DNA of 64,000 nt from NCBI RefSeq assembly GCF_024055795.1, contig NZ_JAMXMY010000010.1, positions 62,001-126,000 of the forward strand, in the 5' to 3' direction. Shown piece by piece: positions 1-64,000 of this stretch. The position numbers and the translations under genes are program-made. Under the pieces are notes generated by a model. The model did no database searches and was not told the DNA's origin. It saw only the letters and a program-made list of their open reading frames with translations. Source of the stretch: Actinoallomurus purpureus. GTDB taxonomy: Bacteria; Actinomycetota; Actinomycetes; Streptosporangiales; Streptosporangiaceae. Numbering within the stretch: position 1 is the first letter of the stretch; the number at the start of each line of letters is the position of its first letter.

Positions 1-55
1 GTGTGAGTTCGGATTCCATGGGTCCCAGGATGCCCGTACGCGGCGGGCTCCGGCG

Positions 56-280
56 TCAGCGGGAGCGGCGCCGGCGGCGACGCCAGATCTTGGCGCATTC
101 CTCGCAGGTGTCCGGGGGAGGCGCGGACGAGGACTCTCCGCGCACCGTCATGACCGCGCCGCAGTACGCGACCACGGTGCTCCCCACCGGCCGGACGGGA
201 GGGGGATATCCGTGTGTGACCTCCTCGTCGCCGGCGCCGGCCGGCCTGAGGGCGAGGTCTGTCGAGGGTCTCGGCGTCAC
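56..280 (-). CDS. Small cysteine-containing actinobacterial protein, zinc-ribbon-like
   Basis: A 74-residue protein of unknown function. The middle carries a HGYPPPVRPVG stretch, then YCGAVMTVRG, then TCEECAKIW, so three cysteines (one single and one C-x2-C) could form a small metal site. It ends in a run of arginines. Similar short C..C-x2-C proteins are widespread and uncharacterised in actinobacteria, some of them in the DUF3039 group; membership here is my guess. The start is GTG, and a TACCGT box lies 6 nt upstream (287-292), which suggests a leaderless transcript. The gene is divergent from the DD-peptidase at 535. The stretch 281-534 shows nothing else. Confidence 0.6.
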   Translation of the reverse strand: MTPRPSTDLALRPAGAGDEEVTHGYPPPVRPVGSTVVAYCGAVMTVRGESSSAPPPDTCEECAKIWRRRRRRSR

Positions 281-534
281 CCTTCAACGGTACGGCGTGC
301 GCCGCCGAACGTCCCGATCAGATCTGGAACGGCCAGGAACATCCCGGTGGTCCGTCGCCCGGCCAGGGCCCTCCCCGGCGTCCCCCCGCACGCGGACGAA
401 CGTTCCCCGGACTCGGTCTGCGACGTTCGTTCCCTGTGTGACCAGAACCGGCCCGAATGCCCCTCAGAGGCGCTTGCGTCCGAATTGATCAACTGCGAGC
501 ATGCTTACTCCCCCCATCATTCCCAGGAGTATTC

Positions 535-1506
535 ATGCGTTCCAGCGCGCGCCTGGTCGCCGCAACTGTCGCGGGCACCCTCATCGGCTCACTCCCGCTG
601 ACCGCCCCGAACGCCCTCGCCGCCACCGCCGGCCCCGCCGCCGACACGAAGGCCGGCCTCGTCTCCTCCTCGGCCACCACCCAGGCATCCGCGCCGTCCG
701 GCGTCTACGCCAAGGGCGCGTACCTCTACGACGCCGGCAAGGGCAAGAAGCTGTGGGGCAGGGCCACCACGACCAAACGCCCCATCGGCAGCATGACCAA
801 GGTCATGACCGCGCTCCTCGTGATCCAGGCCGGCAACCTCGACCGCACGATCACCGTCAAGAAGAAGTACGTCGACTACGTCACGGGCAACGACGCCAGC
901 TCCGCCGGGCTCAAGACCGGTGACAAGGTCACGGCCCGGCAGCTGCTGAACGCCATGATGCTGCCCTCCGGCTGCGACGCGGCGTACGCCCTCGCCGACG
1001 TGTACGGCCCCGGCCCCACGAAGTTCGTCGCCAAGATGAACAAGACCGCCAAGTCGCTCGGCATGACGAGCACCTACTTCCGTACGTTCGACGGGCTGCC
1101 GACCTCCTCGCACAAGGAGGGGTACTCCACGCCGAGCAACCTGATGAAGCTGGCCAAGAAGGCCATGACCAGCTCGAATTTCCGTACGGTCGTGGCCCGC
1201 AAGACGTACTCGCTGTCGAAGACGAGCGGGCACCACGCCTACAAGTGGACCAACACGAACCTGCTCCTCGGCTCCTACAGCGGCACCATCGGCATCAAGA
1301 CCGGCCACACGAACGGCGCCGGGTACTGCCTGCTGTTCGCTTCCAAGCGCGGTGGCCGCACCCTCTACGGTCTCGTCCTGAACAGCACGACCACCGACAC
1401 GAACCGCCGGTTCACCGACGCGGCGAAGATGCTCGACTGGGCGTACGGCACCAAGTCGGCGCAGATGCGTCTGCGGTCTCTGCCGTCGGGCGCGGCCACG
1501 GACTGA
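535..1506 (+). CDS. Secreted D-alanyl-D-alanine carboxypeptidase / transpeptidase (S11 family)
   Basis: A 323-residue penicillin-binding protein that should trim or cross-link peptidoglycan stems outside the cell. Residues 1-30 are a Sec signal peptide ending NALAA. The active-site motifs are SMTK (Ser86, Lys89), SGC (145-147) and KTG (255-257). SGC instead of the usual SxN is the form known from the Streptomyces K15 DD-transpeptidase. The ATG at 535 is preceded by AGGAG at 525-529; an ATG further upstream would put 26 residues before the signal peptide and is not favoured. The S9 peptidase gene begins 12 nt after the stop and may be cotranscribed. Substrate preference, carboxypeptidase or transpeptidase, cannot be read from sequence. 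Confidence 0.92.
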   Translation: MRSSARLVAATVAGTLIGSLPLTAPNALAATAGPAADTKAGLVSSSATTQASAPSGVYAKGAYLYDAGKGKKLWGRATTTKRPIGSMTKVMTALLVIQAGNLDRTITVKKKYVDYVTGNDASSAGLKTGDKVTARQLLNAMMLPSGCDAAYALADVYGPGPTKFVAKMNKTAKSLGMTSTYFRTFDGLPTSSHKEGYSTPSNLMKLAKKAMTSSNFRTVVARKTYSLSKTSGHHAYKWTNTNLLLGSYSGTIGIKTGHTNGAGYCLLFASKRGGRTLYGLVLNSTTTDTNRRFTDAAKMLDWAYGTKSAQMRLRSLPSGAATD

Positions 1507-1518
1507 CACACTTGACAC

Positions 1519-3282
1519 ATGGTTGACGACGAACTCTGGAAGGCCCGTTTCCGGGCCGCCCGGGTGAGCCTGCCCGGCTGGGCGCATGACGCGCCGCACC
1601 GCTCGGTGTACCGCTCGAACGCCACGGGGACCTGGGAGCTCTACGCCTGGGACCGTACGACGGGCGACCGCCGGCAGGTCACCGACCGGCCGAACGGCAC
1701 CTGGACCGGCGGCATCGAACCGACCGGTGAGTGGATCTGGTGGTTCTCCGACAGCGACGGCAACGAGTTCGGCGTGTGGAAGCGCCAGCCGTTCGGCGGC
1801 GGTCCGGACGAACCCGCCGTGCCCGCGCTGGAACCCTCCTACCCGGCCGGGCTCTCCGTGGCGTCCAGCGGACTGTCCGTCGTCGGCCGGTCCACGGAGG
1901 GCTGCACGACGATCCACATGTGCCCTCCGGGAACCGACCCGTACGTCCTCTACACGCACGCCGAGGACGCGTACGTGATCGACCTGGCCCAGGACGAGTC
2001 GCTCGTCGCGATCAACCACAGTGAGCACGGCGACAGCCGGCACATGGCGCTGCGGGTCGTCCTGCCGGACGGCGAGGTCGTCGCCGACCTGTGGGACGGC
2101 CCGGGCAAGGGGCTGAACGGGTTGTCGTTCTCGCCGGTCCCCGGCGATCAGCGGTTCCTCGTCGAGCACGAGCGCCGTGGCAAGCCGGAGCCGCTGATCT
2201 GGCATCCGCTGACCGGGGAGGTCCAGGAGATCACGCTAGACCTGCCCGGGGAGATCGGCGCCGACTGGTACCCCGACGGGTCCGCGCTGCTCGTCTCGCA
2301 CTCCCACCACGCGCGCGACGAGCTGTACCGCTACGACCTGACGAGCGGCGAGCCGACGAAGATCGACACGCCGCGCGGAGTGATCGGCGGCGCGGCCGCC
2401 CGCCCGGACGGCACGGTCGAGTTCGCCTGGTCGTCGTCGGCGTCCCCACCCGTCATCCGGTCCACGTCCGGCGCGGTCGTGCTCACGGCGCCGGGCCCGT
2501 CCGCGCCCGAGTCCGTCCCGGTGGAGGACGCCTGGGTGACCGGCCCGGGCGGCGACATCCACGCCCTGGTCTCCAAACCGGCCGGCGCGGGCCCGTACCC
2601 GACGGTCTTCGACGTCCACGGCGGGCCGACCGCCTACGACGCCGACTCCTTCTCCCCGGACGCCGCCGCCTGGGTGGATCACGGCTTCGCCGTCGTCCGC
2701 GTCAACTACCGGGGGTCCACCGGCTACGGAAGCACCTGGCGCGACGCCATCGAGGGCCGTCCCGGGCTGACCGAGCTCGAGGACATCAAGGCCGTCCGCG
2801 ACTGGGCGGTCTCCTCCGGCCTCGCCGACCCGCGGCGGCTCGTGCTGACCGGCGGGTCCTGGGGCGGGTTCATCACCCTGCTCGGCATCGGGACGCACCC
2901 GGACGACTGGTCCGTCGCGATCGGCATCGTCCCCGTGGCCGACTACGTCGCCGCGTACGAGGACGAGATGGAGGCGCTGCAGGCGTTCGACCGGTCGCTG
3001 TTCGGCGGCTCGCCGGCCGACGTCCCCGAACGCTACACGGCGTCCTCCCCGATCACGTACGTCGAGCAGGTCACCGCCCCGGTGCTGGTCATGGCCGGGG
3101 AGAACGACCCGCGCTGCCCGATCCGCCAGATCGACAACTACCTGGCCCGGCTCCGCGAGCTGGGCAAGGAGCACGAGGTCTACCGGTACGACGCCGGGCA
3201 CGGCTCCCTCGTGGTGGAGGAGCGCATCCGGCAGATGGCGGCGACGATCGACTTCGCCCGCAAGCACCTCGACATGACGTGA
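1519..3282 (+). CDS. S9 family serine peptidase (prolyl oligopeptidase / acylaminoacyl-peptidase type)
   Basis: A 587-residue cytoplasmic peptidase expected to cleave short peptides. The N-terminal two thirds is a beta-propeller-like region with repeated WxxDG-type blades. The C-terminal alpha/beta-hydrolase domain carries the nucleophile motif GGSWGGF (Ser447), an acid at Asp530 in AGENDPRC and His561 in DAGHGS. There is no signal peptide. The ATG at 1519 lies 12 nt after the DD-peptidase stop and lacks a good Shine-Dalgarno, so translational coupling or a leaderless form is possible. Length is typical for bacterial S9C enzymes. The gene is convergent with the TetR gene and a shared terminator lies between them. 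Confidence 0.9.
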   Translation: MVDDELWKARFRAARVSLPGWAHDAPHRSVYRSNATGTWELYAWDRTTGDRRQVTDRPNGTWTGGIEPTGEWIWWFSDSDGNEFGVWKRQPFGGGPDEPAVPALEPSYPAGLSVASSGLSVVGRSTEGCTTIHMCPPGTDPYVLYTHAEDAYVIDLAQDESLVAINHSEHGDSRHMALRVVLPDGEVVADLWDGPGKGLNGLSFSPVPGDQRFLVEHERRGKPEPLIWHPLTGEVQEITLDLPGEIGADWYPDGSALLVSHSHHARDELYRYDLTSGEPTKIDTPRGVIGGAAARPDGTVEFAWSSSASPPVIRSTSGAVVLTAPGPSAPESVPVEDAWVTGPGGDIHALVSKPAGAGPYPTVFDVHGGPTAYDADSFSPDAAAWVDHGFAVVRVNYRGSTGYGSTWRDAIEGRPGLTELEDIKAVRDWAVSSGLADPRRLVLTGGSWGGFITLLGIGTHPDDWSVAIGIVPVADYVAAYEDEMEALQAFDRSLFGGSPADVPERYTASSPITYVEQVTAPVLVMAGENDPRCPIRQIDNYLARLRELGKEHEVYRYDAGHGSLVVEERIRQMAATIDFARKHLDMT

Positions 3283-3287
3283 GCCGC

Positions 3288-3324
3288 AGGCCGGCCGGAG
3301 TCACGCGGTGACCCCGGCCGGCCT
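3288..3324. terminator. Bidirectional hairpin terminator between S9 peptidase and TetR genes
   Basis: Arms AGGCCGGCCGG..GTCAC and GTGAC..CCGGCCGGCCT enclose a short loop. The hairpin sits between two convergent stop codons, which is where a shared terminator is expected. There is no long T tract. Confidence 0.7.
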
Positions 3325-3347
3325 TCACGGCGAGGGCGCCCTACGGC

Positions 3348-4019
3348 TTACTTCCGCAGGTCGCGGTACGTGGACAGGGCCTCGCGGACGATCCCCCGCA
3401 TGCCGGGCACCCGCGCGAGGCCGACGAGACGATCGATCAGCGGGACCGTGCGCTCGACGAGCCGGTAGGTCTTCGCGGCGCCCGGCGAACTGTCGTACAC
3501 CCAGTGCAGGATCACGCCCATGGAGTAGAGCCACAGCAGCTCCGGCAGGTCCGCGCGGATCTCCGCGTCGGTCTTCAGGGTGGACCCCTCCACGACCTCG
3601 CGGTAGACGGCCACCGCGGCCTCGCGGACCGGCGCCGACTCGGCGCTGAACGGGCTGAGCGGACTCGTCGGCTCGGCCGCGTACTTGAAGAACTTCCCGG
3701 CGAACTCCTTGTACGGCTGCAGCGTGTCGATGCGGGCGCGCACGACGCCGAGCAGGCGCGCCCGGAACTCCCGCTCCCGGGCCAGGATCGCCTGGCACGC
3801 CTCGGTGTGGTCCTCCTGGGAGTGCTCGTAGTAGAGCTGGATCAGCTCTTCCTTCGAGGAGAAGTAGTAGTACGCGTTGCCGACGGACACACCGGCCTCG
3901 GCGGCGATCGCCCGCATCGTCGTGGCCTCGTAGCCACGCTCGCGGAACAGCCGCAGGGCGGTCTTGGCGATCAGCTCTCTCGTCTGCTCGGACTTGGTCG
4001 GTGCGGCCACAGCCGACAC
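3348..4019 (-). CDS. TetR family transcriptional regulator
   Basis: A 223-residue one-component repressor. Residues 8-55 form the TetR helix-turn-helix (TRELIAKTALRLF, then AGVSVGNAYYYF), and the rest is the ligand-binding and dimerisation domain. I chose the GTG at 4019 (VSAVAAPTKS) because the helix-turn-helix begins just after it and a G-rich stretch precedes it; the frame is open further upstream but that part is low-complexity. The inducer and targets are unknown. The divergent neighbour at 4168 is a plausible target by position only. Confidence 0.88.
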   Translation of the reverse strand: MSAVAAPTKSEQTRELIAKTALRLFRERGYEATTMRAIAAEAGVSVGNAYYYFSSKEELIQLYYEHSQEDHTEACQAILAREREFRARLLGVVRARIDTLQPYKEFAGKFFKYAAEPTSPLSPFSAESAPVREAAVAVYREVVEGSTLKTDAEIRADLPELLWLYSMGVILHWVYDSSPGAAKTYRLVERTVPLIDRLVGLARVPGMRGIVREALSTYRDLRK

Positions 4020-4167
4020 TGTACGGCCCCCCGCCGACCATCCGCGTCCGTCATCGACGCGCCAGAAGTCGGTGTGGATTCGGGAAAGCGGCGCGTCGCC
4101 TGCCGGAGTGTCGCGCCCGACGCGATCAATGCTGCGACTGGCGAATGCGACAGTACGGGAGGGCTTC

Positions 4168-5247
4168 ATGTCGATACGCACTGCCGTGATCGTCGGCTGC
4201 GCCACGGGGTTCTGCACGTTAATGGCCGGTTCAGCGATGGCGCGCACCCACACTCCGGCGTCATCGCCCGATCTGCTGCACCAGCGGCTGGCCGGGGCGC
4301 TGTTCCGGGCCGAGGGGATCCGCTGGTTCTCCTCCGGGCACTGCACCCGGCGCGGCAACCCGCACTGCACCTCGTTCGAGGGGCTGCGGGCAGCGACCTT
4401 CAGCGGGCTGCTGGCGCTGAAGCAGGCCAGCCGCTGTCATCTGACCGTCTCCGGCGGCACGGAGGCGGGGCACGCGGTGGGCCGCTACAGCCACCACGCC
4501 GGCTACAAGCTCGATGTCCTGCCCAACCGGTGCCTCGACCACTACATCCCGCGCCACTTCGAGCGTGTCCCGACGCGGGGTGACGGTTCGACGCAATACC
4601 GCGGGCCTGGGCCCGTGACGTTCGCCCGCGAGGGGTCCCACTGGGACATCACCTTCGGCGGCGTTCCGGACTCACTGCCCGAGCACAAGGGCGTCAAGCC
4701 GCCGGCCGGGCCGGGAGACGACAAGCCGAGCATCGGACGCGGCGAGGACAAGCCGATGACCGGGCGCGGGGACGACAAGCCGATGACGGGGGGCGGGGAC
4801 GATAAGGCTCTGATGGGGGGCGGCGGCGACCCGGACATCAGTGGCGACGACGACAGGGCCGTGACCGGCACCGGCGCGGACAAGCCGGGCACACCGCCTG
4901 GCGTGGACAAGCCGGGGACGTCTCTCGGCGCGGACAAGCCGGGCACACCGCCTGGCGTGGACAAGCCGGGAACGCCGCATGGCGCGGCCAAGCCTGGGGC
5001 GTCTCCCGGCGCGGCCAAGCCAGGGACGTCGCATGGCGCCGACAAGCCAGGGATGCCGCATGGCGCCGACAAGCCGGGAACGCCGCATGGCGCGGACAAG
5101 GCGGAGACCGGGCGCGGTGACGACAGGCACGGGCCAAGGCGCGGAGCCCTGCGGTCGGCGGGCGTGCCCCGGGCCGCCGGGACCAGGACCGACCGCAGGC
5201 ACGCTGATGTCGTTTCCGGGTTGATCGACCCTGACGATGACGACTGA
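4168..5247 (+). CDS. Secreted M15-like (D-Ala-D-Ala peptidase fold) protein with a 9-residue repeat tail
   Basis: A 359-residue exported protein. Residues 1-25 are a signal peptide (MSIRTAVIVG..GSAMA). The globular part, about 30-170, has SHHAGYKLD and later SHWDITF. The first gives the H-x6-D spacing and the second the H-x-D/E pattern of M15 zinc peptidases (VanX/VanY, phage endolysins), so a peptidoglycan-directed metallopeptidase or a catalytically altered relative is likely. From residue 181 the chain becomes a run of Gly/Asp/Lys/Pro-rich nonapeptide repeats, then a basic segment and an acidic end (DPDDDD). The tail probably acts as a flexible wall-spanning or wall-binding region. The ATG at 4168 follows GGGAGG. 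Family assignment rests on motifs only. Confidence 0.7.
   Translation: MSIRTAVIVGCATGFCTLMAGSAMARTHTPASSPDLLHQRLAGALFRAEGIRWFSSGHCTRRGNPHCTSFEGLRAATFSGLLALKQASRCHLTVSGGTEAGHAVGRYSHHAGYKLDVLPNRCLDHYIPRHFERVPTRGDGSTQYRGPGPVTFAREGSHWDITFGGVPDSLPEHKGVKPPAGPGDDKPSIGRGEDKPMTGRGDDKPMTGGGDDKALMGGGGDPDISGDDDRAVTGTGADKPGTPPGVDKPGTSLGADKPGTPPGVDKPGTPHGAAKPGASPGAAKPGTSHGADKPGMPHGADKPGTPHGADKAETGRGDDRHGPRRGALRSAGVPRAAGTRTDRRHADVVSGLIDPDDDD
4708..5115 (+). repeat. 27-bp coding tandem repeats (nonapeptide units)
   Basis: Four units of the type GRGDDKPMT occupy 4708-4815. Nine units of the type GADKPGTPH occupy 4873-5115. Each unit is 27 bp, so copy-number change would keep frame. Between them is a Gly/Asp spacer. 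Confidence 0.85.
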
Positions 5248-5280
5248 GGGTTTCCCGTGAAACATGAGCGACCCTGAAGT

Positions 5281-5318
5281 GAGGCCTCGGGGCGGGCGGT
5301 GTCCTGCCCCGGGGCCTC
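5281..5318. terminator. Hairpin between the M15-like gene and asd
   Basis: GAGGCC-T-CGGGGC pairs with GCCCCGG-GGCCTC around a 12-nt loop. It lies between the convergent ends of the M15-like gene (+) and asd (-), so it can end both transcripts. Confidence 0.65.
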
Positions 5319-5404
5319 CCGGCAGGCGCTCGGCCGACGGCACCGGCCGGCGGTCCCCGAGTCCCGGCGGTGCGGTGCACCGCCGGGACCTCCGCCGCCG
5401 ATGA

Positions 5405-6475
5405 TCAGGCGGTGAACTCCGCGGCCACCAGCTCGGCGATCTCCGCGGCGTTCAACGCGGCGCCCTTGCGCAGGTTGTCGCCGCAGACGAACAGGTCGAG
5501 CGTGTTGGGGAAGTCGATCGCCTGGCGGATCCGGCCGACGTACGTCGGGTCCGTGCCGACGACGTCGGCGGGCGTCGGGAAGACGCCGTTCGCCGGGTCG
5601 TCCATGAGCACGACGGTCGGGGCGGCGTCCAGGATCGAGCGGGCACCCTCCACCGTGACCGGCCGCTCGAAGGTCGCGTGGACGGCCAGCGAGTGCGTGG
5701 TGATCACCGGCACCCGTACGCAGGTGGCGGAGACCTTCAGGTCGGGGATGCCGAGGATCTTCCGGGACTCGTTGCGGAGCTTGAGCTCCTCCGACGCCCA
5801 GCCGCCGTCCTTGAGCGAGCCCGCCCACGGCACGACGTTGAGCGCCATCGGCGCCGGGAACGGCGACTCGGTCTCGCCGAGGCGGTTCTGGATCGCCTTG
5901 CGCACGTCGCCGGCGGTCTGGCCGAGCGTACGGTCGCCGGCGACCGCCTCGATCTCGGCGTACAGCCGCTCCGAGCCGGCCACACCCGCGCCGGACACCG
6001 CCTGGTAGGAGGCGACGACGAGCGAGTCCAGGGCGAATTCCTCGTGCAGCGCGCCCATCGCGGCCATCATCGACAGGGTGGTGCAGTTCGGCGTGGAGAT
6101 GATGTTCCGCGGCCGGTTGTGTACGGCCTCGGGGTTCACCTCGGGCACGACGAGCGGCACGTCGGGCTCCATCCGGAACGCGCCGGACTTGTCCACGACC
6201 ACCGCGCCGCGCTCGGCGGCGACCGGCACCCAGACCTTCGACACCTCGTCCGGAACATCGAACATGGCGATGTCGACGCCGTCGAACACCTCGGGCGTCA
6301 GCTCCTGGACGACGAGCTCCTCGCCGCGTACCGGAAGCCGCTTGCCGGCGGAACGGGCGGATGCGACGAGACGGATCTCGCCGTAGACGTCCTCGCGGGA
6401 GGAGACGATCTCCCGCATGACGGTGCCGACCGCACCGGTGGCACCGACGAGGGCGAGCGTGGGCTTACGACTCAT
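5405..6475 (-). CDS. asd: Aspartate-semialdehyde dehydrogenase
   Basis: A 356-residue cytoplasmic enzyme that reduces L-aspartyl-4-phosphate with NADPH to aspartate semialdehyde, the branch point to lysine/DAP, threonine and methionine. The N-terminal Rossmann motif is GATGAVG (residues 11-17). The catalytic cysteine is Cys131 in STPNCTT, and the substrate segment SGAGVAG follows. The ATG start overlaps the lysC stop by 4 nt (ATGA), so the two genes form a translationally coupled lysC-asd operon, as in other actinobacteria. Length is normal and nothing is missing. Confidence 0.97.
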
Positions 6476-6993
6476 CGGCCGCTACCTCCGTAGACGACGG
6501 CCTCCACCTGGTCGGCGTCCAGGTCGAACGCCCGGTGGGCGGCGGTGACGGCGGCGTCGACGTCGTCCTGGTCGACGACCACCGAGATCCGGATCTCCGA
6601 GGTGGAGATCATCTCGATGTTGACGCCCGCGTCGGCGATCGAGCCGAAGAACTTGGCGGTCACGCCGGGGTGGGAGCGCATGCCCGCGCCGATCAGCGAG
6701 ACCTTGCCGATCTGGTCGTCGTACCGGAGCGAGTCGAACCCGATCTGCTCCTTGATCTTGTTGAGGGCCTTGATCGCCGCCTGCCCGTCCGTGCGCGGCA
6801 GGGTGAAGGAGATGTCCGTGCGGTTGGTGGCCGCGGCCGAGACGTTCTGCACGATCATGTCGATGTTGATCTCGGTGTCGGCCAGCGTGGAGAAGATCTT
6901 CGCCGCCTCGCCCACCTTGTCGGGCACCCCGACGACCGTGATCTTCGCCTCGCTCCGGTCATGCGCGACGCCGGAGATGATCGCTTGTTCCAT
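6472..6993 (-). CDS. Aspartate kinase beta subunit from an internal in-frame start
   Basis: Inside lysC an ATG at 6993 begins [12 protein letters not shown], preceded by GAGGGAAG. The product would be a 173-residue protein made only of the two ACT domains. In Corynebacterium and Bacillus the same position is used to make the regulatory beta subunit of an alpha2-beta2 aspartate kinase, and the N-terminal sequence here matches that pattern. It is supported by family knowledge and the Shine-Dalgarno; use in this organism is inferred. Confidence 0.7.
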
Positions 6994-7740
6994 CTGGCTT
7001 CCCTCGATGCTGTTCTTGACCCAGGTGCCGGTCTTGTGGCTGAACGACGAGCGCACGTGAATCGGCATGCCGTACCGCCGGGCGTACTCGACGCTGCGCA
7101 GGTGCAGGATCTTGGCACCGCACGCCGCCATCTCCATCATCTCCTCGTAGGAGATCTCCGGGATGCGGCGCGCCGCGGGCACGATCCGCGGGTCGGCGGT
7201 GAAGACGCCGTCGACGTCGGTATAGATCTCGCAGACGTCCGCCCCGAGCGCGGCGGCCAGCGCGACCGCGGTCGTGTCGGTGCCGCCCCGGCCGAGCGTC
7301 GTGATGTCCTTGGTGTCCTGGGACACACCCTGGAACCCGGCGACGATCGCGATCGAGCCCTCGTCGATCGCGTCGCGGAGACGGCCGGGCGTCACGTCGA
7401 TGATGCGCGCCTTGCCGTGCGTGCCGTCCGTGATCACACCGGCCTGGGAGCCGGTGAACGACCGCGCCTCGTAGCCGAGGTTGGCGATGGCCATGGCGAG
7501 CAGCGCCATGGAGATCCGCTCACCCGAGGTGAGCAGCATGTCCAGCTCACGGGCGGGAGGCAGGGGGCTTACCTGGTTGGCGAGATCGAGCAACTCGTCC
7601 GTCGTGTCACCCATGGCGGACACGGCGACGACGACGTCGTTTCCGTCCCGTTTCGTGGAGACGATGCGCTGGGCGACGCGCTTGATGCTCTCAGCGTCGG
7701 CGACGGAGGAGCCACCGTACTTCTGCACGACAAGGGCCAC
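6472..7740 (-). CDS. lysC: Aspartate kinase (alpha subunit, full length)
   Basis: A 422-residue enzyme that phosphorylates L-aspartate with ATP, the first step of lysine, threonine and methionine synthesis. The kinase domain starts with VQKYGGSSV and contains [11 protein letters not shown]. The C-terminal third has two ACT domains ([10 protein letters not shown] and [13 protein letters not shown]), which normally bind Lys and/or Thr for feedback inhibition. The start is GTG with GAGGAG upstream. A TAGACT box at 7783-7788 (minus) could be the -10. The gene is first in an operon with asd, and an internal in-frame start for a beta subunit is present (separate entry). Confidence 0.97.
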
Positions 7741-7782
7741 GCGTGTGCACTCCTCGGATCGGGAACAGGCAGTCGAAGCCCG

Positions 7783-7788
7783 AGTCTA
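7783..7788 (-). promoter_or_regulatory. Candidate -10 box for lysC-asd
   Basis: TAGACT on the minus strand, 43 nt upstream of the GTG of lysC. It matches the actinobacterial TANNNT consensus, but I see no convincing -35 at 16-19 bp. Confidence 0.35.
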
Positions 7789-7824
7789 CCGAGGTCAGCG
7801 CAACACCCAGCGAAATTAGTCCGC

Positions 7825-7851
7825 TATGCGAGATTTCCCGAAAGTCGCATA
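7825..7851. promoter_or_regulatory. Inverted repeat upstream of lysC, possible operator
   Basis: TATGCGA and TCGCATA are perfect 7-bp arms around 13 nt. The site lies about 85 nt upstream of lysC, just above the candidate -10, in an otherwise plain gap. A regulator is not identifiable. Confidence 0.35.
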
Positions 7852-7920
7852 ACACTCCGGAAACCTTCCGCGGCATCCGCGCCCGACCCCACCGAGACGA
7901 TGGTCTTTCGCGGTGGCCAC

Positions 7921-7974
7921 CCGCACTCGGCGCGGAAAGGGCGGGCGCTCGCCGCCGCACTCGGCGCGGAAAGG
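7921..7974. repeat. Two 20-bp direct repeats
   Basis: CCGCACTCGGCGCGGAAAGG occurs exactly at 7921-7940 and 7955-7974, period 34 bp, in the 275-bp gap between the lysC promoter and the end of the DUF5063 gene. No gene is seen in this gap. Confidence 0.6.
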
Positions 7975-8015
7975 ACCGCGCTCACGGCCTCCTGTCCCTC
8001 CCGAAACGCCGTGCG

Positions 8016-8564
8016 TCAGCCGGCGACCGGTTCCTCCAGGACGTCGAGCCGCGCACTCGCCGAGACCGCGTACAGCGCCCGCAGAGCCGCGCCGGCGTGG
8101 TTGCCCCAGTGGTTGAAGTAGCTGTACTGCCACCACCACAGCGCCTCGAGCTTGCGGTCGGCGTCATAGTGACGGAGGCCGTGCACCAGGTCGCTGGCCA
8201 CGTCGACAAGGTCGTCCGACAGGCGGTACGCCGTGGTCTCGGCGTCCTTGTACGGGTCGAACACCTCGGCGTACTCGTCGACGTCGGTCAGCCGCTCGGC
8301 CAGCCCCTGGCGGACCGTGTCGAGGTCCGGATCCTCCCCGACGTCCGGTTCCCAGTTGTCCGGCAGGATCACGTCCGTGCTGGCACCGAGCTGCGCCCCG
8401 GCCAGCGCGATCTGCGACACCTCCAGCAGCAGCAGCGGCACCGTGTGCCCCCCGGCCTCACCGCGCGCGACGGCGTTCAGGCCGGTCAGGTAGTTCTCGG
8501 CGTGCTTCGCCACGCGGTCGGCGAGCGTCATCCAGCTGTGCTCAGACTTGCTGTTCTCAGACAT
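8016..8564 (-). CDS. DUF5063 domain protein
   Basis: A 182-residue acidic cytoplasmic protein of unknown function. It begins [11 protein letters not shown] and has a conserved-looking centre with [17 protein letters not shown] and the aromatic segment [19 protein letters not shown] place it in DUF5063 by this pattern and by its usual position after recR in actinomycetes. The ATG at 8564 overlaps the last 8 nt of recR in another frame and follows GGAG, so translation is probably coupled to recR. No catalytic motif is evident. Confidence 0.85.
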
Positions 8565-9156
8565 CGAGTAGTCTCCGTCCTTCAAACGCGCGACCGAGCG
8601 TGACCTCGTCGGCGTATTCCAGGTCGCCTCCCACCGGCAGTCCGCTGGCCAACCGGGTGACGGTGAGACCCATGGGTTTAACGAGCCGGGCAAGATAAGT
8701 GGCGGTCGCCTCGCCTTCGAGATTGGGATCGGTGGCGAGGATCAGCTCGGTGACCTCGCCGTCGGCGAGACGCTGCATGAGCTCCCGGATCCGCAGATTC
8801 TCCGGGCCGACGCCCTCGATCGGGCTGATCGCTCCGCCGAGCACGTGGTAGCGGCCGCGGAACTCACGCGTCTTCTCGATCGCGACGACGTCCTTCGGCT
8901 CCTCGACCACGCAGATCACATGCATGTCGCGGCGAGCGTCGCGGCAGATCCGGCACTGCTCGGCCTCGGCGACGTTTCCGCAGACGCTGCAGAACCGGAC
9001 CTTGTCCTTGACTTCCCTCAGCGCCTCGGTCAGCCGCGTGACGTCGGCGGGATCCGCGGCGAGCAGGTGGAAGGCGATCCGCTGTGCGCTCTTCGGCCCG
9101 ACACCGGGCAGCCTGCCCAACTCGTCGATGAGGTTCTGGACAACCCCTTCGTACAC
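8557..9156 (-). CDS. recR: Recombination mediator protein RecR
   Basis: A 199-residue protein that works with RecF/RecO to load RecA on single-stranded gaps. It shows the N-terminal helix-hairpin-helix ([13 protein letters not shown]), the four-cysteine zinc finger CSVCGN..CRIC, and the Toprim domain ending in the [18 protein letters not shown] signature. The start is GTG with GGGAGG upstream. It follows ybaB with a 240-nt gap that contains a hairpin, and its end overlaps the DUF5063 gene. The order ybaB-recR after dnaX is the common bacterial arrangement. Confidence 0.97.
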
Positions 9157-9373
9157 GGTCCCTCCCTTCTCCTCGTCGACGCGCTCACCGGGAGCGCTGT
9201 CTTCAGTGGGCGTTCTCCTGGAGGCCGTTTCCGGCGGCCCGGCCGCCGGACCGTCGGGTGGACGTTCCCCAGGCGGCGCTCGGCGGCCATGGGGAACGTC
9301 TCCGGACGCTCTTCGAGACCTCCCGATCGAAGGGTGTCCGGCGGCCGTGGCACGGCCGGTTCACGGGGAGGTG

Positions 9374-9391
9374 GCGGGCCGAGGCCCGCCG
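9374..9391 (-). terminator. Small hairpin between ybaB and recR
   Basis: GGCGGGC-CGAG-GCCCGCC directly after the ybaB stop. It has no T tract and may be an attenuator or mRNA end; the rest of 9157-9373 shows nothing. Confidence 0.35.
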
Positions 9392-9398
9392 CCCCGGG

Positions 9399-9758
9399 TC
9401 ACAGACCGGGCAGACCCAATCCGCCGCCCAGGCCGCCGCCCAATCCCTCAGTCAATGGTCCCATCTTCTCCTGCGCGAGCTTCTGGGCCTCTTCTCCCGC
9501 GTTGTGAATCGCCGCGAGCACCAGGTCGGCGATGGTCTCCGCGGTGTCCGCCGGGTCCTCGGGGTCGATCGCGGCAGGATCAATGACGATCTTGACGACC
9601 TCGCTCTGCCCGTTGACCGTCGCGGTGACCAACCCGCCGCCGGCGGTGCCCTGGATCTCCGTCTCGGCGAGTTCGCGTTGCAGGCCCATGAACTGCTCCT
9701 GCATGCGCTGCGCCTGCTGCAGCATCTGCTGAATATTCGGCTGGCCACCGGGTTCCAC
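9399..9758 (-). CDS. ybaB: YbaB/EbfC family nucleoid-associated protein
   Basis: A 119-residue small DNA-binding protein. The N-terminal half is a Gln/Met-rich helix ([15 protein letters not shown]), the core has the [18 protein letters not shown] strand pattern of the YbaB fold, and the end is a Gly/Leu-rich tail. The family forms dimers that bind and bridge DNA. The GTG start follows GAGGAGAA. It lies between dnaX and recR, and transcription from dnaX is likely because the 215-nt gap (9759-9973) shows no clear terminator. Confidence 0.95.
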
Positions 9759-9973
9759 GGTGTTCTCCTCATTCGATCGTCCGTTGAGACGAGACTACGG
9801 GGTCCGACCGGGATCCGGTATGCGGCTCCGGGCAACCGGTACGGCGGTGCCGAAACGCCTCCGACCGGGCGGCGAGGCCCGTACGGAAGGCACGGTGAAG
9901 CCGCCGGTCGACCGAGGCAGGACGCCCCTTCACGGCGGCGTGACCACACCGTTGCCGAGCCTTTTACCGAGCG

Positions 9974-12115
9974 TCAGGTGTTGTCGAACTCCTGGATGAC
10001 CTTCCCGCCGAGCACCTGCTCGATCAGTGCCATCCCAGTGAGCACGGACTCGCTCCCCGCGTCCGCGTCACCGTCCCGATCGACCTCATCCTCCTCGTCC
10101 ACCGGCTCGGGCGGTGGCGGGACCGGGCTCGGCGACGGGACCGGCACGGACTCGGGCGGCGGCGTCGTACGGGTCTCACGGGACGGAGCCGCCGAAGCGC
10201 CCCAGCCGCCCGGATCCGGTGGCGGCGGCACCGGCCGCGAGCCCTGTCCCGAGCCGCCCGCGAGGACCGCGTCGATGCGCCAGTCGACGCCGAGGATCTC
10301 CTTCAGCGTGTCGCGGAGGACGGCGTCCTTGCCTCCGGTCGTGAAGCCGCGCCGCTTCCCCTCGTTGGCGAACGCGAGAGTGAGGACCTCCCCCTGCAGC
10401 GACGCGATCTCCACGCCCTCCATCAGGACGATCCAGGCGACCTTGCTGCGCTGCTTGACCGCCTCCAGGATGTCGACCCACATCCCCCGGATCGCGGCGA
10501 CGTCCACCCCCCTTGCCGGTGCGGCGGCACCGGTCGGGGCTTCGGGCGCGGGCGACGACGGGGACGGCGTGGACGTCGGCCGCCCCGCGGCGGACGACTG
10601 CCCGGAGGCGGGCGTCGAGCCGCCCCCCGCCGACTGCCCGGCCTCAGAGGGCCGGGCGGTCACGGGCCAGCCCGCGCTCCCGCTTCGGGCCCCGCCAGGC
10701 GAGCCGTCCTCGGAATTCCGCTGGGCGGGCGGGGACTGCCGCCTCTCGACGGCAGGGGGCTGCGACGGCCTCGTCTGCCGTGAGAGTGGCGATTCGTGCT
10801 CTTGTGGGACGGGCGCAGGGGGCTGCGGCCGCGCGGCCTCGGGCGGAGCCGGGGGCAGGCCCTGCGCAGCGGCCGGCTGGGGACGGCTCGGGGCGGCGGA
10901 CGGCTGCGACGGGGACTCCGTCGGTACGGGCGCGGCGGCAGCGGCCTGGCCCCCGATGGCGACGCGGCGCTCCAGCCGCTCGAGACGGGTCAGCAGCGAC
11001 GCCTCGTCGTCGTACGCGCCGGGCAGCAGGATCCGGGCGCCGATCAGCTCGAGCAGCAGCCGCGGCGACGTCGCCCCGCGCATCTCCGTGAGGCCGGTGT
11101 GGAGCAGGTCGGCGGCGCGCGTCAGCTCCGCGGGACCGAGCCGCGCCGCCTGCGCCTGCATCCGCTCCAGCTCGTCCGGGGGCACGTTCAGGAGGCCCGT
11201 CGCACCGGAGTCCGGGACGTTCGACAGGATGACGAGGTCACGGAAGCGCTCGAGCAGGTCGGCGGCGAACCGCCGGGGGTCCTGCCCGCCCTCCATCACG
11301 CGGTCGATGGCGGCGAACACCGCCGCGCCGTCGCGGGACGCCACCGCGTCCACGACCTCGTCCAGGAGCGACGAGTCGGTGTAGCCGAGCAGCGAGACCG
11401 CGCGGGCGTACGTGATGCCCTCTTCGCCCGAGCCCGCGAGCAGCTGGTCGAGGATCGACTCGGAGTCACGGGCGGACCCGGCCCCGGCGCGTACGACCAG
11501 CGGGATGGCGGCGGGCTCGTACGGCACGCCCTCCTTCTGGAGGATGTCCTCGAGCAGCTCGCGGAGGGTGCCCGGCGGGATCAGCCGGAACGGATAGTGG
11601 TGCGTACGCGACCGGATCGTCCCGATGACCTTCTCGGGCTCGGTCGTCGCGAAGATGAACTTCAGGTGCGGCGGCGGCTCCTCGACGAGCTTCAGCAGCG
11701 CGTTGAACCCCTCACGGGTCACCATGTGCGCTTCGTCGATGATGTAAATCTTGTAGCGCGCCGCCACCGGCGCGAAGAAGGCGCGCTCCCGCAGGTCACG
11801 CGCGTCGTCGACGCCACCGTGCGAGGCGGCGTCGATCTCGATGACGTCGATGTGGCCGACGCCCGACGGCCCGAGGGCGACACAGGACTCGCACTCGCCG
11901 CACGGCTCCGGAGTCGGACCCTTCTCACAGTTGAGCGAGCGGGCGAGGATGCGCGCACTGGAGGTCTTACCGCAGCCCCGCGGGCCACTGAACAGGTACG
12001 CATGGTGGATGCGCCCGTTACGCAACGCCTGCTGAAGCGGCTCGGCGACGTGCTCCTGCCCCTTGAGCTCGGCGAACGTCGCTGGCCGGTACTTGCGGTA
12101 CAGAGCCAGACTCAT
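9974..12115 (-). CDS. dnaX: DNA polymerase III subunit gamma/tau
   Basis: A 713-residue clamp-loader subunit. The AAA+ module at the N terminus has the P-loop GPRGCGKTS (44-52), a four-cysteine zinc site (CEKGPTPEPCGECESC), DEAH and a sensor region. Around residues 395-560 is a long Pro/Ala/Ser linker, then a tau-like C-terminal domain. I used the ATG at 12115 (MSLALYRKYRP), the invariant family start, with GAGGAC upstream; the frame is open for 14 more codons that have no family support. The SRP RNA gene ends 26 nt upstream on the same strand. Confidence 0.97.
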   Translation of the reverse strand: MSLALYRKYRPATFAELKGQEHVAEPLQQALRNGRIHHAYLFSGPRGCGKTSSARILARSLNCEKGPTPEPCGECESCVALGPSGVGHIDVIEIDAASHGGVDDARDLRERAFFAPVAARYKIYIIDEAHMVTREGFNALLKLVEEPPPHLKFIFATTEPEKVIGTIRSRTHHYPFRLIPPGTLRELLEDILQKEGVPYEPAAIPLVVRAGAGSARDSESILDQLLAGSGEEGITYARAVSLLGYTDSSLLDEVVDAVASRDGAAVFAAIDRVMEGGQDPRRFAADLLERFRDLVILSNVPDSGATGLLNVPPDELERMQAQAARLGPAELTRAADLLHTGLTEMRGATSPRLLLELIGARILLPGAYDDEASLLTRLERLERRVAIGGQAAAAAPVPTESPSQPSAAPSRPQPAAAQGLPPAPPEAARPQPPAPVPQEHESPLSRQTRPSQPPAVERRQSPPAQRNSEDGSPGGARSGSAGWPVTARPSEAGQSAGGGSTPASGQSSAAGRPTSTPSPSSPAPEAPTGAAAPARGVDVAAIRGMWVDILEAVKQRSKVAWIVLMEGVEIASLQGEVLTLAFANEGKRRGFTTGGKDAVLRDTLKEILGVDWRIDAVLAGGSGQGSRPVPPPPDPGGWGASAAPSRETRTTPPPESVPVPSPSPVPPPPEPVDEEDEVDRDGDADAGSESVLTGMALIEQVLGGKVIQEFDNT

Positions 12116-12140
12116 CAGGGTCCGTCCTCGTCGAAAAGCA

Positions 12141-12237
12141 GAGGACCCCCCGCACACCCGTCAGAGCCTGCTTATCCTTGCTGCCTTCCGGCCCTGGGGA
12201 GGTTCACAGGATGGACGCCGTGCGAGGGGTCTGCCCC
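12141..12237 (-). ncRNA. ffs: Signal recognition particle RNA (bacterial small type)
   Basis: Read on the minus strand the segment contains the universal SRP core GGCCGGAAGGCAGCAAGG next to GTGAACC..., closed by a long stem (GACCCCTCGCAC with GTGTGCGGGGGGTC). The size, about 97 nt, is that of the 4.5S-like RNA of high-GC Gram-positives. It lies directly upstream of dnaX, a common actinobacterial position. The exact ends are estimated from the outer stem. Confidence 0.9.
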
Positions 12238-12271
12238 GAGTCTATGGCATCCGTCGTACGGGTTCGGCCCG

Positions 12272-12277
12272 TACGCT
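12272..12277 (+). promoter_or_regulatory. -10 box (TACGCT) for the leaderless DUF952 gene
   Basis: TACGCT ends 7 nt before the ATG at 12285, the spacing expected when transcription begins at the start codon. No Shine-Dalgarno is present. Confidence 0.5.
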
Positions 12278-12284
12278 CTCCTTC

Positions 12285-12626
12285 ATGTCAGGCGATCTCG
12301 ACGACCCGCGTTCACTGATCTTCCACATCGCAGAACGGGCGGCATGGGAGGCGGCCCGGGACACCGGCCGCCCGTACGAGGTGTCGACCCGCGGCCGCAC
12401 CCTCGCGGAGGAGGGCTTCATCCACGCCTCCCGCGACGAGGAGCAGGTACGCAACGTCCGGCGCGCCTTCTACGCCGGCCTCGACGACCTGGTCCTCCTC
12501 GTCATCGACCCGGAGGACCTGGACGTCCGGCACGAACCCGTCGGCGACGACGTCTTCCCCCACATCTACGGCCCGATCCCGCCGAGCGCGGTCATCGATG
12601 TTCGCGCACTACCGGAGAACCGGTAG
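12285..12626 (+). CDS. DUF952 family protein
   Basis: A 113-residue cytoplasmic protein. It shows the DUF952 pattern IFHIAERAAWEAA..EGFIHASRDEEQ..LVLLVIDPEDL..FPHIYGPIP. The biochemical function of the family is not established; related folds resemble glutathione-S-transferase-like or ADP-ribosyltransferase-like proteins, and I do not assign one. The ATG at 12285 has a TACGCT box 7 nt upstream, so the mRNA is probably leaderless. tRNA-Ser(GGA) begins 10 nt after the stop and may be read from the same promoter. Confidence 0.88.
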   Translation: MSGDLDDPRSLIFHIAERAAWEAARDTGRPYEVSTRGRTLAEEGFIHASRDEEQVRNVRRAFYAGLDDLVLLVIDPEDLDVRHEPVGDDVFPHIYGPIPPSAVIDVRALPENR

Positions 12627-12636
12627 GATCTGCGAC

Positions 12637-12724
12637 GGAGGATTCGCCTAGTGGCCTAGGGCGCACGCTTGGAAAGCGTGTTGGTGGCAACGCCTCGCGA
12701 GTTCGAATCTCGCATCCTCCGCCA
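12637..12724 (+). tRNA. tRNA-Ser (anticodon GGA)
   Basis: The 88-nt gene starts GGAGGAT and ends ATCCTCC-G-CCA, giving a 7-bp acceptor stem and an encoded CCA. The anticodon arm is CACGC-TTGGAAA-GCGTG with GGA at 12671-12673. A long variable arm and the TTCGAAT T-loop are present. It reads UCC/UCU codons. It marks the left edge of the accessory interval. Confidence 0.97.
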
Positions 12725-12739
12725 CCCTGATCAGGCAAG

Positions 12740-12776
12740 ACGTCGGGCCCGCACCCCAGGGGTGCCGGCCCGACGT
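12740..12776 (+). terminator. Hairpin terminator after tRNA-Ser(GGA)
   Basis: ACGTCGGGCCCGCACCCC pairs with GGGTGCCGGCCCGACGT around a 2-nt loop, 15 nt after the tRNA. It is very stable and there is no T tract. Confidence 0.75.
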
Positions 12777-12782
12777 GCTTCC

Positions 12783-12884
12783 TCGCATGTCGACCAAGGT
12801 CAGGCGGACCCACGGGTTGTCATAGATCGTGCGCTCGCCGAAGACCGTCGTCCTCAACTCTTCCGGACGCTCAGGAGTGCTCAC
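12783..12884 (-). pseudogene. 5' fragment of a NUDIX hydrolase gene
   Basis: The first 34 codons, MSTPERPEELRTTVFGERT..YDNPWVRLTLVD, match the usual start of actinobacterial NUDIX proteins that follow tRNA or regulatory genes. After LTLVDMR the similarity stops and the frame runs into the tRNA terminator. The catalytic NUDIX box (GX5EX7REUXEEXGU) is absent, so the gene is a remnant cut off at the tRNA-proximal end. The recognition is by N-terminal pattern only. Confidence 0.55.
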
Positions 12885-12956
12885 CCACAGGGCGGTACCG
12901 GCCCCGGCCTACGTCTTGCTCGCTACATGGCGCGAAACATCGCAGGATCAGCGGAA

Positions 12957-12985
12957 CCGGGCATGCAACTCCTCGCCATGCCCGG
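12957..12985. repeat. Perfect 9-bp inverted repeat upstream of the 51-residue peptide gene
   Basis: CCGGGCATG and CATGCCCGG flank 11 nt. A second small hairpin (CCGCG..CGCGG, 13021-13039) lies between it and the gene. It may be a terminator for upstream transcripts or an operator. Confidence 0.5.
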
Positions 12986-13065
12986 ACGGTGTCGATTAGC
13001 CCCTCCAACAGGAGACGGCCCCGCGTTGGAAAGCGCGGACGATCAAGACACCAAGGAGACACGCC

Positions 13066-13221
13066 ATGCCGAACAACCAGGACAGCGCCGGCTCGAACGA
13101 GCAGCAGCCCGCGCCGACCCAGCAGGAGATCGCCGCCGCACTGGTGGCCGAGGTGCAGAAGGGCGCCGGTAACGACTTCGTCGTCACGTCGATCAGGCTG
13201 GACGGCGAGGACGTGTCGTAA
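13066..13221 (+). CDS. Small acidic protein, 51 residues, unknown
   Basis: The peptide runs from MPNNQDSAGSNEQQPAP to SIRLDGEDVS. It has no Cys, no signal peptide and no membrane segment; the first 20 residues are Gln/Asn/Pro-rich, residues 20-33 (EIAAALVAEVQK) look helical and the end is DFVVTSIRLDGEDVS. I accept it as a gene because AAGGAG (13053-13058) precedes the ATG at the right distance and a strong terminator follows. Its layout, a helical leader-like part plus a short variable-looking end, recalls RiPP precursors, but no core motif or modifying enzyme is adjacent. I do not recognise it. Confidence 0.6.
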   Translation: MPNNQDSAGSNEQQPAPTQQEIAAALVAEVQKGAGNDFVVTSIRLDGEDVS

Positions 13222-13278
13222 CCGCGGCGCCGGTAGGTCGCGCCTTCCCCTGATCTGACCAGGGACGGGTGAACACAG

Positions 13279-13335
13279 GTGTCCCGGTGGGGCGACGGCT
13301 TCAACGCCGCCGCTCCCGCCGGGACACTTCTTTTT
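13279..13335 (+). terminator. Rho-independent terminator after the 51-residue peptide gene
   Basis: GTGTCCCGG..GCGACGGC pairs with GCCGCCGC..CCGGGACAC, followed by TTCTTTTT. This is the clearest intrinsic terminator in the window and supports transcription of the small gene. Confidence 0.85.
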
Positions 13336-13410
13336 CACCGCACCGGTCAGTCTCAGTTCTAGTCTCGTTCGGAGGGCTTCGGCACCGACTGACGCACCGC
13401 CCCACCCCTG

Positions 13411-13930
13411 ATGGCAGTCTGCCTAAAACCACAGTGGCGTGCTGAGCTCGACCTCTGCGATCCGTGGCACAACGGCCGGGGTCGCCGCCCAGACGACGGG
13501 CGAGTCGTGTGCGCTGATGAGTTCGGTCCGTTGAACCTGCACCCACGCCCCGGCCACGCCTGGCGGTCGAGTGGTCATCCGGCGCGGCTGCGCGCCACCT
13601 ACAACCGCCGAGGCGGGGTCCGGCACATGCTCGCCGCCCTCGACCTGGCCAGCGGGAAGATGATCTACCGCATTCGGGCGCGCAAACGCTCCGGTGAATT
13701 CTTGTCCTTCCTGAAGATCCTGCGCGCCCGCCGGCCCGGCGAGAAGCTGTATCTGATCTGCGACAACTTCTCGCCCCACAAGCACTCCGACGTGACTTGT
13801 CGGGCGGCCGACAACGACATCGAGCTGGTGTTCTTGCCGACGTATGCCTCGTGGTTGAACTGGATCGAAGCCGAGTTCGCCGCCCTACGTTACTTCGCCC
13901 TGAGCGAAGGAGACTTCGAGCAGGGCAATT
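13411..13930 (+). pseudogene. IS630 family transposase remnant
   Basis: The translated segment contains the DDE catalytic core of IS630-type transposases: Asp36 in VVCADEFG, Asp118 in LICDNFSPH and Glu153 in WLNWIEAEF, with 34 residues between the second Asp and the Glu (the DD34E spacing of the family). The N-terminal helix-turn-helix half is missing and the C terminus ends within FALSEGDFEQGN, where sequence belonging to the next gene begins. Terminal inverted repeats are not seen. It is therefore a dead fragment, but a good marker of past mobile-element activity. Confidence 0.85.
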
Positions 13931-13941
13931 GCGTGCTGATG

Positions 13942-14517
13942 CTACCTCGCGGTATGCGTGTAGCAGTAGCCGACCACGTGGTACGTCTTCCCCTTGCCGA
14001 AATACTGGCCGGTAATCTTAATGTACGCCTTGAACGACTTCACCTTATAGAGCGGGTGGGCCATCAGTTTGCCGTACTTGCCGCGCGGGACGACGTACGA
14101 GCCAGCCGCGGCCATGGCGTATGACCTGGTCACGTCGTACCCGACGGCGGCCGAAAGACCATCGACCTCGACGCCTATCGTCGAGGAGTAGGTGTTACTG
14201 ACAGTCCTGGTCTGAGTCAGGGTAAGGGTCATGGGGCCGGGTCCCTGCGCCGTGATCACCGTCTTCTTGCCGCACTTCTTGCCGACGTACTTGATGTGCT
14301 TGTAGACGAGCGGATGAAACGGTCGACGGGCGGCCGCCGGGGAGGCGGAATTCGGTGGGCTAACTCTGTCACTGGTGACCGCGGTAGCTGTCGTTCCGGG
14401 CACGCGCACCGGTTGCGCAACGGCAGCCGAACCGGTTGCGACAGTTCCCGCGAGAACAGCTCCGGCGACCAATGATGTCCGCACGCCGCGGACCGCTGCC
14501 GACTTACTTGTCTTCAC
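13942..14517 (-). CDS. Secreted protein, unknown
   Basis: A 191-residue exported protein. Residues 1-34 form a signal peptide (MKTSKSAAVRG..GSAAVAQ), followed by a Ser/Pro/Thr-rich linker. The mature domain, about 70-191, has two cysteines (KKCGKK and GYCYTH), beta-rich segments such as GPMTLTLTQTRTVSNTYS and the GKYGKLMAHPLYK strand, and is basic. I have seen similar small secreted domains in Streptomyces-type genomes but no function is established. Its 3' end abuts the IS630 fragment, so the insertion broke the neighbouring sequence but not this frame. Confidence 0.75.
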   Translation of the reverse strand: MKTSKSAAVRGVRTSLVAGAVLAGTVATGSAAVAQPVRVPGTTATAVTSDRVSPPNSASPAAARRPFHPLVYKHIKYVGKKCGKKTVITAQGPGPMTLTLTQTRTVSNTYSSTIGVEVDGLSAAVGYDVTRSYAMAAAGSYVVPRGKYGKLMAHPLYKVKSFKAYIKITGQYFGKGKTYHVVGYCYTHTAR

Positions 14518-14611
14518 AGCTTATTTCCCTTCCGGCCTATGGAGTATGTGGCGTTGCCGTGTGTCCCACCCCCAAGAGGACAACTGGCCAACGACAGCCT
14601 CCGTACGGTTG

Positions 14612-14628
14612 CGTATGGAGACAATACG
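14612..14628. promoter_or_regulatory. Palindrome CGTAT-N7-ATACG, candidate TetR operator
   Basis: The site lies 130 bp before a TetR helix-turn-helix fragment, and a further CCGTATGG half site follows at 14632. It fits an orphan operator left from a degraded regulator, or one controlling the secreted protein on the minus strand. Confidence 0.35.
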
Positions 14629-14757
14629 GCACCGTATGGTCGCATGCAAGTCAGATTTCGATCCCATGCGGATGCGCCTCGTCGGCGACGGGCACACCGC
14701 CGGCCGGGCGTTCGCACGTGGTCCACGGCAGACCCAAAGAGGCACAACCCCAGCGGG

Positions 14758-14865
14758 CGACGGCTGACCGCGCAGGACTGGGTCGACGTGGCCCTCGCAG
14801 CCATCGGCGAGGGCGGCCTGGCCACGGTGGCGGTCGAGCCTCTCGCCAAGCGGCTGGGGGCCACA
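14758..14865 (+). pseudogene. TetR regulator 5' fragment
   Basis: Residues RRLTAQDWVDVALAAIG, then GLATVAVEPLAKRLGAT, match the first helices of a TetR/AcrR DNA-binding domain, in which KGSFYWHF or similar would follow. Here the similarity ends abruptly at LGAT and the frame stops 13 codons later. No intact start is visible upstream. The rest of 14518-14931 (414 bp) contains only this fragment and the palindrome above. Confidence 0.6.
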
Positions 14866-14931
14866 ATGCGATGGCGGAGGCGGCCACGACATGCCCGGAG
14901 CTGATACTCGCCGGACACAGGTGGGTTGGGG

Positions 14932-15429
14932 TCAGGTGTGCCGGGGCAAGGCAAGCCAGTCCTGCCAGGAGATGTCACGGCCCAGGTAGCGGGGCCGCCG
15001 GAACGGCCAGTCGGCGGCGATCCACTGCGGCACCAGCGCGTCCAGCGCGTGCTCCACCTCGCTGCCGAGCAGTTCGTCCACCACCCACCAGGAGATCTCG
15101 CCGTCGGCGCCGACCCGCTCGGGCGGGTCGATGTAGACGCAGCCGAGGATGGCGGTCTCCGTCGCGTCGAACAGTGCGTAGTTGAAGGACTGGTGGGCAG
15201 CGATCTCCTTCTCGTGCCGGAGGAGGTCCACACGGTCCTCCTCGTAGGTCATCGTCTCCTTGGGCCAGCCCCAGGCCGGACCGAAGATGCCCCACAGCCG
15301 CTCACGGGAGCCCATCACGGCCGGGTAGTCGAGCTCGGTATCGGCCTCCTTGATCGGCCGCAGGTGATGTGCGCCGCCGGGCAGCGGGACGTGGACGGGG
15401 TGGGCGAAATCGTCGGGCAGCCAGCTCAT
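14932..15429 (-). CDS. GNAT family N-acetyltransferase
   Basis: A 165-residue acetyl-CoA-dependent transferase. The N-terminal HHLRPIKEADTELDYPAVM and the central strand-turn ALFDATETAILGCVYIDPPE..GEISWWVVDE fit the GNAT fold, although the classical Q/RxxGxG/A loop is weak, so the acceptor cannot be predicted. The ATG at 15429 has TAGCCT exactly 7 nt upstream, giving it its own leaderless promoter. It lies 53 nt after the last gene of the peptide cluster, and because of that promoter I do not count it as a sure member. Confidence 0.75.
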   Translation of the reverse strand: MSWLPDDFAHPVHVPLPGGAHHLRPIKEADTELDYPAVMGSRERLWGIFGPAWGWPKETMTYEEDRVDLLRHEKEIAAHQSFNYALFDATETAILGCVYIDPPERVGADGEISWWVVDELLGSEVEHALDALVPQWIAADWPFRRPRYLGRDISWQDWLALPRHT

Positions 15430-15436
15430 GGGGCCG

Positions 15437-15442
15437 AGGCTA
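15437..15442 (-). promoter_or_regulatory. -10 box (TAGCCT) for the leaderless GNAT gene
   Basis: TAGCCT on the minus strand, 7 nt from the ATG at 15429. It separates the GNAT gene transcriptionally from the upstream S26 peptidase gene. Confidence 0.5.
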
Positions 15443-15482
15443 CGTTAAACAGATCGCGGAGCACGGGTGATCCCACCTCCGG

Positions 15483-15938
15483 TCAGGCGCGCTCGCCCCC
15501 GGTGCGCAGCCGCAGCAGCACCACTCCGTACATCCGGTCCGCCGGGCACAGGCCCCACTGTTTGGAATCCTCCGAGCGGGGGTGGTCTCCGCGCAGCACC
15601 AGCATGCCCGGCGGTACGCGGCCGGGCCGGTTCCCCGCCACCCAGGGGGGTACCGGGTCCCCGGTCGCCGCGACGACCCGTTTGACGTACCACCCGGCGG
15701 CTCCGAAGGGGTCGACGGGGCCGTTCCACCCCGCGTGCCGGTCGGGCCGCTGGACGACCACGATCTGGCCGGGCCGGGCCCGGCGGCGGTGGCGCAGCAC
15801 CAGCAGCACATCACCGTGGTGCAGGGTCGGGGTCATGCTGCCGCCCCGCACGGTGACGGTGGACAGCAGCAGCCGGGCTGCCAGCGCGGCCCCGATCACC
15901 AGGGCCGCCGCGACGGCCCAGCCCAGGGCCTGGCTCAT
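15483..15938 (-). CDS. S26 family signal peptidase of the cysteine-rich peptide cluster
   Basis: A 151-residue type I signal-peptidase-like protein. Residues 7-26 are a transmembrane anchor. The catalytic serine is Ser34 in RGGSMTPTL and the general-base lysine is Lys86 in WYVKRVVA; the final box LVLRGDHPRSEDSKQWG is also conserved. It is shorter than LepB, in the range of specialised S26 enzymes. The ATG overlaps the ABC exporter stop by 4 nt (ATGA), so the two are coupled. The peptide of the cluster has an AXA site before its cysteine-rich part, which makes this enzyme the likely leader protease. The link is inferred. Confidence 0.88.
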   Translation of the reverse strand: MSQALGWAVAAALVIGAALAARLLLSTVTVRGGSMTPTLHHGDVLLVLRHRRRARPGQIVVVQRPDRHAGWNGPVDPFGAAGWYVKRVVAATGDPVPPWVAGNRPGRVPPGMLVLRGDHPRSEDSKQWGLCPADRMYGVVLLRLRTGGERA

Positions 15939-17866
15939 CCGGCGGACACCGTGGTCGGCGCCGTCTCGCTCTCCCCGGGCAGCGGCCCGGCGCTGCCCGC
16001 CGACGGCGCCGGGTCCTCCTGGTAGCCCTCCGCCTGACTGCGGAATAGCTGGGCGTAGACACCGTCCGGGGACGCGATGAGGGAGGCGTGGTCGCCACTC
16101 TCCAGGATCTGGCCGTCCTGCACGACGACGATCCGGTCGGCCCGGCGGACGGCGCTGAGCCGGTGGGAGATCAGGACGCTGGTGGAGCCCGCGCGCAGTT
16201 CCCGCAGCCGGTCGTGGACCGCCGCCTCGGCCACCGCGTCGAGGCCGGAGCTGGGCTCGTCCAGGATCATCAGGTCGCGGCCCTGACGCATCAGCCCGCG
16301 GGCCAGCGCCAGGCGCTGCCACTGTCCGCCGGAGAGGTGGACGCCGGTCGTCCGCGCGGCCTCCTCTTTGTCGTCCTCCTCATCTCCTGCGTGGAACAGC
16401 CTGCTCAGCATCGTCTGGTAGCCGGCCGGCAGCCGCTCGACGGTCTCGTGGACCCCGGCGCGCTCGGCGGCGGCACGGACCCGGTCCGGGTCGTCGATCG
16501 CCTCCAGGTCCCCGAGTCCGATGTTCTCGGCGGCGGTGAGGTCGTAGTCCATGTAGTCCTGAAACACCGCCCCGATCCGCTGACGTAGCTGCGCCACGGG
16601 AACGTCGCGGATGTCCACCCCGTCCCACAGCACAGCGCCGCGCTGCGGATCGTAGAACCGGCAGAGCAGCTTGACGAGTGTGCTCTTGCCGGCGCCGTTG
16701 AGCCCGACGACGGCCAGGCTGGTGCCGTGCGGGATGGTCAGGTTCAGCCCGCGCAGCACCCACGGGGCGTCCTCGCCGTAGCGGAACCACACATCGCGCA
16801 GTTCGATGGAATGGGCCAGCGGGGCGCGCTCCCGCGGCTGCGAGGGCCCGGCCAGGTCGTCCCGGATCCCGACCACCGTCAGATAGTGGTGGAAGACCAG
16901 AGCGGACTGATGTCCCATGGCGATGCCCTGCACCAGGGCACTGAGCCCGGACTGGACCCCGGCCAGGGCGCCGATGAAGACCGACACATCGCCGATGCTG
17001 ATCGTCCTGGCGGCCGCGGCGTGCACGGCCCACAGCAGCCCCCCGGCCGCCAGCAGCGCCCCGAGGGCGGCGAGGAAGACCTGGACGCGCACCACGCTCC
17101 GCTCCAGCCGGTCCTCGGCGTTGTTGGCCGCGCGCAGTTCGGTGAGCATCCGGCCGTGCAGGAAGCTCCCCAGCCCGAACAGGCGGACCTCCTTGGCGGC
17201 CTGCAGGTCCGTCAGCAGCATCTGGTAGAAGATCTTGCGCCGCATGCCGGGGCTGGTGCGCCACATCAGCCCTGCCCGCCGCCGGCTGAGCGTCAGATGG
17301 GCGATCATCGCGGGTGCGGCGGCCGCCAGCGCGGCGCCCGCCATGATCGGGTTGATCGCCACCAGGGTACCCAGGAACCCGGCGATGGCCAGGGTCCCCT
17401 GCAGGGCGGACAGGCCCATGTGGACCAGCTGGTCCGGGGCGTGTTCGGCGGACTGCTGGGCCAGCCGCAGCCGGTCGTGGAAGCGCGGCTCCTCCAGGCG
17501 TGCCAGCCCGTTCATCCGGTTGACCGCGCCGAACAGCCGGTCCTGTGAGAGCAGGCCGATGGCGCGCCGGGCGCGCCCCTGCGCATAAGTGGTGACGGCC
17601 GAGGTGGTGGCCATCGCGATGCCCAGGGCACCGATTCCGGCCGCCATCCACCCCAGCGCCCCGGTTCGGGGGTGGGCGGCGGTGAGCTCGTCGAGCGCGA
17701 CCTTGGTCAGCCAGGCGGTGGCCACTGGCGCCATGCCACCGATCACCGCCATGACAAGCTGGAGGAACAGCATGCTGGGGCAGGCCTGCCAGGCGAGCGC
17801 GTAGGCCGCCTTCATCCCGCGGACGACGGAGACGCCGGACTCCGTCACGTCATCGTCGCCGCTCAC
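15935..17866 (-). CDS. ABC exporter (fused permease and ATPase) of the cysteine-rich peptide cluster
   Basis: A 643-residue half-transporter. Residues 25-335 hold the membrane domain with about six helices, and 353-600 the ATPase, with Walker A GLNGAGKST (388-396), signature LSGGQ (511-515) and Walker B LMILDEP (532-538). It has no N-terminal C39 peptidase domain, so it cannot cut a leader itself, in line with a separate S26 peptidase next door. Between the Q-loop and the signature is an unusual acidic insert (HAGDEEDDKEEA, 492-503). The GTG start overlaps the upstream gene stop (GTGA). Export of the six-cysteine peptide is the likely role. Confidence 0.9.
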   Translation of the reverse strand: MSGDDDVTESGVSVVRGMKAAYALAWQACPSMLFLQLVMAVIGGMAPVATAWLTKVALDELTAAHPRTGALGWMAAGIGALGIAMATTSAVTTYAQGRARRAIGLLSQDRLFGAVNRMNGLARLEEPRFHDRLRLAQQSAEHAPDQLVHMGLSALQGTLAIAGFLGTLVAINPIMAGAALAAAAPAMIAHLTLSRRRAGLMWRTSPGMRRKIFYQMLLTDLQAAKEVRLFGLGSFLHGRMLTELRAANNAEDRLERSVVRVQVFLAALGALLAAGGLLWAVHAAAARTISIGDVSVFIGALAGVQSGLSALVQGIAMGHQSALVFHHYLTVVGIRDDLAGPSQPRERAPLAHSIELRDVWFRYGEDAPWVLRGLNLTIPHGTSLAVVGLNGAGKSTLVKLLCRFYDPQRGAVLWDGVDIRDVPVAQLRQRIGAVFQDYMDYDLTAAENIGLGDLEAIDDPDRVRAAAERAGVHETVERLPAGYQTMLSRLFHAGDEEDDKEEAARTTGVHLSGGQWQRLALARGLMRQGRDLMILDEPSSGLDAVAEAAVHDRLRELRAGSTSVLISHRLSAVRRADRIVVVQDGQILESGDHASLIASPDGVYAQLFRSQAEGYQEDPAPSAGSAGPLPGESETAPTTVSAG

Positions 17867-18438
17867 GGCACCGAAGGCCGCGCGGGCTCGCCCAGCCCCT
17901 GCAGGCCGACACTGGCGGCGGTGGCGACCCCGTCAGGGCCGTAGTGGGCGAACCCGGGGTAGAAGCGGACCCCGAAGGCAGTGCCGACGGGCGCGTCGAG
18001 GAATTCAGGCACCACCTGGTCCGCGACGCCGACGAGCCGGGCGGCCAGTTCACTACCGGCCGCGTCGACACCGACCACCGTGGCCAGTACCTGACCTCCC
18101 GCGTCCCGCACCCGGCGCGCGTGCTCGGCGAACTCCGGCACGCTGTCGTCGCAGCTCGAGCAGTCCAGCGACAGGAAGGCGATCAGCACCGGCCGACCGG
18201 CCAGCTCGTCCCTGGTGACCGTCGCGCCGTCGGCGGTGGTCGCCGTGAACTCGGGCATCCGGTCTCCGGGCGCGATGCCCAGTTCCGGGTCCCTGTCGAA
18301 GGAGTCGGGGTCGTGGTGGTGGGCGGCCGGCGGAGCGCTCAGACGGGCACGCCAGCGACGCGCCACGGCCACGGTCAGCACGAGGTTCAGCGCGGTGAGT
18401 GCCGCGACCAGAACGAGCCCTGCGACGAGGTATTCCAC
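17863..18438 (-). CDS. Membrane-anchored thioredoxin-fold protein (TlpA/MauD-like), copy B
   Basis: A 191-residue redoxin. Residues 1-26 are an N-terminal membrane helix (VEYLVAGLVLVAAL..), so the domain faces the outside. The thioredoxin part starts near 58 (APGDRMPEF) and has the active site CSSC (93-96) and the cis-proline at 161 (YPGF). The CxxC and the PGDxxPxF motif are those of TlpA/ResA/MauD proteins. The GTG at 18438 with GGAAAGGA upstream places the helix first, as in copy A. It overlaps the exporter start and follows the MauE-like gene by 25 nt. It should oxidise or reshuffle cysteines of the exported peptide. Confidence 0.88.
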   Translation of the reverse strand: MEYLVAGLVLVAALTALNLVLTVAVARRWRARLSAPPAAHHHDPDSFDRDPELGIAPGDRMPEFTATTADGATVTRDELAGRPVLIAFLSLDCSSCDDSVPEFAEHARRVRDAGGQVLATVVGVDAAGSELAARLVGVADQVVPEFLDAPVGTAFGVRFYPGFAHYGPDGVATAASVGLQGLGEPARPSVP

Positions 18439-18463
18439 GGATGTCCTTTCCGGCTCCGGCGTC

Positions 18464-19006
18464 TCACCGGCCGAGGTCCCCGGCCGCGACCGGGGACTGG
18501 AAGAGCGCGGCGATGTCATCGACGAAGGCGGTCAAAGTGGTGAGCAGGCCCGCCGAGACCACGGCCAGCGCGATCCCTGGTGCCTGGCCGGGAACGCCGT
18601 CGCCGAGTGATATCGCCATGAACGAGCCCAGGCTCGCCGCCGCCAGCAGCACCGCGTTGCGGGCGATGTGCCAGCCGCTCATGGGCACTTCGCCGGCACC
18701 GAAGCAGGCGCACGTCACCTTTTTCCCGCGGGCCACGACGAGGATCGGGACGGCCGTCAGGCCGCAGCAGAACAGTGCGGCGGCGAGGAAACCGGCGGTG
18801 ACGGTGGCGGGCAGGGCCAGCAGCAGCGCGATGAGCAGCTCGGCGGCCGGGACCAGCACGGCCAGCGGGCGGCGCAGCCGCGCGGGAATGAAGTCGAAGC
18901 CTTTCAGGGAGGCGGCGAAGACACCTGGTGAACGCAGCTTGGCCACCGCCGCCAGTGTCATCACCGCCGCCAGGGTGAGGCGGCAGGCGAACGATACGTA
19001 CAGCAC
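18464..19006 (-). CDS. MauE-like membrane protein
   Basis: A 180-residue integral membrane protein with four or five helices. It has the features of the MauE/DoxX redox-associated group: a first helix followed by AKLRSPGVF, then the motif CACFG (99-103) between helices. In methylamine-utilisation clusters MauE and MauD are needed for disulfide formation in the small subunit of methylamine dehydrogenase. Here a MauE-like protein lies between the peptide gene and a MauD-like gene, pointing to the same kind of electron transfer. The GTG at 19006 follows AGGAG. Confidence 0.85.
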   Translation of the reverse strand: MLYVSFACRLTLAAVMTLAAVAKLRSPGVFAASLKGFDFIPARLRRPLAVLVPAAELLIALLLALPATVTAGFLAAALFCCGLTAVPILVVARGKKVTCACFGAGEVPMSGWHIARNAVLLAAASLGSFMAISLGDGVPGQAPGIALAVVSAGLLTTLTAFVDDIAALFQSPVAAGDLGR

Positions 19007-19156
19007 GGAAGCTCCTGGACGAGGTGGTGCGGGAGCGCGCGGGCACCCTGGCGGAGGCGGGCACACGCGTTCAGGGAGAGCCGGGGCCGGCGTGGCCGCC
19101 CTCGCCGAGGACGGCCACGCGACTGTCAAGCAGGCGTTACGCAGGCCGACAAGGCA

Positions 19157-19360
19157 TCAGCAGTTGTTCTGGCTGGTGATGTACCAGACGGTGCAGTGAG
19201 TCACGCAGTTGCCGCTGGTCGAGCAGGTGCGCACCCAGCACTCCCCGTCAAACCTCTTGAATTGGGTTTGCGTGTCCGGCGGGCAACCGGCGTCGGCGGT
19301 GGTCGTGGGAAGCAGCGCCTCGATGGCGCGGGTGACACGCCGGGTCGCGCTTTGGAACAT
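19157..19360 (-). CDS. Six-cysteine secreted peptide precursor with leader (putative RiPP-like or disulfide-rich peptide)
   Basis: The 67-residue precursor starts MFQSATRRVTRAIEALL and has cysteines at 26, 41, 46, 52, 56 and 67, the last being the C-terminal residue. The first 24 residues are amphipathic and basic with no Sec hydrophobic core, and end T-A-D-A before Gly25-Cys26, an AXA site suited to the S26 peptidase. The mature part would be about 43 residues with three disulfides. AAGGAGG precedes the ATG, one of the best ribosome sites in the window. It is flanked by redoxin A and the MauE-like gene. No lanthipeptide, lasso or radical-SAM enzyme is nearby. The activity (bacteriocin, toxin or signal) is unknown. 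Confidence 0.82.
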   Translation of the reverse strand: MFQSATRRVTRAIEALLPTTTADAGCPPDTQTQFKRFDGECWVRTCSTSGNCVTHCTVWYITSQNNC

Positions 19361-19474
19361 GGTTCCTCCTTGTGGTGGGGTGATCTGTTTCCACGCACGG
19401 GCCGAGTGCCGCCGGGAAAGAGGCGAACGCGGCGGCCGGGGCCGGCGGGGTATGGGGGATGGCCCTTCGGCGCG

Positions 19475-20017
19475 TTAAGGGGCGACCAGCTCGGTCCGCA
19501 GGGCGGCGACGCCCACGCCCGCCGAGGTCACCATGCCGTTGGGGCCGTACCAGGCGTAGGTCGGGTAGTGCTTGGCTCCGTACCGCTGCGACAGCTCGGC
19601 CTTCGAGTCCTCGGCGATCACGATGTCCATCACGTCGCTGAGCATCGCGGCCAGTTCGCTGTCGGCCGAGTCGTCTCCGTGAACGATCGCCAAGGAGGTC
19701 CCTCCGGCGGCCCGCAGCCGCTCGGCGTGCCCGGCGAAGACGGGCACGGCCTCGACGCAGGCCTTGCACGTGAGCGAGAAGAATCCGACCAGGGTCTCCT
19801 TCCCGAGCAGGGTCCGCTCCGTCACGGCGGTGCCGTCGAGGGCACGGGCCGAGAAGCTCGGAATCCGATCGATCATCCGGACGTTGGAGACGGCTCCGGT
19901 AGGGAGGCCACCCATGGCGTCCAGCTCTCGCCACCGGCGGAGCATGACCAGAAGGATCGCCAGGTTCAGCACACCGACGACGCCGACCAGCACCAGCCCC
20001 ACTACAGCGAATATCAC
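19475..20017 (-). CDS. Membrane-anchored thioredoxin-fold protein (TlpA/MauD-like), copy A
   Basis: A 180-residue paralogue of copy B at the head of the cluster. Residues 2-25 are the membrane helix (IFAVVGLVLVGVVGVL), then IDRIPSFSARALDG opens the thioredoxin domain, with the active site CKAC (84-87) and the cis-proline 152 (YPTY). I chose the GTG at 20017, which follows GGGGAGAGGA and starts directly with the helix as in copy B; an ATG at 20074 would add 19 residues. The two redoxins differ strongly outside the active sites, so they may have different roles, such as oxidase and isomerase, in folding the six-cysteine peptide. Confidence 0.85.
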   Translation of the reverse strand: MIFAVVGLVLVGVVGVLNLAILLVMLRRWRELDAMGGLPTGAVSNVRMIDRIPSFSARALDGTAVTERTLLGKETLVGFFSLTCKACVEAVPVFAGHAERLRAAGGTSLAIVHGDDSADSELAAMLSDVMDIVIAEDSKAELSQRYGAKHYPTYAWYGPNGMVTSAGVGVAALRTELVAP

Positions 20018-20767
20018 GACATGCGTCCTCTCCCCGAACCTATGGGCACCGGTAGGCCGCGACCACTCGTTCATGATCGTCTAAATGAGGTCTAGCCGCA
20101 ATGCCGGATATTTGGGGCCGGTTTGCCGGTGTCATGGGGTTGTTGTTCGATGCCGCTGGTCGCGGTGTCCTGATCGGGAGATCTAGTACGGCAGCCGCCA
20201 ATTGTTAGCTGACCAGGGCATTTCCTCGGTTTAGGCGAGTGCGTCGGTGGAACCAGCGTGAGCTGCCTGGTGGCGGCGTCGCCTATCCAGCCAGCGCGCG
20301 GTGTGGTCAGGTGGGTACGCGCGTTGGAGGGCGGCAGCGAGCAGGCGCCTGATTTCCGGGACGCCTGAGGCGCCGCCGGAGACGCTTGAACAGCCCCTCG
20401 TGACCCAGGAGCAGGGCTGCCGTCTGATGGGCCGACGACCACCCGTAGGCAAGCGAAGCGAGTCTGCCGACGGCCCTGCGGCCGTCCCGCCCGCGCTTCT
20501 CTGGCCGAACCAGGCCAGCCCTCTGCGGGCTCGCCCCCAACCGGCCGATGTCGGCATCAAGGTCACCCGACGAGACCGGATCAGTGAACTCCTCGACGAA
20601 TACGACCAGGTCACACAGACAGGCCTTCGGGCACCGACGGGATACGCTCACACGGCGCGATCGATGTCGTGCCCGCAGTTCGGCCCGGGCCCGCGGCTCG
20701 CGCTTGATCATCGGCGTCAGTGACCTAGATCACGGGAACTCGTCGGCGGCAACGGACAGATACGGTT
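20018..20767. other. Gap of 750 bp between the peptide cluster and the sigma factor gene
   Basis: It should hold the cluster promoter near 20020-20100, though I cannot point to clear boxes. Frames in this stretch are broken, and the only recognisable coding trace is a transposase-like tail at 20231-20345. Confidence 0.5.
20231..20345 (-). pseudogene. Transposase C-terminal remnant
   Basis: The minus-strand segment VPEIRRLLAAALQRA..ARWLDRRRRHQAAHAG resembles the C-terminal end of actinobacterial IS4/IS701-type transposases, which commonly finish VPEVRRLLA...WRRRHQA. Upstream the reading frame is disrupted and no catalytic motif is seen. Low confidence, based on pattern memory only. Confidence 0.35.
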
Positions 20768-21325
20768 GTGGAACGAACACTGCGTGCCCGGCTCAGAGCC
20801 GGCGATTCAGCCGCCTTCAGCGAGCTGTTCGATGAACACGCATCAGCGATTTATCGTCATGCCGCCCGGTTGACCGGGGATCGGACCGTCGCCGAGGACG
20901 CAGTGTCCTTGACCTTCTTGGAAGCATGGCGGTTGCGTAAGCGGCTGAAGCCCGAAGAGGGCAGCGTGCTCCCCTGGCTTTTCGGACTTGCCACCAACGT
21001 TATACGTAACCAGGCTCGTACCGCCCGGCGACACAAAGCGGCGATGTCCCGGTTGCCCACCCGCGATTTGATTCCCGACTTCAGCGACGAACTGATTGCC
21101 CGGTTCGAGGATGCCGAACGAGTGGCGGCCGCTCGTACGGCACTGGAGACGCTGAGTGACACCGACCGGGAAATCGTCATGCTGTGCGTCTGGGCAGGGT
21201 TGGACTATGCGGCCGCCGCGGAGGCCCTGGGAATCCCGGTGGGCACGGTGCGGTCCAGGCTGTCGCGGGCAAAGGTCCGCCTGCGTGAACTCACCGCGAC
21301 GATGATGCAGAGAGAGAACCGATGA
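20768..21325 (+). CDS. ECF-type RNA polymerase sigma factor
   Basis: A 185-residue sigma-70 family protein with only regions 2 and 4. Region 2 has FSELFDEHASAIYRHAARLTGD..AEDAVSLTFLEAWR, and region 4 has LSDTDREIVMLCVWAGLDYAAAAEALGIPVGTVRSRLSRA. The start is GTG, with GGACAG upstream. Its stop overlaps the ATG of the next gene (ATGA). Pairs of an ECF sigma factor and a CU044_5270 protein are frequent in actinomycetes. No zinc anti-sigma motif (HxxxCxxC) is present in the partner, so regulation is unclear. Confidence 0.93.
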   Translation: MERTLRARLRAGDSAAFSELFDEHASAIYRHAARLTGDRTVAEDAVSLTFLEAWRLRKRLKPEEGSVLPWLFGLATNVIRNQARTARRHKAAMSRLPTRDLIPDFSDELIARFEDAERVAAARTALETLSDTDREIVMLCVWAGLDYAAAAEALGIPVGTVRSRLSRAKVRLRELTATMMQRENR

Positions 21326-22275
21326 ACACCGAGTTCAAAGAGATCGCCGACATGCTTCCGGGCATCGGAGACCCGGAACTTCCCTCGATGCGACACCGCC
21401 AGCTCAAAGAGCACTTCATGCGTGAGGTCACTGGACATCGCCGGGCCGGCCGGCGGATCCGCCTGGCCGCCCTGCTGGCTCCGCTCGCCGCAGGAGCAGC
21501 CGCGCTGAGCCTGGCCATTCCGGGATTGGTCGGTCACGGTTCGCACTCGGAGGAGGTGGCGTACGTCCCGGTGAAAATCATCCATGTCCCTGTCGCCTCA
21601 AAGAAAGGCGTCGCCCGGACGCTGAACCAGATCGCGGACGCCGCCGCTCGTGTACCAGCGGTCACCGCCGGCCAGTACGCCTACACCAAGAGCATGGTGG
21701 AGAGCACGCGACCCACGGAGCAGCGCAGCTTCGACGGCCCCGTCGAAATGATCGCTCTGCACCCGCGCCAGGTATGGATGCCCCTGGACCTGCTCAAAAA
21801 GACGGGGCTCGCCCGGGAGAGCGGACAGGACACGACCTTGCACTCGGCCATCGACAGCCTGGGCTACAAGCAGCTCGCCACGCTGCCCACGGATCCGGCC
21901 ACGCTGTTGAACCGCCTTTACGTCCGTCAGGGTGACCGGGATCCGGCGCGCGCGTTCGATCAGATCCAGACTCTGATGAACGAACAGATCGTGCCGCCGG
22001 CCACCCGTGCCGCGCTCTACCGGGCGACCGCGCTCATCCCCGGCGTACGCGTGGTCAATGCCTCCGAGGACGCCCTCGGCCGCAAGGGGATCGCCGTGTC
22101 GTTCGACGCGCACGGGGAGCGCACCGAGTGGGTGTTCGACAAGACCTCTTTCGCCTACCTCGGTGATCGCGACTACCTGATCAACAATTCCAGCCAGGGC
22201 AGGGCCGGCACCCTGATGAGCGCCAGCGCCGTCCAGACCCAAAAGCTGGTGAGCGACAAGGGCCGGCTCCGCTGA
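21322..22275 (+). CDS. CU044_5270 family membrane protein, probable sigma partner
   Basis: A 317-residue protein. Residues 1-45 are cytoplasmic (MNTEFKEIADMLPGIG), 47-70 a single membrane helix (LAALLAPLAAGAAALSLAI), and the rest extracytoplasmic with the pattern VTAGQYAYTKSMVEST..IVPPATRAALYRATALIPGVRV typical of the CU044_5270 family. It is coupled to the ECF sigma gene by a 4-nt overlap. This topology is that of an anti-sigma factor or sensor, but the family has not been shown to bind sigma, so the role is inferred. Confidence 0.88.
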   Translation: MNTEFKEIADMLPGIGDPELPSMRHRQLKEHFMREVTGHRRAGRRIRLAALLAPLAAGAAALSLAIPGLVGHGSHSEEVAYVPVKIIHVPVASKKGVARTLNQIADAAARVPAVTAGQYAYTKSMVESTRPTEQRSFDGPVEMIALHPRQVWMPLDLLKKTGLARESGQDTTLHSAIDSLGYKQLATLPTDPATLLNRLYVRQGDRDPARAFDQIQTLMNEQIVPPATRAALYRATALIPGVRVVNASEDALGRKGIAVSFDAHGERTEWVFDKTSFAYLGDRDYLINNSSQGRAGTLMSASAVQTQKLVSDKGRLR

Positions 22276-22464
22276 GCTGTTTGCGAGTAACCCCACGTCG
22301 TTGCGACAGCACCGTTCACCGGCGGCGCCAGTGCCATTGAGAACCTACGCCCGGCTTCGTCGCCGCCGGAACCGGCCGGGGACACCCCCGCGAGCGCCGC
22401 GCTGTGGTGGCGATCATGGTGTTAGAGTCTCGTGTCTCCCAAGATCTCAGTGACATGAGGCGTA

Positions 22465-23805
22465 ATGCGCATTTCTCGTTTCGGCCGTTCCGTGAGCGCC
22501 GTTTCCGGGTTCATCGCGCTTGCTTTGTCGATTGGTCCGGCATCCGGCGCGATAGCGGCGGCACCCGCCCAGACTGTGATCGTGATGTCACCGATCCGGA
22601 ACATCGCCTACGGCGATTCGACGGTGACGATCCACGGCACACTTGAAACCCGCGCCTCGAACGCGAGCGACGCCCGCCCGATCGCCGGAAAGCCGGTGGA
22701 CCTGGCTCTGCAGAACAGTTGGCCTCGGAAGGACCTCGGTACGGTGACGACCGGGGACGACGGCACATTCTCGCTGACCACCACGCTTCCCGAACCCGGC
22801 ATGGTCATGGCCACGTACTCCGGAGACGCGGACTACGGCCAGTCGAAAAGCGGTAGGACAGCAAGGCCCACCACGCACCTGCCAGCCCGGATCACCTTGA
22901 GTCCGCTTCCCGCGACCGCGGTCGCGTACAGCACGGTGCCGATTTCTGGAAACGTGGAGATGCAGACCCCCGACGGCCAGTGGATCCCCGCGCCCGACAC
23001 CACCGTTCGGATCGACGACGACGGCGACCCGCAGCAGACGCGGATAGCCGTCAGCACCGACGGCTCCGGCGCGTTCCGCACCAATGCCTACGTGACGTCG
23101 TCAGGCCCGTGGACCGCCGCCAGCACTGGAGACGACTGGACCTTCGCCGGCGCCGCGCGCAGCGCCGCGCAGACGATCAACGTGGCACCGACGCCGGTTC
23201 AGATCAGCGACTTCACAGCGGTCTACAACGGAATCCCGGTGCGTTCGGTCGCCGCCTCCCAAGGACTTGCCTTCAGGGCGAGCGTCTGGCCATACGTAGG
23301 CGGCCAGACCGCCGATCTGTACTTCCGGCCGCGCGGATCGACGGCTTGGAAGCTGATGGACTCCTACCCGGTTGAGCAGTTCGGCGACGTCACGGTCTCG
23401 GGCATCTCCGGATACGTCGCGAAGGGCCGGCCGCGTGAGGGTTCGTGGCAGATGCGCACGGCGGCGACTCCGCTGCTCCAGGCAGCGGCGACCCAGGCTT
23501 TGCCCGTACAGGTTTACCTGTCGACTTCCTTCCACGGTCTGAAGGTCAAGAAGGCACATAAGAAGGCCTACCTCGAAGGCCGGCTGTACTCCGAGAACGG
23601 ACCGCTGGCAGGCCAGAAGATCGCCCTCGAATACCGCACCCGTAAGGGGACCGCCGAGCATCGCGTCACGATCGTCACGACGAGCAAGGGTGGTGCCTTC
23701 CAGGTCAGGTTGCCCGCCAGCCGCCGGTACTACCGCGTGCTGACCACAAAGCTCACCGGCGACTACGACGGTGTGATCAGCCGCGAGATCTACTTCTCCG
23801 GCTGA
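22465..23805 (+). CDS. Secreted protein with Ig-like / carboxypeptidase-regulatory-like repeats
   Basis: A 446-residue exported protein. Residues 1-30 are a signal peptide (MRISRFGRSVSAVSG..ASGAIAAA). The mature part is beta-rich, with at least two bacterial Ig-like units: VTIHGTLETRA..GTFSLTTTLPEPGMVMATYSGDADYG and VPISGNVEM..GSGAFRTNAYVTSSG. A C-terminal unit has GPLAGQKIALEYRT..GGAFQVRLPASRRYYRVL. No catalytic residues are visible, so it is probably an adhesive or structural surface or secreted protein. It stands alone, follows the sigma operon by 190 bp, and could be one of its targets. A terminator follows. Confidence 0.8.
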   Translation: MRISRFGRSVSAVSGFIALALSIGPASGAIAAAPAQTVIVMSPIRNIAYGDSTVTIHGTLETRASNASDARPIAGKPVDLALQNSWPRKDLGTVTTGDDGTFSLTTTLPEPGMVMATYSGDADYGQSKSGRTARPTTHLPARITLSPLPATAVAYSTVPISGNVEMQTPDGQWIPAPDTTVRIDDDGDPQQTRIAVSTDGSGAFRTNAYVTSSGPWTAASTGDDWTFAGAARSAAQTINVAPTPVQISDFTAVYNGIPVRSVAASQGLAFRASVWPYVGGQTADLYFRPRGSTAWKLMDSYPVEQFGDVTVSGISGYVAKGRPREGSWQMRTAATPLLQAAATQALPVQVYLSTSFHGLKVKKAHKKAYLEGRLYSENGPLAGQKIALEYRTRKGTAEHRVTIVTTSKGGAFQVRLPASRRYYRVLTTKLTGDYDGVISREIYFSG

Positions 23806-23825
23806 GGATCGGACCTCGCTTCCGG

Positions 23826-23850
23826 GCCGGCACCCCAGCAGGGTGCCGGC
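23826..23850 (+). terminator. Hairpin terminator after the Ig-like secreted protein gene
   Basis: GCCGGCACCC-CAGCA-GGGTGCCGGC, a perfect 10-bp stem 20 nt after the stop; no T tract. Confidence 0.75.
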
Positions 23851-24209
23851 GCGCCCGCTGACTGGTGCCGTCGGGGCTGAATGCCGCGCCGAGCCGCCGC
23901 CGTACCGCGTAGGCGTCCAGCGCGCCGGTGGTCGGTGATCCAGAGGCCGACGAGCGTCTGCTGGATGATGCGATGACGCGGGTGGGCTCGGGCGGTGGCA
24001 GATGGAAGTCCGGGTGTTCGATGAGGAACGCGGCGCGGGTACCGCCGCCGACGGGGCCGTTGTAGGAGGTCTAGTTGCCGCTCACGGCCTTGGCGGCGTC
24101 AGTGAGGATGCCGACGACTTCGGCTGGTTCGGTGGGTGAGCCGGGCAGCGCGTCGAACGGCACCTCGGGGTGACACCCGCCATAGGCGGCATACGGACAA
24201 TCCCCGTGG
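23851..24209. other. Non-coding or degraded stretch
   Basis: I find no intact gene. On the minus strand short pieces such as EVPFDALPGSPTEPAEVVGILTDAAKAVSGN have normal actinobacterial codon use and then stop, suggesting a decayed gene read towards lower coordinates, but I cannot name it. Confidence 0.4.
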
Positions 24210-24315
24210 CGGCAGAACGCCCACGGATCTCCGGCGGATCACCCACACGGTTTTCGGCAGAACGCCCACCAAGGTATCGGCAGAACGCCCACCAAGGTAT
24301 CGGCAGAACGCCCAC
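24210..24315. repeat. Tandem 23-bp repeat, four copies of a 15-bp core
   Basis: The core CGGCAGAACGCCCAC occurs at 24210, 24255, 24278 and 24301. The last three are in tandem with a period of 23 bp (core plus CAAGGTAT), and the first stands alone 45 bp away. The array lies between a decayed gene and the 3' end of the kinase gene at 24355. There are no distinct spacers, so it is not a CRISPR. Confidence 0.8.
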
Positions 24316-24354
24316 GTGACCGCCCCCAGCTGCGATAACGCGTGTCCTTCGACG

Positions 24355-24972
24355 CTAGATCTTCTCGCTCTCGAGCACCCAGGCGCAGACCTGGTCGGCG
24401 GTGGATTCGACGGTCTCTCTCGTCGTGTCCAGGAGCCGCATCGGGGGTTCCATCGAGACGGCCTCGGCTCGGACCCAGTCGTTGTACTCCAGCATCTCGG
24501 CGATCCGCGGCTCGGACCACTCCCGCCACGCCGGACGCGCCCGGAGCCGGGCGGCAAGGATGTCCGGATCGCAGGTCAGCGCTAGGTATCTGATCTCCTT
24601 GAACAGCGCCCGCTCGGGCAGCGGCTCGAACTCCGGCGGCACGACGGTGCCGCACAGCAGCACCGGCCGGCCGTTCTGCTGGATCATCGCGGCCATCGCC
24701 AGCCACGCCGACCGGAACCGTACCGGATCGCACAGGCCCGCCTGCCAGAGCACGTCCTGCTCCAGTACGACGAAATGCCCGCTCAGCCGCTCGACGAGAA
24801 GGCGGGCCACGGTCGACTTGCCGCAGCCGCTGGGCCCGGTGAGCGACCACAGTGGCAGCCGGACGAACGGCTGCTGGTGGCCGCATACGGCGCAGACGAC
24901 GGCCGGCGGCTCGGCGATGACATGGGGAGGATCTGCGCGCGCCCCACAGCGTGCGCAGATGAGCGGATTCAC
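24355..24972 (-). CDS. P-loop kinase-like ATPase with N-terminal zinc ribbon
   Basis: A 205-residue cytoplasmic protein. The start VNPLICARCGARADPP..VVCAVCGHQQPF gives two CxxC pairs forming a zinc ribbon. Next comes the Walker A LTGPSGCGKST (about 40-50), then FVVLEQDVLWQ and a family-typical C-terminal helix region (EMLEYNDWVR..LLDTTRETVEST). This resembles small nucleoside/shikimate-type kinases, but the substrate is not evident. The GTG at 24972 is preferred because the zinc ribbon begins there and the upstream gene ends at 24980; the two genes form an operon with 7 nt between them. Confidence 0.8.
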   Translation of the reverse strand: MNPLICARCGARADPPHVIAEPPAVVCAVCGHQQPFVRLPLWSLTGPSGCGKSTVARLLVERLSGHFVVLEQDVLWQAGLCDPVRFRSAWLAMAAMIQQNGRPVLLCGTVVPPEFEPLPERALFKEIRYLALTCDPDILAARLRARPAWREWSEPRIAEMLEYNDWVRAEAVSMEPPMRLLDTTRETVESTADQVCAWVLESEKI

Positions 24973-24979
24973 TGGACCG

Positions 24980-25303
24980 TCAGTCGAACAGTTCCTCGAG
25001 GAATCCCCGTCGGCGGCGCTGGTGTCCGTACGGCGGGGGCGAATCCTTGTAGTGACCCTGGTGCGGGGCATGGCCCGGCTGGTACGGCGGCGGGGAGTCG
25101 CGGCGCCCCTGGTACGGAGGCGGTGAGTCCGAGTAACCGCCGGGGTAGGGCGGCGGCGCGGCATAGTGCCGCTGCTCCGCGTGCATGATCTGCTCAAGCT
25201 CGCCCCGGTCGAGGAAGATGCCGCCGCACCCCGCGCACTGTTCGATGTGGATGCCTTGTCGGTTGAACGTCTGCATTGGGCTGTGGCACTTTGGGCAGAT
25301 CAC
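24980..25303 (-). CDS. TFIIB-type zinc-ribbon protein with proline-rich repeats
   Basis: A 107-residue protein. The N terminus VICPKCHSPMQTFNRQGIH then EQCAGCGGIFLDRGELEQI is a complete zf-TFIIB domain with four cysteines. After residue 50 the chain is rich in SPPPY repeats (YSDSPPPYQG, RDSPPPYQPG, KDSPPPYGHQ), and ends RRRRGFLEELFD. The family is small, widespread and functionally unknown. The GTG at 25303 aligns with the usual MxCPKC start; another GTG further upstream is possible. It is followed closely by the zinc-ribbon kinase gene. Confidence 0.82.
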   Translation of the reverse strand: MICPKCHSPMQTFNRQGIHIEQCAGCGGIFLDRGELEQIMHAEQRHYAAPPPYPGGYSDSPPPYQGRRDSPPPYQPGHAPHQGHYKDSPPPYGHQRRRRGFLEELFD

Positions 25304-25478
25304 AGCCTCAGCGTAAAGGACCGGCACGGTCCCTGATGGCGGATCAGAGCCCGCGTGCACACAAACCCACTCGCCGGAGCGGGTTCCCCCAGGTCAATGG
25401 AGATCATGAAGCCCCTTTGTGTGCGAACGGGTCCAGCGGCCGCTACGTCATGTGCTGCCGGGGCATTCAACGATCATC

Positions 25479-25574
25479 ATGCGCGGAGCCGTCATTCACG
25501 CGCCCGGGGTCGTGCGCTTCGAAGAGCACCCCGATCCGGAGATCACCAAGCCCACTGACGCGATCGTCCGCGTT
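25479..25574 (+). pseudogene. 5' fragment of a zinc-dependent alcohol dehydrogenase gene
   Basis: The first 32 codons, MRGAVIHAPGVVRFEEHPD then PEITKPTDAIVRV, are the standard start of medium-chain zinc alcohol dehydrogenases. Similarity ends at 25574 where the antisense end of a HAD gene begins. The catalytic Cys/His residues are all missing, so only a stub is left. Confidence 0.7.
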
Positions 25575-26115
25575 TGCGAGCGATCCCAACCAGCGGCGGA
25601 CGCTCAAGCTCATCAAAGCCGAAGGCACCGATCTCGAAGTCAACGTAGGCGTGCAGGCCGAAGGCCGCCAGCTTGCCGAACGCGATCGAATCCAGGTTCC
25701 CTGTGAGGACGGACTGCACCACCTCAGGCCGGACCGCGAGGGCTGACAATGCCTCCCGCGCACCAGGTAGCGTCTTTCCACATCGCTCGATGTCGTCTTC
25801 GCGGTCCGCGAAGGCGGTCGCCAGCTCTTTGCCGAAGGCGGCCAGAAGATTTTCGCTCGGCGTAATGCGATGAAGGCGGAGCGTATCGGAGATGATCGCC
25901 CGATCGGTCTTCCCCGCCATGTCCGCGAGACGTTCAAGAGCGCGGCCGGTGACCTCACGGAACACCGTCGCGTAGATCTCCGCACTGAGCCCGCCGATAC
26001 TGACCAACGTGTGATCGATGTCCCATAGGGCCAGAGTCCGCACGCCGGAATAGTAGTTGGCGAGGCGCACGCTTCCCTGATCAACAGGGAAGGTTGAACG
26101 GCGACGTCGGCTCAT
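25543..26115 (-). pseudogene. HAD family hydrolase, C-terminally truncated
   Basis: The 190-codon frame has the HAD motif I LWDIDHTLV, cap helices (YATVFREVTGRALERLADMAGKTD) and motif II SVLTGN. It then runs to FGFDELERPPLVGIARKR and stops soon after in unrelated sequence. Motif III lysine is uncertain and motif IV (GDSxxD) is absent, so the enzyme is probably inactive. The ATG at 26115 overlaps the stop of the XRE regulator (ATGA), showing that the original operon start is intact and only the 3' end was lost, at the same junction that cut the ADH fragment. Confidence 0.72.
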
Positions 26116-26981
26116 CTCCGATGTCGTGCGGCGGCACCGGCCGAAGCGTCGGCATCCTGCGCCGCAGGCTTGTCGGTCGTTCCGCCCGCCCGATGGCGCT
26201 CGGCTCGGAGTCGGAGGAGGTCGGCGGTGGCCTGGTCGGCGGGCAGGAAGGCCTCCAGGTGGAGTTCGGCGAGCGTGATGTCGGTCGCGGTGGCGAATGA
26301 CGTCAGCGTGGTGATCAGTCGCAGCTCGCCGTCCGCCGACGCCAGCCGCATAGGCACGGAGAAGCCGAGGTGTTCCGGGCCGACCGGGGTCTCGGAGACG
26401 TATCCGGCCAGCTCGGCGACGAAGTCGTCGAGGCGCGGATCCGGGCTGCGGCGTGCCCGGGCGCGGAGGTTCTCGATGACGTGGCGGCCCCACTCGCCCA
26501 GATTCTGAACCCGTCGCCCCATCCCGTCCGGATGAAGCATGAGCCGCAGCATGTTGAACGGGGGCGCGAACAGCTCCGGCGACGCGCCCTCGGTGAACAC
26601 CTCGACAGCGTCGTTGGCCGCCACCACCCGGCCGTACGGGGCGGTGACGAGCGCCGGATACGGCAGGTGGGCGTCCAGGATCTGCTCGAGGGCGGTGCGG
26701 ACCGGGCGCAGCGCCGCCTCGTCCAGGCCCGACTCGCTGAACGCCGGAGCGTAACCGGCGGCGGTGAGCAGGTCGTTGCGCTCCCGCAGCGACAGACCGA
26801 GCGACTCGGCCAACCGGATCACGATCGCGCGGCCCGGCTGGGAGCGGCCGCTCTCGATGAAGCTCAGATGACGCTGGGTCGTGCCGGCCAGCACGGCGAG
26901 CTCGAGCTGGCTGAGTCGCCGAACCCGGCGCCAGCGCCTCAGCTCCGCGCCCACGCCGATCCGCTCCGTCGCAATGGTCAC
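26112..26981 (-). CDS. XRE family regulator with MmyB-like ligand domain
   Basis: A 289-residue one-component regulator. Residues 10-65 are the helix-turn-helix (LRRWRRVRRLSQLELAVLAG..QRHLSFIESGRS). From about 95 the MmyB-like PAS fold appears (LPYPALVTAPYGRVVAANDA and NMLRLMLHPDGM). Such proteins often control a neighbouring oxidoreductase, and the divergent NADPH:quinone-type dehydrogenase at 27149 fits. The start is GTG. The 3' end overlaps the truncated HAD gene. The ligand is unknown. Confidence 0.9.
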   Translation of the reverse strand: MTIATERIGVGAELRRWRRVRRLSQLELAVLAGTTQRHLSFIESGRSQPGRAIVIRLAESLGLSLRERNDLLTAAGYAPAFSESGLDEAALRPVRTALEQILDAHLPYPALVTAPYGRVVAANDAVEVFTEGASPELFAPPFNMLRLMLHPDGMGRRVQNLGEWGRHVIENLRARARRSPDPRLDDFVAELAGYVSETPVGPEHLGFSVPMRLASADGELRLITTLTSFATATDITLAELHLEAFLPADQATADLLRLRAERHRAGGTTDKPAAQDADASAGAAARHRR

Positions 26982-27148
26982 CAGGCTGTTCTACCGGGGC
27001 GCCAGGGGAGCCGGCGATTCCCTCGGGGGAATTGCCGGATGTCACGCCCCTTCCGCAGGATCACCCCCAGCGTGGGCCGGGCGGATCACCGCGGTGCCCC
27101 TCGCGACATGACCCACGCGCTCACGAGAAGACTCCGAAAGGCCGTTCG

Positions 27149-28162
27149 ATGAAGAGCTATCACCTTGATCCTGGCCGGGGACTCGCCGGATTGACGGTCC
27201 AGGACCACGCCGAGCCTGAACCCGGGCGGGGGCAGGTGGTGGTCAGGATGCGCGCGGGCGCACTCGGCTTCCGTGACCTCCTGGTGCTGGCCGACGACTA
27301 TCCCCTGCCGATCAGACCGGGCGTGGTTCCCGGCTGCGAGGGGGCCGGAGAGGTCGTGGCAGTCGGGGAGGACGTCAGCCGGGTGAAACCGGGTGACCGG
27401 GTGGCGGCCACCGTCTTCCCCCGCTGGCTCGACGGACCGTTCCGGCGGGAGAACGCCGCTCAGCTCGGCACCATGATCGACGGAATGCTCACCGAGTACG
27501 CGGTACTGAGCGAGGACGGTGTCGTGCCCATCCCGGAGCACCTGTCGTTCCAGGAGGCGGCGGCGTTGCCGCTGGCGGCCGTGACCGCGTGGAACGCCCT
27601 GACCAGCGGCGGCGCACCGCTCGCCGGCGAGACCGTGCTGACGCTGGGATCGGGGGCGGTGTCGCTGTTCACCCTGCAATTCGCCAAGCTGGCGGGCGCC
27701 CGGGTGATCGTGACCACGTCCAGTGCCGCCAAGGCCGCACGACTGCGGGAGCTGGGAGCGGACGAGGTGATCGATTACCGGGAGAACCCCGAGTGGTCGG
27801 AGGACGTACGCGGCCTGACCGATGGCGTGGGCGCCCATCGCGTCATCGACGCGACCGGCCCGCTTGAGCAGTCGCTGAAGTCCGTCGCGCCGAGCGGCGA
27901 AGTGGCCTTCGTCGGCTACTGGCTGTCCGGCACCAAGGGGGCCAGGCCGGTCGATCCCGCGACGTTCTTCGGCGCGGGTGCGGTGCTGCGGCGCATCGCC
28001 ACGGGCAGCCGGGCGCACTTCCTCGAGCTGAACCGGGCTGTCACAGCGCACCGGTTGCGTCCCGTGATCGACCGGGTCTTCCCGTTCGACCGCGTCCCGG
28101 GGGCCTTCGCCTACTGCGAGGCGGGCGGAGGCTTCGGCAAGGTGATCATCAGCCATGGTTGA
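27149..28162 (+). CDS. NAD(P)-dependent zinc-independent alcohol dehydrogenase (MDR family)
   Basis: A 337-residue medium-chain reductase. The GroES-like half has PGCEGAGEVVAVGEDVSRVKPGDRV. The Rossmann half has TVLTLGSGAVSLFTLQFAKLAGA and the conserved FVGYWLSG loop. The zinc ligands of classical alcohol dehydrogenases are missing, so it is the quinone-reductase-like, zinc-free type acting on quinones, enones or aldehydes. The ATG at 27149 follows CGAAAGG. It is divergent from the MmyB-like XRE regulator, with which it forms a standard regulator-target pair. Confidence 0.9.
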   Translation: MKSYHLDPGRGLAGLTVQDHAEPEPGRGQVVVRMRAGALGFRDLLVLADDYPLPIRPGVVPGCEGAGEVVAVGEDVSRVKPGDRVAATVFPRWLDGPFRRENAAQLGTMIDGMLTEYAVLSEDGVVPIPEHLSFQEAAALPLAAVTAWNALTSGGAPLAGETVLTLGSGAVSLFTLQFAKLAGARVIVTTSSAAKAARLRELGADEVIDYRENPEWSEDVRGLTDGVGAHRVIDATGPLEQSLKSVAPSGEVAFVGYWLSGTKGARPVDPATFFGAGAVLRRIATGSRAHFLELNRAVTAHRLRPVIDRVFPFDRVPGAFAYCEAGGGFGKVIISHG

Positions 28163-28630
28163 GACACCGATGCGCCCGGGTCACGCGCGGCGGTCCACGA
28201 CCGCGGCGGCCTGACTGTGGTCGCCTCGCTCTGCGGCGCGGATGCGGTCCGCTGATTGGGGGGTCTTTCCGGCATCCACGGAAAGCGAATTGTAGATCAC
28301 CTTCCGAGTCCATGCGCCCGGACGGAGCACCTGCCGGGAGTCAAATGGCGGATTCCCGCCCTCACGACCGCCCATCACGGGGTGGGCGACAACAGGACCA
28401 GCTCCATCACGTGGAAATGCCGCATCGACGTCTGATCTGATGGGCGGGATCGGCCCGGGATGGTACGGGGTCCCCGGCCGAAGCGCGGACCAACCGCGAC
28501 CGTCATTCGCCGGCGGCGTGAGCTGATGCGCCCCCGGACCTCATGGTTCGGGGGCGCGCGCAATTTCAGGGTCGGACTCGGTGGCGGCACTGACCCGCCG
28601 ATCGCCCCGGAAGACGCTGGAGCCCGTCAG
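28163..28630. other. Gap without a recognisable gene
   Basis: Frames on both strands are short and Arg/Pro-rich. I see no domain, RNA or strong hairpin. It leads into a copied MarR tail at 28631. Confidence 0.5.
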
Positions 28631-28746
28631 GGTTCTCGGTGCAGGTTCCGTCGTCGGCGCCGGGTCTGATGCACTCGATGAGTGCCTGGAGGGTGGCGAG
28701 TTCGTCGGCGTTCAGGCCGGCGAACAGCTCCGGCTCTGTGGCGCCT
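28631..28746 (-). pseudogene. Duplicated 3' end of a MarR gene
   Basis: On the minus strand the piece reads PELFAGLNADELATLQALI then ECIRPGADDGTCTEN. This is nearly the same as the end of the intact MarR at 29459 (AELFADLNADELDTLQGLL then ERIRPGTDDGTCTEDH). The DNA is also alike, with long shared runs such as GCAGGTTCCGTCGTCGG. The helix-turn-helix part is missing. The copy lies on the far side of the SDR gene, so a duplication or deletion event affected the SDR-MarR pair. Confidence 0.75.
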
Positions 28747-28755
28747 GGTGATCGC

Positions 28756-29358
28756 TCATTCCACGCGGTAGATCCGCCCGGTCTCGGGGCCTTCGATGGA
28801 GCGGACGTACGCCCCGGCCGCACGGCTCACCGGTACGGCGTCGAAGCCCGGGAAGATCGTGTCGTACGCCGCGAGCGACTCCTCGAAGACGGTGGGGCTG
28901 ACCGCGTTGATGCGCTGCCGGCCGGGGAGTTCGATCGCGGCCGCTCGTACGAACGCCTCCACCGCTCCGTTGACCAGTGAGGCGACCGCGCCGGTACGGA
29001 CGGGGTCGCGGGCCAGGATGCCGGTGATCAGCGTGTACGAGCCGTCCTCGGCGACGTGGTCGAGACCCTGACGGACCAGCTCGACCTGGCTGAGGGCCTT
29101 GCCCTCCAGTCCGTCGCGGAAGTCGCGCAGATCGAGTTCGGCGAGGGGGCGCCAGGGGACGGGGCCCGCCGCGCACCCGACGGCGTCGACCCGCCCCACC
29201 CGCTGGTACAGCTCTCCGATGGACGCGGGGTCGGTGATGTCGACGTGCAGGTCACCACCCTTGCGGGAGGCGGTGACGACCTCGTGGCCACGCCGCTGCA
29301 GGACCGTGTGAACCGCGCGTCCGAGGGTGCCGTTCGCGCCGACGAGAAGTACCTTCAT
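28756..29358 (-). CDS. Short-chain dehydrogenase/reductase (atypical)
   Basis: A 200-residue Rossmann protein. It starts MKVLLVGANGTLGRAV with the GxxGxxG nucleotide site, and has LHVDITDPASIGELY and CAAGPVPWRP in place of NNAG. At the catalytic position a Y-x3-K motif is not present; the region reads ASLVNGAVEAFVRAAAIEL. It therefore belongs to the atypical short SDRs whose activity is doubtful or NADP-binding only. The ATG at 29358 is chosen over an upstream codon because the nucleotide-binding strand starts there. It is next to a MarR gene on the same strand. Confidence 0.82.
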   Translation of the reverse strand: MKVLLVGANGTLGRAVHTVLQRRGHEVVTASRKGGDLHVDITDPASIGELYQRVGRVDAVGCAAGPVPWRPLAELDLRDFRDGLEGKALSQVELVRQGLDHVAEDGSYTLITGILARDPVRTGAVASLVNGAVEAFVRAAAIELPGRQRINAVSPTVFEESLAAYDTIFPGFDAVPVSRAAGAYVRSIEGPETGRIYRVE

Positions 29359-29458
29359 ACGCCGAGCATGCCGCTGGGACAATCATGAAGTCCAGGCGGG
29401 CGCGGCGCCGTTGCTCCGCTGTGAGCCAGAACCGCCCGCCGTACGACGCGAGGACGGG

Positions 29459-29899
29459 TCAGTGGTCCTCGGTGCAGGTTCCGTCGTCGGTGCCGGGTCT
29501 GATGCGCTCGAGGAGGCCCTGGAGGGTGTCGAGCTCGTCGGCGTTGAGGTCGGCGAACAGCTCCGCCTCGACGGCCGCGACGGCGCGATGGATCTCACCG
29601 ACGAGTTCGGTGCCACGGTCACGGATCTCGACGATGTGGCGGCGCCGGTCCGCCGGGTCGCGTCGGCGTTCGGCCAGGCCGTCGTTCTCGAGGTCGTTGA
29701 GGATGGTCACCAGGACGCTCGGGTCGAGGCCGAGCTCCTCGACGAGGGCCTGCTGCCCCATCGCGCCCTTGTCGGCGAGCTGCATCAGCACGCCGCCATG
29801 GCCGGGCTTGAGGCCGTGGGCCGCCATGGCCTTCTTGATCCGACCGTTGGCGATCTGTCCTGAATAGGCCAGGACGAGGCCGGGACGGTTGGAGAGCAC
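29459..29899 (-). CDS. MarR family transcriptional regulator
   Basis: A 146-residue repressor. The winged helix spans about 35-95 (GVLMQLADKGAMGQQALVEELGLDPSVLVTILNDLE..RRRDPADRRRH). The GTG at 29899 has TATGAT 6 nt upstream, indicating a leaderless transcript; the frame is open to 29956 but that part overlaps the operator. A perfect 22-bp palindrome lies 40 nt upstream, between this gene and the divergent DoxX gene. It likely represses itself and DoxX. Confidence 0.9.
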   Translation of the reverse strand: MLSNRPGLVLAYSGQIANGRIKKAMAAHGLKPGHGGVLMQLADKGAMGQQALVEELGLDPSVLVTILNDLENDGLAERRRDPADRRRHIVEIRDRGTELVGEIHRAVAAVEAELFADLNADELDTLQGLLERIRPGTDDGTCTEDH

Positions 29900-29905
29900 G
29901 CACCG

Positions 29906-29911
29906 ATCATA
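29906..29911 (-). promoter_or_regulatory. -10 box (TATGAT) for the leaderless MarR gene
   Basis: TATGAT on the minus strand, 6 nt before the GTG at 29899. Confidence 0.5.
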
Positions 29912-29938
29912 CAAGCAGCAGACGATCGACCATGGCAT

Positions 29939-29960
29939 ATAGTTGAAGACATTCAACTAT
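29939..29960. promoter_or_regulatory. MarR operator overlapping the doxX promoter
   Basis: ATAGTTGAA-GACA-TTCAACTAT is a perfect palindrome with 9-bp arms. It covers the -35 (TTGAAG, 29943-29948) and spacer of a + strand promoter whose -10 is TAGTCT (29965-29970), so bound repressor would block the DoxX gene. Confidence 0.75.
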
Positions 29961-30005
29961 CTGTTAGTCTCCATTCTCCTCGATCCCCAATCATCGGGAG
30001 CGCCC

Positions 30006-30356
30006 ATGTTCCTCTCCTACGCCATCGTCGGGATACTCCTGGCGGTCGTCCTGCTGCTCTCGGCATCCGGCAAGCTCACCCGCAACGAGAAGATCGTCGA
30101 GGGCATCACCGGCATCGGCGTGCCGCTCGGCATGTTCCCCTTCTTGGCCGCCTGCGAGATCGCCGGTGCGGTGGGGCTCGTGATCGGGCTCTGGTACGCC
30201 CCGCTGGGCGTCGCGGCCGCGATCGGCGTCGTCCTCTACTTCGTCGGCGCCGCCGGCGCGCACCTGCGCAAGAGCGACTTCAAGGGCCTGCCCAACGCAC
30301 TGGTGATGCTGATCGTCGCAGCGGCGGCCCTCGCGCTGCGGGTGCTGTCCCTCTAA
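30006..30356 (+). CDS. DoxX-like membrane protein
   Basis: A 116-residue protein with four membrane helices: MFLSYAIVGILLAVVLLLSASGK, MFPFLAACEIAGAVGLVIG, LGVAAAIGVVLYFVGAAGAH and ALVMLIVAAAALALRVL. The ASGKLTRNEKIVEG segment after helix 1 is typical of the DoxX/SURF4-like group, which is often linked to oxidative stress. ATG at 30006 with CGGGAG upstream. It is divergent from the MarR regulator and controlled by the palindrome at its promoter. Its end overlaps the convergent MFS gene by 4 nt. Confidence 0.88.
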   Translation: MFLSYAIVGILLAVVLLLSASGKLTRNEKIVEGITGIGVPLGMFPFLAACEIAGAVGLVIGLWYAPLGVAAAIGVVLYFVGAAGAHLRKSDFKGLPNALVMLIVAAAALALRVLSL

Positions 30357-31564
30357 CGGCGGCGTTCGGTGCACCACGCGAGGAGCCCCAGGACGGGCAG
30401 GGCCGCGCCGAAGACGGTCAGCGTCGTCCAGCCCCCGTCGTGGTAGGCGAGCGACCCCAGCTGTGACCCGACCGCCCCGCCCAGGAAGAGGGTGGCGATG
30501 TAGGCGCTGTTGAGCCTGGCACGGGCGGTCGGGTCCAGGGCGTAGATGGTGTGCTGGCCGAGCACGAGGGTGGTCTGCACGGCCATGTCGATGAGGACCG
30601 CCGCGACGCCGAGCAGGATCACGCTGTGCCGGCCCACCCCCGCCACGCCGAAGGACAGGGCCGCGCCGGCGAAGGCGACCGCCGTCATCGGGCGGGTCAG
30701 CCCCCGGTCGGCCCAGCGTCCCGCCCACGGGGCGACCAGGGCGCCGCCCGCGCCGACGAGGGCGAACAGTCCGATGCCGAGCTGGGAGTAGTGGAACGGC
30801 GCGCCCGCGAGGACGAAGGAGATCGTCGTCCAGAAGGCGCTGAACGCGCCGAACATCGCGGCCTGGTACAGCGCCCGCCGCCGCAGCGCCGGGTGGACGC
30901 GCACCAGGTGGACGGTGGTGCGCAGCAGGCGGCCGTACGGAAGGCCGGTGCTGGGGGCACGGGGCGGCAGGGCCGCCCGGAGGGCGATCGCGAGGACCGC
31001 CATGAGGACGGCCGACGCGAGGTAGATGACGCGCCAGCCGGTGAGGTCGGCCAGCACGCTGCCCACCGTACGGGAGAGCAGGATGCCGGTGAGCAGTCCG
31101 CTCACCACCCGGCCGACGATGCGGCCGCGCGTGGCGTCCGGGGCCAGGTCGGCGGCGAACGGCACGAGGATCTGGACGACGACGGAGGTCGCCGCGCTGA
31201 CGAGCGAGGCGGCCAGAAGAACGGGGAACACCGGCGCGGTGGCGGCGACGAGCAGTGCCGCGCAGGTCAGCGCGAGGAGGGTGGAGACGAGCCGCCGGCT
31301 CTCGAGGCGGTCGCCGAGGGGGACGAGGAACACCATCCCGGCCGCGTATCCGATCTGCGTCACCGTGATCAGCGCACCGGCGGCGAGGCCACTGATATGG
31401 AAGGCACGGGTGAACTCGGGCAGGAGGGGCTGCGCGTAGTAGAGGTTCGCGACGGTCATCCCGCACGACACCGCGAGCAGCAGCACGAGCCAGCCCGGCG
31501 GGCCGGACTCCGGCGCGGAGCGGGCGGGTGACGCCTCGGTGGGGGGAGAGGGTCGGAGAGACAC
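30353..31564 (-). CDS. MFS efflux transporter (YnfM-like)
   Basis: A 403-residue major-facilitator protein with 12 predicted helices. The first helix region has VANLYYAQPLLPEFTRAF, a hallmark of the YnfM/arabinose-efflux-like branch, and the loop motif GDRLESRRLV follows helix 2. The GTG at 31564 follows CGAGGTGCC. The gene is divergent from a CGNR zinc-finger regulator, and two AACCGGTT sites lie between them, so expression is probably repressed until the drug or metabolite is sensed. The substrate is not predictable. Confidence 0.9.
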   Translation of the reverse strand: MSLRPSPPTEASPARSAPESGPPGWLVLLLAVSCGMTVANLYYAQPLLPEFTRAFHISGLAAGALITVTQIGYAAGMVFLVPLGDRLESRRLVSTLLALTCAALLVAATAPVFPVLLAASLVSAATSVVVQILVPFAADLAPDATRGRIVGRVVSGLLTGILLSRTVGSVLADLTGWRVIYLASAVLMAVLAIALRAALPPRAPSTGLPYGRLLRTTVHLVRVHPALRRRALYQAAMFGAFSAFWTTISFVLAGAPFHYSQLGIGLFALVGAGGALVAPWAGRWADRGLTRPMTAVAFAGAALSFGVAGVGRHSVILLGVAAVLIDMAVQTTLVLGQHTIYALDPTARARLNSAYIATLFLGGAVGSQLGSLAYHDGGWTTLTVFGAALPVLGLLAWCTERRR

Positions 31565-31579
31565 GGCACCTCGCAATTA

Positions 31580-31625
31580 GAACCGGTTTAATTGGTTCTC
31601 CGGACGGTACCAGTTAAACCGGTTC
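31580..31625. promoter_or_regulatory. Paired inverted operators between the MFS and CGNR genes
   Basis: GAACCGGTTTAA (31580-31591) and TTAAACCGGTTC (31614-31625) are exact reverse complements 22 bp apart, and each holds the palindrome AACCGGTT. The position between divergent genes suggests binding by the CGNR regulator. Confidence 0.65.
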
Positions 31626-31631
31626 CAGCGG

Positions 31632-31637
31632 TAGGCT
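31632..31637 (+). promoter_or_regulatory. -10 box (TAGGCT) for the leaderless CGNR gene
   Basis: TAGGCT ends 6 nt before the ATG at 31644, just beyond the operator pair. Confidence 0.5.
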
Positions 31638-31643
31638 GGGTCC

Positions 31644-32237
31644 ATGCCCACGACCACCGACACCCCTCGGTTCCGTGAGGGAGCGGGCCGCCTGTGCCTG
31701 GACTTCATCCGTACGCTGCGATACCGGGGGACGTCGTCCGCGTCGGAGGAGCTCCCCGACGGCGCCGCTCTGGCCACCTGGGTCCGGCAGTGCGGCCCCT
31801 GTGCGCCCGACGACACCGTCGCGCCCGACCCCGCTCAGGCCGCCCGCGCCCGCGAACTGCGGGAGGCGGTGCACGCGCTGGTCATCGCGGCCGTCCGTAC
31901 CGAAGACCCGGCGTCCTGCGGCGACACCGCCCTCCGGCACCTCAACCGGGCCGCGGCCGCCCCTGTGCCCGTGCCGGCCCTGGACGCGTCCGGGCGGATC
32001 CGCTGGAGGGCGGACGACCCCGTCACGGCCACGCTCGCCCTGATCGCGCGGGACGCACTGGACCTCGTCACCTCGGCCGCCATCACCCGCGTCCGCGAGT
32101 GCGCCGATCCGCACTGCGGGGCCCTCTTCCTGGACGGTTCACGGCCCGGCACACGCCGCTGGTGCTCGATGGGCACGTGCGGCAATCGTGCCAAGAAGAC
32201 CACTCTGCGCCACAAGACGGCGCGGCCCGTACGCTGA
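31644..32237 (+). CDS. CGNR zinc-finger regulator
   Basis: A 197-residue protein. The N-terminal ABATE-like domain has GRLCLDFIRTLRYR and the helix ARELREAVHALVIA. The C-terminal zinc finger is ECADPHCGALFLD..RRWCSMGTCGNRAKK, which includes the name-giving CGNR. Proteins of this type act as transcriptional regulators of stress or efflux genes in actinobacteria. ATG at 31644 with a leaderless-type -10. It is divergent from the MFS transporter and probably its repressor. Confidence 0.9.
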   Translation: MPTTTDTPRFREGAGRLCLDFIRTLRYRGTSSASEELPDGAALATWVRQCGPCAPDDTVAPDPAQAARARELREAVHALVIAAVRTEDPASCGDTALRHLNRAAAAPVPVPALDASGRIRWRADDPVTATLALIARDALDLVTSAAITRVRECADPHCGALFLDGSRPGTRRWCSMGTCGNRAKKTTLRHKTARPVR

Positions 32238-32320
32238 CCGCGGCCGGGGGTTTGATCTTCGTCCTCCTGGAGATCTCTTGGGCGTCTCGGGGGGACGCGG
32301 ATACACCTCAGGAGGCATCG

Positions 32321-32515
32321 ATGTTGCCAATCGTCGCGGCGATCTGCTTCGCCGTCGCTCTTGTCGCGGACTAGCTCGGAACCGGTTCGGACTTCTTCAA
32401 CTACCCCACGCTGGACACGCTCGGCCTGCTGCTCCTCGCGCTGCACTTCGCCGGGTTCGGCGCCGGGTACGACTGGCGTGCAGGCGGCCGCTCCGTGCGG
32501 AGCAGGCGCCGCTGA
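32321..32515 (+). pseudogene. Small membrane protein gene with an in-frame TAG
   Basis: ATG at 32321 follows AGGAGG. Codons 1-17 (MLPIVAAICFAVALVAD) form a membrane helix, codon 18 is TAG (32372-32374), and then 46 codons continue in the same frame to a TGA at 32513-32515, giving FFNYPTLDTLGLLLLALHF and a basic end. Two-helix proteins of this layout, about 65 residues, are common in actinomycetes. The gene thus seems to carry a single nonsense change. A sequencing error or read-through cannot be excluded. Confidence 0.6.
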
Positions 32516-32653
32516 CACCACGCCGGCCGAACCTTCCCCGGCACGGCCCCTCCCGTGCCGGGTAAGCGCTCCCATGCGGGCGGACACCGCGCCCAGGTGG
32601 CATGGATCGGCCACTTCGCCGAGCAAAGAAGGCAAAGGTCGACCGGCACGGCA

Positions 32654-32659
32654 CTAAAC
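32654..32659 (+). promoter_or_regulatory. -10 box (TAAACT) upstream of the GTG at 32668
   Basis: TAAACT ends 8 nt before the GTG at 32668, suggesting a leaderless start there. Confidence 0.45.
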
Positions 32660-32667
32660 TGCATGGG

Positions 32668-32973
32668 GTGATCTTCAAGGCAGTAGGCGAGGGACGCCCC
32701 TACCCGGAGCACCAGCTCAGCTCCCGGGACTGGGCGAACCTTCCCCCACGCCAGGTCCGCCTCGACCAGTTGATCACGACGAAGGCCGGGCTCGACCTGA
32801 ACTCCCTGCTGGCCGAGGACTCCACCTTCTACGGCGACCTGTTCCCGCACGTCGTGCAGTGGCACGGCCAGCTCTACCTGGAGGACGGCCTGCACCGGGC
32901 CCTGCGGGCGGCGCTGCACCAGCGCGTCGTCCTGCACGCCCGCGTCCTCGACCTGGACGAAGGCGCGCGCTAG
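32668..32973 (+). CDS. Conserved actinobacterial protein, unknown
   Basis: A 101-residue protein. The sequence VIFKAVGEGRPYPEHQLSSRD, split as VIFKAVGEGRPYPEH and LSSRDWANLPPRQVRLDQL, then EDSTFYGDLFPHVVQW and YLEDGLHRALRAALHQR, is highly conserved among actinomycetes, some entries being called VapB-like antitoxin without clear basis. It has no membrane segment or known catalytic motif. I chose GTG 32668 because of the -10 box 8 nt away; an ATG at 32602 would add 22 basic residues. It is convergent with the esterase gene, 3 nt apart. Confidence 0.78.
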   Translation: MIFKAVGEGRPYPEHQLSSRDWANLPPRQVRLDQLITTKAGLDLNSLLAEDSTFYGDLFPHVVQWHGQLYLEDGLHRALRAALHQRVVLHARVLDLDEGAR

Positions 32974-32976
32974 CCC

Positions 32977-34116
32977 CTAGTAACAGGTACGGCCGGGGGC
33001 CGGCCGGCACTGCGACGCGTTCCACAGCCGTGGCGTCGCCCACGAGAACATCTTCGGGAAGGCCTCCCGCCAGGCCCCGTAGTTGTGCTGACCGCCCTTG
33101 AGGACCAGGAACGGCACGTCGGGTTGGTACCGCTTCACCAGGTCGACGAACGCCTGCGCCTGCACCAGGTCGACCTGCACACCACTGCCCGTCATCACCC
33201 AGAACCGGGGCAACCCCGCGTCCTGCCGGGGCTGTGCCAGCACCTTCAGCGGGGAGTTCGCGTCGCGCAGCGCCCTGCTGCCGGCGAACGGATCCACCGG
33301 CAGCGGCAGCCGGTTGCGCCGCAACGGCTCGTAGTAGCCGCTCAGCGAAGCGGAGATGCCGTACCGGTCGGGATGGCGCAGCGCGAGGTTGGCCGCGCAG
33401 TACCCGCCTTCGGAGAACCCCGCGATCCCCCAGGCGGGACCGGCCGGCTGCACGCGCAGCCGGGCCGCGACGAGATCGGGCACGTCATAGGCCACGTACG
33501 TCTCGTCCTGCTCGCCGCCGACGGTGTTCAGGCACTGCGTGGCCCGGTCCGGGCCGCCCCCGACGTCGGGGATGACGAGCACCGCCGGTTTGGCCTTCCG
33601 AGCGGCGATCAGCTTCCGGAACATCCCGGAGATCTTCAGGCGGCCCTCGTAGTCGCCCGGGTTCCCGGGGGCGCCATGGATGAGTTCGATGACGGGGAAG
33701 CGCTGCGAGGCGTACTGCCGCTGGAAGTACTGCGGCGGCAGGTAGATCATGCCCTGGCGGGTGATGTGGCTCTTCGCGCCGGTCAGCACCGTCTCGAGGG
33801 CGAAGCCGTTCTTGCGCGCCTGCCGCTTCTTCACCGCCTCGCCGAGCACCTGGTCGAGGCGGTCACCGAGGTCGGGTACGCGCGCCACGCTCGCCGGGGC
33901 CTGGTTGGTCAGGTCACGCCACGCGTCGTCCCAGCTCTGGTAGTAGCCGTAGAACCTGTTGACCAGCGCCACGCCGAACAGCATCGCCGGGGCGAAGGCG
34001 ACCGCCCCGGCGACCATCTTCAACGCGAGCATCCGGGTCCGAACCAGCCAGTACAGCGCGCCCATGAAGCCCATCGCGAGCGCGGTGAAGGTGAGGAAGC
34101 CCTGTGGACCGAACAC
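32977..34116 (-). CDS. Membrane-anchored alpha/beta-hydrolase (esterase D / mycolyl-transferase-like)
   Basis: A 379-residue protein. Two or three N-terminal membrane helices (LTFTALAMGFMGALYWLV and MVAGAVAFAPAMLFGVAL) hold it in the membrane with an extracellular catalytic domain. That domain has FPVIELIHGAPGNPGD, the nucleophile GIAGFSEGGYCA, and the histidine near GGQHNYGAW, the pattern of the putative esterase family that includes antigen-85-like and esterase D proteins. GTG at 34116 follows GGGAGGG. In actinomycetes such proteins are often orphan lipases or acyl transferases. The substrate is unknown. Confidence 0.87.
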   Translation of the reverse strand: MFGPQGFLTFTALAMGFMGALYWLVRTRMLALKMVAGAVAFAPAMLFGVALVNRFYGYYQSWDDAWRDLTNQAPASVARVPDLGDRLDQVLGEAVKKRQARKNGFALETVLTGAKSHITRQGMIYLPPQYFQRQYASQRFPVIELIHGAPGNPGDYEGRLKISGMFRKLIAARKAKPAVLVIPDVGGGPDRATQCLNTVGGEQDETYVAYDVPDLVAARLRVQPAGPAWGIAGFSEGGYCAANLALRHPDRYGISASLSGYYEPLRRNRLPLPVDPFAGSRALRDANSPLKVLAQPRQDAGLPRFWVMTGSGVQVDLVQAQAFVDLVKRYQPDVPFLVLKGGQHNYGAWREAFPKMFSWATPRLWNASQCRPAPGRTCY

Positions 34117-34254
34117 GACCCTCCCTACCCCGTGCCCTCGACGCTCGGCCGGACGACTCCGGTCAGTAAGCATGACGTCCGCGGCAGCGTGATAGATCCC
34201 GATGAAGCCTGCCGGAACACCAAGTTTCCTTTACCCACTTCCGGCACAGAGCGT

Positions 34255-35172
34255 TCAGCGCCGCCAGTCGACGGCGAACGCCCGTGCCGGGTTCTCGACG
34301 AAGATCTTTTCGGCGACGGCCTCGCCGAGGTCCCGTACGATCCTCGGGCGCATCACCCGCAGCAGGTACGGCATGCCGGGCCCGCCGCCGGTCGACGCCC
34401 GCGCGGCGGCGGTCGTCGTGTCGCCGCCCAGCAGCAGCCGGTCGGCGTGCCCCGCCTCCACGAGCGCCGCGAGCAGGTCGAACAGCCGCCAGTCGGTCGC
34501 GTGGTTCGCCCGGGACGGGCCGTCGAACGCCAGGAACGCCCCCGCCTCACCCGCCTCCACGTGCACGCTCGGGTCCGGGAAGCGGTTGAGATGCCCGAGG
34601 ATGACGCGTTCCGGCGGCACGCCGTGCCGGCCCCAGAGCAGGTCGAGGACGTCGAGCGAGGCCGTGCCGAGCTCGTGGTGCACGCCGATGGGGGCACCCG
34701 TCGCATGGTGGGCGCGCGCCGCCGCGGCCATCACGGTACGGGCGTGGTCGTCCAGGCCGTGGAAACCACCCGCCACCTTGATCATCCCGGCCCGGGGGAG
34801 CCCGCCCCCGTGCATGCCCTCGGTCAGCTCTTCGACGAACAGCTCGTCCAGCCGCCCGCGAACCCTCTCGAGGACGTCCGGGTCGTAGTGCACCGCCTGG
34901 TGCAGCCCGGTCGCGGCGATCACGTGCACGTCACCGGCCCGCGCCACCTTCGCGAGCGCGTCCGCGCGCCGGCCCAGCCCGTACGGCGTCCACTGCACGA
35001 CCGTACGGCCGCCGAGCGCCCGGAACCCGCGCAGCTCGGCCACTGCCGCGTCGACGTCGTCGAGCTCCTGGCCCGGCAGCCGCGGGCTGCGGAAGAACAG
35101 ATGGTCGTGCGCGTCGCAGATCCCGAGTGCGTCCGCCGGAACATCGCCGAGGACGGTACGCGCGACCGTCAT
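34255..35172 (-). CDS. Phosphotriesterase-family metal hydrolase
   Basis: A 305-residue TIM-barrel amidohydrolase. The metal site has ICDAHDHLF (HxH on strand 1), a candidate carboxylated lysine in AGMIKVAGGFHG, histidines in IGVHHELG and ILGHLNRF and the aspartate in LLGGDTTT. This matches the phosphotriesterase/lactonase (PTE/PLL, Php) group; natural activity is likely a lactonase or esterase. It is last in an operon TetR - DUF4865 - CMD remnant - PTE, and its ATG overlaps the CMD stop (ATGA). Confidence 0.88.
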   Translation of the reverse strand: MTVARTVLGDVPADALGICDAHDHLFFRSPRLPGQELDDVDAAVAELRGFRALGGRTVVQWTPYGLGRRADALAKVARAGDVHVIAATGLHQAVHYDPDVLERVRGRLDELFVEELTEGMHGGGLPRAGMIKVAGGFHGLDDHARTVMAAAARAHHATGAPIGVHHELGTASLDVLDLLWGRHGVPPERVILGHLNRFPDPSVHVEAGEAGAFLAFDGPSRANHATDWRLFDLLAALVEAGHADRLLLGGDTTTAAARASTGGGPGMPYLLRVMRPRIVRDLGEAVAEKIFVENPARAFAVDWRR

Positions 35173-35321
35173 CGTCCCTCCCCGGCAAGCGCCGCTGCGG
35201 CGATCCGCAGCCCGGCCAGCGCCTTCGGCACCCCGATGTAGGGCGCCAAGTGCACGAACACCTCGACGATCTCCTCCACGGCCTCCCCGTCCAGCCGCGC
35301 CTCTGCCGCCTCGCCGGTCAC
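35169..35321 (-). CDS. Carboxymuconolactone-decarboxylase-like protein, N-terminally truncated
   Basis: Only 50 residues, VTGEAAEARLDGEAVEEIVEVF then VHLAPYIGVPKALAGLRIA, split here for length. They match the C-terminal half of CMD/AhpD-like proteins, normally 110-150 residues, and the CxxC catalytic half is missing. Yet both ends are neatly coupled: its GTG overlaps the DUF4865 stop (GTGA) and its stop overlaps the PTE start (ATGA). It may be a decayed gene kept as a translational bridge, or a short stand-alone subunit. Confidence 0.55.
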   Translation of the reverse strand: MTGEAAEARLDGEAVEEIVEVFVHLAPYIGVPKALAGLRIAAAALAGEGR

Positions 35322-35905
35322 CAGTGCCGTCCCCCCGGGAGGTCGTGCAGGTGCGGAGCCGACAGGTGCAGCACCTCGTAGCGGGCGCCGTCCGTCACCG
35401 AGGGCTCGTCCGTCCAGAGCGTGAAGTGCACGAGCTCCCACCGCCCGGGATCGACGGCGAGCGCCGTCGCGTGCACTCCGGGCGTACGGGCGAGGCGCCC
35501 GACCTCCTCCAACGCCGCCGCGACCGCCGCCTGCGGGTCCTCCCCGGCCGGAACCGGCTCCGTACGGCGCGTGGCCGCCTTGGGCGTCCCGCCGTACGCC
35601 GGCCCGCGCTCGAAGGCGGCCCCCGTCCAGTGCCGCACGTCCGGACGGCCGAAGTCGTCCACGATCCCGCCGAACCCTCCACCGCCGCAGAGGAAGCGGT
35701 TCATGCCGCCGACGGCGTCCCACAGGTAGAAGGGCGCGTACTGGTTCACGGGCGATCCGTCGACCCCCCGCTCACGGATGAGGAACGCCTTCAGCCCCAG
35801 CCCCCGGAAGTCGTCCATGGCCGCGCCCCGCGTCGCGACCCGATCACGGATGATCTTCATGTCGTAGTCGGCGGGCAGTGTGATCTCGTACTGCATCGCG
35901 TGCAC
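35318..35905 (-). CDS. DUF4865 family protein
   Basis: A 195-residue protein. It starts MHAMQYEITLPADYDM and has VNQYAPFYLWDAVGGMNRFL..DFGRPDVRHWTGAAFERG, the DUF4865 signature seen in many actinomycete and proteobacterial proteins. The fold resembles monooxygenase-like dimeric alpha/beta barrels, but no function is known. It usually sits between a TetR regulator and a CMD or tautomerase gene, as here. The GTG at 35905 is taken; an ATG 9 nt downstream is also possible. Confidence 0.86.
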   Translation of the reverse strand: MHAMQYEITLPADYDMKIIRDRVATRGAAMDDFRGLGLKAFLIRERGVDGSPVNQYAPFYLWDAVGGMNRFLCGGGGFGGIVDDFGRPDVRHWTGAAFERGPAYGGTPKAATRRTEPVPAGEDPQAAVAAALEEVGRLARTPGVHATALAVDPGRWELVHFTLWTDEPSVTDGARYEVLHLSAPHLHDLPGGRHW

Positions 35906-35923
35906 AGGTGGTCTCTCTCGTGA

Positions 35924-36496
35924 TCAGGCGGACGGCGTCGTCTGGGCGGCGAGCAGGCCCAGCACGCCCTTGATCGCAAACTCGAACGGCTCGACCGACG
36001 CGGCGGCACGGGCCAGCACGTAGCCGCCCTGCAGCGTCGCGACGATGGTCGCCGCGGTGGCGACCGGATCCAGGCCGCTCGCCAGCTCCCCCCGCTCCCG
36101 GCCCTCCGCGAGGACCCGCGCCAGCCGCTCCCGCAGCCAGCCGAAGGTCTCCTCCAGAGGCCGGCGGAGCAGGGGGTCGGCGATGACGTCCGGATCCTGG
36201 GTCAACCGCCCGACCGGGCATCCACGCAGGATCTCCCGCTCGCGCAGCAGATAGGTCTCGATGCGTTCGTACGCCGTGCCCGGCCCGGACAGCTCCCCCT
36301 CCGCCTTGGCCCGCATCTCCTCGGCGCTGCGCCGTACGGCCGCCAGCGCGAGATCAGGCTTACCGGCGAAATGGTGGTACATGCTGCCCTGACCGGCCCC
36401 GGCCCGCTGCTGGATCGCCTTGGGACTCGTCCCCACGTACCCGCGCTCCCACAGCAACTCGCGCGTGCTCTCGATCAGCCGCTCCCGCGTATCCAT
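35924..36496 (-). CDS. TetR family regulator of the DUF4865 operon
   Basis: A 190-residue repressor. The helix-turn-helix is TRERLIESTRELLWERGYVGTSP then KAIQQRAGAGQGSMYHHFAGK, quoted in parts; the C-terminal domain has PVGRLTQDPDVIADPLLRRPLEE of the LmrA/YxaF-like group. ATG at 36496 with TACGGT 6 nt upstream gives a leaderless start. A palindrome centred on ACTAGT overlaps the promoter. It is the first gene of the operon running to the PTE-like hydrolase. Confidence 0.92.
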   Translation of the reverse strand: MDTRERLIESTRELLWERGYVGTSPKAIQQRAGAGQGSMYHHFAGKPDLALAAVRRSAEEMRAKAEGELSGPGTAYERIETYLLREREILRGCPVGRLTQDPDVIADPLLRRPLEETFGWLRERLARVLAEGRERGELASGLDPVATAATIVATLQGGYVLARAAASVEPFEFAIKGVLGLLAAQTTPSA

Positions 36497-36502
36497 ACCC
36501 CG

Positions 36503-36523
36503 ACCGTACATACTAGTAGGTAC
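36503..36523. promoter_or_regulatory. -10 box and TetR operator
   Basis: TACGGT (minus strand, 36503-36508) is 6 nt from the ATG. GTACATACTAGTAGGTAC (36506-36523) is a near-perfect palindrome overlapping it, a typical autoregulatory TetR site. Confidence 0.65.
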
Positions 36524-36907
36524 AGCCGCAAGCGCACCCACCACGTGCGGGAGCGACCGCAGATGCGGGGTGCCGGGCCGCGCACACCGCCTGATCATCG
36601 AGGTTTCCACGCGTTGGCGATGCCGAGACCCCCGATGATCACGGGGAGCCGGAGCCCTCCGGCCGGTGCTCGGGGTCTGCGTAGCGGTGTGCGGTGAACG
36701 TCGTGGCCTCCCTGGACGTCGGTCGCACGCGCGAAGACGACCAAAGGCCGCCGAACGCAGCGGTGGGTGGCCCGAAAGGGACATCGAGCATGCGATGCCG
36801 AAGAGCGACCGCAGCGGCGCGGCGTAGCCGCGCCCCGGGGGGTCCGGGGGGTCGCCCCCCCGGATGGGATCCGGAAGCGGGAAGGCGGTCCGCAGGACCA
36901 CCGAACA
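36524..36907. other. Gap with two hairpins downstream of tRNA-Ser(CGA)
   Basis: No gene is seen in this 384-bp stretch. It holds GGCGCGGC-GTA-GCCGCGCC (36816-36834) and TCCGGGGGG-N3-CCCCCCCGGA (36843-36864), either of which may terminate the minus-strand tRNA transcript. Confidence 0.6.
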
Positions 36908-36997
36908 TGGCGGTGGAGGTGGGATTTGAACCCACGGATGAGTTGCCCCATCACACGCTTTCGAGGCGTGCGCCCTCGGCCACTAGGCGACTCCACC
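36908..36997 (-). tRNA. tRNA-Ser (anticodon CGA)
   Basis: Read on the minus strand the gene starts GGTGGAG and ends CTCCACC-G-CCA (encoded CCA). The anticodon arm CACGC-CTCGAAA-GCGTG carries CGA (plus-strand tcg at 36961-36963). The 90-nt length with a long variable arm is typical of class II tRNA-Ser. It reads UCG. It forms the right edge of the accessory interval, with its 3' end facing inward. Confidence 0.96.
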
Positions 36998-37008
36998 AAG
37001 AGGGGAGC

Positions 37009-37470
37009 CTACCGGAAGTCGGACGGTCCTCGGTCCCGTCGGGCGGTGAAGAACTCGGTGAGCAGGGCGGCGCATTCGTCGGCGAGGACGCCGGAGATGA
37101 CTTCGGGGCGGTGGTTGAGTCTGCGGTCGCGTACGACGTCCCACAGGGAGCCGACGGCGCCGGCCTTGGGGTCGAACGCGCCGAAGACGATGCGGTCGAG
37201 CCGGGCGAGGACGGCGGCCCCGGCGCACATGGTGCAGGGCTCGAGGGTGACGACGAGGGTGCAGCCGGACAGCCGCCATTCGCCTCGGTACGCGGCGGCC
37301 TGGCGGATGGCGACGATCTCGGCGTGCGCGGTCGGGTCACCGGTGCGTTCCCGCTCGTTGTGGCCGGCTCCGATGATCTGGCCGGTGGGGGCGAGCACGA
37401 TCGCGCCGACGGGCACGTCGGCGGCGGCGCGCCGCGCCTCCTTCAGCGCGAGCCTCATCGCCTCGTCCAT
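37009..37470 (-). CDS. tadA: tRNA-specific adenosine deaminase
   Basis: A 153-residue deaminase that makes inosine at position 34 of tRNA-Arg(ACG). The zinc and catalytic motif is HAEIVAIR (His, Glu) with PCTMCAGA (two Cys). VPVGAIVL and the C-terminal LNHRPEVISGVL are family features. I use the ATG at 37470 (MDEAMRLALKEARRA), where homologues begin; a GTG at 37497 is possible. It follows the tadA-associated genes and precedes the tRNA-Ser on the same strand. Confidence 0.95.
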   Translation of the reverse strand: MDEAMRLALKEARRAAADVPVGAIVLAPTGQIIGAGHNERERTGDPTAHAEIVAIRQAAAYRGEWRLSGCTLVVTLEPCTMCAGAAVLARLDRIVFGAFDPKAGAVGSLWDVVRDRRLNHRPEVISGVLADECAALLTEFFTARRDRGPSDFR

Positions 37471-37505
37471 CGTCGGCCCGCCGGCGGCGCCCCTCACGGC
37501 CGTGG

Positions 37506-37958
37506 CTACCGGAGCCGGTCGTACTCCTCGGCGAACCCGGCGCCTTCGGCGATGACCGACAGCGCGTCACCGGGGAGGGTCCGCTCGCCGAGCGCGGCGA
37601 GGGCGTCGGGGCGGGTGCCGAGGTCGCCGAGGAGCTCCGGGTCGCCGACCGGGTCCCCGGTCGCCGCGTCCTCGGAGTCGTCGAACTGTTCGCTCAGCAT
37701 GTCGGCCAGCTCGCTGCTGAGGGGCGCTCTGTCGTCGGAGAGGAAGATTCGGGGGTCTTCACCGTCGTCCAGGCGGACCACGGCGAACCATTCGTCCTCC
37801 TGCTCGACGAGGAGCACGACCGTGTCGGCCGCCGTCTCGACGGCGGCCTCGCGCATGATGTCTGCGATGTCATCCAGACCGGTGACCTCGGTGAGGTCGG
37901 GTTCGGTCCCGATCCATCCGGTGTCGCTGCGTGCGAACACCGCGGAGAAGTACGGCAC
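37506..37958 (-). CDS. tRNA adenosine deaminase-associated protein
   Basis: A 150-residue acidic protein. It starts MPYFSAVFARSDTGW and contains VVLLVEQEDEWFAVVRLDD..DPRIFLSDDRAP, the signature of the actinobacterial family always found next to tadA. It may help TadA fold or bind tRNA, but no experiment is known to me. It lies 35 nt upstream of tadA in the same operon. A paralogue precedes it directly. Confidence 0.9.
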   Translation of the reverse strand: MPYFSAVFARSDTGWIGTEPDLTEVTGLDDIADIMREAAVETAADTVVLLVEQEDEWFAVVRLDDGEDPRIFLSDDRAPLSSELADMLSEQFDDSEDAATGDPVGDPELLGDLGTRPDALAALGERTLPGDALSVIAEGAGFAEEYDRLR

Positions 37959-37984
37959 GGTTCCATTCTCTCCCGAAGCGCGCG

Positions 37985-38461
37985 TCAGTCGATCGCGCGC
38001 TCGAACGCCGCGCCGAACCCGAGTCGCTTGGCGATGCTCGACAGCATCTCGTCGGGATACAGGTCGAGGTCGCCGGAGACGGCGCCGAGCTCCATCTCGT
38101 CGAGGCCGAGGTCCGCGAAGATCGACATGTCTCCGGCGGGGAGCACCTGGTCGAGCTCCTCGTCGTCGGGGATGTCGAGTTCGAGGTACTCGACGATCTG
38201 CTGCGCGAGGACCCAGTCCACGGACGCGGTGACGTCGGAGAGGAAGACCATCACCTCGTCGGCGCGCGCCCGAAGCGCGACGAAGAAGTCGTCGCCGACC
38301 GCGATCAGCCCGATGGTGCCCGCCAGGCTGGGCTGTTGTCTGAGGGCGTGGATCAGCCCCTCAAGGTCTTCGGTCAGTGCGATGGGAAGCTGCTCCACCT
38401 CCCAGGCGTCGTCCTCGCGATAGACGACGACAGCGAAGTCGGCCGTATCCAGTTCAGTCAT
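37985..38461 (-). CDS. Second tadA-associated-type protein
   Basis: A 158-residue acidic paralogue of the gene at 37506. It begins MTELDTADFAVVVYREDDAW and has DDFFVALRARADEVMVFLSDVTA, the same core strand-turn pattern, and an acidic C-terminal half (IPDDEELDQVLPAGD). Two tandem copies may form a heterodimer. ATG at 38461 with GGTGGAG directly upstream. The product is cytoplasmic and of unknown function. Confidence 0.87.
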   Translation of the reverse strand: MTELDTADFAVVVYREDDAWEVEQLPIALTEDLEGLIHALRQQPSLAGTIGLIAVGDDFFVALRARADEVMVFLSDVTASVDWVLAQQIVEYLELDIPDDEELDQVLPAGDMSIFADLGLDEMELGAVSGDLDLYPDEMLSSIAKRLGFGAAFERAID

Positions 38462-38546
38462 CTCCACCCCACCCGCGCGCGTCCTGCTCGGGCATCTTTG
38501 CAGATGCCGGGGGCAAAGAGTCGCGGCACGGGAAACCCGGGTTCGG

Positions 38547-38735
38547 TCAGTTGGCTCTGAACGTGCGCATGCGGAGTGCTTCACGGACGCGTTCACGGCG
38601 CGATCGGCGTGGGCTCACGCGCTTGCGGAGCTCCTTCGCCTCGGCCAGTTCCCGGAGGAAGACCGCCCTGCGACGCAGTCGGTCACGGACCTCCTCGGGG
38701 CTCATCCCTTCGCTCATGGCGGGTACGTTCCCCAT
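38547..38735 (-). CDS. Small basic conserved protein
   Basis: A 62-residue protein, [20 protein letters not shown] then [22 protein letters not shown], very rich in Arg. Similar short proteins with MSPEEVRxRLRRRAxFLRELxEAKELRxRV occur near tadA/upp in many actinomycetes, so I take it as real although no function is known. An internal ATG at 38717 is an alternative start. It is divergent from upp. Confidence 0.65.
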
Positions 38736-38751
38736 GCTCAGGCATCCATTC

Positions 38752-38757
38752 AGATAC
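38752..38757 (+). promoter_or_regulatory. -10 box (TACCGT) for leaderless upp
   Basis: TACCGT lies about 8-10 nt before the ATG at 38768, close to the leaderless spacing seen elsewhere in this window. Confidence 0.4.
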
Positions 38758-38767
38758 CGTTCGGGAT

Positions 38768-39406
38768 ATGAAGACCCTTGTCGTCGACCACCCCCTCGTC
38801 GCGCACAAGCTCACGACGCTCCGCGACGCGACCACCGACTCGCCCACGTTCCGCCGGCTCGCCGACGAGCTGGTCACGCTGCTGGCGTACGAGGCGACCC
38901 GCGACGTCCGTGTCGCCGCTGTGACGGTCGACACACCTGTCGCGTCGGCCGAAGGCGTACGGCTGACGCGGCCGCAGCCTCTGGTCGTGCCGATCCTGCG
39001 CGCCGGGCTCGGGATGCTCGACGGAATGACCCGGCTGCTGCCGACCGCCGAGGTCGGTTTCCTGGGCATGGTCCGCGACGAGGGCACCCTGAAGGCGACG
39101 ACGTACGCCACGCGGTTGCCGGACGACCTGTCGGGCCGCCAGTGCTACGTGCTGGACCCGATGCTGGCCACGGGCGGCACGCTGGCCGCGGCGATCCAGC
39201 TCCTCATGAACCGGGGCGCCGACGACGTCACGGCGATCTGCCTGCTCGCGGCACCGGAGGGCATCGCCCACATGGAAGAGAAGCTCGCGGACTGCCCGGT
39301 GCCGGTCCGTGTCGTCACGGCCGCGGTCGACTCGCACCTGAATGAGAACGGCTTCATCGTGCCGGGGCTCGGCGACGCGGGGGACCGCCTGTACGGCGTC
39401 GTGTAG
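38768..39406 (+). CDS. upp: Uracil phosphoribosyltransferase
   Basis: A 212-residue salvage enzyme converting uracil and PRPP to UMP. It shows the substrate loop [10 protein letters not shown], the PRPP-binding motif [11 protein letters not shown] and the C-terminal uracil-binding segment [16 protein letters not shown]. Length and motifs are normal. ATG at 38768; a TANNNT box just upstream suggests a leaderless mRNA. It neighbours the tadA operon on the other strand, as in other actinomycetes. Confidence 0.96.
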
Positions 39407-39662
39407 CGCGCGCCTCCGGGCGTCTCACGCCCTCTCGGCCGAGCCGTGAGGGTGGATGCCGCGCGAGCTCCGAACGCCCCCTGAGGCGGCCCGTGCGGGG
39501 CGAGTCTCGGCCTCCCGGCCAGCCGCCGTACGCCGGCGGCCGCCGGATCGGGGCGATCCGGGCGGTCCGAACATCCAGGCGCGCGTCTCTTTGCGGCTGG
39601 AACGCCGCCTGGTGTACAAATTAAATGGGTCAGTGGGTCGGCCTTCAGGAGGCGGGGTTTCC

Positions 39663-39809
39663 TTGAAGAAGTACCTCACTCGGGCGGGCGAGGCCTTGAC
39701 GGCCTTCTCGTTGCCGAAGTCCCGGGGTGCGGCGCAGATCGCCTCCGACGCGGCCGGCGGCCCGGCTTCGGCGAGCGATTCGCCCTCCGAATTCGTGAAC
39801 GCGCTATGA
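39663..39809 (+). CDS. Small protein coupled to the PH-domain gene
   Basis: A 48-residue peptide read from a TTG start: KKYLTRAGEALTAFSLPKSRG, quoted in part, then a Ser/Ala-rich tail ending EFVNAL. AGGAGG lies 10 nt upstream of the TTG, and the stop overlaps the ATG of the next gene (ATGA). These two features make it a plausible gene. I do not recognise the sequence. The region 39407-39662 before it shows no gene. Confidence 0.45.
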   Translation: MKKYLTRAGEALTAFSLPKSRGAAQIASDAAGGPASASDSPSEFVNAL

Positions 39810-40333
39810 GGCTGGTGACGCCGGGCGATTCGGCGCCCGCATCCATCCACCGGTACCTCCTGCCGCACGAGCATCAGGTGATCACCGTCCGGCGCCACCC
39901 CGCGGTGCTGATGACACCGATCGGTTTCGTGCTCGGCGGCCTCATCGTCGCGGGCGTGCTCAGCAACCTGCTGGCCAAGCAGGGCGGTGCGGTCGTCAGC
40001 TGGATCTGGTGGGCGTGGCTGATACTGCTGGCCTGGTTCGTGTGGAAGGTCGCTGAGTGGTCGGTCGACTACTTCGTCATCACGAACCAGCGCATGCTCC
40101 TGACCACGGGCCTGCTCACCCGTAAGGTGGCGATGATGCCGCTGTCGAAGGTCACCGACATGAGCTTCCAGCGGTCCATCACCGGGCGGATGCTCGGCTA
40201 CGGCGAGTTCGTGCTGGAATCCGCAGGTCAGGACCAGGCGTTCCGCGTCGTCAGCTTCCTCCCCTACCCCGAACAGCTCTACCTCGAGGTCTGCAGCATG
40301 ATCTTTCCGAGCAAGGACGACGCTGACGACTGA
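39806..40333 (+). CDS. bPH2 (PH-like) membrane protein
   Basis: A 175-residue protein. Two membrane helices (about 38-90) precede a bacterial PH domain with DYFVITNQRMLLTTGLLTRKVAMMPLSKVTDM then SFQRSITGRMLGYGEFVLESAGQ, quoted as YFVITNQRMLL, GLLTRKVAMMPL and GYGEFVLESAG. The family is common and its role unclear, probably in envelope stress or protein targeting. ATG at 39806 overlaps the short upstream frame. Confidence 0.9.
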   Translation: MRLVTPGDSAPASIHRYLLPHEHQVITVRRHPAVLMTPIGFVLGGLIVAGVLSNLLAKQGGAVVSWIWWAWLILLAWFVWKVAEWSVDYFVITNQRMLLTTGLLTRKVAMMPLSKVTDMSFQRSITGRMLGYGEFVLESAGQDQAFRVVSFLPYPEQLYLEVCSMIFPSKDDADD

Positions 40334-40466
40334 TTCGACCCCCGCCTTGACCAAAACTTCTCCACGTTGTCCGTGTTGTTTGGGTTACTCTCCATGTGTG
40401 AGGTAGTGCACCCTACGAACAAGACGTAACCCATTACGGGTGAAGCCCTTCGGTAAGTGAGTCGAG

Positions 40467-41798
40467 ATGCCGGGTCAAGGAAGCGTCGGTGAGCGAGTCC
40501 GTAACCTACGTCTGAGTAAGCATCTATCTCAGGCGCAGCTTGCGGGGACAGAGCTGTCCGACAGTTACATCTCATTGATCGAGTCGGGTAAGCGAACCCC
40601 GACGCCCGCAGTTGTCCGGCTGCTCGCGAGCCGACTGGGCTGCCTGCCTGAGTACCTGTCCGAGGGCATCGAGCCGGAGGAGCGCCTGCACCTGCAGGTG
40701 CGCGTCCGCCACGCGGAGCTCGCCCTGCTGGGCGGCGACGCCGACCAGGCGCTCCGATTGTTCACCGACATCCTCTCCGCCGTCGACAACGACCCGGACC
40801 TGGCCAAGCGCGCCCACTGGGGTCAGGCGCGCGCGCTGGAGGCCCGTGGGGACGGCGAAGAGGCGATCAAGGCGCTGGAAGAACTCCGCGAGGAGGCCGG
40901 ACGAGACCGCGGCCGGGCCGGCTGGCTGCCGGTCATCGTCGTCCTCGCCCGCTGTTACCGCGCCGCCGGCGACCTCGGCCGTACGATCGCGCTCGGCGAG
41001 TCGGCCCTCGAACGCCTCGCGGAGCTGGGTCTGCTCGGTGGCGAGGAGGCGGCCGAGGTCGGACGCACCCTCATCGCGACCTACCTCGATCGCGGTGACG
41101 CCACGCAGGCGCGGACGCTCGCCGAGCGCCTGCTCACCGCGTCCCAGCCGGACCCCACCGTCATGATCATGGCCTACCGGAAGGCCAGCCAGCGAGCGCT
41201 GGAGGAAGGCGCGGGAGGGGAGTCCCTCTATCTCGCCGACCAGGCGCTCGCGCTGCACGCCGGCGACATCCTCACCACGGCACAGGCCCGGCTCCGCGTG
41301 GCCTCGGCGCGCAGCCTCCTGCCCGCGGACGCGTCGCCGGAGTCCGCGAAGCAGGCCCTAGAGCTCCTGCGCTCGGCTGAGCAGGCGCTGAGCGGCGTCG
41401 ACGCGGCCGAGTGCCTCATCGAGACGGCCCGGTCCAAGATGGTGCTCGGAGAGCCCGGTGCCGCCGTCACGATCGCCCAGCGGGTGCTGACCGAGCTGAG
41501 TTCGCACCCTGGCGGTTCGGTGACCGTCATCCGTGCCCGGCTCATGCTGGCCGAGGCGCTGGTGGCGACCGGCGAGCGCGAGGAGGCGTTGACGGCGCTG
41601 CGCGCCACCGGTGACGAGCTCGGTTCGCTTCCGCCGTCGCGGGCGACCGCGCGGGTGTGGCGAGAGCTGGGCGACCTGTTCGGTGCGGCGGGAGACAGCG
41701 AAGGGATGATGAACTCCTACCGCAAGGCGCTGGAGTCCGCCGGCCTGCGTTCCAGCCCGCAGCATTCGAACGTCGTGGCCCACCTCGGCAGCCGCTGA
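40467..41798 (+). CDS. XRE helix-turn-helix regulator with TPR repeats
   Basis: A 443-residue protein. Residues 8-62 form the helix-turn-helix (VRNLRLSKHLSQAQLAG..SYISLIESGKRTPT). The rest, about 75-430, is a chain of tetratricopeptide-like helical pairs (ALLGGDADQALRLFTDIL, ALEARGDGEEAIKALEEL, AEALVATGEREEALTAL). The design matches peptide- or protein-sensing regulators such as those of the RRNPP/NprR type and actinobacterial homologues. No peptide gene is adjacent. ATG at 40467 follows GTAAGTGAG. Confidence 0.9.
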   Translation: MPGQGSVGERVRNLRLSKHLSQAQLAGTELSDSYISLIESGKRTPTPAVVRLLASRLGCLPEYLSEGIEPEERLHLQVRVRHAELALLGGDADQALRLFTDILSAVDNDPDLAKRAHWGQARALEARGDGEEAIKALEELREEAGRDRGRAGWLPVIVVLARCYRAAGDLGRTIALGESALERLAELGLLGGEEAAEVGRTLIATYLDRGDATQARTLAERLLTASQPDPTVMIMAYRKASQRALEEGAGGESLYLADQALALHAGDILTTAQARLRVASARSLLPADASPESAKQALELLRSAEQALSGVDAAECLIETARSKMVLGEPGAAVTIAQRVLTELSSHPGGSVTVIRARLMLAEALVATGEREEALTALRATGDELGSLPPSRATARVWRELGDLFGAAGDSEGMMNSYRKALESAGLRSSPQHSNVVAHLGSR

Positions 41799-41846
41799 CC
41801 CGACGCGCCGGGCCGACCGTTCGCGGTGGGCCCGGCGTCTCGTCGT

Positions 41847-42680
41847 TCAGCCGGTCGTGACGAGGCTCACGCCGGCGACCGCGATGACCAGGCCGACGCG
41901 TTGGACCGGCCGCAACCGCTCCCCGTACACCAGCCGGGCGAGCAGCACGGTGCTGGCGGGGTAGAGCGAGCTGAGCACCCCGGCCACGCTCAGCGTCCCG
42001 GCCCGGGCGGCGAAGACGTACAGCGCGTTGCCGAGCATGTCGAGCCCGCCGGCCAGCAGGGCGACGCCGAGCGTGCCGCGGTCCTTGAGCAGCGGGAGAG
42101 GACCGCGGCGGGTCACGACGGCGACGACGAGCACGACCGCGAGGCCGGACGCCTTGGAAGCCGCCAGCGGCCACAGGGTGCCGTCGTCGCCCAGATGGAT
42201 GATCACGAAGAACAGGCCGAAACACGTCCCCGCCACGGCGGCGAGGACGGGACCGCCGGTGAGCCGGATCGGCCCGGCCCCGCGCTCGACGCTGACGAAG
42301 CAGATGGCCACGAGGCACAGGACGATCCCGGCGATCGTCGTGAGGCTCAGCCGGTCGCCGCGGGCGATGCCGACGGCCGCGGGCACGACGGCGGCCATCA
42401 GGCCGGACACCGGGGCGACCACGCTCATGGGCCCCATGGCCAGCGCCCGGTAGAAGACCAGCAGCCCGCACCCTCCGGCGATCCCGGAGGCCGCGCCCCA
42501 GCCGAGCGCCTCGGCGTGCCAGTGCCCGCCGAACGCCGCCACGGGCAGGAGCAGGCACAGCCCGGCGGGGAGGCTGACCAGCAGGACCCTCAGGTCGTCG
42601 ATTCGCCGCGAGGCGGAGCCTCCGCAGAAGTCACCGGCGCCGAAGGCGATCGCGGACAGCAGGGCCAGGACAACGATCAC
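41847..42680 (-). CDS. EamA/DMT family transporter
   Basis: A 277-residue permease with ten predicted membrane helices in two EamA halves (SAIAFGAGDFCGGSASRRID and GGPVLAAVAGTCFGLFFVII). The C-terminal YPASTVLLARLVYGERL motif is typical. Such carriers export amino acids, metabolites or drugs. ATG at 42680 overlaps the stop of the B3/4-domain gene (ATGA), so the two are coupled, which suggests a link between amino-acyl editing-like activity and export of an amino acid. That link is inference. Confidence 0.9.
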   Translation of the reverse strand: MIVVLALLSAIAFGAGDFCGGSASRRIDDLRVLLVSLPAGLCLLLPVAAFGGHWHAEALGWGAASGIAGGCGLLVFYRALAMGPMSVVAPVSGLMAAVVPAAVGIARGDRLSLTTIAGIVLCLVAICFVSVERGAGPIRLTGGPVLAAVAGTCFGLFFVIIHLGDDGTLWPLAASKASGLAVVLVVAVVTRRGPLPLLKDRGTLGVALLAGGLDMLGNALYVFAARAGTLSVAGVLSSLYPASTVLLARLVYGERLRPVQRVGLVIAVAGVSLVTTG

Positions 42681-43324
42681 GGTTCGATCAGGCGCGTACG
42701 GATGACGGCGCCGGGGGCGACGCCGGTGAGCGTTCCGGCCAGCGCCTCACCCGCCGCGACCAGCCGGTCCATCGGGTACGGCTCCAGCCGCTCCAGGATG
42801 AACAGGGCGTTCTTCGTCCGCTCGGTGATGCGGGTGCGGGTGCACTGGCGCCAGTTCCAGCGGCGGCAGGTCACTCCCGTGTCGTCACGCCAGATCACCT
42901 CGCCGGGCTCCGGCTGCTCGACGACGGCCTCACCGTTCTTGACGGTGTCGAAGGGCTCGTCACCCGTGGCGCGGACGAGCCGGGCGGGCCCTTCGTACGC
43001 GTCGAGGTCCTCGCCGCCGATGGGCAGCTCGAACCGTACGCTGATCGCGTTGTAGGCGTCCACCACTCGATTGATCTCCGGCAGGTCGCCCCGGCGCAGC
43101 AGGGCGTCGACCGACGGTCGCGCCCGCTTGGGGTTGACGCCGAAGCCGCGGTACGCCTCGCGCCAGGCCTCCACGTGGTCGCCGTCGACGCCGTCGGCCG
43201 GTGTGACGTCATCGGTGCGGCCGTCCGACGGCCCGTTCGCCAGCCCCTCCGCGGTCATGAGCAGCACCGCGAAGTCGGGCCGCAGGGCCTGGACCGCCTC
43301 ATCGATGGCGATCTGGTCGAGCAT
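42677..43324 (-). CDS. B3/B4 tRNA-binding-domain protein
   Basis: A 215-residue protein with the B3/4 fold found as the editing domain in phenylalanyl-tRNA synthetase beta. It has EAWREAYRGFGVNPKRARPS and LPEINRVVDAYNAISVRFELPIGGEDLD, quoted in parts. Stand-alone versions may hydrolyse mischarged tRNA or free amino-acyl compounds. ATG at 43324 follows GGGAG. It is coupled to the EamA transporter and divergent from an XRE-cupin regulator. Confidence 0.87.
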   Translation of the reverse strand: MLDQIAIDEAVQALRPDFAVLLMTAEGLANGPSDGRTDDVTPADGVDGDHVEAWREAYRGFGVNPKRARPSVDALLRRGDLPEINRVVDAYNAISVRFELPIGGEDLDAYEGPARLVRATGDEPFDTVKNGEAVVEQPEPGEVIWRDDTGVTCRRWNWRQCTRTRITERTKNALFILERLEPYPMDRLVAAGEALAGTLTGVAPGAVIRTRLIEP

Positions 43325-43387
43325 CGGACAATCTCCCTTCCCGTTCGGTCGGTTCAGCATACCGTGCGGTTCAATGGAATGACCATC

Positions 43388-43393
43388 TAGGGT
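43388..43393 (+). promoter_or_regulatory. -10 box (TAGGGT) for the XRE-cupin gene
   Basis: TAGGGT ends 7 nt before the GTG at 43401, supporting a leaderless start there rather than at the GTG at 43392. Confidence 0.45.
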
Positions 43394-43400
43394 GTCCTCC

Positions 43401-43958
43401 GTGACGGACAAGGTCGGCGACGCGGTCGCCCGCACCGTACGTTCCCTGCGCGCCGCCCACGGGTGGAGCCTCGACCAGCTCGCCGCGCGGGCAGGGGTCA
43501 GCAAGGGCGTCCTGGTCGCTCTCGAACAGGCCCGCGGCAACCCCAACCTGGGCACGCTCATCCGGGTGTCGGAGGCGCTCGGTGTGCCACTGACCAGGCT
43601 CGTGCAGGTCGAGGAGGCGCCGCCGATCCAGTTCTTCCCCGCCGGCCGTCACGTCGTCCTGTGGCACGGGCCCTCCGGCGGCACCGGCACGCTCCTCGCC
43701 GGTAGCGACCCGCGGCCGTCGGTCGAGCTGTGGCGCTGGGTGCTGCGCCCGGGCGAACGCCGCGACAGCGAACCACACACGCCCGGCACCCGGGAGATCG
43801 TCACCGTGGACTCCGGACGGCTGGCCCTCACCGTGGACGCCAGCCGTACGGAGATCGGCACGGGCGACGCGGCCGTCTTCCACGGCGACCGGCCGCACTC
43901 GTACGCCAACGAGGGGGATGAGGACGTACGCTTCGTCCTCGCCGTCATGGACCTGTGA
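43401..43958 (+). CDS. XRE regulator with cupin domain
   Basis: A 185-residue regulator. The helix-turn-helix is VRSLRAAHGWSLDQLAARAG then GVLVALEQARGNPNLGTL; the cupin part has WRWVLRPGERRDSEPHTPGTREIV then GDAAVFHGDRPHSYANEGDE, quoted in pieces. This group senses amino acids or small metabolites and usually controls a divergent enzyme-transporter pair, here the B3/4-EamA operon. Start GTG 43401 is preferred because of the -10 spacing and because homologues begin MTDKV. Confidence 0.88.
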   Translation: MTDKVGDAVARTVRSLRAAHGWSLDQLAARAGVSKGVLVALEQARGNPNLGTLIRVSEALGVPLTRLVQVEEAPPIQFFPAGRHVVLWHGPSGGTGTLLAGSDPRPSVELWRWVLRPGERRDSEPHTPGTREIVTVDSGRLALTVDASRTEIGTGDAAVFHGDRPHSYANEGDEDVRFVLAVMDL

Positions 43959-43988
43959 CCGCCGGGCCGGACGACGCCCGTACGGAAC

Positions 43989-44951
43989 TCAGTAGCGGGC
44001 GCCGACCGGCGGGGGCACGGCGTCGAGCTCGATCAGGTCGTCCTCGGTGAGGTCCACGCCGGCCGCCCGGGTGTTCTCATACAAGTAACTCTGCCGTTTG
44101 GTCCCCGGGATGGGGATGACGTGGCCGCCCTGGGCGAGCGTCCAGGCGATGGCGACCTGCGCGGGGGTGACCCCGTGCCGTTCGGCGACCCTGCGCACGA
44201 CGTCGACGATGCGCAGGTTCAGCCGGAGCGCCTCCCCCTGGAAACGCGGCAGCCTCCGGCGGAAGTCGGTGTCCTCGAACTCCCCCGTGGTCACCGCGCC
44301 GGTGAGGAAGCCCCGGCCCAGCGGCGAGAACGCGACGAACGCCGCGCCGTTGGCTGCGCACCAGCCCACGACGTCCCCCGGGCCGTCGGCGCGGCCGTCA
44401 CCGAGCGCGTCGCGGGTCCACAGCGACAGCTCCGACTGGATCGCCGCCACGGGATGGATCCGGTGCGCATCCTCGGCCTGCGCGACGGTCACCTCCGACA
44501 GGCCGAGGTGATGGACCTTGCCCTCGGTCACCAGCTCGGCCATGGCTCCCCACGTCTCGGCCAGCGGCACGTCCGGATCGACGCGGTGCAGGTAGTACAG
44601 GTCGATGACGTCGGTGCCCAGCCGCCACAGACTCGCGTCCACACCCGCGCGGACGTGCTCCGGTGAACCGTCGCGGATCATCCGCCGCGTCTTCGGGTCC
44701 ACGACCAGCCCCACCTTGGTGCCCAGCACCACGAGGTCGCGGATCCCCTGCAGGGCGCGGCCGACGAGGCTCTCGTTGTGCCCGGCGCCGTAGACGTCAC
44801 TGGTGTCCAGGAAGGTCACCCCCAGGTCCACGGCCTCCCTGATCAGCGCGACCGACCGACGATCGTCCCGCTCCGATTCGGTGTACGCCCAGCTCATGCC
44901 CATACAGCCGAGCCCGACCGCGCCCACCTGACGATCCGCGAATCTCCTCAT
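43989..44951 (-). CDS. Aldo/keto reductase
   Basis: A 320-residue NADPH-dependent reductase. It has the barrel start VGLGCMGMSWAY, catalytic Asp and Tyr in FLDTSDVYGAGHNE, Lys in VVLGTKVGL and His in YYLHRVDPDVP, plus the cofactor loop PIPGTKRQSYL. It belongs to the AKR11/13-like group of bacterial enzymes acting on aldehydes and quinones. ATG at 44951. It is divergent from a SnoaL-like gene, with 230 nt between them and no clear operator. Confidence 0.93.
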   Translation of the reverse strand: MRRFADRQVGAVGLGCMGMSWAYTESERDDRRSVALIREAVDLGVTFLDTSDVYGAGHNESLVGRALQGIRDLVVLGTKVGLVVDPKTRRMIRDGSPEHVRAGVDASLWRLGTDVIDLYYLHRVDPDVPLAETWGAMAELVTEGKVHHLGLSEVTVAQAEDAHRIHPVAAIQSELSLWTRDALGDGRADGPGDVVGWCAANGAAFVAFSPLGRGFLTGAVTTGEFEDTDFRRRLPRFQGEALRLNLRIVDVVRRVAERHGVTPAQVAIAWTLAQGGHVIPIPGTKRQSYLYENTRAAGVDLTEDDLIELDAVPPPVGARY

Positions 44952-45181
44952 CCCGGGTGAATCCTTCCTGGGGTCAGGCCACGGCCTCCCGCGCGGACGA
45001 GAGCCGCATCGGGGAAGGGAGTCTCGATATACCCGGGACTCGGGGATTCGACGCCGAGCCCCGCGCAGCGAGCGGCGCCCCCACTCCGGGTCCGGAGCGG
45101 CCGGGCCGTTACCTCCCACGTAATCGATCTTCCGCTCGTCCCTTGGCATCTTTGCGGCATCGGATCTACGGAAGGAACGCA

Positions 45182-45547
45182 ATGAGCGACATCAACGAGC
45201 TGGTCGGCCGCTACCTCGACACCTGGAACGAGAAGGACCCCGCCGCCCGCCGCGCCGCGGTCGAGGCACTCTGGACCGAGGACGGCACCTACGTCGACCC
45301 GCTGGCCGACGTGGCGGGCCACGAGGCCATCGACGCGGTGATCGGCGCCGTGCAGGCGCAGTTCCCCGACTTCGTCTTCCGGCCCGGCCCGGCGGTCGAC
45401 GCCCACCACCAGCTGGCGCGGTTCACCTGGGAGCTCGGCCCGGCCGGGGCCGAAGCGGTCGTTATCGGCTTCGACGTGGTGGTTCTCGCGGAGGACGGCC
45501 GGATCCAGAACGTCCACGGCTTCCTCGACAAGGTGCCCGCCGTCTGA
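45182..45547 (+). CDS. SnoaL-like / NTF2-fold protein
   Basis: A 121-residue small alpha+beta barrel. LVGRYLDTWNEKDPAARRAAV and LWTEDGTYVDPLADVAGHEAI, then VLAEDGRIQNVHGFLDKVP, match the NTF2/SnoaL superfamily (polyketide cyclases, ketosteroid isomerase-like). The pocket residues cannot be tied to a reaction. ATG at 45182 follows GGAAGGAACG. It is divergent from the aldo/keto reductase, perhaps a functional pair. Confidence 0.88.
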   Translation: MSDINELVGRYLDTWNEKDPAARRAAVEALWTEDGTYVDPLADVAGHEAIDAVIGAVQAQFPDFVFRPGPAVDAHHQLARFTWELGPAGAEAVVIGFDVVVLAEDGRIQNVHGFLDKVPAV

Positions 45548-45726
45548 CCCGAGCCGACGCGGGATCCTCCCTGCGGGCCGGCTCGGCGACCGCCGCGAAC
45601 AGGGTTCGGCATAGGTCCTGAGCCTCATTGGGGACGTCTCAAATCAGGACCTCGAACTCTGTTCGACTTCGTGAGCCGATCACTATTTTGGCTGAGGTCA
45701 AGTGCCCCCAGGGAAATGAGATCAGG

Positions 45727-46179
45727 TTGAGAGCAGTCATCCGCGCCGCCATCGCCACCGGAGCGATCGCAGCCATCGCCGGCCTCACCGTCCCCGCCGC
45801 CTCGGCGACGACGAGCGGCCCGTCCAAGCCGCCGCCCGTGCCCGGGAACCACTGCCAGTGGACGAAGCCCAAGGTCTGCAGCACGCAGTGGACTCGAATT
45901 GTCAGCAAGAACAAGAGGGTGCGGATGTTCAAGGGGTACGCCGGGATCCGGGTCAAGGGGAAGTCGTCCGTCAGGGGCAGGATCGGCGTCGCCTTCAGTA
46001 ACCCCAGAGGAGGCAAGACCGTCATCCATTGGAAGAAGGGCTACGTCACCCTCGTCAATGGAGGGAAGGTCGCCGAGTCCGGTGCGTGGACGTGCCCTAC
46101 CGGCGATTACGCGCAGACTGTCTGGCACACCGCCGGCGGCTCCAACTGGTACAGCAATGTTGATCGCTGTGGCTCCTGA
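45727..46179 (+). CDS. Small secreted cysteine-containing protein
   Basis: A 150-residue exported protein read from a TTG start. Residues 1-30 are a signal peptide (RAVIRAAIATGAIAAIAG..PAASA). The mature part is basic and beta-rich, with cysteines in HCQWTKPKVCST, AWTCPTGD and VDRCGS, probably forming two disulfides. The frame is open to 45628 but that part has no signal features. I do not know the family. It may be a lectin- or inhibitor-like protein. Confidence 0.7.
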   Translation: MRAVIRAAIATGAIAAIAGLTVPAASATTSGPSKPPPVPGNHCQWTKPKVCSTQWTRIVSKNKRVRMFKGYAGIRVKGKSSVRGRIGVAFSNPRGGKTVIHWKKGYVTLVNGGKVAESGAWTCPTGDYAQTVWHTAGGSNWYSNVDRCGS

Positions 46180-46265
46180 CCTGCTGGGCGATCGGGGCTA
46201 GCTAGACGGCACCGGCCGTATCGGTGCACCTCGCGGGGTCGAGGCCGTCAAGAGCGTGGATCGCC

Positions 46266-46271
46266 TAGGCT
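46266..46271 (+). promoter_or_regulatory. -10 box (TAGGCT) for the epimerase gene
   Basis: TAGGCT lies 8 nt before the ATG at 46280; no Shine-Dalgarno is visible. Confidence 0.45.
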
Positions 46272-46279
46272 TGCCGAAC

Positions 46280-47218
46280 ATGCGCATCCTCGTGACCGGC
46301 GGCGCCGGCTTCATCGGCTCTCATCTGACGGACGCCTTCCTCGACAACGGTGACGAGGTGGCGGTGCTCGACGACCTGTCCCGTGGCCGGCCGGGGCGCC
46401 TCGACCCTTCGGTCGTCGTCCACAAGGCGAGCATCACGGACGCCCCCGCGCTGCGCGCGGTCGTCGAGCGCGTACGGCCGGAGCTGATCTGCCATCTCGC
46501 CGCGCAGATCGACGTCCGGGTCTCCGTGGACGCCCCGGCCGACGACGCGGTGGTCAACGTCGTCGGCACCGTCAACGTGCTGGAGGCCGCCCGTACGGTC
46601 GGGGCCCGGGTGCTGTTCGCGAGCACCGGAGGCGCGATCTATGGCGTGGACGCGCCGGTGCCGACGCCCGAAGACGTCGCGCCCGGGCCGGAGGCGCCGT
46701 ACGGCACCGCGAAGTACTGCGCCGAGCAGTACCTCGCCCTGTACAACCGGCTGTACGGCACCCGGCACGCCGCGCTCCGCCTGGCCAACGTCTACGGCCC
46801 CCGCCAGGATCCCGCCGGCGAGGCGGGCGTGGTCGGCATCTTCTGCGGCCGCGCCGTTCGCGGGGAGCGGCCGACGGTCTTCGGCGACGGCCACCAGACC
46901 CGCGACTACGTGTACGTCGGGGACGTCGCGGAGGCCTTCGTGGCGGCGGCGCGGACCGACCGGCCGGGCGTGTGGAACATCGGGACGAGTCGCGAGACGA
47001 GCGTCCGCGAGCTGATCGCCCTGCTCGGCCAGGCCTCCGGCCGTGAGCTGGACCCGGAGTTCTCCCCGGCGCGCCCCGGCGAGCTGCAGCGGAGCGCGCT
47101 GGCGATCGACAGCGCCGCGCGCGACCTCGGCTGGACGCCGCGGACCACGGTCGCCGAGGGCATCGAGTCGGTCTACCGCTGGGTGGAGTCGGGCTCGCCC
47201 GACCGCGCCGGTCGCTGA
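46280..47218 (+). CDS. NAD-dependent epimerase/dehydratase (UDP-glucose 4-epimerase type)
   Basis: A 312-residue extended SDR. The NAD site is VTGGAGFIGSHL (5-16). The catalytic set is Ser in FASTGGAIYG and the YxxxK in PYGTAKYCAEQY. RDYVYVGDVAEAF and NIGTSRETSV are also typical. It would act on a nucleotide sugar, likely UDP-glucose/galactose or a related sugar, for envelope glycan or glycolipid supply. The leaderless-type start at 46280 places the glycine motif at the usual residue 7. Confidence 0.92.
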   Translation: MRILVTGGAGFIGSHLTDAFLDNGDEVAVLDDLSRGRPGRLDPSVVVHKASITDAPALRAVVERVRPELICHLAAQIDVRVSVDAPADDAVVNVVGTVNVLEAARTVGARVLFASTGGAIYGVDAPVPTPEDVAPGPEAPYGTAKYCAEQYLALYNRLYGTRHAALRLANVYGPRQDPAGEAGVVGIFCGRAVRGERPTVFGDGHQTRDYVYVGDVAEAFVAAARTDRPGVWNIGTSRETSVRELIALLGQASGRELDPEFSPARPGELQRSALAIDSAARDLGWTPRTTVAEGIESVYRWVESGSPDRAGR

Positions 47219-47222
47219 CGGA

Positions 47223-48740
47223 TCACGGCGCGATGCGGTAGTGGTAGGTGTACGACCGGGTAAAGCCGGCGTTCCGGTAGAGCCGCCACGCCGCGTCGTT
47301 GTCCGCCTCGACCTGGAGGTAGAGCCGGTCCGCGCCCTGGCCGGCGGCCCACCGGGCCCCGGCGCCGAGGATCGCGGTGCCGACGCCCTGGCGGCGCAGC
47401 TCAGGGCGAGTGGCCATGCAGAAGGCGCCCGCCCATCCCGCGTCGGCCACGAACAGTCCCATGCCGGCGGGCCGCCCGTCCCGCGTCACGCTCGCGAACC
47501 CGACCTGCCCGGGAATGCGGGAGATCACTTTCTCGCCGACCGCGTCGGTGTCCGCGTGGTCGTCCAGCTCGGTGAAGGCCCGCAGCCAGCGCTCGGGGCC
47601 CGCGTCCAGGTCGACGGGGACCGTTTCCGCGCGCGCCGTGGTGGCGACGACCTCGTCGGTGAAGGCGGTCAGCACGGCCGTTCTGGCCTCCCGGCGGTAG
47701 CCTCGCCGGTCCAGGAACGTGTCGAGGTCGTCGAGGCCGGCACCGACCTGGATCGCGACCGGCCGGTCGCGCTCGCGGTAGAACGTCTCGATGTCGCCGA
47801 TCGTCGTCTCCCCGCCCGCCAGGGGTGGCACCGCGGAGTTCGAGCGGCGCCGCCGGACGCCCGGAGTGTGCCGTAGTAGCCAGCCCGCGTGTTCCTCGGC
47901 GGACCCCGCCGGCCAGGCCGCGCGGGCCCGGGGTTCGACGACCCCGGCGACCGACCAACGGCAGGCCTCCACCATGGAAGGGATCAGGTCGGCGAGGAGG
48001 TCCTGGTCCTCGGGCCGCGCGGGCTCGTACTCGGTGATGCCGAGACCGGCCACCTCGAACCGCCGCGCGAGGGCGGTCACCATCGCGAGCAGCCGGTCCG
48101 GGGTGAGCCCCCCTGGTGCGGGCACGCCGACGGAGCGGAAGACCGCCGGGTCGAGGACGTCGAGGTCGATGTGGACGTACACGGCGGATGCGTCGCCGAC
48201 CGCCTCGACGAGCCCCTCCGGGTCGGTCACCGTGGGGATGCCGGTGGCGGCCGCGTAGTCGCGTTCGGCCGGGTCGAGGTCGCGGACTCCGGCGAGCACG
48301 ACCTGGCGTGGTTTCAGCGGGCGGCCGGGCACCAGGTCCGCCGGCCCGTCGCCCAGCAGCGTGCGCAGGACCATGCCGTGGAACGCTCCGGACGGCGAGG
48401 AGCCCGGCGTGTTCAGGTCACCGTGCGCGTCGAACCAGACGACGGCGAGCCGGTCACCGTACCGGCGCGCCGCCGCGGCGATCGGCTCCAGCTCGACGCC
48501 GCAGTCACCGCCGAGCGTGACGGCGAACCGGCCGTCGGAGCGTTCCAGCGCCGCCCGGCACCGCAGGGCGTTGACGGCCAGTGCCTGTGGGCCCGCGTGG
48601 TCCGCGACGTCGACGCACACCCGCCGGCCGGCGGGCATGAGGTCGCTCAGGAGGCGGGCTCCGGCGCGGAGCCGGTGTGCGGTCACCGACGACGACCCCT
48701 GCCACTGCGGCACCTCGACGACCGTCACATCAGGCCGCAT
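47223..48740 (-). CDS. Arginase-family hydrolase fused to a GNAT acetyltransferase
   Basis: A 505-residue two-domain protein. The N-terminal half (about 1-275) is ureohydrolase-like, with the metal-site motifs TLGGDCGVE, WFDAHGDLN and VHIDLDVLDP; the first shows Cys where arginase and agmatinase have His (GGDH). The C-terminal half (about 290-505) is a GNAT domain with AAFCMATRPELRRQGVGTAI (quoted in part, RRQGVGTAI) and LQVEADNDAAWRLYRNAGF. In other actinomycetes the two are separate proteins. ATG 48740 is chosen; a GTG at 48788 is possible. The protein may acetylate and hydrolyse a guanidino compound. Confidence 0.85.
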   Translation of the reverse strand: MRPDVTVVEVPQWQGSSSVTAHRLRAGARLLSDLMPAGRRVCVDVADHAGPQALAVNALRCRAALERSDGRFAVTLGGDCGVELEPIAAAARRYGDRLAVVWFDAHGDLNTPGSSPSGAFHGMVLRTLLGDGPADLVPGRPLKPRQVVLAGVRDLDPAERDYAAATGIPTVTDPEGLVEAVGDASAVYVHIDLDVLDPAVFRSVGVPAPGGLTPDRLLAMVTALARRFEVAGLGITEYEPARPEDQDLLADLIPSMVEACRWSVAGVVEPRARAAWPAGSAEEHAGWLLRHTPGVRRRRSNSAVPPLAGGETTIGDIETFYRERDRPVAIQVGAGLDDLDTFLDRRGYRREARTAVLTAFTDEVVATTARAETVPVDLDAGPERWLRAFTELDDHADTDAVGEKVISRIPGQVGFASVTRDGRPAGMGLFVADAGWAGAFCMATRPELRRQGVGTAILGAGARWAAGQGADRLYLQVEADNDAAWRLYRNAGFTRSYTYHYRIAP

Positions 48741-48974
48741 CGGCTCGTCACTGTCCAATCGGGCTCCCAGGAACGTCGTCGAGCGCACCTCCCGCCTGGC
48801 GCAGCAGGTCCGGGGTCATCCTATGGAGCCGACCGGTCGTCCCGCCGATCCGCCGTCGCCCTCGGCAACGTCGGCCCCGACCATCGGCCCAATCGGTCTC
48901 CCCCGAATTGGTCCTTACGGCCCGACCAATGTGCTCCCTAACCTGGCGGGGTGACTACCCGCCCAGGCGCCCCG

Positions 48975-50942
48975 TCACCCTGCCGCCGCCGCGCCGGTCA
49001 CGGGACTCGGCCGGCGCGGAGCGGCTCCCTCGACGCGGCGGTGCCCGGCGAACTCCGACAGGAACACCCCTTCTCCCCTGGTCTGGCCCGGCAGTCGCCG
49101 CCCGAACTCGTACACCCGGCCGAGGGGGAGCACGCCCGTCACGTACGCGGTGCCGGACCGTACGGTCAGATCGGTCGGGGTCCCGCCGGCCTCCGCCAGC
49201 GCGGCCGACACTCCGCTGACGAGGTCGGACGGCACCTCGAGTTCGACGTGGGCGACCGGCTCGCACACGTGGGTCCCGGCCTGGCGCAGTGCCCTCTCCA
49301 GCAACCGGGGCGTCAGCGTCCGGAAGTCACCGGCGGTGGTGACCGGGCTCTCGTAGCCCGAGTGCGTCAGCGTGACCACGCAGTCCGTGACCTCCCAGCC
49401 GTGCGGCCCGCGCCGTAGGGCGGCGCGCACGCTGTCCTCGATGGCGGTGTGGAAGGCGGCGGGCAGCGATCCCGGCTCGACCTCCAGGCGGTACCGCACG
49501 CCGGTCCCGGCCGCGGCGGGCTCGATCCGGAAGCCGGCGGTCGCGCACACCTCGTGGTCGCCGTGCCGGTCGATCTCGTGGACCGCCACACCGACTCTGG
49601 CGAGCCGCTCGAGGTAGACGACCCGCGTCTCATCGAAGGTGACCGCGATGCCCTCTTCGTCCTCGAGCTGGGCCTTGAGCACCTCTTTCTGGACCTCCCC
49701 GTACAGCAGCACGGAGATCTCGCGGTTCAGGTCGTCGACCCGAATGTTGATCAACGGGTCCTGTTCGGCGAGCCGTTGCAGCGCGGCGTGCAGCAACGGC
49801 GCGTCGGACGGGCGCACGCTCCGTACGACGGTCTCCAGGGCCGGCGGCGCGAAGTGCGCCTCGTCCGCTCCGTCGCCGGGGCCGCCGACCCGGTCACCGA
49901 TACGGACGTCCTTCAGCCCCCAGAGCTTCACGATGTCGCCCGCGCCCGCCCGGTCGGCCGGAACCGCCCCGCCCTGGTCGAAGACCTGAAGTGCGGTGAC
50001 CTTTCCGATGTGCTCCTCCCACGCGGCGGCGTCGTGAACACGGTCCGGCCGCCCGCCGCCGCGGTGCAGGGTGACGCGCTCCCGGACGCCGATGGACCCG
50101 GAACGCAGCCGAACGTACGCGGCCTTCCGGCCGGAGGAGTCACGTTCGATCTTGAACACCGTGCCGGACAGCCGTTCGTCCCGGCTGCCACCGGCGGGCG
50201 GCAGGAACTCGCGGATGCCGCGTACGAGGTCGGCGACGCCCACGCCGGTCGCGGCCGCGCCGAAGAACACCGGGTGCGCCGACGCCCGGCCGGTCTGCTC
50301 GACGAGCCGGCGCCGGCAGTCCTCCGCATCGACCCGGCCGTCGGCGCGGACGTAGGCCGTCAGGAACGAATCGTCGGTGTCGGCCAACACCTCCACCACC
50401 CGGTCGAGGTGACCCGCGTCGTCCAATGCGTACGGCCGGGTGGCGGCGTCTCGGGTGCCCCGGTTCGTGACCGTGCTCATCGCCACGGCGCCGTGCGTCA
50501 GCCTGCGGGCGATGTCCCCGACCAGGTCACCATGCCTGGCCCCCATCCGGTCGATCTTGTTGACGAAGATCAGCGTGGGGATGCGAAGCCGGGTCAGCAC
50601 GCGCATGAGGACTCTCGTCTGCGCCTGGACGCCCTCCACGGCCGAGACGACCAGCACCGCGCCGTCCAGGACTCGCACCGCGCGTTCGACCTCGGAGATG
50701 AAGTCGGAGTGGCCAGGCGTGTCGATCAGATTGACCTTCAGGTCGTCGATGGTGAACGAGACCACCGCCGACCGGATGGTGATCCCGCGCCGCCGCTCCA
50801 GCTCCATGGAGTCGGTCTGGGTCGTGCCCCGATCGACGCTGCCGGGCTCGTCGATGACGCCGGCGTGGAACAGCAGCCGCTCGGTGAGCGTCGTCTTGCC
50901 CGCGTCAACATGCGCGAGCACCCCGATGTTCAGGGTCGTCAT
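48975..50942 (-). CDS. TetM/OtrA-like ribosomal protection GTPase
   Basis: A 655-residue EF-G-like protein. The G domain has the P-loop LAHVDAGKTT (9-18), RGITI in switch II's approach, DTPGH (G3) and NKID (G4). Domains II-V follow with the characteristic YGEVQKEVLKAQL and HSGYESPVTTAGDFRTL. In OtrA and TetM the GTPase removes tetracycline from the ribosome. ATG 50942 with GACGAC upstream. A TipA-like MerR regulator lies upstream on the same strand. Whether this confers resistance cannot be told, since actinomycetes also carry housekeeping paralogues. Confidence 0.9.
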   Translation of the reverse strand: MTTLNIGVLAHVDAGKTTLTERLLFHAGVIDEPGSVDRGTTQTDSMELERRRGITIRSAVVSFTIDDLKVNLIDTPGHSDFISEVERAVRVLDGAVLVVSAVEGVQAQTRVLMRVLTRLRIPTLIFVNKIDRMGARHGDLVGDIARRLTHGAVAMSTVTNRGTRDAATRPYALDDAGHLDRVVEVLADTDDSFLTAYVRADGRVDAEDCRRRLVEQTGRASAHPVFFGAAATGVGVADLVRGIREFLPPAGGSRDERLSGTVFKIERDSSGRKAAYVRLRSGSIGVRERVTLHRGGGRPDRVHDAAAWEEHIGKVTALQVFDQGGAVPADRAGAGDIVKLWGLKDVRIGDRVGGPGDGADEAHFAPPALETVVRSVRPSDAPLLHAALQRLAEQDPLINIRVDDLNREISVLLYGEVQKEVLKAQLEDEEGIAVTFDETRVVYLERLARVGVAVHEIDRHGDHEVCATAGFRIEPAAAGTGVRYRLEVEPGSLPAAFHTAIEDSVRAALRRGPHGWEVTDCVVTLTHSGYESPVTTAGDFRTLTPRLLERALRQAGTHVCEPVAHVELEVPSDLVSGVSAALAEAGGTPTDLTVRSGTAYVTGVLPLGRVYEFGRRLPGQTRGEGVFLSEFAGHRRVEGAAPRRPSPVTGAAAAG

Positions 50943-51147
50943 GAAGCGTCGTCCTCGATGCCGTCGAGTGATCTTCCGTCGTGATGACCTCTGACCACTG
51001 GCGCATCGCCGAGCCTCATTTCCTCGTACGGACGACGACGGCGTCCACGCGACGCCGATGCGGCCGGAGCCTAACAAGGGGTTCTAGAGGAGGCAGCTCA
51101 TTATTCGCCGGGGGCGCTCGCGGCACTGTACGGACCGGCGCCCCGCA

Positions 51148-51195
51148 TCCCGGAGGATCTGCAGCTCCTCCGGGAGACCGGCCGTCTCGGCCGGT
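51148..51195 (-). terminator. Two tandem hairpins after the MerR gene
   Basis: TCCCGGAGGA-N8-TCCTCCGGGA (51148-51175) and ACCGGCC-GTCTC-GGCCGGT (51177-51195) lie between the MerR stop and the TetM-like gene. They may terminate MerR mRNA or attenuate read-through into the GTPase gene. Confidence 0.65.
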
Positions 51196-51202
51196 GAGCC
51201 CG

Positions 51203-51961
51203 TCAGCTCAACCGGGCGCGGGCATACGCGACCATCGCGTCACGCTGGAACTCGGCCAGGCCCTCGGTGATCTTCTCGTGGTTGTCGCGGAACCGGGCGT
51301 CCTTCACGTACATGTCCCCGAGCTTCGGGTACGCGCAGGCATCCGGCTGCCAGAACCGGCTGACCGACCGGTAGTGCCAGTCGACCTCGTCCAGGACGAC
51401 CGGGTCGTCGGGCGCCGCACCGGCGACCTTGAGCTCCCCCATCCGGACCATGTGCGCGGTCATCTCCCGCTGCCAGGTCTCCATCTGCTCCGGGGTGAAG
51501 CCGGCCTGGACCTGTTTGCTCTGCTCGTACTGCTCCGGCCACCGCTCGCGGGCCTCGTCCTCGTACTGCGAGGCGTCGAACCCCGCGAAGAGGTTCTCCG
51601 GCCGGTTGATCTTCGGTGCCACGATGTCACCTCCTCCTTCGAGTTCGGCGATGGTCCGGGCCACGGTGTCGGCGAGCACGCCGAGACGGTCGCGCTCGGC
51701 CAGCAGCCGGACGTGATGGCGGCGCAGCGCCGCCACCGTGCTCGGCTCCGAGTCGATCGCCTCGGCGATCTCGGCCAGCCCGACGCCCAGCTCCCGCAAC
51801 ACGAGGATCTGCTGCAGTCGCAGCAGCTGCTCCTCCTCGTAGTAGCGGTGGCCGTTGACCCCGACGTACGCGGGAGCGAGCAGGCCGATCTCGTCGTAGT
51901 GCCGGAGCGTCCGCGAGGTCACCCCGGACATGCGGGCGACGTGAGCGATCGACCAGGCCAT
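51203..51961 (-). CDS. MerR regulator with TipA-type ligand domain
   Basis: A 252-residue regulator. The winged helix at the N terminus is WSIAHVARMSGVTSRTLRHYDEIGLL, quoted as VARMSGVTSRTLRHYDEIG, followed by the long coiled-coil to about 115. The C-terminal TipAS domain has NLFAGFDASQYEDEARERW and YRSVSRFWQPDACAYPKLG, the fold that captures thiopeptides and other antibiotics. ATG 51961. Its own promoter has the 19-bp spacer of MerR targets. The next gene on the strand is a ribosomal protection GTPase, so the pair may sense and counter a translation inhibitor. Confidence 0.92.
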   Translation of the reverse strand: MAWSIAHVARMSGVTSRTLRHYDEIGLLAPAYVGVNGHRYYEEEQLLRLQQILVLRELGVGLAEIAEAIDSEPSTVAALRRHHVRLLAERDRLGVLADTVARTIAELEGGGDIVAPKINRPENLFAGFDASQYEDEARERWPEQYEQSKQVQAGFTPEQMETWQREMTAHMVRMGELKVAGAAPDDPVVLDEVDWHYRSVSRFWQPDACAYPKLGDMYVKDARFRDNHEKITEGLAEFQRDAMVAYARARLS

Positions 51962-52009
51962 GAGCCGTCCCATTCACCGATGCGGCCGGGCGTTCCGGCC
52001 ACGGCTTCG

Positions 52010-52041
52010 ACGATAGGAGTTGACGTAACGGCAACGTCAAC
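52010..52041 (-). promoter_or_regulatory. MerR-type promoter with 19-bp spacer and palindrome
   Basis: On the minus strand TTGACG (-35, 52035-52040) and TATCGT (-10, 52010-52015) are separated by exactly 19 bp. The palindrome GTTGACGT-N7-ACGTCAAC (52019-52041) spans the spacer, the classic layout for MerR activation and autoregulation. Confidence 0.85.
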
Positions 52042-52067
52042 CCGCGCACGGTCGCGGCGGATTCCGG

Positions 52068-52463
52068 TCAGGCCGGGGAGAACTCCCAGATCGGGCGGAC
52101 CGCCACCCGGGAGATCCGCCATCCGTCGGAGGTGCGGGCGGCCTCGAGCCGGTACCGCTCGCCGAGGATCCGCTGTCCCGTGGGTGCCGCGAAGACGACG
52201 AGCAGGTTGGCGTCGATGGCGGCCCTGTCGCCGTCCACCTCGATGAGGGGATTGGTGATGAAGTGCTGCGTCGCCACGTCGTCTGGATGCGATCGGCGAG
52301 CCTGCTCGGCGAGGGCATCGATACCGTGCACCGAGCCGCCCGGGGTGTCGGCCGTCGCGTCCTCGGTGAAGACGGTGCGCGCCTCGTGGAACCGCTTCTC
52401 GTCCAGCCACGTCCCCAGGCGGGTGACCAGGTTGACGAGCAGGGCATTGTCGGTCTGCGCCAT
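52068..52463 (-). CDS. SnoaL-like nuclear transport factor 2 family protein
   Basis: A 131-residue NTF2-fold protein. VTRLGTWLDEKRFHEARTVF and FTEDATADTPGGSVHGIDAL, then LEAARTSDGWRISRVAVRPIW, are family patterns. Often these are polyketide-cyclase-like or act as small-molecule isomerases; here the pocket gives no clear clue. ATG 52463 with GAGG upstream. It is divergent from a MarR regulator with palindromes between them, so it is the likely regulated gene. Confidence 0.88.
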   Translation of the reverse strand: MAQTDNALLVNLVTRLGTWLDEKRFHEARTVFTEDATADTPGGSVHGIDALAEQARRSHPDDVATQHFITNPLIEVDGDRAAIDANLLVVFAAPTGQRILGERYRLEAARTSDGWRISRVAVRPIWEFSPA

Positions 52464-52486
52464 GACACACCTCAATTTGTGGGTGA

Positions 52487-52523
52487 CACCAACATTGGTG
52501 CGGCCAACGATAGCATTTATCGT
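52487..52523. promoter_or_regulatory. Palindromes between the SnoaL-like and MarR genes
   Basis: CACCAA-CA-TTGGTG (52487-52500) and ACGATA-GCATT-TATCGT (52507-52523) lie between the divergent genes; GCCAACGAT also occurs twice (52503 and 52530). They are candidate MarR sites. Confidence 0.6.
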
Positions 52524-52539
52524 GGGGATGGCCAACGAT

Positions 52540-52545
52540 TAGACT
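52540..52545 (+). promoter_or_regulatory. -10 box (TAGACT) for the MarR gene at 52553
   Basis: TAGACT ends 7 nt before the ATG, indicating a leaderless mRNA. Confidence 0.5.
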
Positions 52546-52552
52546 GTGATCC

Positions 52553-53005
52553 ATGACCGCCGAAGACACGGTGCCGACGCGCCTGAGGCAGGCGCCCAGC
52601 TGGTTGCTCGGCCAGGCCTCCATCCACGGCCATCGGCTGGTGACCGAGCACTTCGCCTCCGCCGACGCCCGGGGCTACCACTACCGATTGCTCGCCGCCC
52701 TGCAGGAGTTCGGGCCGGCCAGCCAGGCCGCACTCGGCCGCTGCACCGGCGTCGACCGCAGCGACGTCGTCGCGGCCCTGAACGAGCTGGCCGACAAGAA
52801 GTTCATCGAACGCTCCCCCGACCCGGCCGACCGCCGGCGGAACATCGTCACGATCACATCCGCCGGCACCGACCACCTGGAACACCTGACCGGCGTGCTG
52901 ACCCAGATCCAGGACGCCCTGCTCGCCCCCCTTTCGGCCGCCGAACGCGAGCAGCTGACGCACCTCCTCACCCGCATCGTCGACCACCACACGTCGCGCC
53001 ACTGA
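52553..53005 (+). CDS. MarR family transcriptional regulator
   Basis: A 150-residue winged-helix repressor. The DNA-binding core is LAALQEFGPASQAALGRCTGV then DVVAALNELADKKFIERSPDPADRRRNIV, quoted in part as KKFIERSPDPADRRRN. N- and C-terminal helices form the dimer interface. ATG 52553 is leaderless. It is divergent from the SnoaL-like gene and likely represses both through the palindromes between them. The stretch 53006-53231 after it contains no clear gene. Confidence 0.92.
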   Translation: MTAEDTVPTRLRQAPSWLLGQASIHGHRLVTEHFASADARGYHYRLLAALQEFGPASQAALGRCTGVDRSDVVAALNELADKKFIERSPDPADRRRNIVTITSAGTDHLEHLTGVLTQIQDALLAPLSAAEREQLTHLLTRIVDHHTSRH

Positions 53006-53231
53006 GCGCCACGTTGACCTCGGGAAAATCGCCCTTTCGGCGGGGTCGAGAACGGCGATAACCCCAAACTCAACGTTGCCTCGGGCGTGGCAACGATCGG
53101 AAACCCAGGCCGGGCGGGGCGGCTTCGCGCTGTTCGGGGTCAGGTCACGCAGGCCGGGCATGGCGCTTCGACGAGCTTCCCGGTCGGCTCGCCGATACCG
53201 CCGAGATTCACGACCGTCCTGGGCGGCCCGG

Positions 53232-53987
53232 CTAGCCGCCGAGCGAGGTAGGGCGTCCGGATTTCCAGAGCTCGGAGACGTGGTAAGAGAAGCGGTCGTA
53301 GAGCCCCTCGTCTTGGTGCCGCCGGATGTGCAGCATCGGTGAATCGTGTCCGACGAGCCTCGCCAGGTGCGGAGTAACGAGCATCTCTTCGTCGAAGATG
53401 AAGACGCTCATGGCGATGTGATCGTCGCTGAAGCGGGCCTCGATACCCGGAATTCCGGACAGCTTGGAGAGTTCGTCGAGCGTGACCCTGATCCGCGTGC
53501 CGACCGTCAAGGGCACCGCTTCGACCTCTTCGCGGTGCCGCGTGACCTCGCTGTCCGGGTCTCCGATCAAGAATCTGATCGAGCAACCGCGCTCGGCCTT
53601 GCGGCGCAGTACGCTTCGCAGGCTCGGGTGCTCCAACCACAGGAAGTAGTTCGTATAGCCGGCAAAGGTCAGCTCATTAGTGGCCTTTGTGATCAAATCC
53701 CGCCATACGGACTTCGGGCACGCGGATCGGAACGGGTACACGCTGACGATCTCTCGATCCGGTCCGGTCTTCACGGTATTGCGGATGGCGTCCGGCCACA
53801 GCATCGACTCATCAACTCCAAGGGCCTCGCAGGCAGCCCAGCGGTGGCGGGGATGCGGCGTACGACCCTCCTCGCCTACCCACCGAGTCACCGCCTTCCA
53901 CTTGGCACCTTTTGGCCAGGTCCGAATCGAGTAGCCAGAGACGCCGAAGTTGTCCGGCGCTTCCGCGCGGCGGATGTCCCTCGACAT
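53232..53987 (-). pseudogene. DUF5919 helix-turn-helix protein with disrupted N terminus
   Basis: The readable frame encodes about 230 residues with KAVTRWVGEEGRTPHPRHRW, EIVSVYPFRSACPKSVWRDL and CSIRFLIGDPDSE, the pattern of XRE/DUF5919 proteins, which bind DNA and have a phospholipase-D-like C-terminal domain. The first half of the helix-turn-helix is not in this frame. In the next frame just upstream the bases give DSDLAKRCQV, which would normally lead into KAVTRWV. A few bases appear to be lost near 53905, so the gene is frameshifted or was mis-sequenced. Confidence 0.65.
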
Positions 53988-54038
53988 GGATCGTGTCGAT
54001 GACGAGTTGGGGTGCGACGAGTTCCCGCTCGATGCCCG

Positions 54039-54563
54039 TCACGTCGGCACTCCGATCTGCTGGAGTTCGGCGGCTGTGAGCTCGGCGTCCGGTGCGGCGA
54101 CGATGACGTGCACGGTCTTGCCGTGCTCGGCATAGGTCACCCAACGTGCGGCGGCCACGTGGTCGACGATCGCCAGGCCGCGCCCATGATCGGCGAGTTG
54201 GCCGCCCTTGTCTGACGCCGGCAGAGGCCGATGGTCGGGATCGGTGACGGCGAGGAAGGTCCACCGGTTGCAGGCGGCGACGTCCAAGCGCAGGGGCAAC
54301 GCGTCGTACGGCCAGTCACGCAGGGCGCGGGCCGCGTTGACCGCATTCGTGGCCAATTCGGACACGACGAGGCGGATCAGATAGGCGTGATCGACGTCGA
54401 GGGTGTGCCCGGACACGACATCGCCGGCGAAGCAACGGGCGCGAGCCACGGATTCCGGCTCGGCCCGAAGCGCGATCCAGGACGGCCGGTACGGGCCGGC
54501 GATGGCGGGCCAGAGGACGGTGGGAGATGCGGCGCGGTCGACGACCACAGGGTCAGGTGTCAC
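54039..54563 (-). CDS. HATPase_c_2 anti-sigma-type ATP-binding protein
   Basis: A 174-residue protein of the RsbW/SpoIIAB kinase-like fold. It has YLIRLVVSELATNAVNAA (N box) and QLADHGRGLAIVDHVAA (G1/G2 box). Hundreds of such genes occur in actinomycetes next to XRE-DUF397 pairs, as here, probably as partners in differentiation control. The start is GTG. It is divergent from the XRE/DUF5753 gene. Confidence 0.9.
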   Translation of the reverse strand: MTPDPVVVDRAASPTVLWPAIAGPYRPSWIALRAEPESVARARCFAGDVVSGHTLDVDHAYLIRLVVSELATNAVNAARALRDWPYDALPLRLDVAACNRWTFLAVTDPDHRPLPASDKGGQLADHGRGLAIVDHVAAARWVTYAEHGKTVHVIVAAPDAELTAAELQQIGVPT

Positions 54564-54618
54564 GGGGGATCAGCTCCCCTTCAGGGCGCCAGGCTCGATC
54601 ACCTAGCGAGACGGGACA

Positions 54619-54633
54619 GATACGTTCCGTATC
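54619..54633. promoter_or_regulatory. Palindrome GATACG-TTC-CGTATC
   Basis: A perfect 6-bp inverted repeat in the gap between the ATPase gene and the XRE/DUF5753 gene, in a good position for an operator of the latter. Confidence 0.5.
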
Positions 54634-54759
54634 ATGAACCCTCTGGAGCTAATTCTCAAGAGGAGAGTCCATCCAAGAGCTTTTGTGCCGGAGACGCTCT
54701 TTTCCCTTACAGCGCGTTACGCCTGCCCTACGATCTCCGGTAACAGCGAAGGGGGTCCG

Positions 54760-55617
54760 ATGGCCGAGCGCATCAGCCCGACACTGCGCCGTCGGCGACT
54801 CGCGGCACGGCTACGCCAGCTGCGCGAGCAGGCCGGGCTGAAGGTCGAAGAGGTCGCTCGCGTCGTCGAGTGGACACCGTCCAAGGTCGTCTGGATCGAG
54901 GGCAATCGCGGCAAGCGGCCGAACCCGCGAGACGTGCGGGATCTGTGCGACGCCTACGGAGTCGGCGACGAGCGAGAGCGCGAGTACCTCGTACAGCTGG
55001 CGCGCGATGGCCGCCAGCGCGGCTGGTGGGATCCGTACGACGCGATGCTGTCGGAGCGGTATGCGACGTACATCGGGTTGGAGGCAGAGGCGGCCGAGGT
55101 GTTGAACTTCGAGCCGCTGATGATCCCGGGCCTGCTCCAGACGGCGGACTATGCCCGCGCACTGTTCCGTGGCCCCTTCTCCGAAATCGGTAAAGAGGAG
55201 GCGGAGGCGCGCGTCGAAGTTCGGCTGAAGCGCCAGGAGGCGCTTCACCAGAAGCCACCGCTGCGCCTGGTAGCGATCCTCGATGAGGCGGCGCTACATA
55301 GGCAGGTCGGCGGTCCCGACGTCATGAGGGCACAGCTGGAGCATCTTTTGGAGGCGACGAAGCTGCCCCGGGTGACGATCCAAGTGATCCCGTACGGCGC
55401 CGGTGCCCACCCGAGCATGACCGGAGGCTTCGCCGTGCTCAAGTTCCCCGAGCCGGATGACCCGACAGCGGTCTACGTGGACACGCCCGCCGGGCAGCTG
55501 TTCATCGAGGAGCCTGGGGAGATCGACCGCTTCCAGGTGGCGTTCCAGCATCTCCTTGGCTCGGCGGCCAGCCCCGGGGATACGATCACGCTGCTCGCCG
55601 ACATGGCGAGAGCCTGA
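54760..55617 (+). CDS. XRE regulator with DUF5753 domain (WhiJ-like)
   Basis: A 285-residue regulator. The helix-turn-helix is RLRQLREQAGLKVEEVARVV then TPSKVVWIEGNRGKRPNPRD, and the DUF5753 domain has YIGLEAEAAEVLNFEPLMIPG then LLQTADYARALF. It belongs to the WhiJ family of Streptomyces developmental regulators. ATG 54760 after GAAGGGGG; an upstream ATG at 54634 would add 42 residues with no helix-turn-helix. A DUF397 gene follows, so this is an XRE-DUF397-ATPase set. Confidence 0.93.
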   Translation: MAERISPTLRRRRLAARLRQLREQAGLKVEEVARVVEWTPSKVVWIEGNRGKRPNPRDVRDLCDAYGVGDEREREYLVQLARDGRQRGWWDPYDAMLSERYATYIGLEAEAAEVLNFEPLMIPGLLQTADYARALFRGPFSEIGKEEAEARVEVRLKRQEALHQKPPLRLVAILDEAALHRQVGGPDVMRAQLEHLLEATKLPRVTIQVIPYGAGAHPSMTGGFAVLKFPEPDDPTAVYVDTPAGQLFIEEPGEIDRFQVAFQHLLGSAASPGDTITLLADMARA

Positions 55618-55643
55618 TCGCATCCGACCCGAGAGAAACGCAG

Positions 55644-55751
55644 ATGTCCAACCCCCGTAAGTTGATCGACGCCGAATGGCGAAAGTCCAGCCGGAGCAGC
55701 CAAGAGGGCCAGTGCGTCGAAGTCGCCGAGGTTCGCGTCGGCAACGAGTAG
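55644..55751 (+). CDS. DUF397 protein (BldB/WhiJ partner), truncated
   Basis: A 35-residue protein. AEWRKSSRSSQEGQCVEVAEV is the first half of a DUF397 domain, normally about 60-80 residues with VAVRDSKxPxGPxLxFxxxxWxxF afterwards. Here the frame stops at GNE* directly after the first half. It may be a decayed version of the usual small partner of the upstream XRE protein. ATG 55644 lies 26 nt after the XRE stop; GAGAGAAACG precedes it. The truncation could make the module inactive. Confidence 0.75.
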   Translation: MSNPRKLIDAEWRKSSRSSQEGQCVEVAEVRVGNE

Positions 55752-55828
55752 TCCCGAGAAGCAGGAAAGCCGCCCGTCGACCGACGGCGTGATGTGGCGG
55801 CGGAACATCCGGCGATCAACACAGGTGG

Positions 55829-56785
55829 TCACCGGACGCTCGCCTCGACCGCCGGCAGCAGCACATCCGGGTCGAACGCGATGCGCAGCGGCGGGCCCGT
55901 ACGAACGGCGCGGAGCGCGGTCTCGGCCGTTCCGTGGCGTACGACCAGTCCGTGCCGCTCGTCCGTGCACAGGATGACCGGCCCCTCGTCGGCGAGGACC
56001 CTTCGGAGGGCGTCCCGGTCGACGATGAGCCGGTGCCGGGCGGCCGGAAGGTCGTCCAGGATCACGCGGTACGAGGGGAACGTCCCGTCGGCGGCCGGGA
56101 TGTCCCGCTGGTCGCCGCCACCGTGGACGCGGACGCCCCGGCCGTCGATCTCGATGCCGACCTCCGGCAGGCGCACGGCCCAGGACGCGACCTCCTTCAT
56201 CGTCGCCACGTCGACCAGCGCATCGCGCGGTCCGCCGGTGACGGCGGTGGGGCGCAGCACCCGGACGGCCAGCCGGTACCGGTCGGTGGCCACCAGGCGT
56301 ACCTCCTGGCCCGTGAGCTCGACCAGCACACAGCCGAGCACGGGGAACTCCTCCCGTACCGCGCCGCAGGCCGCCGACGGCGCCACCTGACGGACCGCGC
56401 CGGCCAGCTCGGCCCCGCCGACGCGGGCCTCGCCCCGCCCCGCGTCACCGGAGAGGTCGCGGAGGATGTCGTCGATCGCCGCCTGGGCCGCCGCGGCCGT
56501 GGCCCGGGTACGGCGCGCGTGCCGCGCCAGCACCGCACGGGCCTCCTCGGGGCTGCCGTCGAGGACCACCGACGCGTCGACCAGCGGCAGCCCGGCCTCG
56601 CGGAGCCGCCGCACGAGGACGGCGCGCGGCTCCTGGTCCGGGGCGTAGTACCGGTATCCCGTCGCGGGGTCCACGCGGGCGGGCCGTAGGACGCCGCAGT
56701 CGTCGTAGAACCGCAGGGCGCTCGGGGTCAGCCCCACCCGGCGGGCGAAGGCCCCGATGCTCACCAGCGCTTCGGTGTCATCCAT
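55829..56785 (-). CDS. MerR regulator fused to a DNA polymerase III beta (sliding-clamp)-like domain
   Basis: A 318-residue protein. Residues 1-110 are MerR: VSIGAFARRVGLTPSALRFYD then GYRYYAPDQE and a short coiled-coil. Residues about 125-318 resemble the processivity clamp DnaN: FPVLGCVLVELTGQEVRLVATD then RYRLAVRV, FPSYRVILDDLP and LIVDRDALRRVL. Such fusions occur in actinomycetes but have no described function. The ATG at 56785 lies 7 nt after a -10-like CACGAT in a promoter with a 19-bp spacer. A clamp-like ring or dimer may sense DNA or a ligand. Confidence 0.85.
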   Translation of the reverse strand: MDDTEALVSIGAFARRVGLTPSALRFYDDCGVLRPARVDPATGYRYYAPDQEPRAVLVRRLREAGLPLVDASVVLDGSPEEARAVLARHARRTRATAAAAQAAIDDILRDLSGDAGRGEARVGGAELAGAVRQVAPSAACGAVREEFPVLGCVLVELTGQEVRLVATDRYRLAVRVLRPTAVTGGPRDALVDVATMKEVASWAVRLPEVGIEIDGRGVRVHGGGDQRDIPAADGTFPSYRVILDDLPAARHRLIVDRDALRRVLADEGPVILCTDERHGLVVRHGTAETALRAVRTGPPLRIAFDPDVLLPAVEASVR

Positions 56786-56791
56786 GCCGGC

Positions 56792-56821
56792 CATCGTGCG
56801 CCTTCGACCCGCTCGAAGGTC
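56792..56821 (-). promoter_or_regulatory. MerR-type promoter and palindrome for the MerR-clamp gene
   Basis: CCTTCGA-CCCGC-TCGAAGG (56801-56819) is a perfect inverted repeat. On the minus strand TTGACC (-35) and CACGAT (-10) flank it with 19 bp between, and the ATG at 56785 follows 7 nt after the -10, as in a leaderless autoregulated MerR gene. Confidence 0.65.
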
Positions 56822-56845
56822 AACCCGGCAGGGCCGGGCCGCGGA

Positions 56846-57337
56846 TCACTCCGCCGGACCCGAGACCAGACTCTCGTACGTCTCGATGGTCCGGACGAAC
56901 ATCGCGCGCTCCTCCGGGGACAGCGCGTCGAACGCCGTGCGCCAGGCCTTCGCCCCGTTGGCTAGCCAGCTCTCGATCGCGGAACGGGTCTCCGCGTCGT
57001 CGGTGAGGTCCACGATCGTGCGGCGGGCGTCGGCGGGGTCGGAGCTCCGTCGAAGGACGCCCTGCTTGGTCAGGTCGCTGACCATGAGGCTGACGGTGGT
57101 CGGGGCGACCTGCAGGCGGGAGGCGAGCTCGCCGACCGCCATGGGCCCGTCGAACAGCAGGTACGCCAGTAGCGACAGGTGCCGGGGCGCCAGGTTGAAG
57201 GACCGTAGCCGTTCGGGGATCGGTGTGCGCTTGAGCCGCGCGGCCAGGCGCGGCATCAGCAACAGCATGGCCCGGACCGCCTCGTCCGCGCGCAGGCCGG
57301 GCTCTGGCGACTGCTCCGTTGACATCCCCGCGATCAT
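56846..57337 (-). CDS. MarR family transcriptional regulator
   Basis: A 163-residue repressor. The wing and helix-turn-helix are LLAYLLFDGPMAVGELASRL then QVAPTTVSLMVSDLTKQGVLRRSS, quoted as VAPTTVSLMVSDLTKQG. It has long dimerisation helices at both ends. An ATG at 57325 (MSTEQSPEPG) is an alternative start. The palindrome TTTGCTTTCAAAGCAAA lies 27 nt upstream in the gap to the divergent F420-type oxidoreductase. Confidence 0.92.
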   Translation of the reverse strand: MIAGMSTEQSPEPGLRADEAVRAMLLLMPRLAARLKRTPIPERLRSFNLAPRHLSLLAYLLFDGPMAVGELASRLQVAPTTVSLMVSDLTKQGVLRRSSDPADARRTIVDLTDDAETRSAIESWLANGAKAWRTAFDALSPEERAMFVRTIETYESLVSGPAE

Positions 57338-57363
57338 CCCTATACGTTTGCGATCAAATCATA

Positions 57364-57380
57364 TTTGCTTTCAAAGCAAA
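57364..57380. promoter_or_regulatory. MarR operator TTTGCTTT-C-AAAGCAAA
   Basis: A perfect 17-bp palindrome between the MarR and oxidoreductase genes; a related half site TTTGCGATCAAA lies just to the left (57346-57357). Confidence 0.75.
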
Positions 57381-57421
57381 CATGTCTGGCGTCCACACGA
57401 TATCGGCGGAGGTCTCTCTCC

Positions 57422-58336
57422 ATGAGCGCAACCCCCTCGGAAACGAGCTGGAACGAACGGATCATCCGGGAGTTCCGCGCGAACAACGGGAAGGTCGGCG
57501 GGATGTTCGACGGCGTCCCCCTCGTCCTGCTGACCACGGCCGGCCGGAAGACCGGACGGCCGCACACCACCCCCGTCGTCCACCTCCGCGACGAGGGCCG
57601 CCATCTCGTCTTCGCGTCCAACGCCGGCCGGCCGAACCACCCCGACTGGTACCAGAACGTGCTGGCCAACCCCCAGGTCACGATGGAGATCGACACCGAG
57701 AAGGGTCACGTCCGACCCCTCGCCACCCGGGCGGTGGCCCTCGACGGCGACGAGCGGGATCACTGGTACGAACGGCAGTGCGCGCTCGATCCGGCCTTCC
57801 GCCAGTACCAGGAGAAGGCGGCCCGGAAGATTCCCGTGGTGGCCCTGTACCCCCTCGACCTGTCCACCGACGCCGCGCGCAACCGGATGATCGGTGAACA
57901 ACTGATCCGCCACCACGACGAACTCCGCGCCGCACTGCGCGACGTACGGGGCCGGATCGACGATCTCCTCGCCGGCGGACCGGGGCTCGCGGACCCCGGC
58001 CGCCCGGCGGACCTGGCCGCTCAGCTGCGCCGGCACTGCCTGACCTTCTGCCACGACCTGCAGATGCACCACACGCGCGAGAACGGCGCGTTCTCCGCCT
58101 TCGAGGACGAGTTCCCCGACCTGGCACCCGCCATCGAGCGGCTGCGGGCGGAGCACCAGGTGATGGAGAAGGCCCTGACAGACTTCGAGACCCTCGTGGA
58201 AGAAGGGCCCTCCGGCCGCGACGTCGAGCGTTTCCGTGCGCAGCTCGACCGCGTGGTCGCCGGCCTGGAGGACCACTTCGCGTACGAGGAGGCGAACCTC
58301 CTCCCGGCGGTGGGCGTGACGCCCCCGCCGCGATGA
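57422..58336 (+). CDS. DDN-type deazaflavin-dependent oxidoreductase fused to a hemerythrin domain
   Basis: A 304-residue protein. The first half (about 10-145) is a DDN/FGD-like split-barrel with VPLVLLTTAGRKTGRPHTTPVV and LANPQVTMEIDTEKG, quoted in part, which binds F420 or reduces nitro compounds. The second half (about 150-295) is a hemerythrin HHE domain with LIRHHDEL, HHTRENGAF, RLRAEHQVM and EDHFAYEEANLLP. A di-iron site could couple oxygen or nitric oxide sensing to F420 chemistry. ATG 57422 follows GGAGG. Controlled by the divergent MarR gene. Confidence 0.88.
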   Translation: MSATPSETSWNERIIREFRANNGKVGGMFDGVPLVLLTTAGRKTGRPHTTPVVHLRDEGRHLVFASNAGRPNHPDWYQNVLANPQVTMEIDTEKGHVRPLATRAVALDGDERDHWYERQCALDPAFRQYQEKAARKIPVVALYPLDLSTDAARNRMIGEQLIRHHDELRAALRDVRGRIDDLLAGGPGLADPGRPADLAAQLRRHCLTFCHDLQMHHTRENGAFSAFEDEFPDLAPAIERLRAEHQVMEKALTDFETLVEEGPSGRDVERFRAQLDRVVAGLEDHFAYEEANLLPAVGVTPPPR

Positions 58337-58412
58337 GCCACGGTCAGGAGCGCCGGCCGGGCGCGCCGACAGCCGGATCTCCCGGAGCGGTTCCCTCTTT
58401 CTTCCGGGGCGG

Positions 58413-59006
58413 TCAGACCAGCGAGTCGATCCAGCGCTCCAGCCGCGCGCCCTCCCGCGCCATCAGCTCGGGGTCACGGAAGGTGTTGGTGAGCAGCGAG
58501 ATCCCCTGATAGCTGGCGATCAGGGCGACCGCGAGGTCACGGGCGTCGGTCCGGCCCATCTCGCGGAACTGCCGCTCGCCCCAGTCGAGCAGGATCCGCA
58601 TGACCTCGGCCGCGGTGCGGTCGAGGCCGTCGGCCCGTTTGTCGAGCTCCGAGCTGAGGGTGCCGAAGGGGCAGCCGAACTGCGCGGCGAGTTCGCGCTG
58701 CTCCACCCACCCGCCGATGAGCGCCTTCAGCCGGTCCTGCGGGGCGGGGAGCTGGTCGAGTGAGGCGATCATCGCCTCGAGGCTCTGCGCGTGTGCGCCG
58801 ATGGCCGCCTCGACCAGCTCGTCCTTGGTCTTGAAGTAGTAGTAGACGTTGCCCACGGGGACGTCGGCCGCCCGCGCGATGTCGGCGAGCGTCGTCTTCT
58901 CGACGCCCTGCTCGTGGAGCATCCGCACCGCGGCGGCCGTCAGCCGCTCTCGTTTGCCGCGCTTGGTGGCGACCTCACCGCTGCCGCTTCTCTTCGAGTC
59001 AGTCAC
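58413..59006 (-). CDS. TetR family transcriptional regulator
   Basis: A 197-residue repressor. The helix-turn-helix is LTAAAVRMLHEQGVEKTTL then ADIARAADVPVGNVYYYFKTK, quoted in part; the C-terminal domain has AAQFGCPFGTLSSEL of the TetR_C group. The GTG at 59006 has TATAGT 7 nt upstream and is likely leaderless. A palindrome AGTTAG-CCAA-CTAACT lies 48 nt upstream, next to the divergent NmrA-like reductase and MFS genes, which are its probable targets. Confidence 0.93.
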   Translation of the reverse strand: MTDSKRSGSGEVATKRGKRERLTAAAVRMLHEQGVEKTTLADIARAADVPVGNVYYYFKTKDELVEAAIGAHAQSLEAMIASLDQLPAPQDRLKALIGGWVEQRELAAQFGCPFGTLSSELDKRADGLDRTAAEVMRILLDWGERQFREMGRTDARDLAVALIASYQGISLLTNTFRDPELMAREGARLERWIDSLV

Positions 59007-59013
59007 CTAACTA

Positions 59014-59019
59014 ACTATA
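59014..59019 (-). promoter_or_regulatory. -10 box (TATAGT) for the TetR gene
   Basis: TATAGT on the minus strand 7 nt from the GTG at 59006. Confidence 0.5.
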
Positions 59020-59053
59020 GACAACCGCCGATGGATTGGCTATGGTCCTTCTC

Positions 59054-59069
59054 AGTTAGCCAACTAACT
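59054..59069. promoter_or_regulatory. TetR operator AGTTAG-CCAA-CTAACT
   Basis: A perfect 6-bp inverted repeat in the gap between the TetR and NmrA-like genes, with further TTAG half sites toward the TetR promoter. Confidence 0.6.
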
Positions 59070-59098
59070 CAGTACGGATCGATCGACAGGAGAAGGCC

Positions 59099-59920
59099 AT
59101 GATCGTTATCACGGGAGCCACCGGGAACGTCGGAGCTCGCCTCGTGAGCATCCTCGCCGCGACCGGCGAGCAGGTGACGGCGGTCTCGCGCCGCGCCCCG
59201 GCCACGGATCTGCCGGAGGGCGTCCGGCACGTGCCGGCCGACCTCGACGACCCGGCGAGCCTCAAGCCCGCCCTCGACGGAGCCGACGCGCTGTTCCTCC
59301 TCGTCGCCGGACAGGACCCGCAGGGCATCCTCGACGCCGCACGGGCGGGCGGCGTCCGCCGGATCGTCCTGCTGTCCTCCCAGGGCGCGGGCACCCGGCC
59401 GGAGTCCTACCGCCACCCGCGCGCCTTCGAGGACGCCGTACGAGAGTCGGGCCTCGAATGGACGGTCCTGCGGCCGGGCGGTTTCGACTCGAACGCCTTC
59501 GCCTGGGCCGAGATGGTGCGGTCGAAGCGGATGGTCGCCGCGCCGTTCGGCGACGTCGGCCTGCCGACCGTCGACCCGGACGACATCGCCGAGGTCGCGG
59601 CCGTGGTCCTGGTCAAGGACGAGCACGCCGGCCGGACGTACGAGCTCACCGGACCGGAGCCGACCAACCCGCGCGAGCGGACCCAGGTGATCGGGGACGC
59701 CCTCGGAACCCCGGTGACGTTCGTCGAGCAGACCCGCGCCGAGGCACGGGCGCAGATGCTGCAGTTCATGCCCGAGCCGGTCGTGGAGGGCACCCTCTCC
59801 ATCCTCGGCGAGCCGATGCCCGCCGAGCAGCGCGTGAGCCCCGACATCGAGCACCTTCTCGGCCGCCCGCCCCACTCGTTCGCCGACTGGGCGGCCCGCA
59901 ACATCGCCGCCTTCCGCTGA
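59099..59920 (+). CDS. NmrA-like NAD(P)-binding protein
   Basis: A 273-residue atypical SDR. MIVITGATGNVGARLV gives the GxxGxxG site. LFLLVAGQDPQGILDAARAGGV and ILLSSQGAGTRP follow the NmrA/QOR2 pattern. There is no YxxxK at the catalytic place, so it may act as a redox sensor or quinone reductase. ATG 59099 after AGGAGAAGG. It is the first gene of an apparent NmrA - MFS - PPOX run and divergent from TetR. Confidence 0.9.
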   Translation: MIVITGATGNVGARLVSILAATGEQVTAVSRRAPATDLPEGVRHVPADLDDPASLKPALDGADALFLLVAGQDPQGILDAARAGGVRRIVLLSSQGAGTRPESYRHPRAFEDAVRESGLEWTVLRPGGFDSNAFAWAEMVRSKRMVAAPFGDVGLPTVDPDDIAEVAAVVLVKDEHAGRTYELTGPEPTNPRERTQVIGDALGTPVTFVEQTRAEARAQMLQFMPEPVVEGTLSILGEPMPAEQRVSPDIEHLLGRPPHSFADWAARNIAAFR

Positions 59921-60067
59921 GCCCCCGCCCCGGTCTCGCGCCCGTACTCGCCCCGCGGGGGTGGGGGCGCGAGACCGGGCCCTCTCGACCCGACGCCGTC
60001 CGGCACGGCCGTCCCCATGCACTCATCCGGCCGGACGACGAGCCCGGCCTCATTTCAAGGAGCACCT

Positions 60068-61564
60068 GTGTCGATTACAGAAGCGCAACCCCGATCCGGG
60101 ACGGCGTCACCGCCGCGCTCACGGGCCGCCGGCCATCCCGGACTGATCCTGGCGTTCCTCTGCGTCGCCGGGTTCATGACGTTCCTCGACGTCTCGATCG
60201 TGAACGTCGCCCTCCCGTCCATCGAGCGGGACCTCGGCGTCTCCGAAAGCTACCTGCAGTACATCGTCACCGCCTACGGAACGGTGCTCGGCGGGTTCCT
60301 GCTGCTCAGTGGGCGCCTCGCCGACACCTTCGGGCGTCGCCGCATCCTGCGGGCCGGCCTGATCGTCTTCGCGGCGGCGTCCCTCCTCGCGGGGGTCGCC
60401 CAGGGTTCCACCATGCTGATCGCCGCCCGCGGCCTGCAGGGACTGGGAGCGGCGTTCATCGCCCCTGCAGCCCTCAGCCTGCTGACCAACACGTTCGCCG
60501 AGGGCCCGGAGCGCAACCGCGCGCTCGGGATCTGGGGCGGGCTCAGCGGCATCGCCTCGGTCGCCGGAGTGGTCCTCGGCGGGCTGTTCACCGAAGGACC
60601 CGGTTGGCGGTGGATCTTCTTCATCAACGTGCCGATCGGGCTGGCGGCCGCAGCGATCGCGCCGTTCGTCGTCCCTGAGAGTCGCGCCGAGAAGCGGCCC
60701 CGTGCCTTCGACACGGCAGGTGCCGTCGTCCTCACCGCAGGCCTGATGCTGCTGATCTACACCCTGGGCCAGACCGTCGACGTCGGCTGGACATCGGCTC
60801 GGACCATCGGCGGTCTCGTCGTCACCGGCGTCCTCCTGGCGGCGTTCCTGGTGATCGAGCGGCGGGCCGAGTCACCGCTGATCCCGCTCGGCATCTTCCG
60901 GCTCCGGGCCCTCCGAGCGGCGAACATCACCGCCGTGCTCCTGTTCGGCACGCTGGTGACCCTGTTCTTCTTCGCCAGCCTGTTCATGCAGCAGGTCCTG
61001 GACTACTCGCCGATCCGGACCGGCCTGGCCTACGTCCCTCTCGCCATCATCGTGTCCGTCGGCGCGGGGATCTCCTCGAAACTGGTGACCAAGATGGCGG
61101 CCAAGCCGGTACTGATCACCGGCATCGTCATCACCGTCGCCGGGATGCTCATGCTCTGGCGGTTGCCCGTCCACGGTGGTTACGTCAGTGACGTCCTGCC
61201 GGCGTTCCTCCTCGCCGGGCTGGGCCTCGGCATGTCCTTCGTGCCGCTGCAGGTCGCCGCGTTCGCCGGGGTCCGCAAGACCGAGTCCGGCCTGGCCGCC
61301 GGGCTCATCAACACCAGCCAGGAGGCCGGTGGAGCGCTCGGCGTGGCCATCGCCGCGACGATCGTCTTCAGCCGGGTCCCGGCCCTGACCAAGGCCGCCC
61401 ACGGGGACCCCGCGCTCGTCCTGGCGGCGCGGGCGAGCGTCTTCCACGAGGCCTTCCTCATCGCGGCCTGCTTCGCGACGGTGGGCGTCCTCGTCGCACT
61501 GTCGCTGCCCAGGCTGAGGGCGCCGGAGCACGCGAACGGAGAATCCGTTGTCCCCGTCGCGTAA
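60068..61564 (+). CDS. MFS drug-efflux transporter (DHA2 family)
   Basis: A 498-residue transporter with 14 predicted helices. Helix 1 ends FLDVSIVNVALPSIERDL, the classic DHA2 motif D1, and the loop motif GRLADTFGRRRIL follows. RGLQGLGAAFIAPAALSLL is motif C-like. It exports drugs or dyes by proton antiport. The GTG 60068 follows AAGGAG. It lies 147 nt after the NmrA-like gene, and TetR likely controls both. Confidence 0.94.
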   Translation: MSITEAQPRSGTASPPRSRAAGHPGLILAFLCVAGFMTFLDVSIVNVALPSIERDLGVSESYLQYIVTAYGTVLGGFLLLSGRLADTFGRRRILRAGLIVFAAASLLAGVAQGSTMLIAARGLQGLGAAFIAPAALSLLTNTFAEGPERNRALGIWGGLSGIASVAGVVLGGLFTEGPGWRWIFFINVPIGLAAAAIAPFVVPESRAEKRPRAFDTAGAVVLTAGLMLLIYTLGQTVDVGWTSARTIGGLVVTGVLLAAFLVIERRAESPLIPLGIFRLRALRAANITAVLLFGTLVTLFFFASLFMQQVLDYSPIRTGLAYVPLAIIVSVGAGISSKLVTKMAAKPVLITGIVITVAGMLMLWRLPVHGGYVSDVLPAFLLAGLGLGMSFVPLQVAAFAGVRKTESGLAAGLINTSQEAGGALGVAIAATIVFSRVPALTKAAHGDPALVLAARASVFHEAFLIAACFATVGVLVALSLPRLRAPEHANGESVVPVA

Positions 61565-61601
61565 CGACCGCACGGCGTACCGGTCGCGTGAAGGCCGCAC
61601 G

Positions 61602-62024
61602 GTGTCCCGGCCGGGTGACGGCGGGGCGAACGCCAAATCCCTCCCGCTGCCGGCCTCGGCCGAGGCGTTCCTGACCGAGCCTCACGTGTGCACGCTGACG
61701 ACCCTCCGCCCCGACGGCACCCCGCACGTGGCACCCGTCCGGTTCACCTGGGACGCCGCGACCGGGACGGCGCGGGTCATGACGGTCGCCTCACGCCGCA
61801 AGGCCGGGAACCTCCTGGCCGCTCCCGGGACCCGCGTGGCGGTCTGCCAGGTGGCAGGCTCCCGCTGGATCACACTCGAAGGCCCCGCGACCGTGTCCGA
61901 CGACCCCCGCCGACTGGCCGAGGGCGTACGCCGATACGCCGACCGCTACGGGTCACCACCGCCCGCCCCGTCCGGTCTGGTCGTGATCGAGATCGCGGTC
62001 GACCGGGTGATGGGCCTGTACTGA
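61602..62024 (+). CDS. PPOX-class F420-dependent oxidoreductase
   Basis: A 140-residue split-barrel protein. FLTEPHVCTLTTLRPDGTPHV then APVRFTWDAATG, quoted in part, and RWITLEGPATVSDDP are the TIGR03618-type signature. The family binds F420 or FMN and reduces small molecules. I prefer the GTG at 61602 because it begins near the domain; a TTG at 61548 overlaps the MFS end and would add 18 basic residues. It is the last gene of the run. Confidence 0.85.
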   Translation: MSRPGDGGANAKSLPLPASAEAFLTEPHVCTLTTLRPDGTPHVAPVRFTWDAATGTARVMTVASRRKAGNLLAAPGTRVAVCQVAGSRWITLEGPATVSDDPRRLAEGVRRYADRYGSPPPAPSGLVVIEIAVDRVMGLY

Positions 62025-62190
62025 GAGCGCGCCCGGCTCGTGAGGAGGCCATGCTGCCGCCGACCCCTCGACTCGGCGGTTCGGTGGTCTTAACTCCACC
62101 CTCAACTGTGGTGCAGGTGACCGTGCCCCCAGCAGGTCCGGAATGGCAGTTTTGGTGGGCACGCAGCCGACCTCGCAGGGAGACGAACAG

Positions 62191-63429
62191 ATGACGGGCA
62201 TATCTCGACGCCGCGCGGCGCTGGCCCTGGCCGGTGTGACCTCACTCGCGGTCACCACCATCACGGCCGGGACCACCGCCGGCGCCGCCAGTCCGATCGC
62301 CGCGGAGCGAGCCGCCGACGTCACGGCGACCGGACTGGACCCGGCAGCCCTGCAGAAGGCGATCGACATCCAGCCGAACGATCACCTGGCCGGAGTCGTC
62401 GCCCGCGTACGACAGGGGACCGGGCGGTGGGCCGGACAGGCGCCGGACAGCGTGACCGGCAAGCCCATCCCGCTGAACGCCCATTTCCGGGTGGGCAGCA
62501 TCTCCAAGACATTCGTGGCCACCATCGCACTCCAACTCGGCGCCGAGCACGTCATCGACCTCGACCACACCATTCAGAGCTACCTGCCCGGGCTGCTGCC
62601 GGACCAGTATCAACCGATCACCATCCGGCAGCTCCTCAACATGACCAGCGGTCTTCCGAGCCCCGGCGAAGGCGCCCCCGCCGAGACCGTCGATCAAGTG
62701 ATCGCGCACCGAGGCGACTACCAGACCCTCGACCAGCTGATCCAGGGGACCCTGCGCCCCGAGGACCGGCCGTGGCCTGGTCCGCACTTCGCACCAGGCA
62801 CAGAGCAGTCGTACAACACCCTGAACTACCGGATCGTCGCCGACCTCATCGAGAAGCGAACCGGGCACTCGTACGCGGACGAACTCGCCACCCGGATCCT
62901 CCGCCCCCTGCGACTGACGCAGACGTTCCCGGACGTCTCACCGGCCGGCCGGGTCCGACCGATGCCACGCCCCTACCTGCACGGATACGTCCCCGACAGC
63001 AAGGGAACGCTCGTCGACGTCAGCCAGCAGGCCGGCGACGACTCGGGCATCATCTCGACGCCGGGCGACATCGACCGTTTCTTCACCGGTCTGTTCGGCG
63101 GCGAACTGTTGCGGCCGGCGCAGTGGAGGGAGATGGTGACCGTGCCGGACGTCGCCTATGCCGACCCGAGCGACTGCGTCATCGGACCCGACAAGGGGAA
63201 GGCCTGTTACGCCCTCGGCCTCGAACGCATCAGGCTCAGTAACGGAACGACACTGTGGGGTAAGACCGGGCATGACCTCGGCTACGCCGGCGCGTTCTTC
63301 CGCACCTCGACCGGATCCGGTGATGGCGACCGCCGCATCTTCTACGCGGTCGCCCAGACGTCACTGAGCGGCGGTACGCCTCCCACGGCCCCGCGCCTCG
63401 CCGGCGCCATGGGGATGCCGCTGTCCTGA
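62191..63429 (+). CDS. Secreted serine hydrolase (beta-lactamase/DD-peptidase fold)
   Basis: A 412-residue class C-like serine hydrolase. The N terminus MTGISRRRAALALAGV is signal-like, possibly Tat because of the arginines. The active site has SISK (Ser and Lys in FRVGSISKTFVA), then YNT in QSYNTLNY where YxN is normal, and KTG in LWGKTGHDLG. The YNT variant makes a classical class C reaction uncertain; esterases and DD-carboxypeptidase homologues vary here. ATG 62191 after AGGGAG. It stands alone. Confidence 0.88.
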   Translation: MTGISRRRAALALAGVTSLAVTTITAGTTAGAASPIAAERAADVTATGLDPAALQKAIDIQPNDHLAGVVARVRQGTGRWAGQAPDSVTGKPIPLNAHFRVGSISKTFVATIALQLGAEHVIDLDHTIQSYLPGLLPDQYQPITIRQLLNMTSGLPSPGEGAPAETVDQVIAHRGDYQTLDQLIQGTLRPEDRPWPGPHFAPGTEQSYNTLNYRIVADLIEKRTGHSYADELATRILRPLRLTQTFPDVSPAGRVRPMPRPYLHGYVPDSKGTLVDVSQQAGDDSGIISTPGDIDRFFTGLFGGELLRPAQWREMVTVPDVAYADPSDCVIGPDKGKACYALGLERIRLSNGTTLWGKTGHDLGYAGAFFRTSTGSGDGDRRIFYAVAQTSLSGGTPPTAPRLAGAMGMPLS

Positions 63430-63717
63430 CCCGGCGAGCGGGTGGCAGGGGCTCCTCGGCACATGAGCATGGCGTGTACCGACGAACACGCAGGCTGCCG
63501 CCAGCGCACGGGGCGGCGGCCATCCAGCGGCTGATGGGTTCACGATCACGGTTCGCGGGTCAACCGATCGGTGGATCGGCTCAACCGTCCGGCCCATCCG
63601 GTGTTTCAGCCCGTGACCTCCGGGATTTCGCCGGGCGGTCGATACCGCGTCCGGGCGGATTTCGCGAGGCTGAAGGCACAGGACCGCGATGGACCGGAAT
63701 GCCGGGAGGGTGACCGC

Positions 63718-64000
63718 ATGCCAGCAGTGATCGAGGTGCAGAACCTGCACAAGAGCTACGGGGACACCGTGGCGGTCGACGATGTCTCCTTCAGCGTCCA
63801 GGAGGGGGAGATCTTCGGGATCCTCGGCCCCAACGGCGCGGGCAAGACCACGACGGTGGAGTGCGTCGAGGGGCTGCGCAGGCCGGACCGGGGTGAGATC
63901 AGCGTGCTCGGCTTGGACCCGCAGCGGGACCGCGCCGAGCTGACTCAGCGGCTCGGCGCGCAACTCCAGGACGGCGAGCTGCCCGGCCGGCTGAAGGTCG
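63718..64000 (+). CDS. ABC transporter ATPase, cut by the window end
   Basis: The first 94 codons are present. VIEVQNLHKSYGDTVAVDDV is the usual start, with Walker A LGPNGAGKTTT at about residues 38-48 and the Q-loop near the end. This is the DrrA/CcmA-like type, commonly followed by a separate permease gene and used for drug or lipid export. ATG 63718 after GGGAGGG. The gap 63430-63717 before it shows no gene, only likely promoter sequence. Confidence 0.93.
   Translation, partial: MPAVIEVQNLHKSYGDTVAVDDVSFSVQEGEIFGILGPNGAGKTTTVECVEGLRRPDRGEISVLGLDPQRDRAELTQRLGAQLQDGELPGRLKV

Follow-up and report, generated by a model that had tools for sequence, protein, structure and literature searches.

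A conserved gene cassette for a putative exported disulfide-rich peptide in Actinoallomurus purpureus and related actinobacteria

Genes and boundaries of the cassette

The window, that is the whole stretch of 64,000 nucleotides of Actinoallomurus purpureus DNA that was analysed, carries six minus-strand genes in close order. Their places as given in an earlier note on this DNA were confirmed, and the overlaps were verified at base level, GTGA between the redoxin B and ABC exporter genes and ATGA between the exporter and S26 genes. The redoxins, MauE, the exporter and the S26 peptidase were placed using Pfam and NCBIfam, and the features in window coordinates are as follows.

19475..20017, minus strand: redoxin A, thioredoxin-like domain (Pfam AhpC-TSA/Redoxin, AhpC-TSA E 1.1e-8), CKAC motif, N-terminal membrane segment
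19364..19371, minus strand: Shine-Dalgarno-like AAGGAGGA of the peptide gene, just upstream of it
19157..19360, minus strand: precursor peptide gene, 67 aa, six cysteines
19289..19360, minus strand: leader, residues 1-24 with ADA end, from alignment, hydropathy and structure model
19160..19288, minus strand: core, residues 25-67 with six cysteines, from the cysteine alignment
18464..19006, minus strand: MauE-like membrane protein (Pfam MauE E 9.5e-27), CACF (CxC) motif, start codon picked by eye
17863..18438, minus strand: redoxin B, with membrane anchor and CSSC motif; resemblance to MauD weak (E 0.043, well short of the cut-off)
15935..17866, minus strand: ABC exporter half-transporter (Pfam/NCBIfam)
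15483..15938, minus strand: S26 signal-peptidase-like protease (Peptidase_S26 E 3.7e-18), one membrane segment, Ser/Lys motifs

No N-terminal peptidase domain of the exporter was matched in Pfam. The absence of lanthipeptide, lasso and radical-SAM enzymes claimed earlier was borne out for the cassette and the neighbouring genes scanned, none of which matched these families in Pfam; assignment to such RiPPs was therefore rejected for want of the modifying enzyme. The mau structural genes were likewise absent among the genes scanned (Pfam/NCBIfam), and a role in methylamine dehydrogenase maturation was rejected.

The cassette is flanked by a GNAT gene (14932-15429) and a sigma/CU044 pair (20768-22275). 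Six flanking genes of the window were sought in the named relatives described below and none recurred except for one weak sigma-factor match (L036). Since the flanking genes do not recur in relatives, the GNAT gene and the sigma/CU044 pair were placed outside the unit, which thus comprises six genes. A DDE_3 transposase-like ORF lies near the cassette at 13411-14124 on the plus strand. The interval had been called mobile-looking; this ORF and the flanks unshared with relatives, apart from the weak sigma match, agree with that description, but no cassette-bearing mobile element was shown.

The precursor peptide

At E 1 neither Pfam nor NCBIfam had a match for the 67-residue peptide, and its one PDB match was at chance level (E 0.31). 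The six cysteines, spaced C-X14-C-X4-C-X5-C-X3-C-X10-C, and the AXA-ended leader of the first description were recovered, with the cut between ADA and GC (residues 22-26). The computed monoisotopic mass expected for core residues 25-67 is 4866.02 with three disulfides and 4872.07 in the reduced form. The hydropathy scan revealed a best 15-residue value of 0.39 for the leader, so a Sec-like hydrophobic core is absent and the peptide was rejected as a Sec-exported one. In the structure model the leader had a pLDDT of about 52, and a helix was predicted with low confidence for residues 3-16.

Close orthologues

Among 345 genomes of the order searched with the peptide, 13 had strong full-length matches, namely the window and 12 others with peptides 57-70% identical to that of the window. 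Eleven named loci were recovered, one from Actinoallomurus (A. spadix), seven from Actinomadura and three from Nonomuraea; the genera Actinoallomurus and Nonomuraea are both placed in the order Streptosporangiales. The gene order redA-peptide-redB-ABC-S26 was kept in all 10 named loci having enough flank, the eleventh (L034) being left out of this count as it is cut by a contig end. MauE follows the peptide in eight of the 10, the two loci without it being A. spadix L031 and N. rhodomycinica L038. Relatives of redoxin A are 74-90% identical in the 11 named loci.

The alignment of the 13 peptides showed the six cysteines, A22 and A24 to be invariant in every sequence. AAGGAG lies 5' of the peptide start in 12 of the 13 orthologues, with AGAGGAGAGG in its place in L012. 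The peptide pN/pS, as uncorrected proportions, was 0.69 overall, 0.55 for the leader and 0.72 for the core. Orthologues at 57-70% identity, the same gene order and the overall pN/pS together indicate that the peptide gene is not a chance reading frame.

Wider family found from the peptide

At E 0.001, a profile built from 16 peptides had matches in 13 of the 394 genomes searched in the class. With a profile of 30 peptides at E 1e-4, 20 of the 343 genomes from a large genus (g87) gave matches, as did at least 2 of the 396 in a sample of the phylum, where the best 15 candidates were scored per genome and divergent members can escape. A 93%-identical peptide sits on a Streptomyces plasmid, so g87 is probably that genus; the plasmid carries a full cassette adjoined by an AfsR/SARP gene, and the peptide is annotated there as 'hypothetical protein'. 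The host of the window itself carries a second cassette (L078) with peptide, MauE, redoxin, ABC exporter and S26 peptidase.

Among 47 loci selected by peptide, the exporter was found in 45, a redoxin in 45, S26 in 41 and MauE in 39, MauE being missing in 8; L074 and L119 had neither a family exporter nor a redoxin nearby. The control set of 20 arbitrary 16-kb stretches, drawn from 13 of these genomes, contained no cassette component at the thresholds used, and a later, wider peptide profile gave one weak match in it (E 0.038). Thirty family peptides were scanned, with no NCBIfam match and Pfam matches at best weak and single. Arrays of precursors occur near one exporter, three in L073 and seven in L203.

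The wider profile gave 105 matches, of which 103 were parsed into leader and core, yielding 98 distinct cores. The number of core cysteines was even in 97 of the 98, and in 55 of the 56 left when the cores were clustered at 60% identity, though the sequences are related and the counts are not independent draws. Six cysteines were most frequent (58 cores), followed by 8 (25), 4 (11), 10 (2), 7 (1) and 12 (1), so that 28 of the 98 cores have 8 or more. The odd core is that of L118, with 7; of the two unparsed peptides L182 has 7 and the other 6. The even numbers fit full disulfide pairing. Extra cysteines also come in pairs, at columns 25 and 50 (L013, L016) and at columns 30 and 47 (L014, L044), which suggests these disulfide pairings; in L016, C41 is shifted to column 36.

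The cores are hypervariable and cysteine-rich behind a conserved leader, with a mean pairwise identity of 0.37 over the last 20 leader residues and 0.23 over the core. Counted from the cut, P-7 was found in 51 of 54 clustered representatives, D-15 and R-14 in 43 of 54 each, and A-3 in 51 of 54, the last partly by construction. The family thus shows the RiPP trait of a conserved leader and a separate core in one gene-encoded precursor. The disulfides would be its dedicated modification, as the even cysteine numbers and the redoxins suggest.

Regulator-like genes of the BTAD/SARP type were found near 29 of 84 loci with flanks compared to 2 of 20 control stretches; these were called by similarity, the Pfam check covering that of L119 only. 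Only four groups of non-cassette ORFs within 4 kb recur in 6 or more loci. One of them is BTAD-regulator-like and some of the others are probably antisense readings.

Converse search from the exporter

Of 342 genomes of the order, 168 had a match to the window exporter at E 1e-150; the best three candidates were scored per genome, so the number of exporter copies is a lower bound. Exporters at least 80% identical were found in 14 genomes, the 13 bearing the peptide and G195, whose locus (L180) has only the exporter, at 85% identity, and lacks peptide, redoxin, MauE and S26. Homologous neighbourhoods lacking the peptide or its cysteines, which the earlier note had held to speak against its reading, were thus looked for from both sides. 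A leader-bearing cysteine-rich peptide was found near 36 of 39 sampled distant exporters (about 50-58% identity), mostly adjoining the exporter and in L200 about 4 kb away. L181, one of the three misses, is cut by a contig end, and L212 and L217 are real misses. Redoxin was present in 33 of these 39 loci, S26 in 34 and MauE in 27, MauE being missing in 12. The peptide linkage may extend to the exporters of all 168 genomes.

The protease and the redox proteins

The GxSMxP and Lys motifs were kept in all 42 S26 homologues found. S26 is absent from the stretch in the four loci of genus g105, where the leader has R as its last residue, followed by D/E-C, in place of AxA. The joint absence of S26 and AxA fits a role of S26 as the leader peptidase; these loci form one lineage and the covariation may be one event. 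AxA is kept without a local S26 in L046, L074, L185 and L193, where another S26 may act in trans.

The CxC motif was present in 40 of 40 MauE homologues found and CxxC in 57 of 64 redoxins. The exceptions are five second redoxins (redoxin B) with CGPT, a decayed fragment (L042) and L071, where the aligned part missed a CRGC present in the full protein. In the g105 loci MauE is fused to the redoxin, which supports a single electron path. MauE may draw on quinone, and the redoxins may oxidise rather than reduce.

One strong N-terminal hydrophobic segment was found in redoxin B and one in S26, five segments in MauE, and in redoxin A a strong segment at residue 8 and a marginal second at 76. These segments together with the non-Sec leader point to cytosolic synthesis and ABC export, with cleavage and oxidation probably following outside.

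Comparison with known systems

The nearest precedent is the set of mauE-bearing candidates of decRiPPter, which may belong to the same superfamily and were compared by description only. Kloosterman (2020), in the accessible part of the text, reported three Streptomyces candidate RiPP families, all of which have mauE and precursors with at least 8 cysteines and one of which also has mauD (PMC7794033). A mauE homologue and cysteine-rich precursors are common to those candidates and the present family, mauE being found in the window cluster and in 39 of 47 peptide-selected loci, whereas the window peptide has 6 cysteines. The leader motif, the coupling to S26 and the spread beyond Streptomyces are not described in that part of the text. 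The system had been called undescribed in the earlier note; this is right only in part, as decRiPPter had already proposed mauE-bearing candidates. No nearer precedent was found among the matches listed in the open-access literature.

Laterosporulin is a disulfide-rich peptide. This bacteriocin (PDB 4ozk, 6lwy) is similar in size to the window peptide. Actifensin, sviceucin and TMcin share a common logic with the window system and not membership. Actifensin, from the actinobacterium Actinomyces, has a leader, a three-disulfide core and ABC genes like the window system, but its cluster has a subtilisin-like protease, and neither "thioredoxin" nor "peptidase" appears in the accessible text (PMC6989792). 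The window spacing does not fit the motif given there for the actifensin family, C-X5-12-C-X3-C-X9-10-C-X4-5-C-X-C, and membership was rejected. Sviceucin-type class I lasso peptides resemble the window system in SviE (DoxX), SviF (thioredoxin) and an exported disulfide peptide; they differ in the lasso B/C enzymes, and SviF is dispensable for the sviceucin disulfides, according to the sections of the source at hand (PMC9266682). TMcin, as far as the available text describes it, is alike in its leader protease, cluster-encoded thiol oxidoreductase, ABC transporter and disulfide peptide, and differs in a membrane-integrated precursor, the DsbA-like TmcD, a separate ATPase and permease and the TmcE escort (PMC13252029).

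Proposed function and alternatives

The cassette is likely, judging from the sequences compared, to be a set of genes dedicated to maturing and exporting a single secreted peptide that is rich in disulfides and probably bacteriocin-like or defensin-like. We infer the following steps, their order and the biological role. The reduced precursor would be made in the cytosol, and the ABC exporter would recognise the non-Sec leader and move the precursor across the membrane. The membrane-anchored S26 protease would cut after AxA, the two membrane-anchored redoxins would form three disulfides from the core cysteines by oxidation or reshuffling, and MauE would re-oxidise both redoxins. Once released, the product would probably serve in competition, as a bacteriocin-like or defensin-like peptide. 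The earlier reading, that the set makes, oxidises, exports and trims a three-disulfide peptide, is supported in its outline by the two-way co-occurrence, with MauE not being universal.

Bacteriocin-like activity is the most likely function. With lower probability, a peptide using the same export and folding route may instead have a part in signalling or development, belong to the cell surface or inhibit a protease, as no immunity or killing gene was recognised and function is not fixed by architecture; the hypervariable cores, patchy presence and multi-precursor arrays speak against this, being in general more typical of competition peptides. It is very improbable, and already disfavoured, that redoxin, MauE, ABC exporter and S26 form a general thiol or cytochrome maturation unit with an incidental small ORF. 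MauE, TlpA-like redoxins and S26 proteases do have general roles elsewhere, one part is missing in some loci and L180 is an exporter alone, but frame, cysteines and AxA are kept in 13 of 13 orthologues, the ribosome site in 12, and the leader-bearing peptide recurs near most of the more distant exporters. Equally improbable is a peptide that serves an unlinked enzyme as its small subunit or carries its cofactor, like the methylamine dehydrogenase beta subunit for MauE/MauD, which the presence of MauE and the weak MauD similarity of redoxin B could recall, but which is opposed by the hypervariable core and by the recurrent non-cassette ORFs within 4 kb, among which no enzyme partner was recognised.

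The window cassette, read as a line for a secreted disulfide-rich peptide, is one of many in a leader-defined family of exported disulfide peptides, so the first reading was an understatement. It is moderately probable that these form a very large actinobacterial class, with a DR-x6-P-x3-AxA leader, a cognate S26 cut and outside folding by MauE and redoxins, which roughly half of Streptosporangiales genomes carry, frequently in more than one copy, and in which a modular leader precedes highly diverse cysteine scaffolds. Disulfide-rich mini-proteins are stable scaffolds, and to our knowledge few bacterial ones are known. The leader motif and the exporter provide a direct mining handle for precursors across the whole order, and the cassette offers a testable bacterial route of oxidative folding outside the cell in five or six genes. 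This large, variable and apparently unnamed peptide family of soil actinobacteria is likely to yield new bioactive peptides that are stable.

Flanking genes

The cassette is flanked in the window by the following features.
13411-14124, + strand: DDE_3 transposase-like ORF, on the downstream side of the S26 gene at a distance of about 1.4 kb
20768-22275, + strand: ECF sigma factor and adjoining CU044_5270-family protein, divergent from the cassette
The transposase-like ORF is presumably of the IS630 type. Comparison of the flanks across orthologous loci revealed that the ECF sigma/CU044_5270 pair is not conserved with the cassette.

Related and variant loci

The host genome (G000) also carries a second, divergent cassette (L078) made up of peptide, MauE, redoxin, ABC and S26 genes.
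Contig C3:90359-90523 (L078:8360-8524): 54-aa peptide of the second cassette
At L203:3579-9465 one exporter cassette is surrounded by seven Cys-rich, leader-bearing precursor ORFs. Four loci of one genus (L066, L067, L068 and L071) encode MauE and redoxin fused in a single protein and are devoid of both S26 and the AxA site; the exporter of L068 reads as two ORFs. In L066 the upstream genes include one for a PCMT methyltransferase and one that is MvdD-like (pre-ATP-grasp). The Nonomuraea jabiensis locus (L042) is a decayed copy, with matches limited to the C-terminal part of the peptide and a redoxin A fragment. An orphan leader-bearing peptide, preceded by a BTAD-like regulator, was located at L074:8328-8504, and no cassette surrounds it within the stretch examined there.

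The second redoxin of five loci (L064, L065, L109, L110 and L111) bears CGPT in place of CxxC, which makes it probable that the first and second redoxins have different roles.
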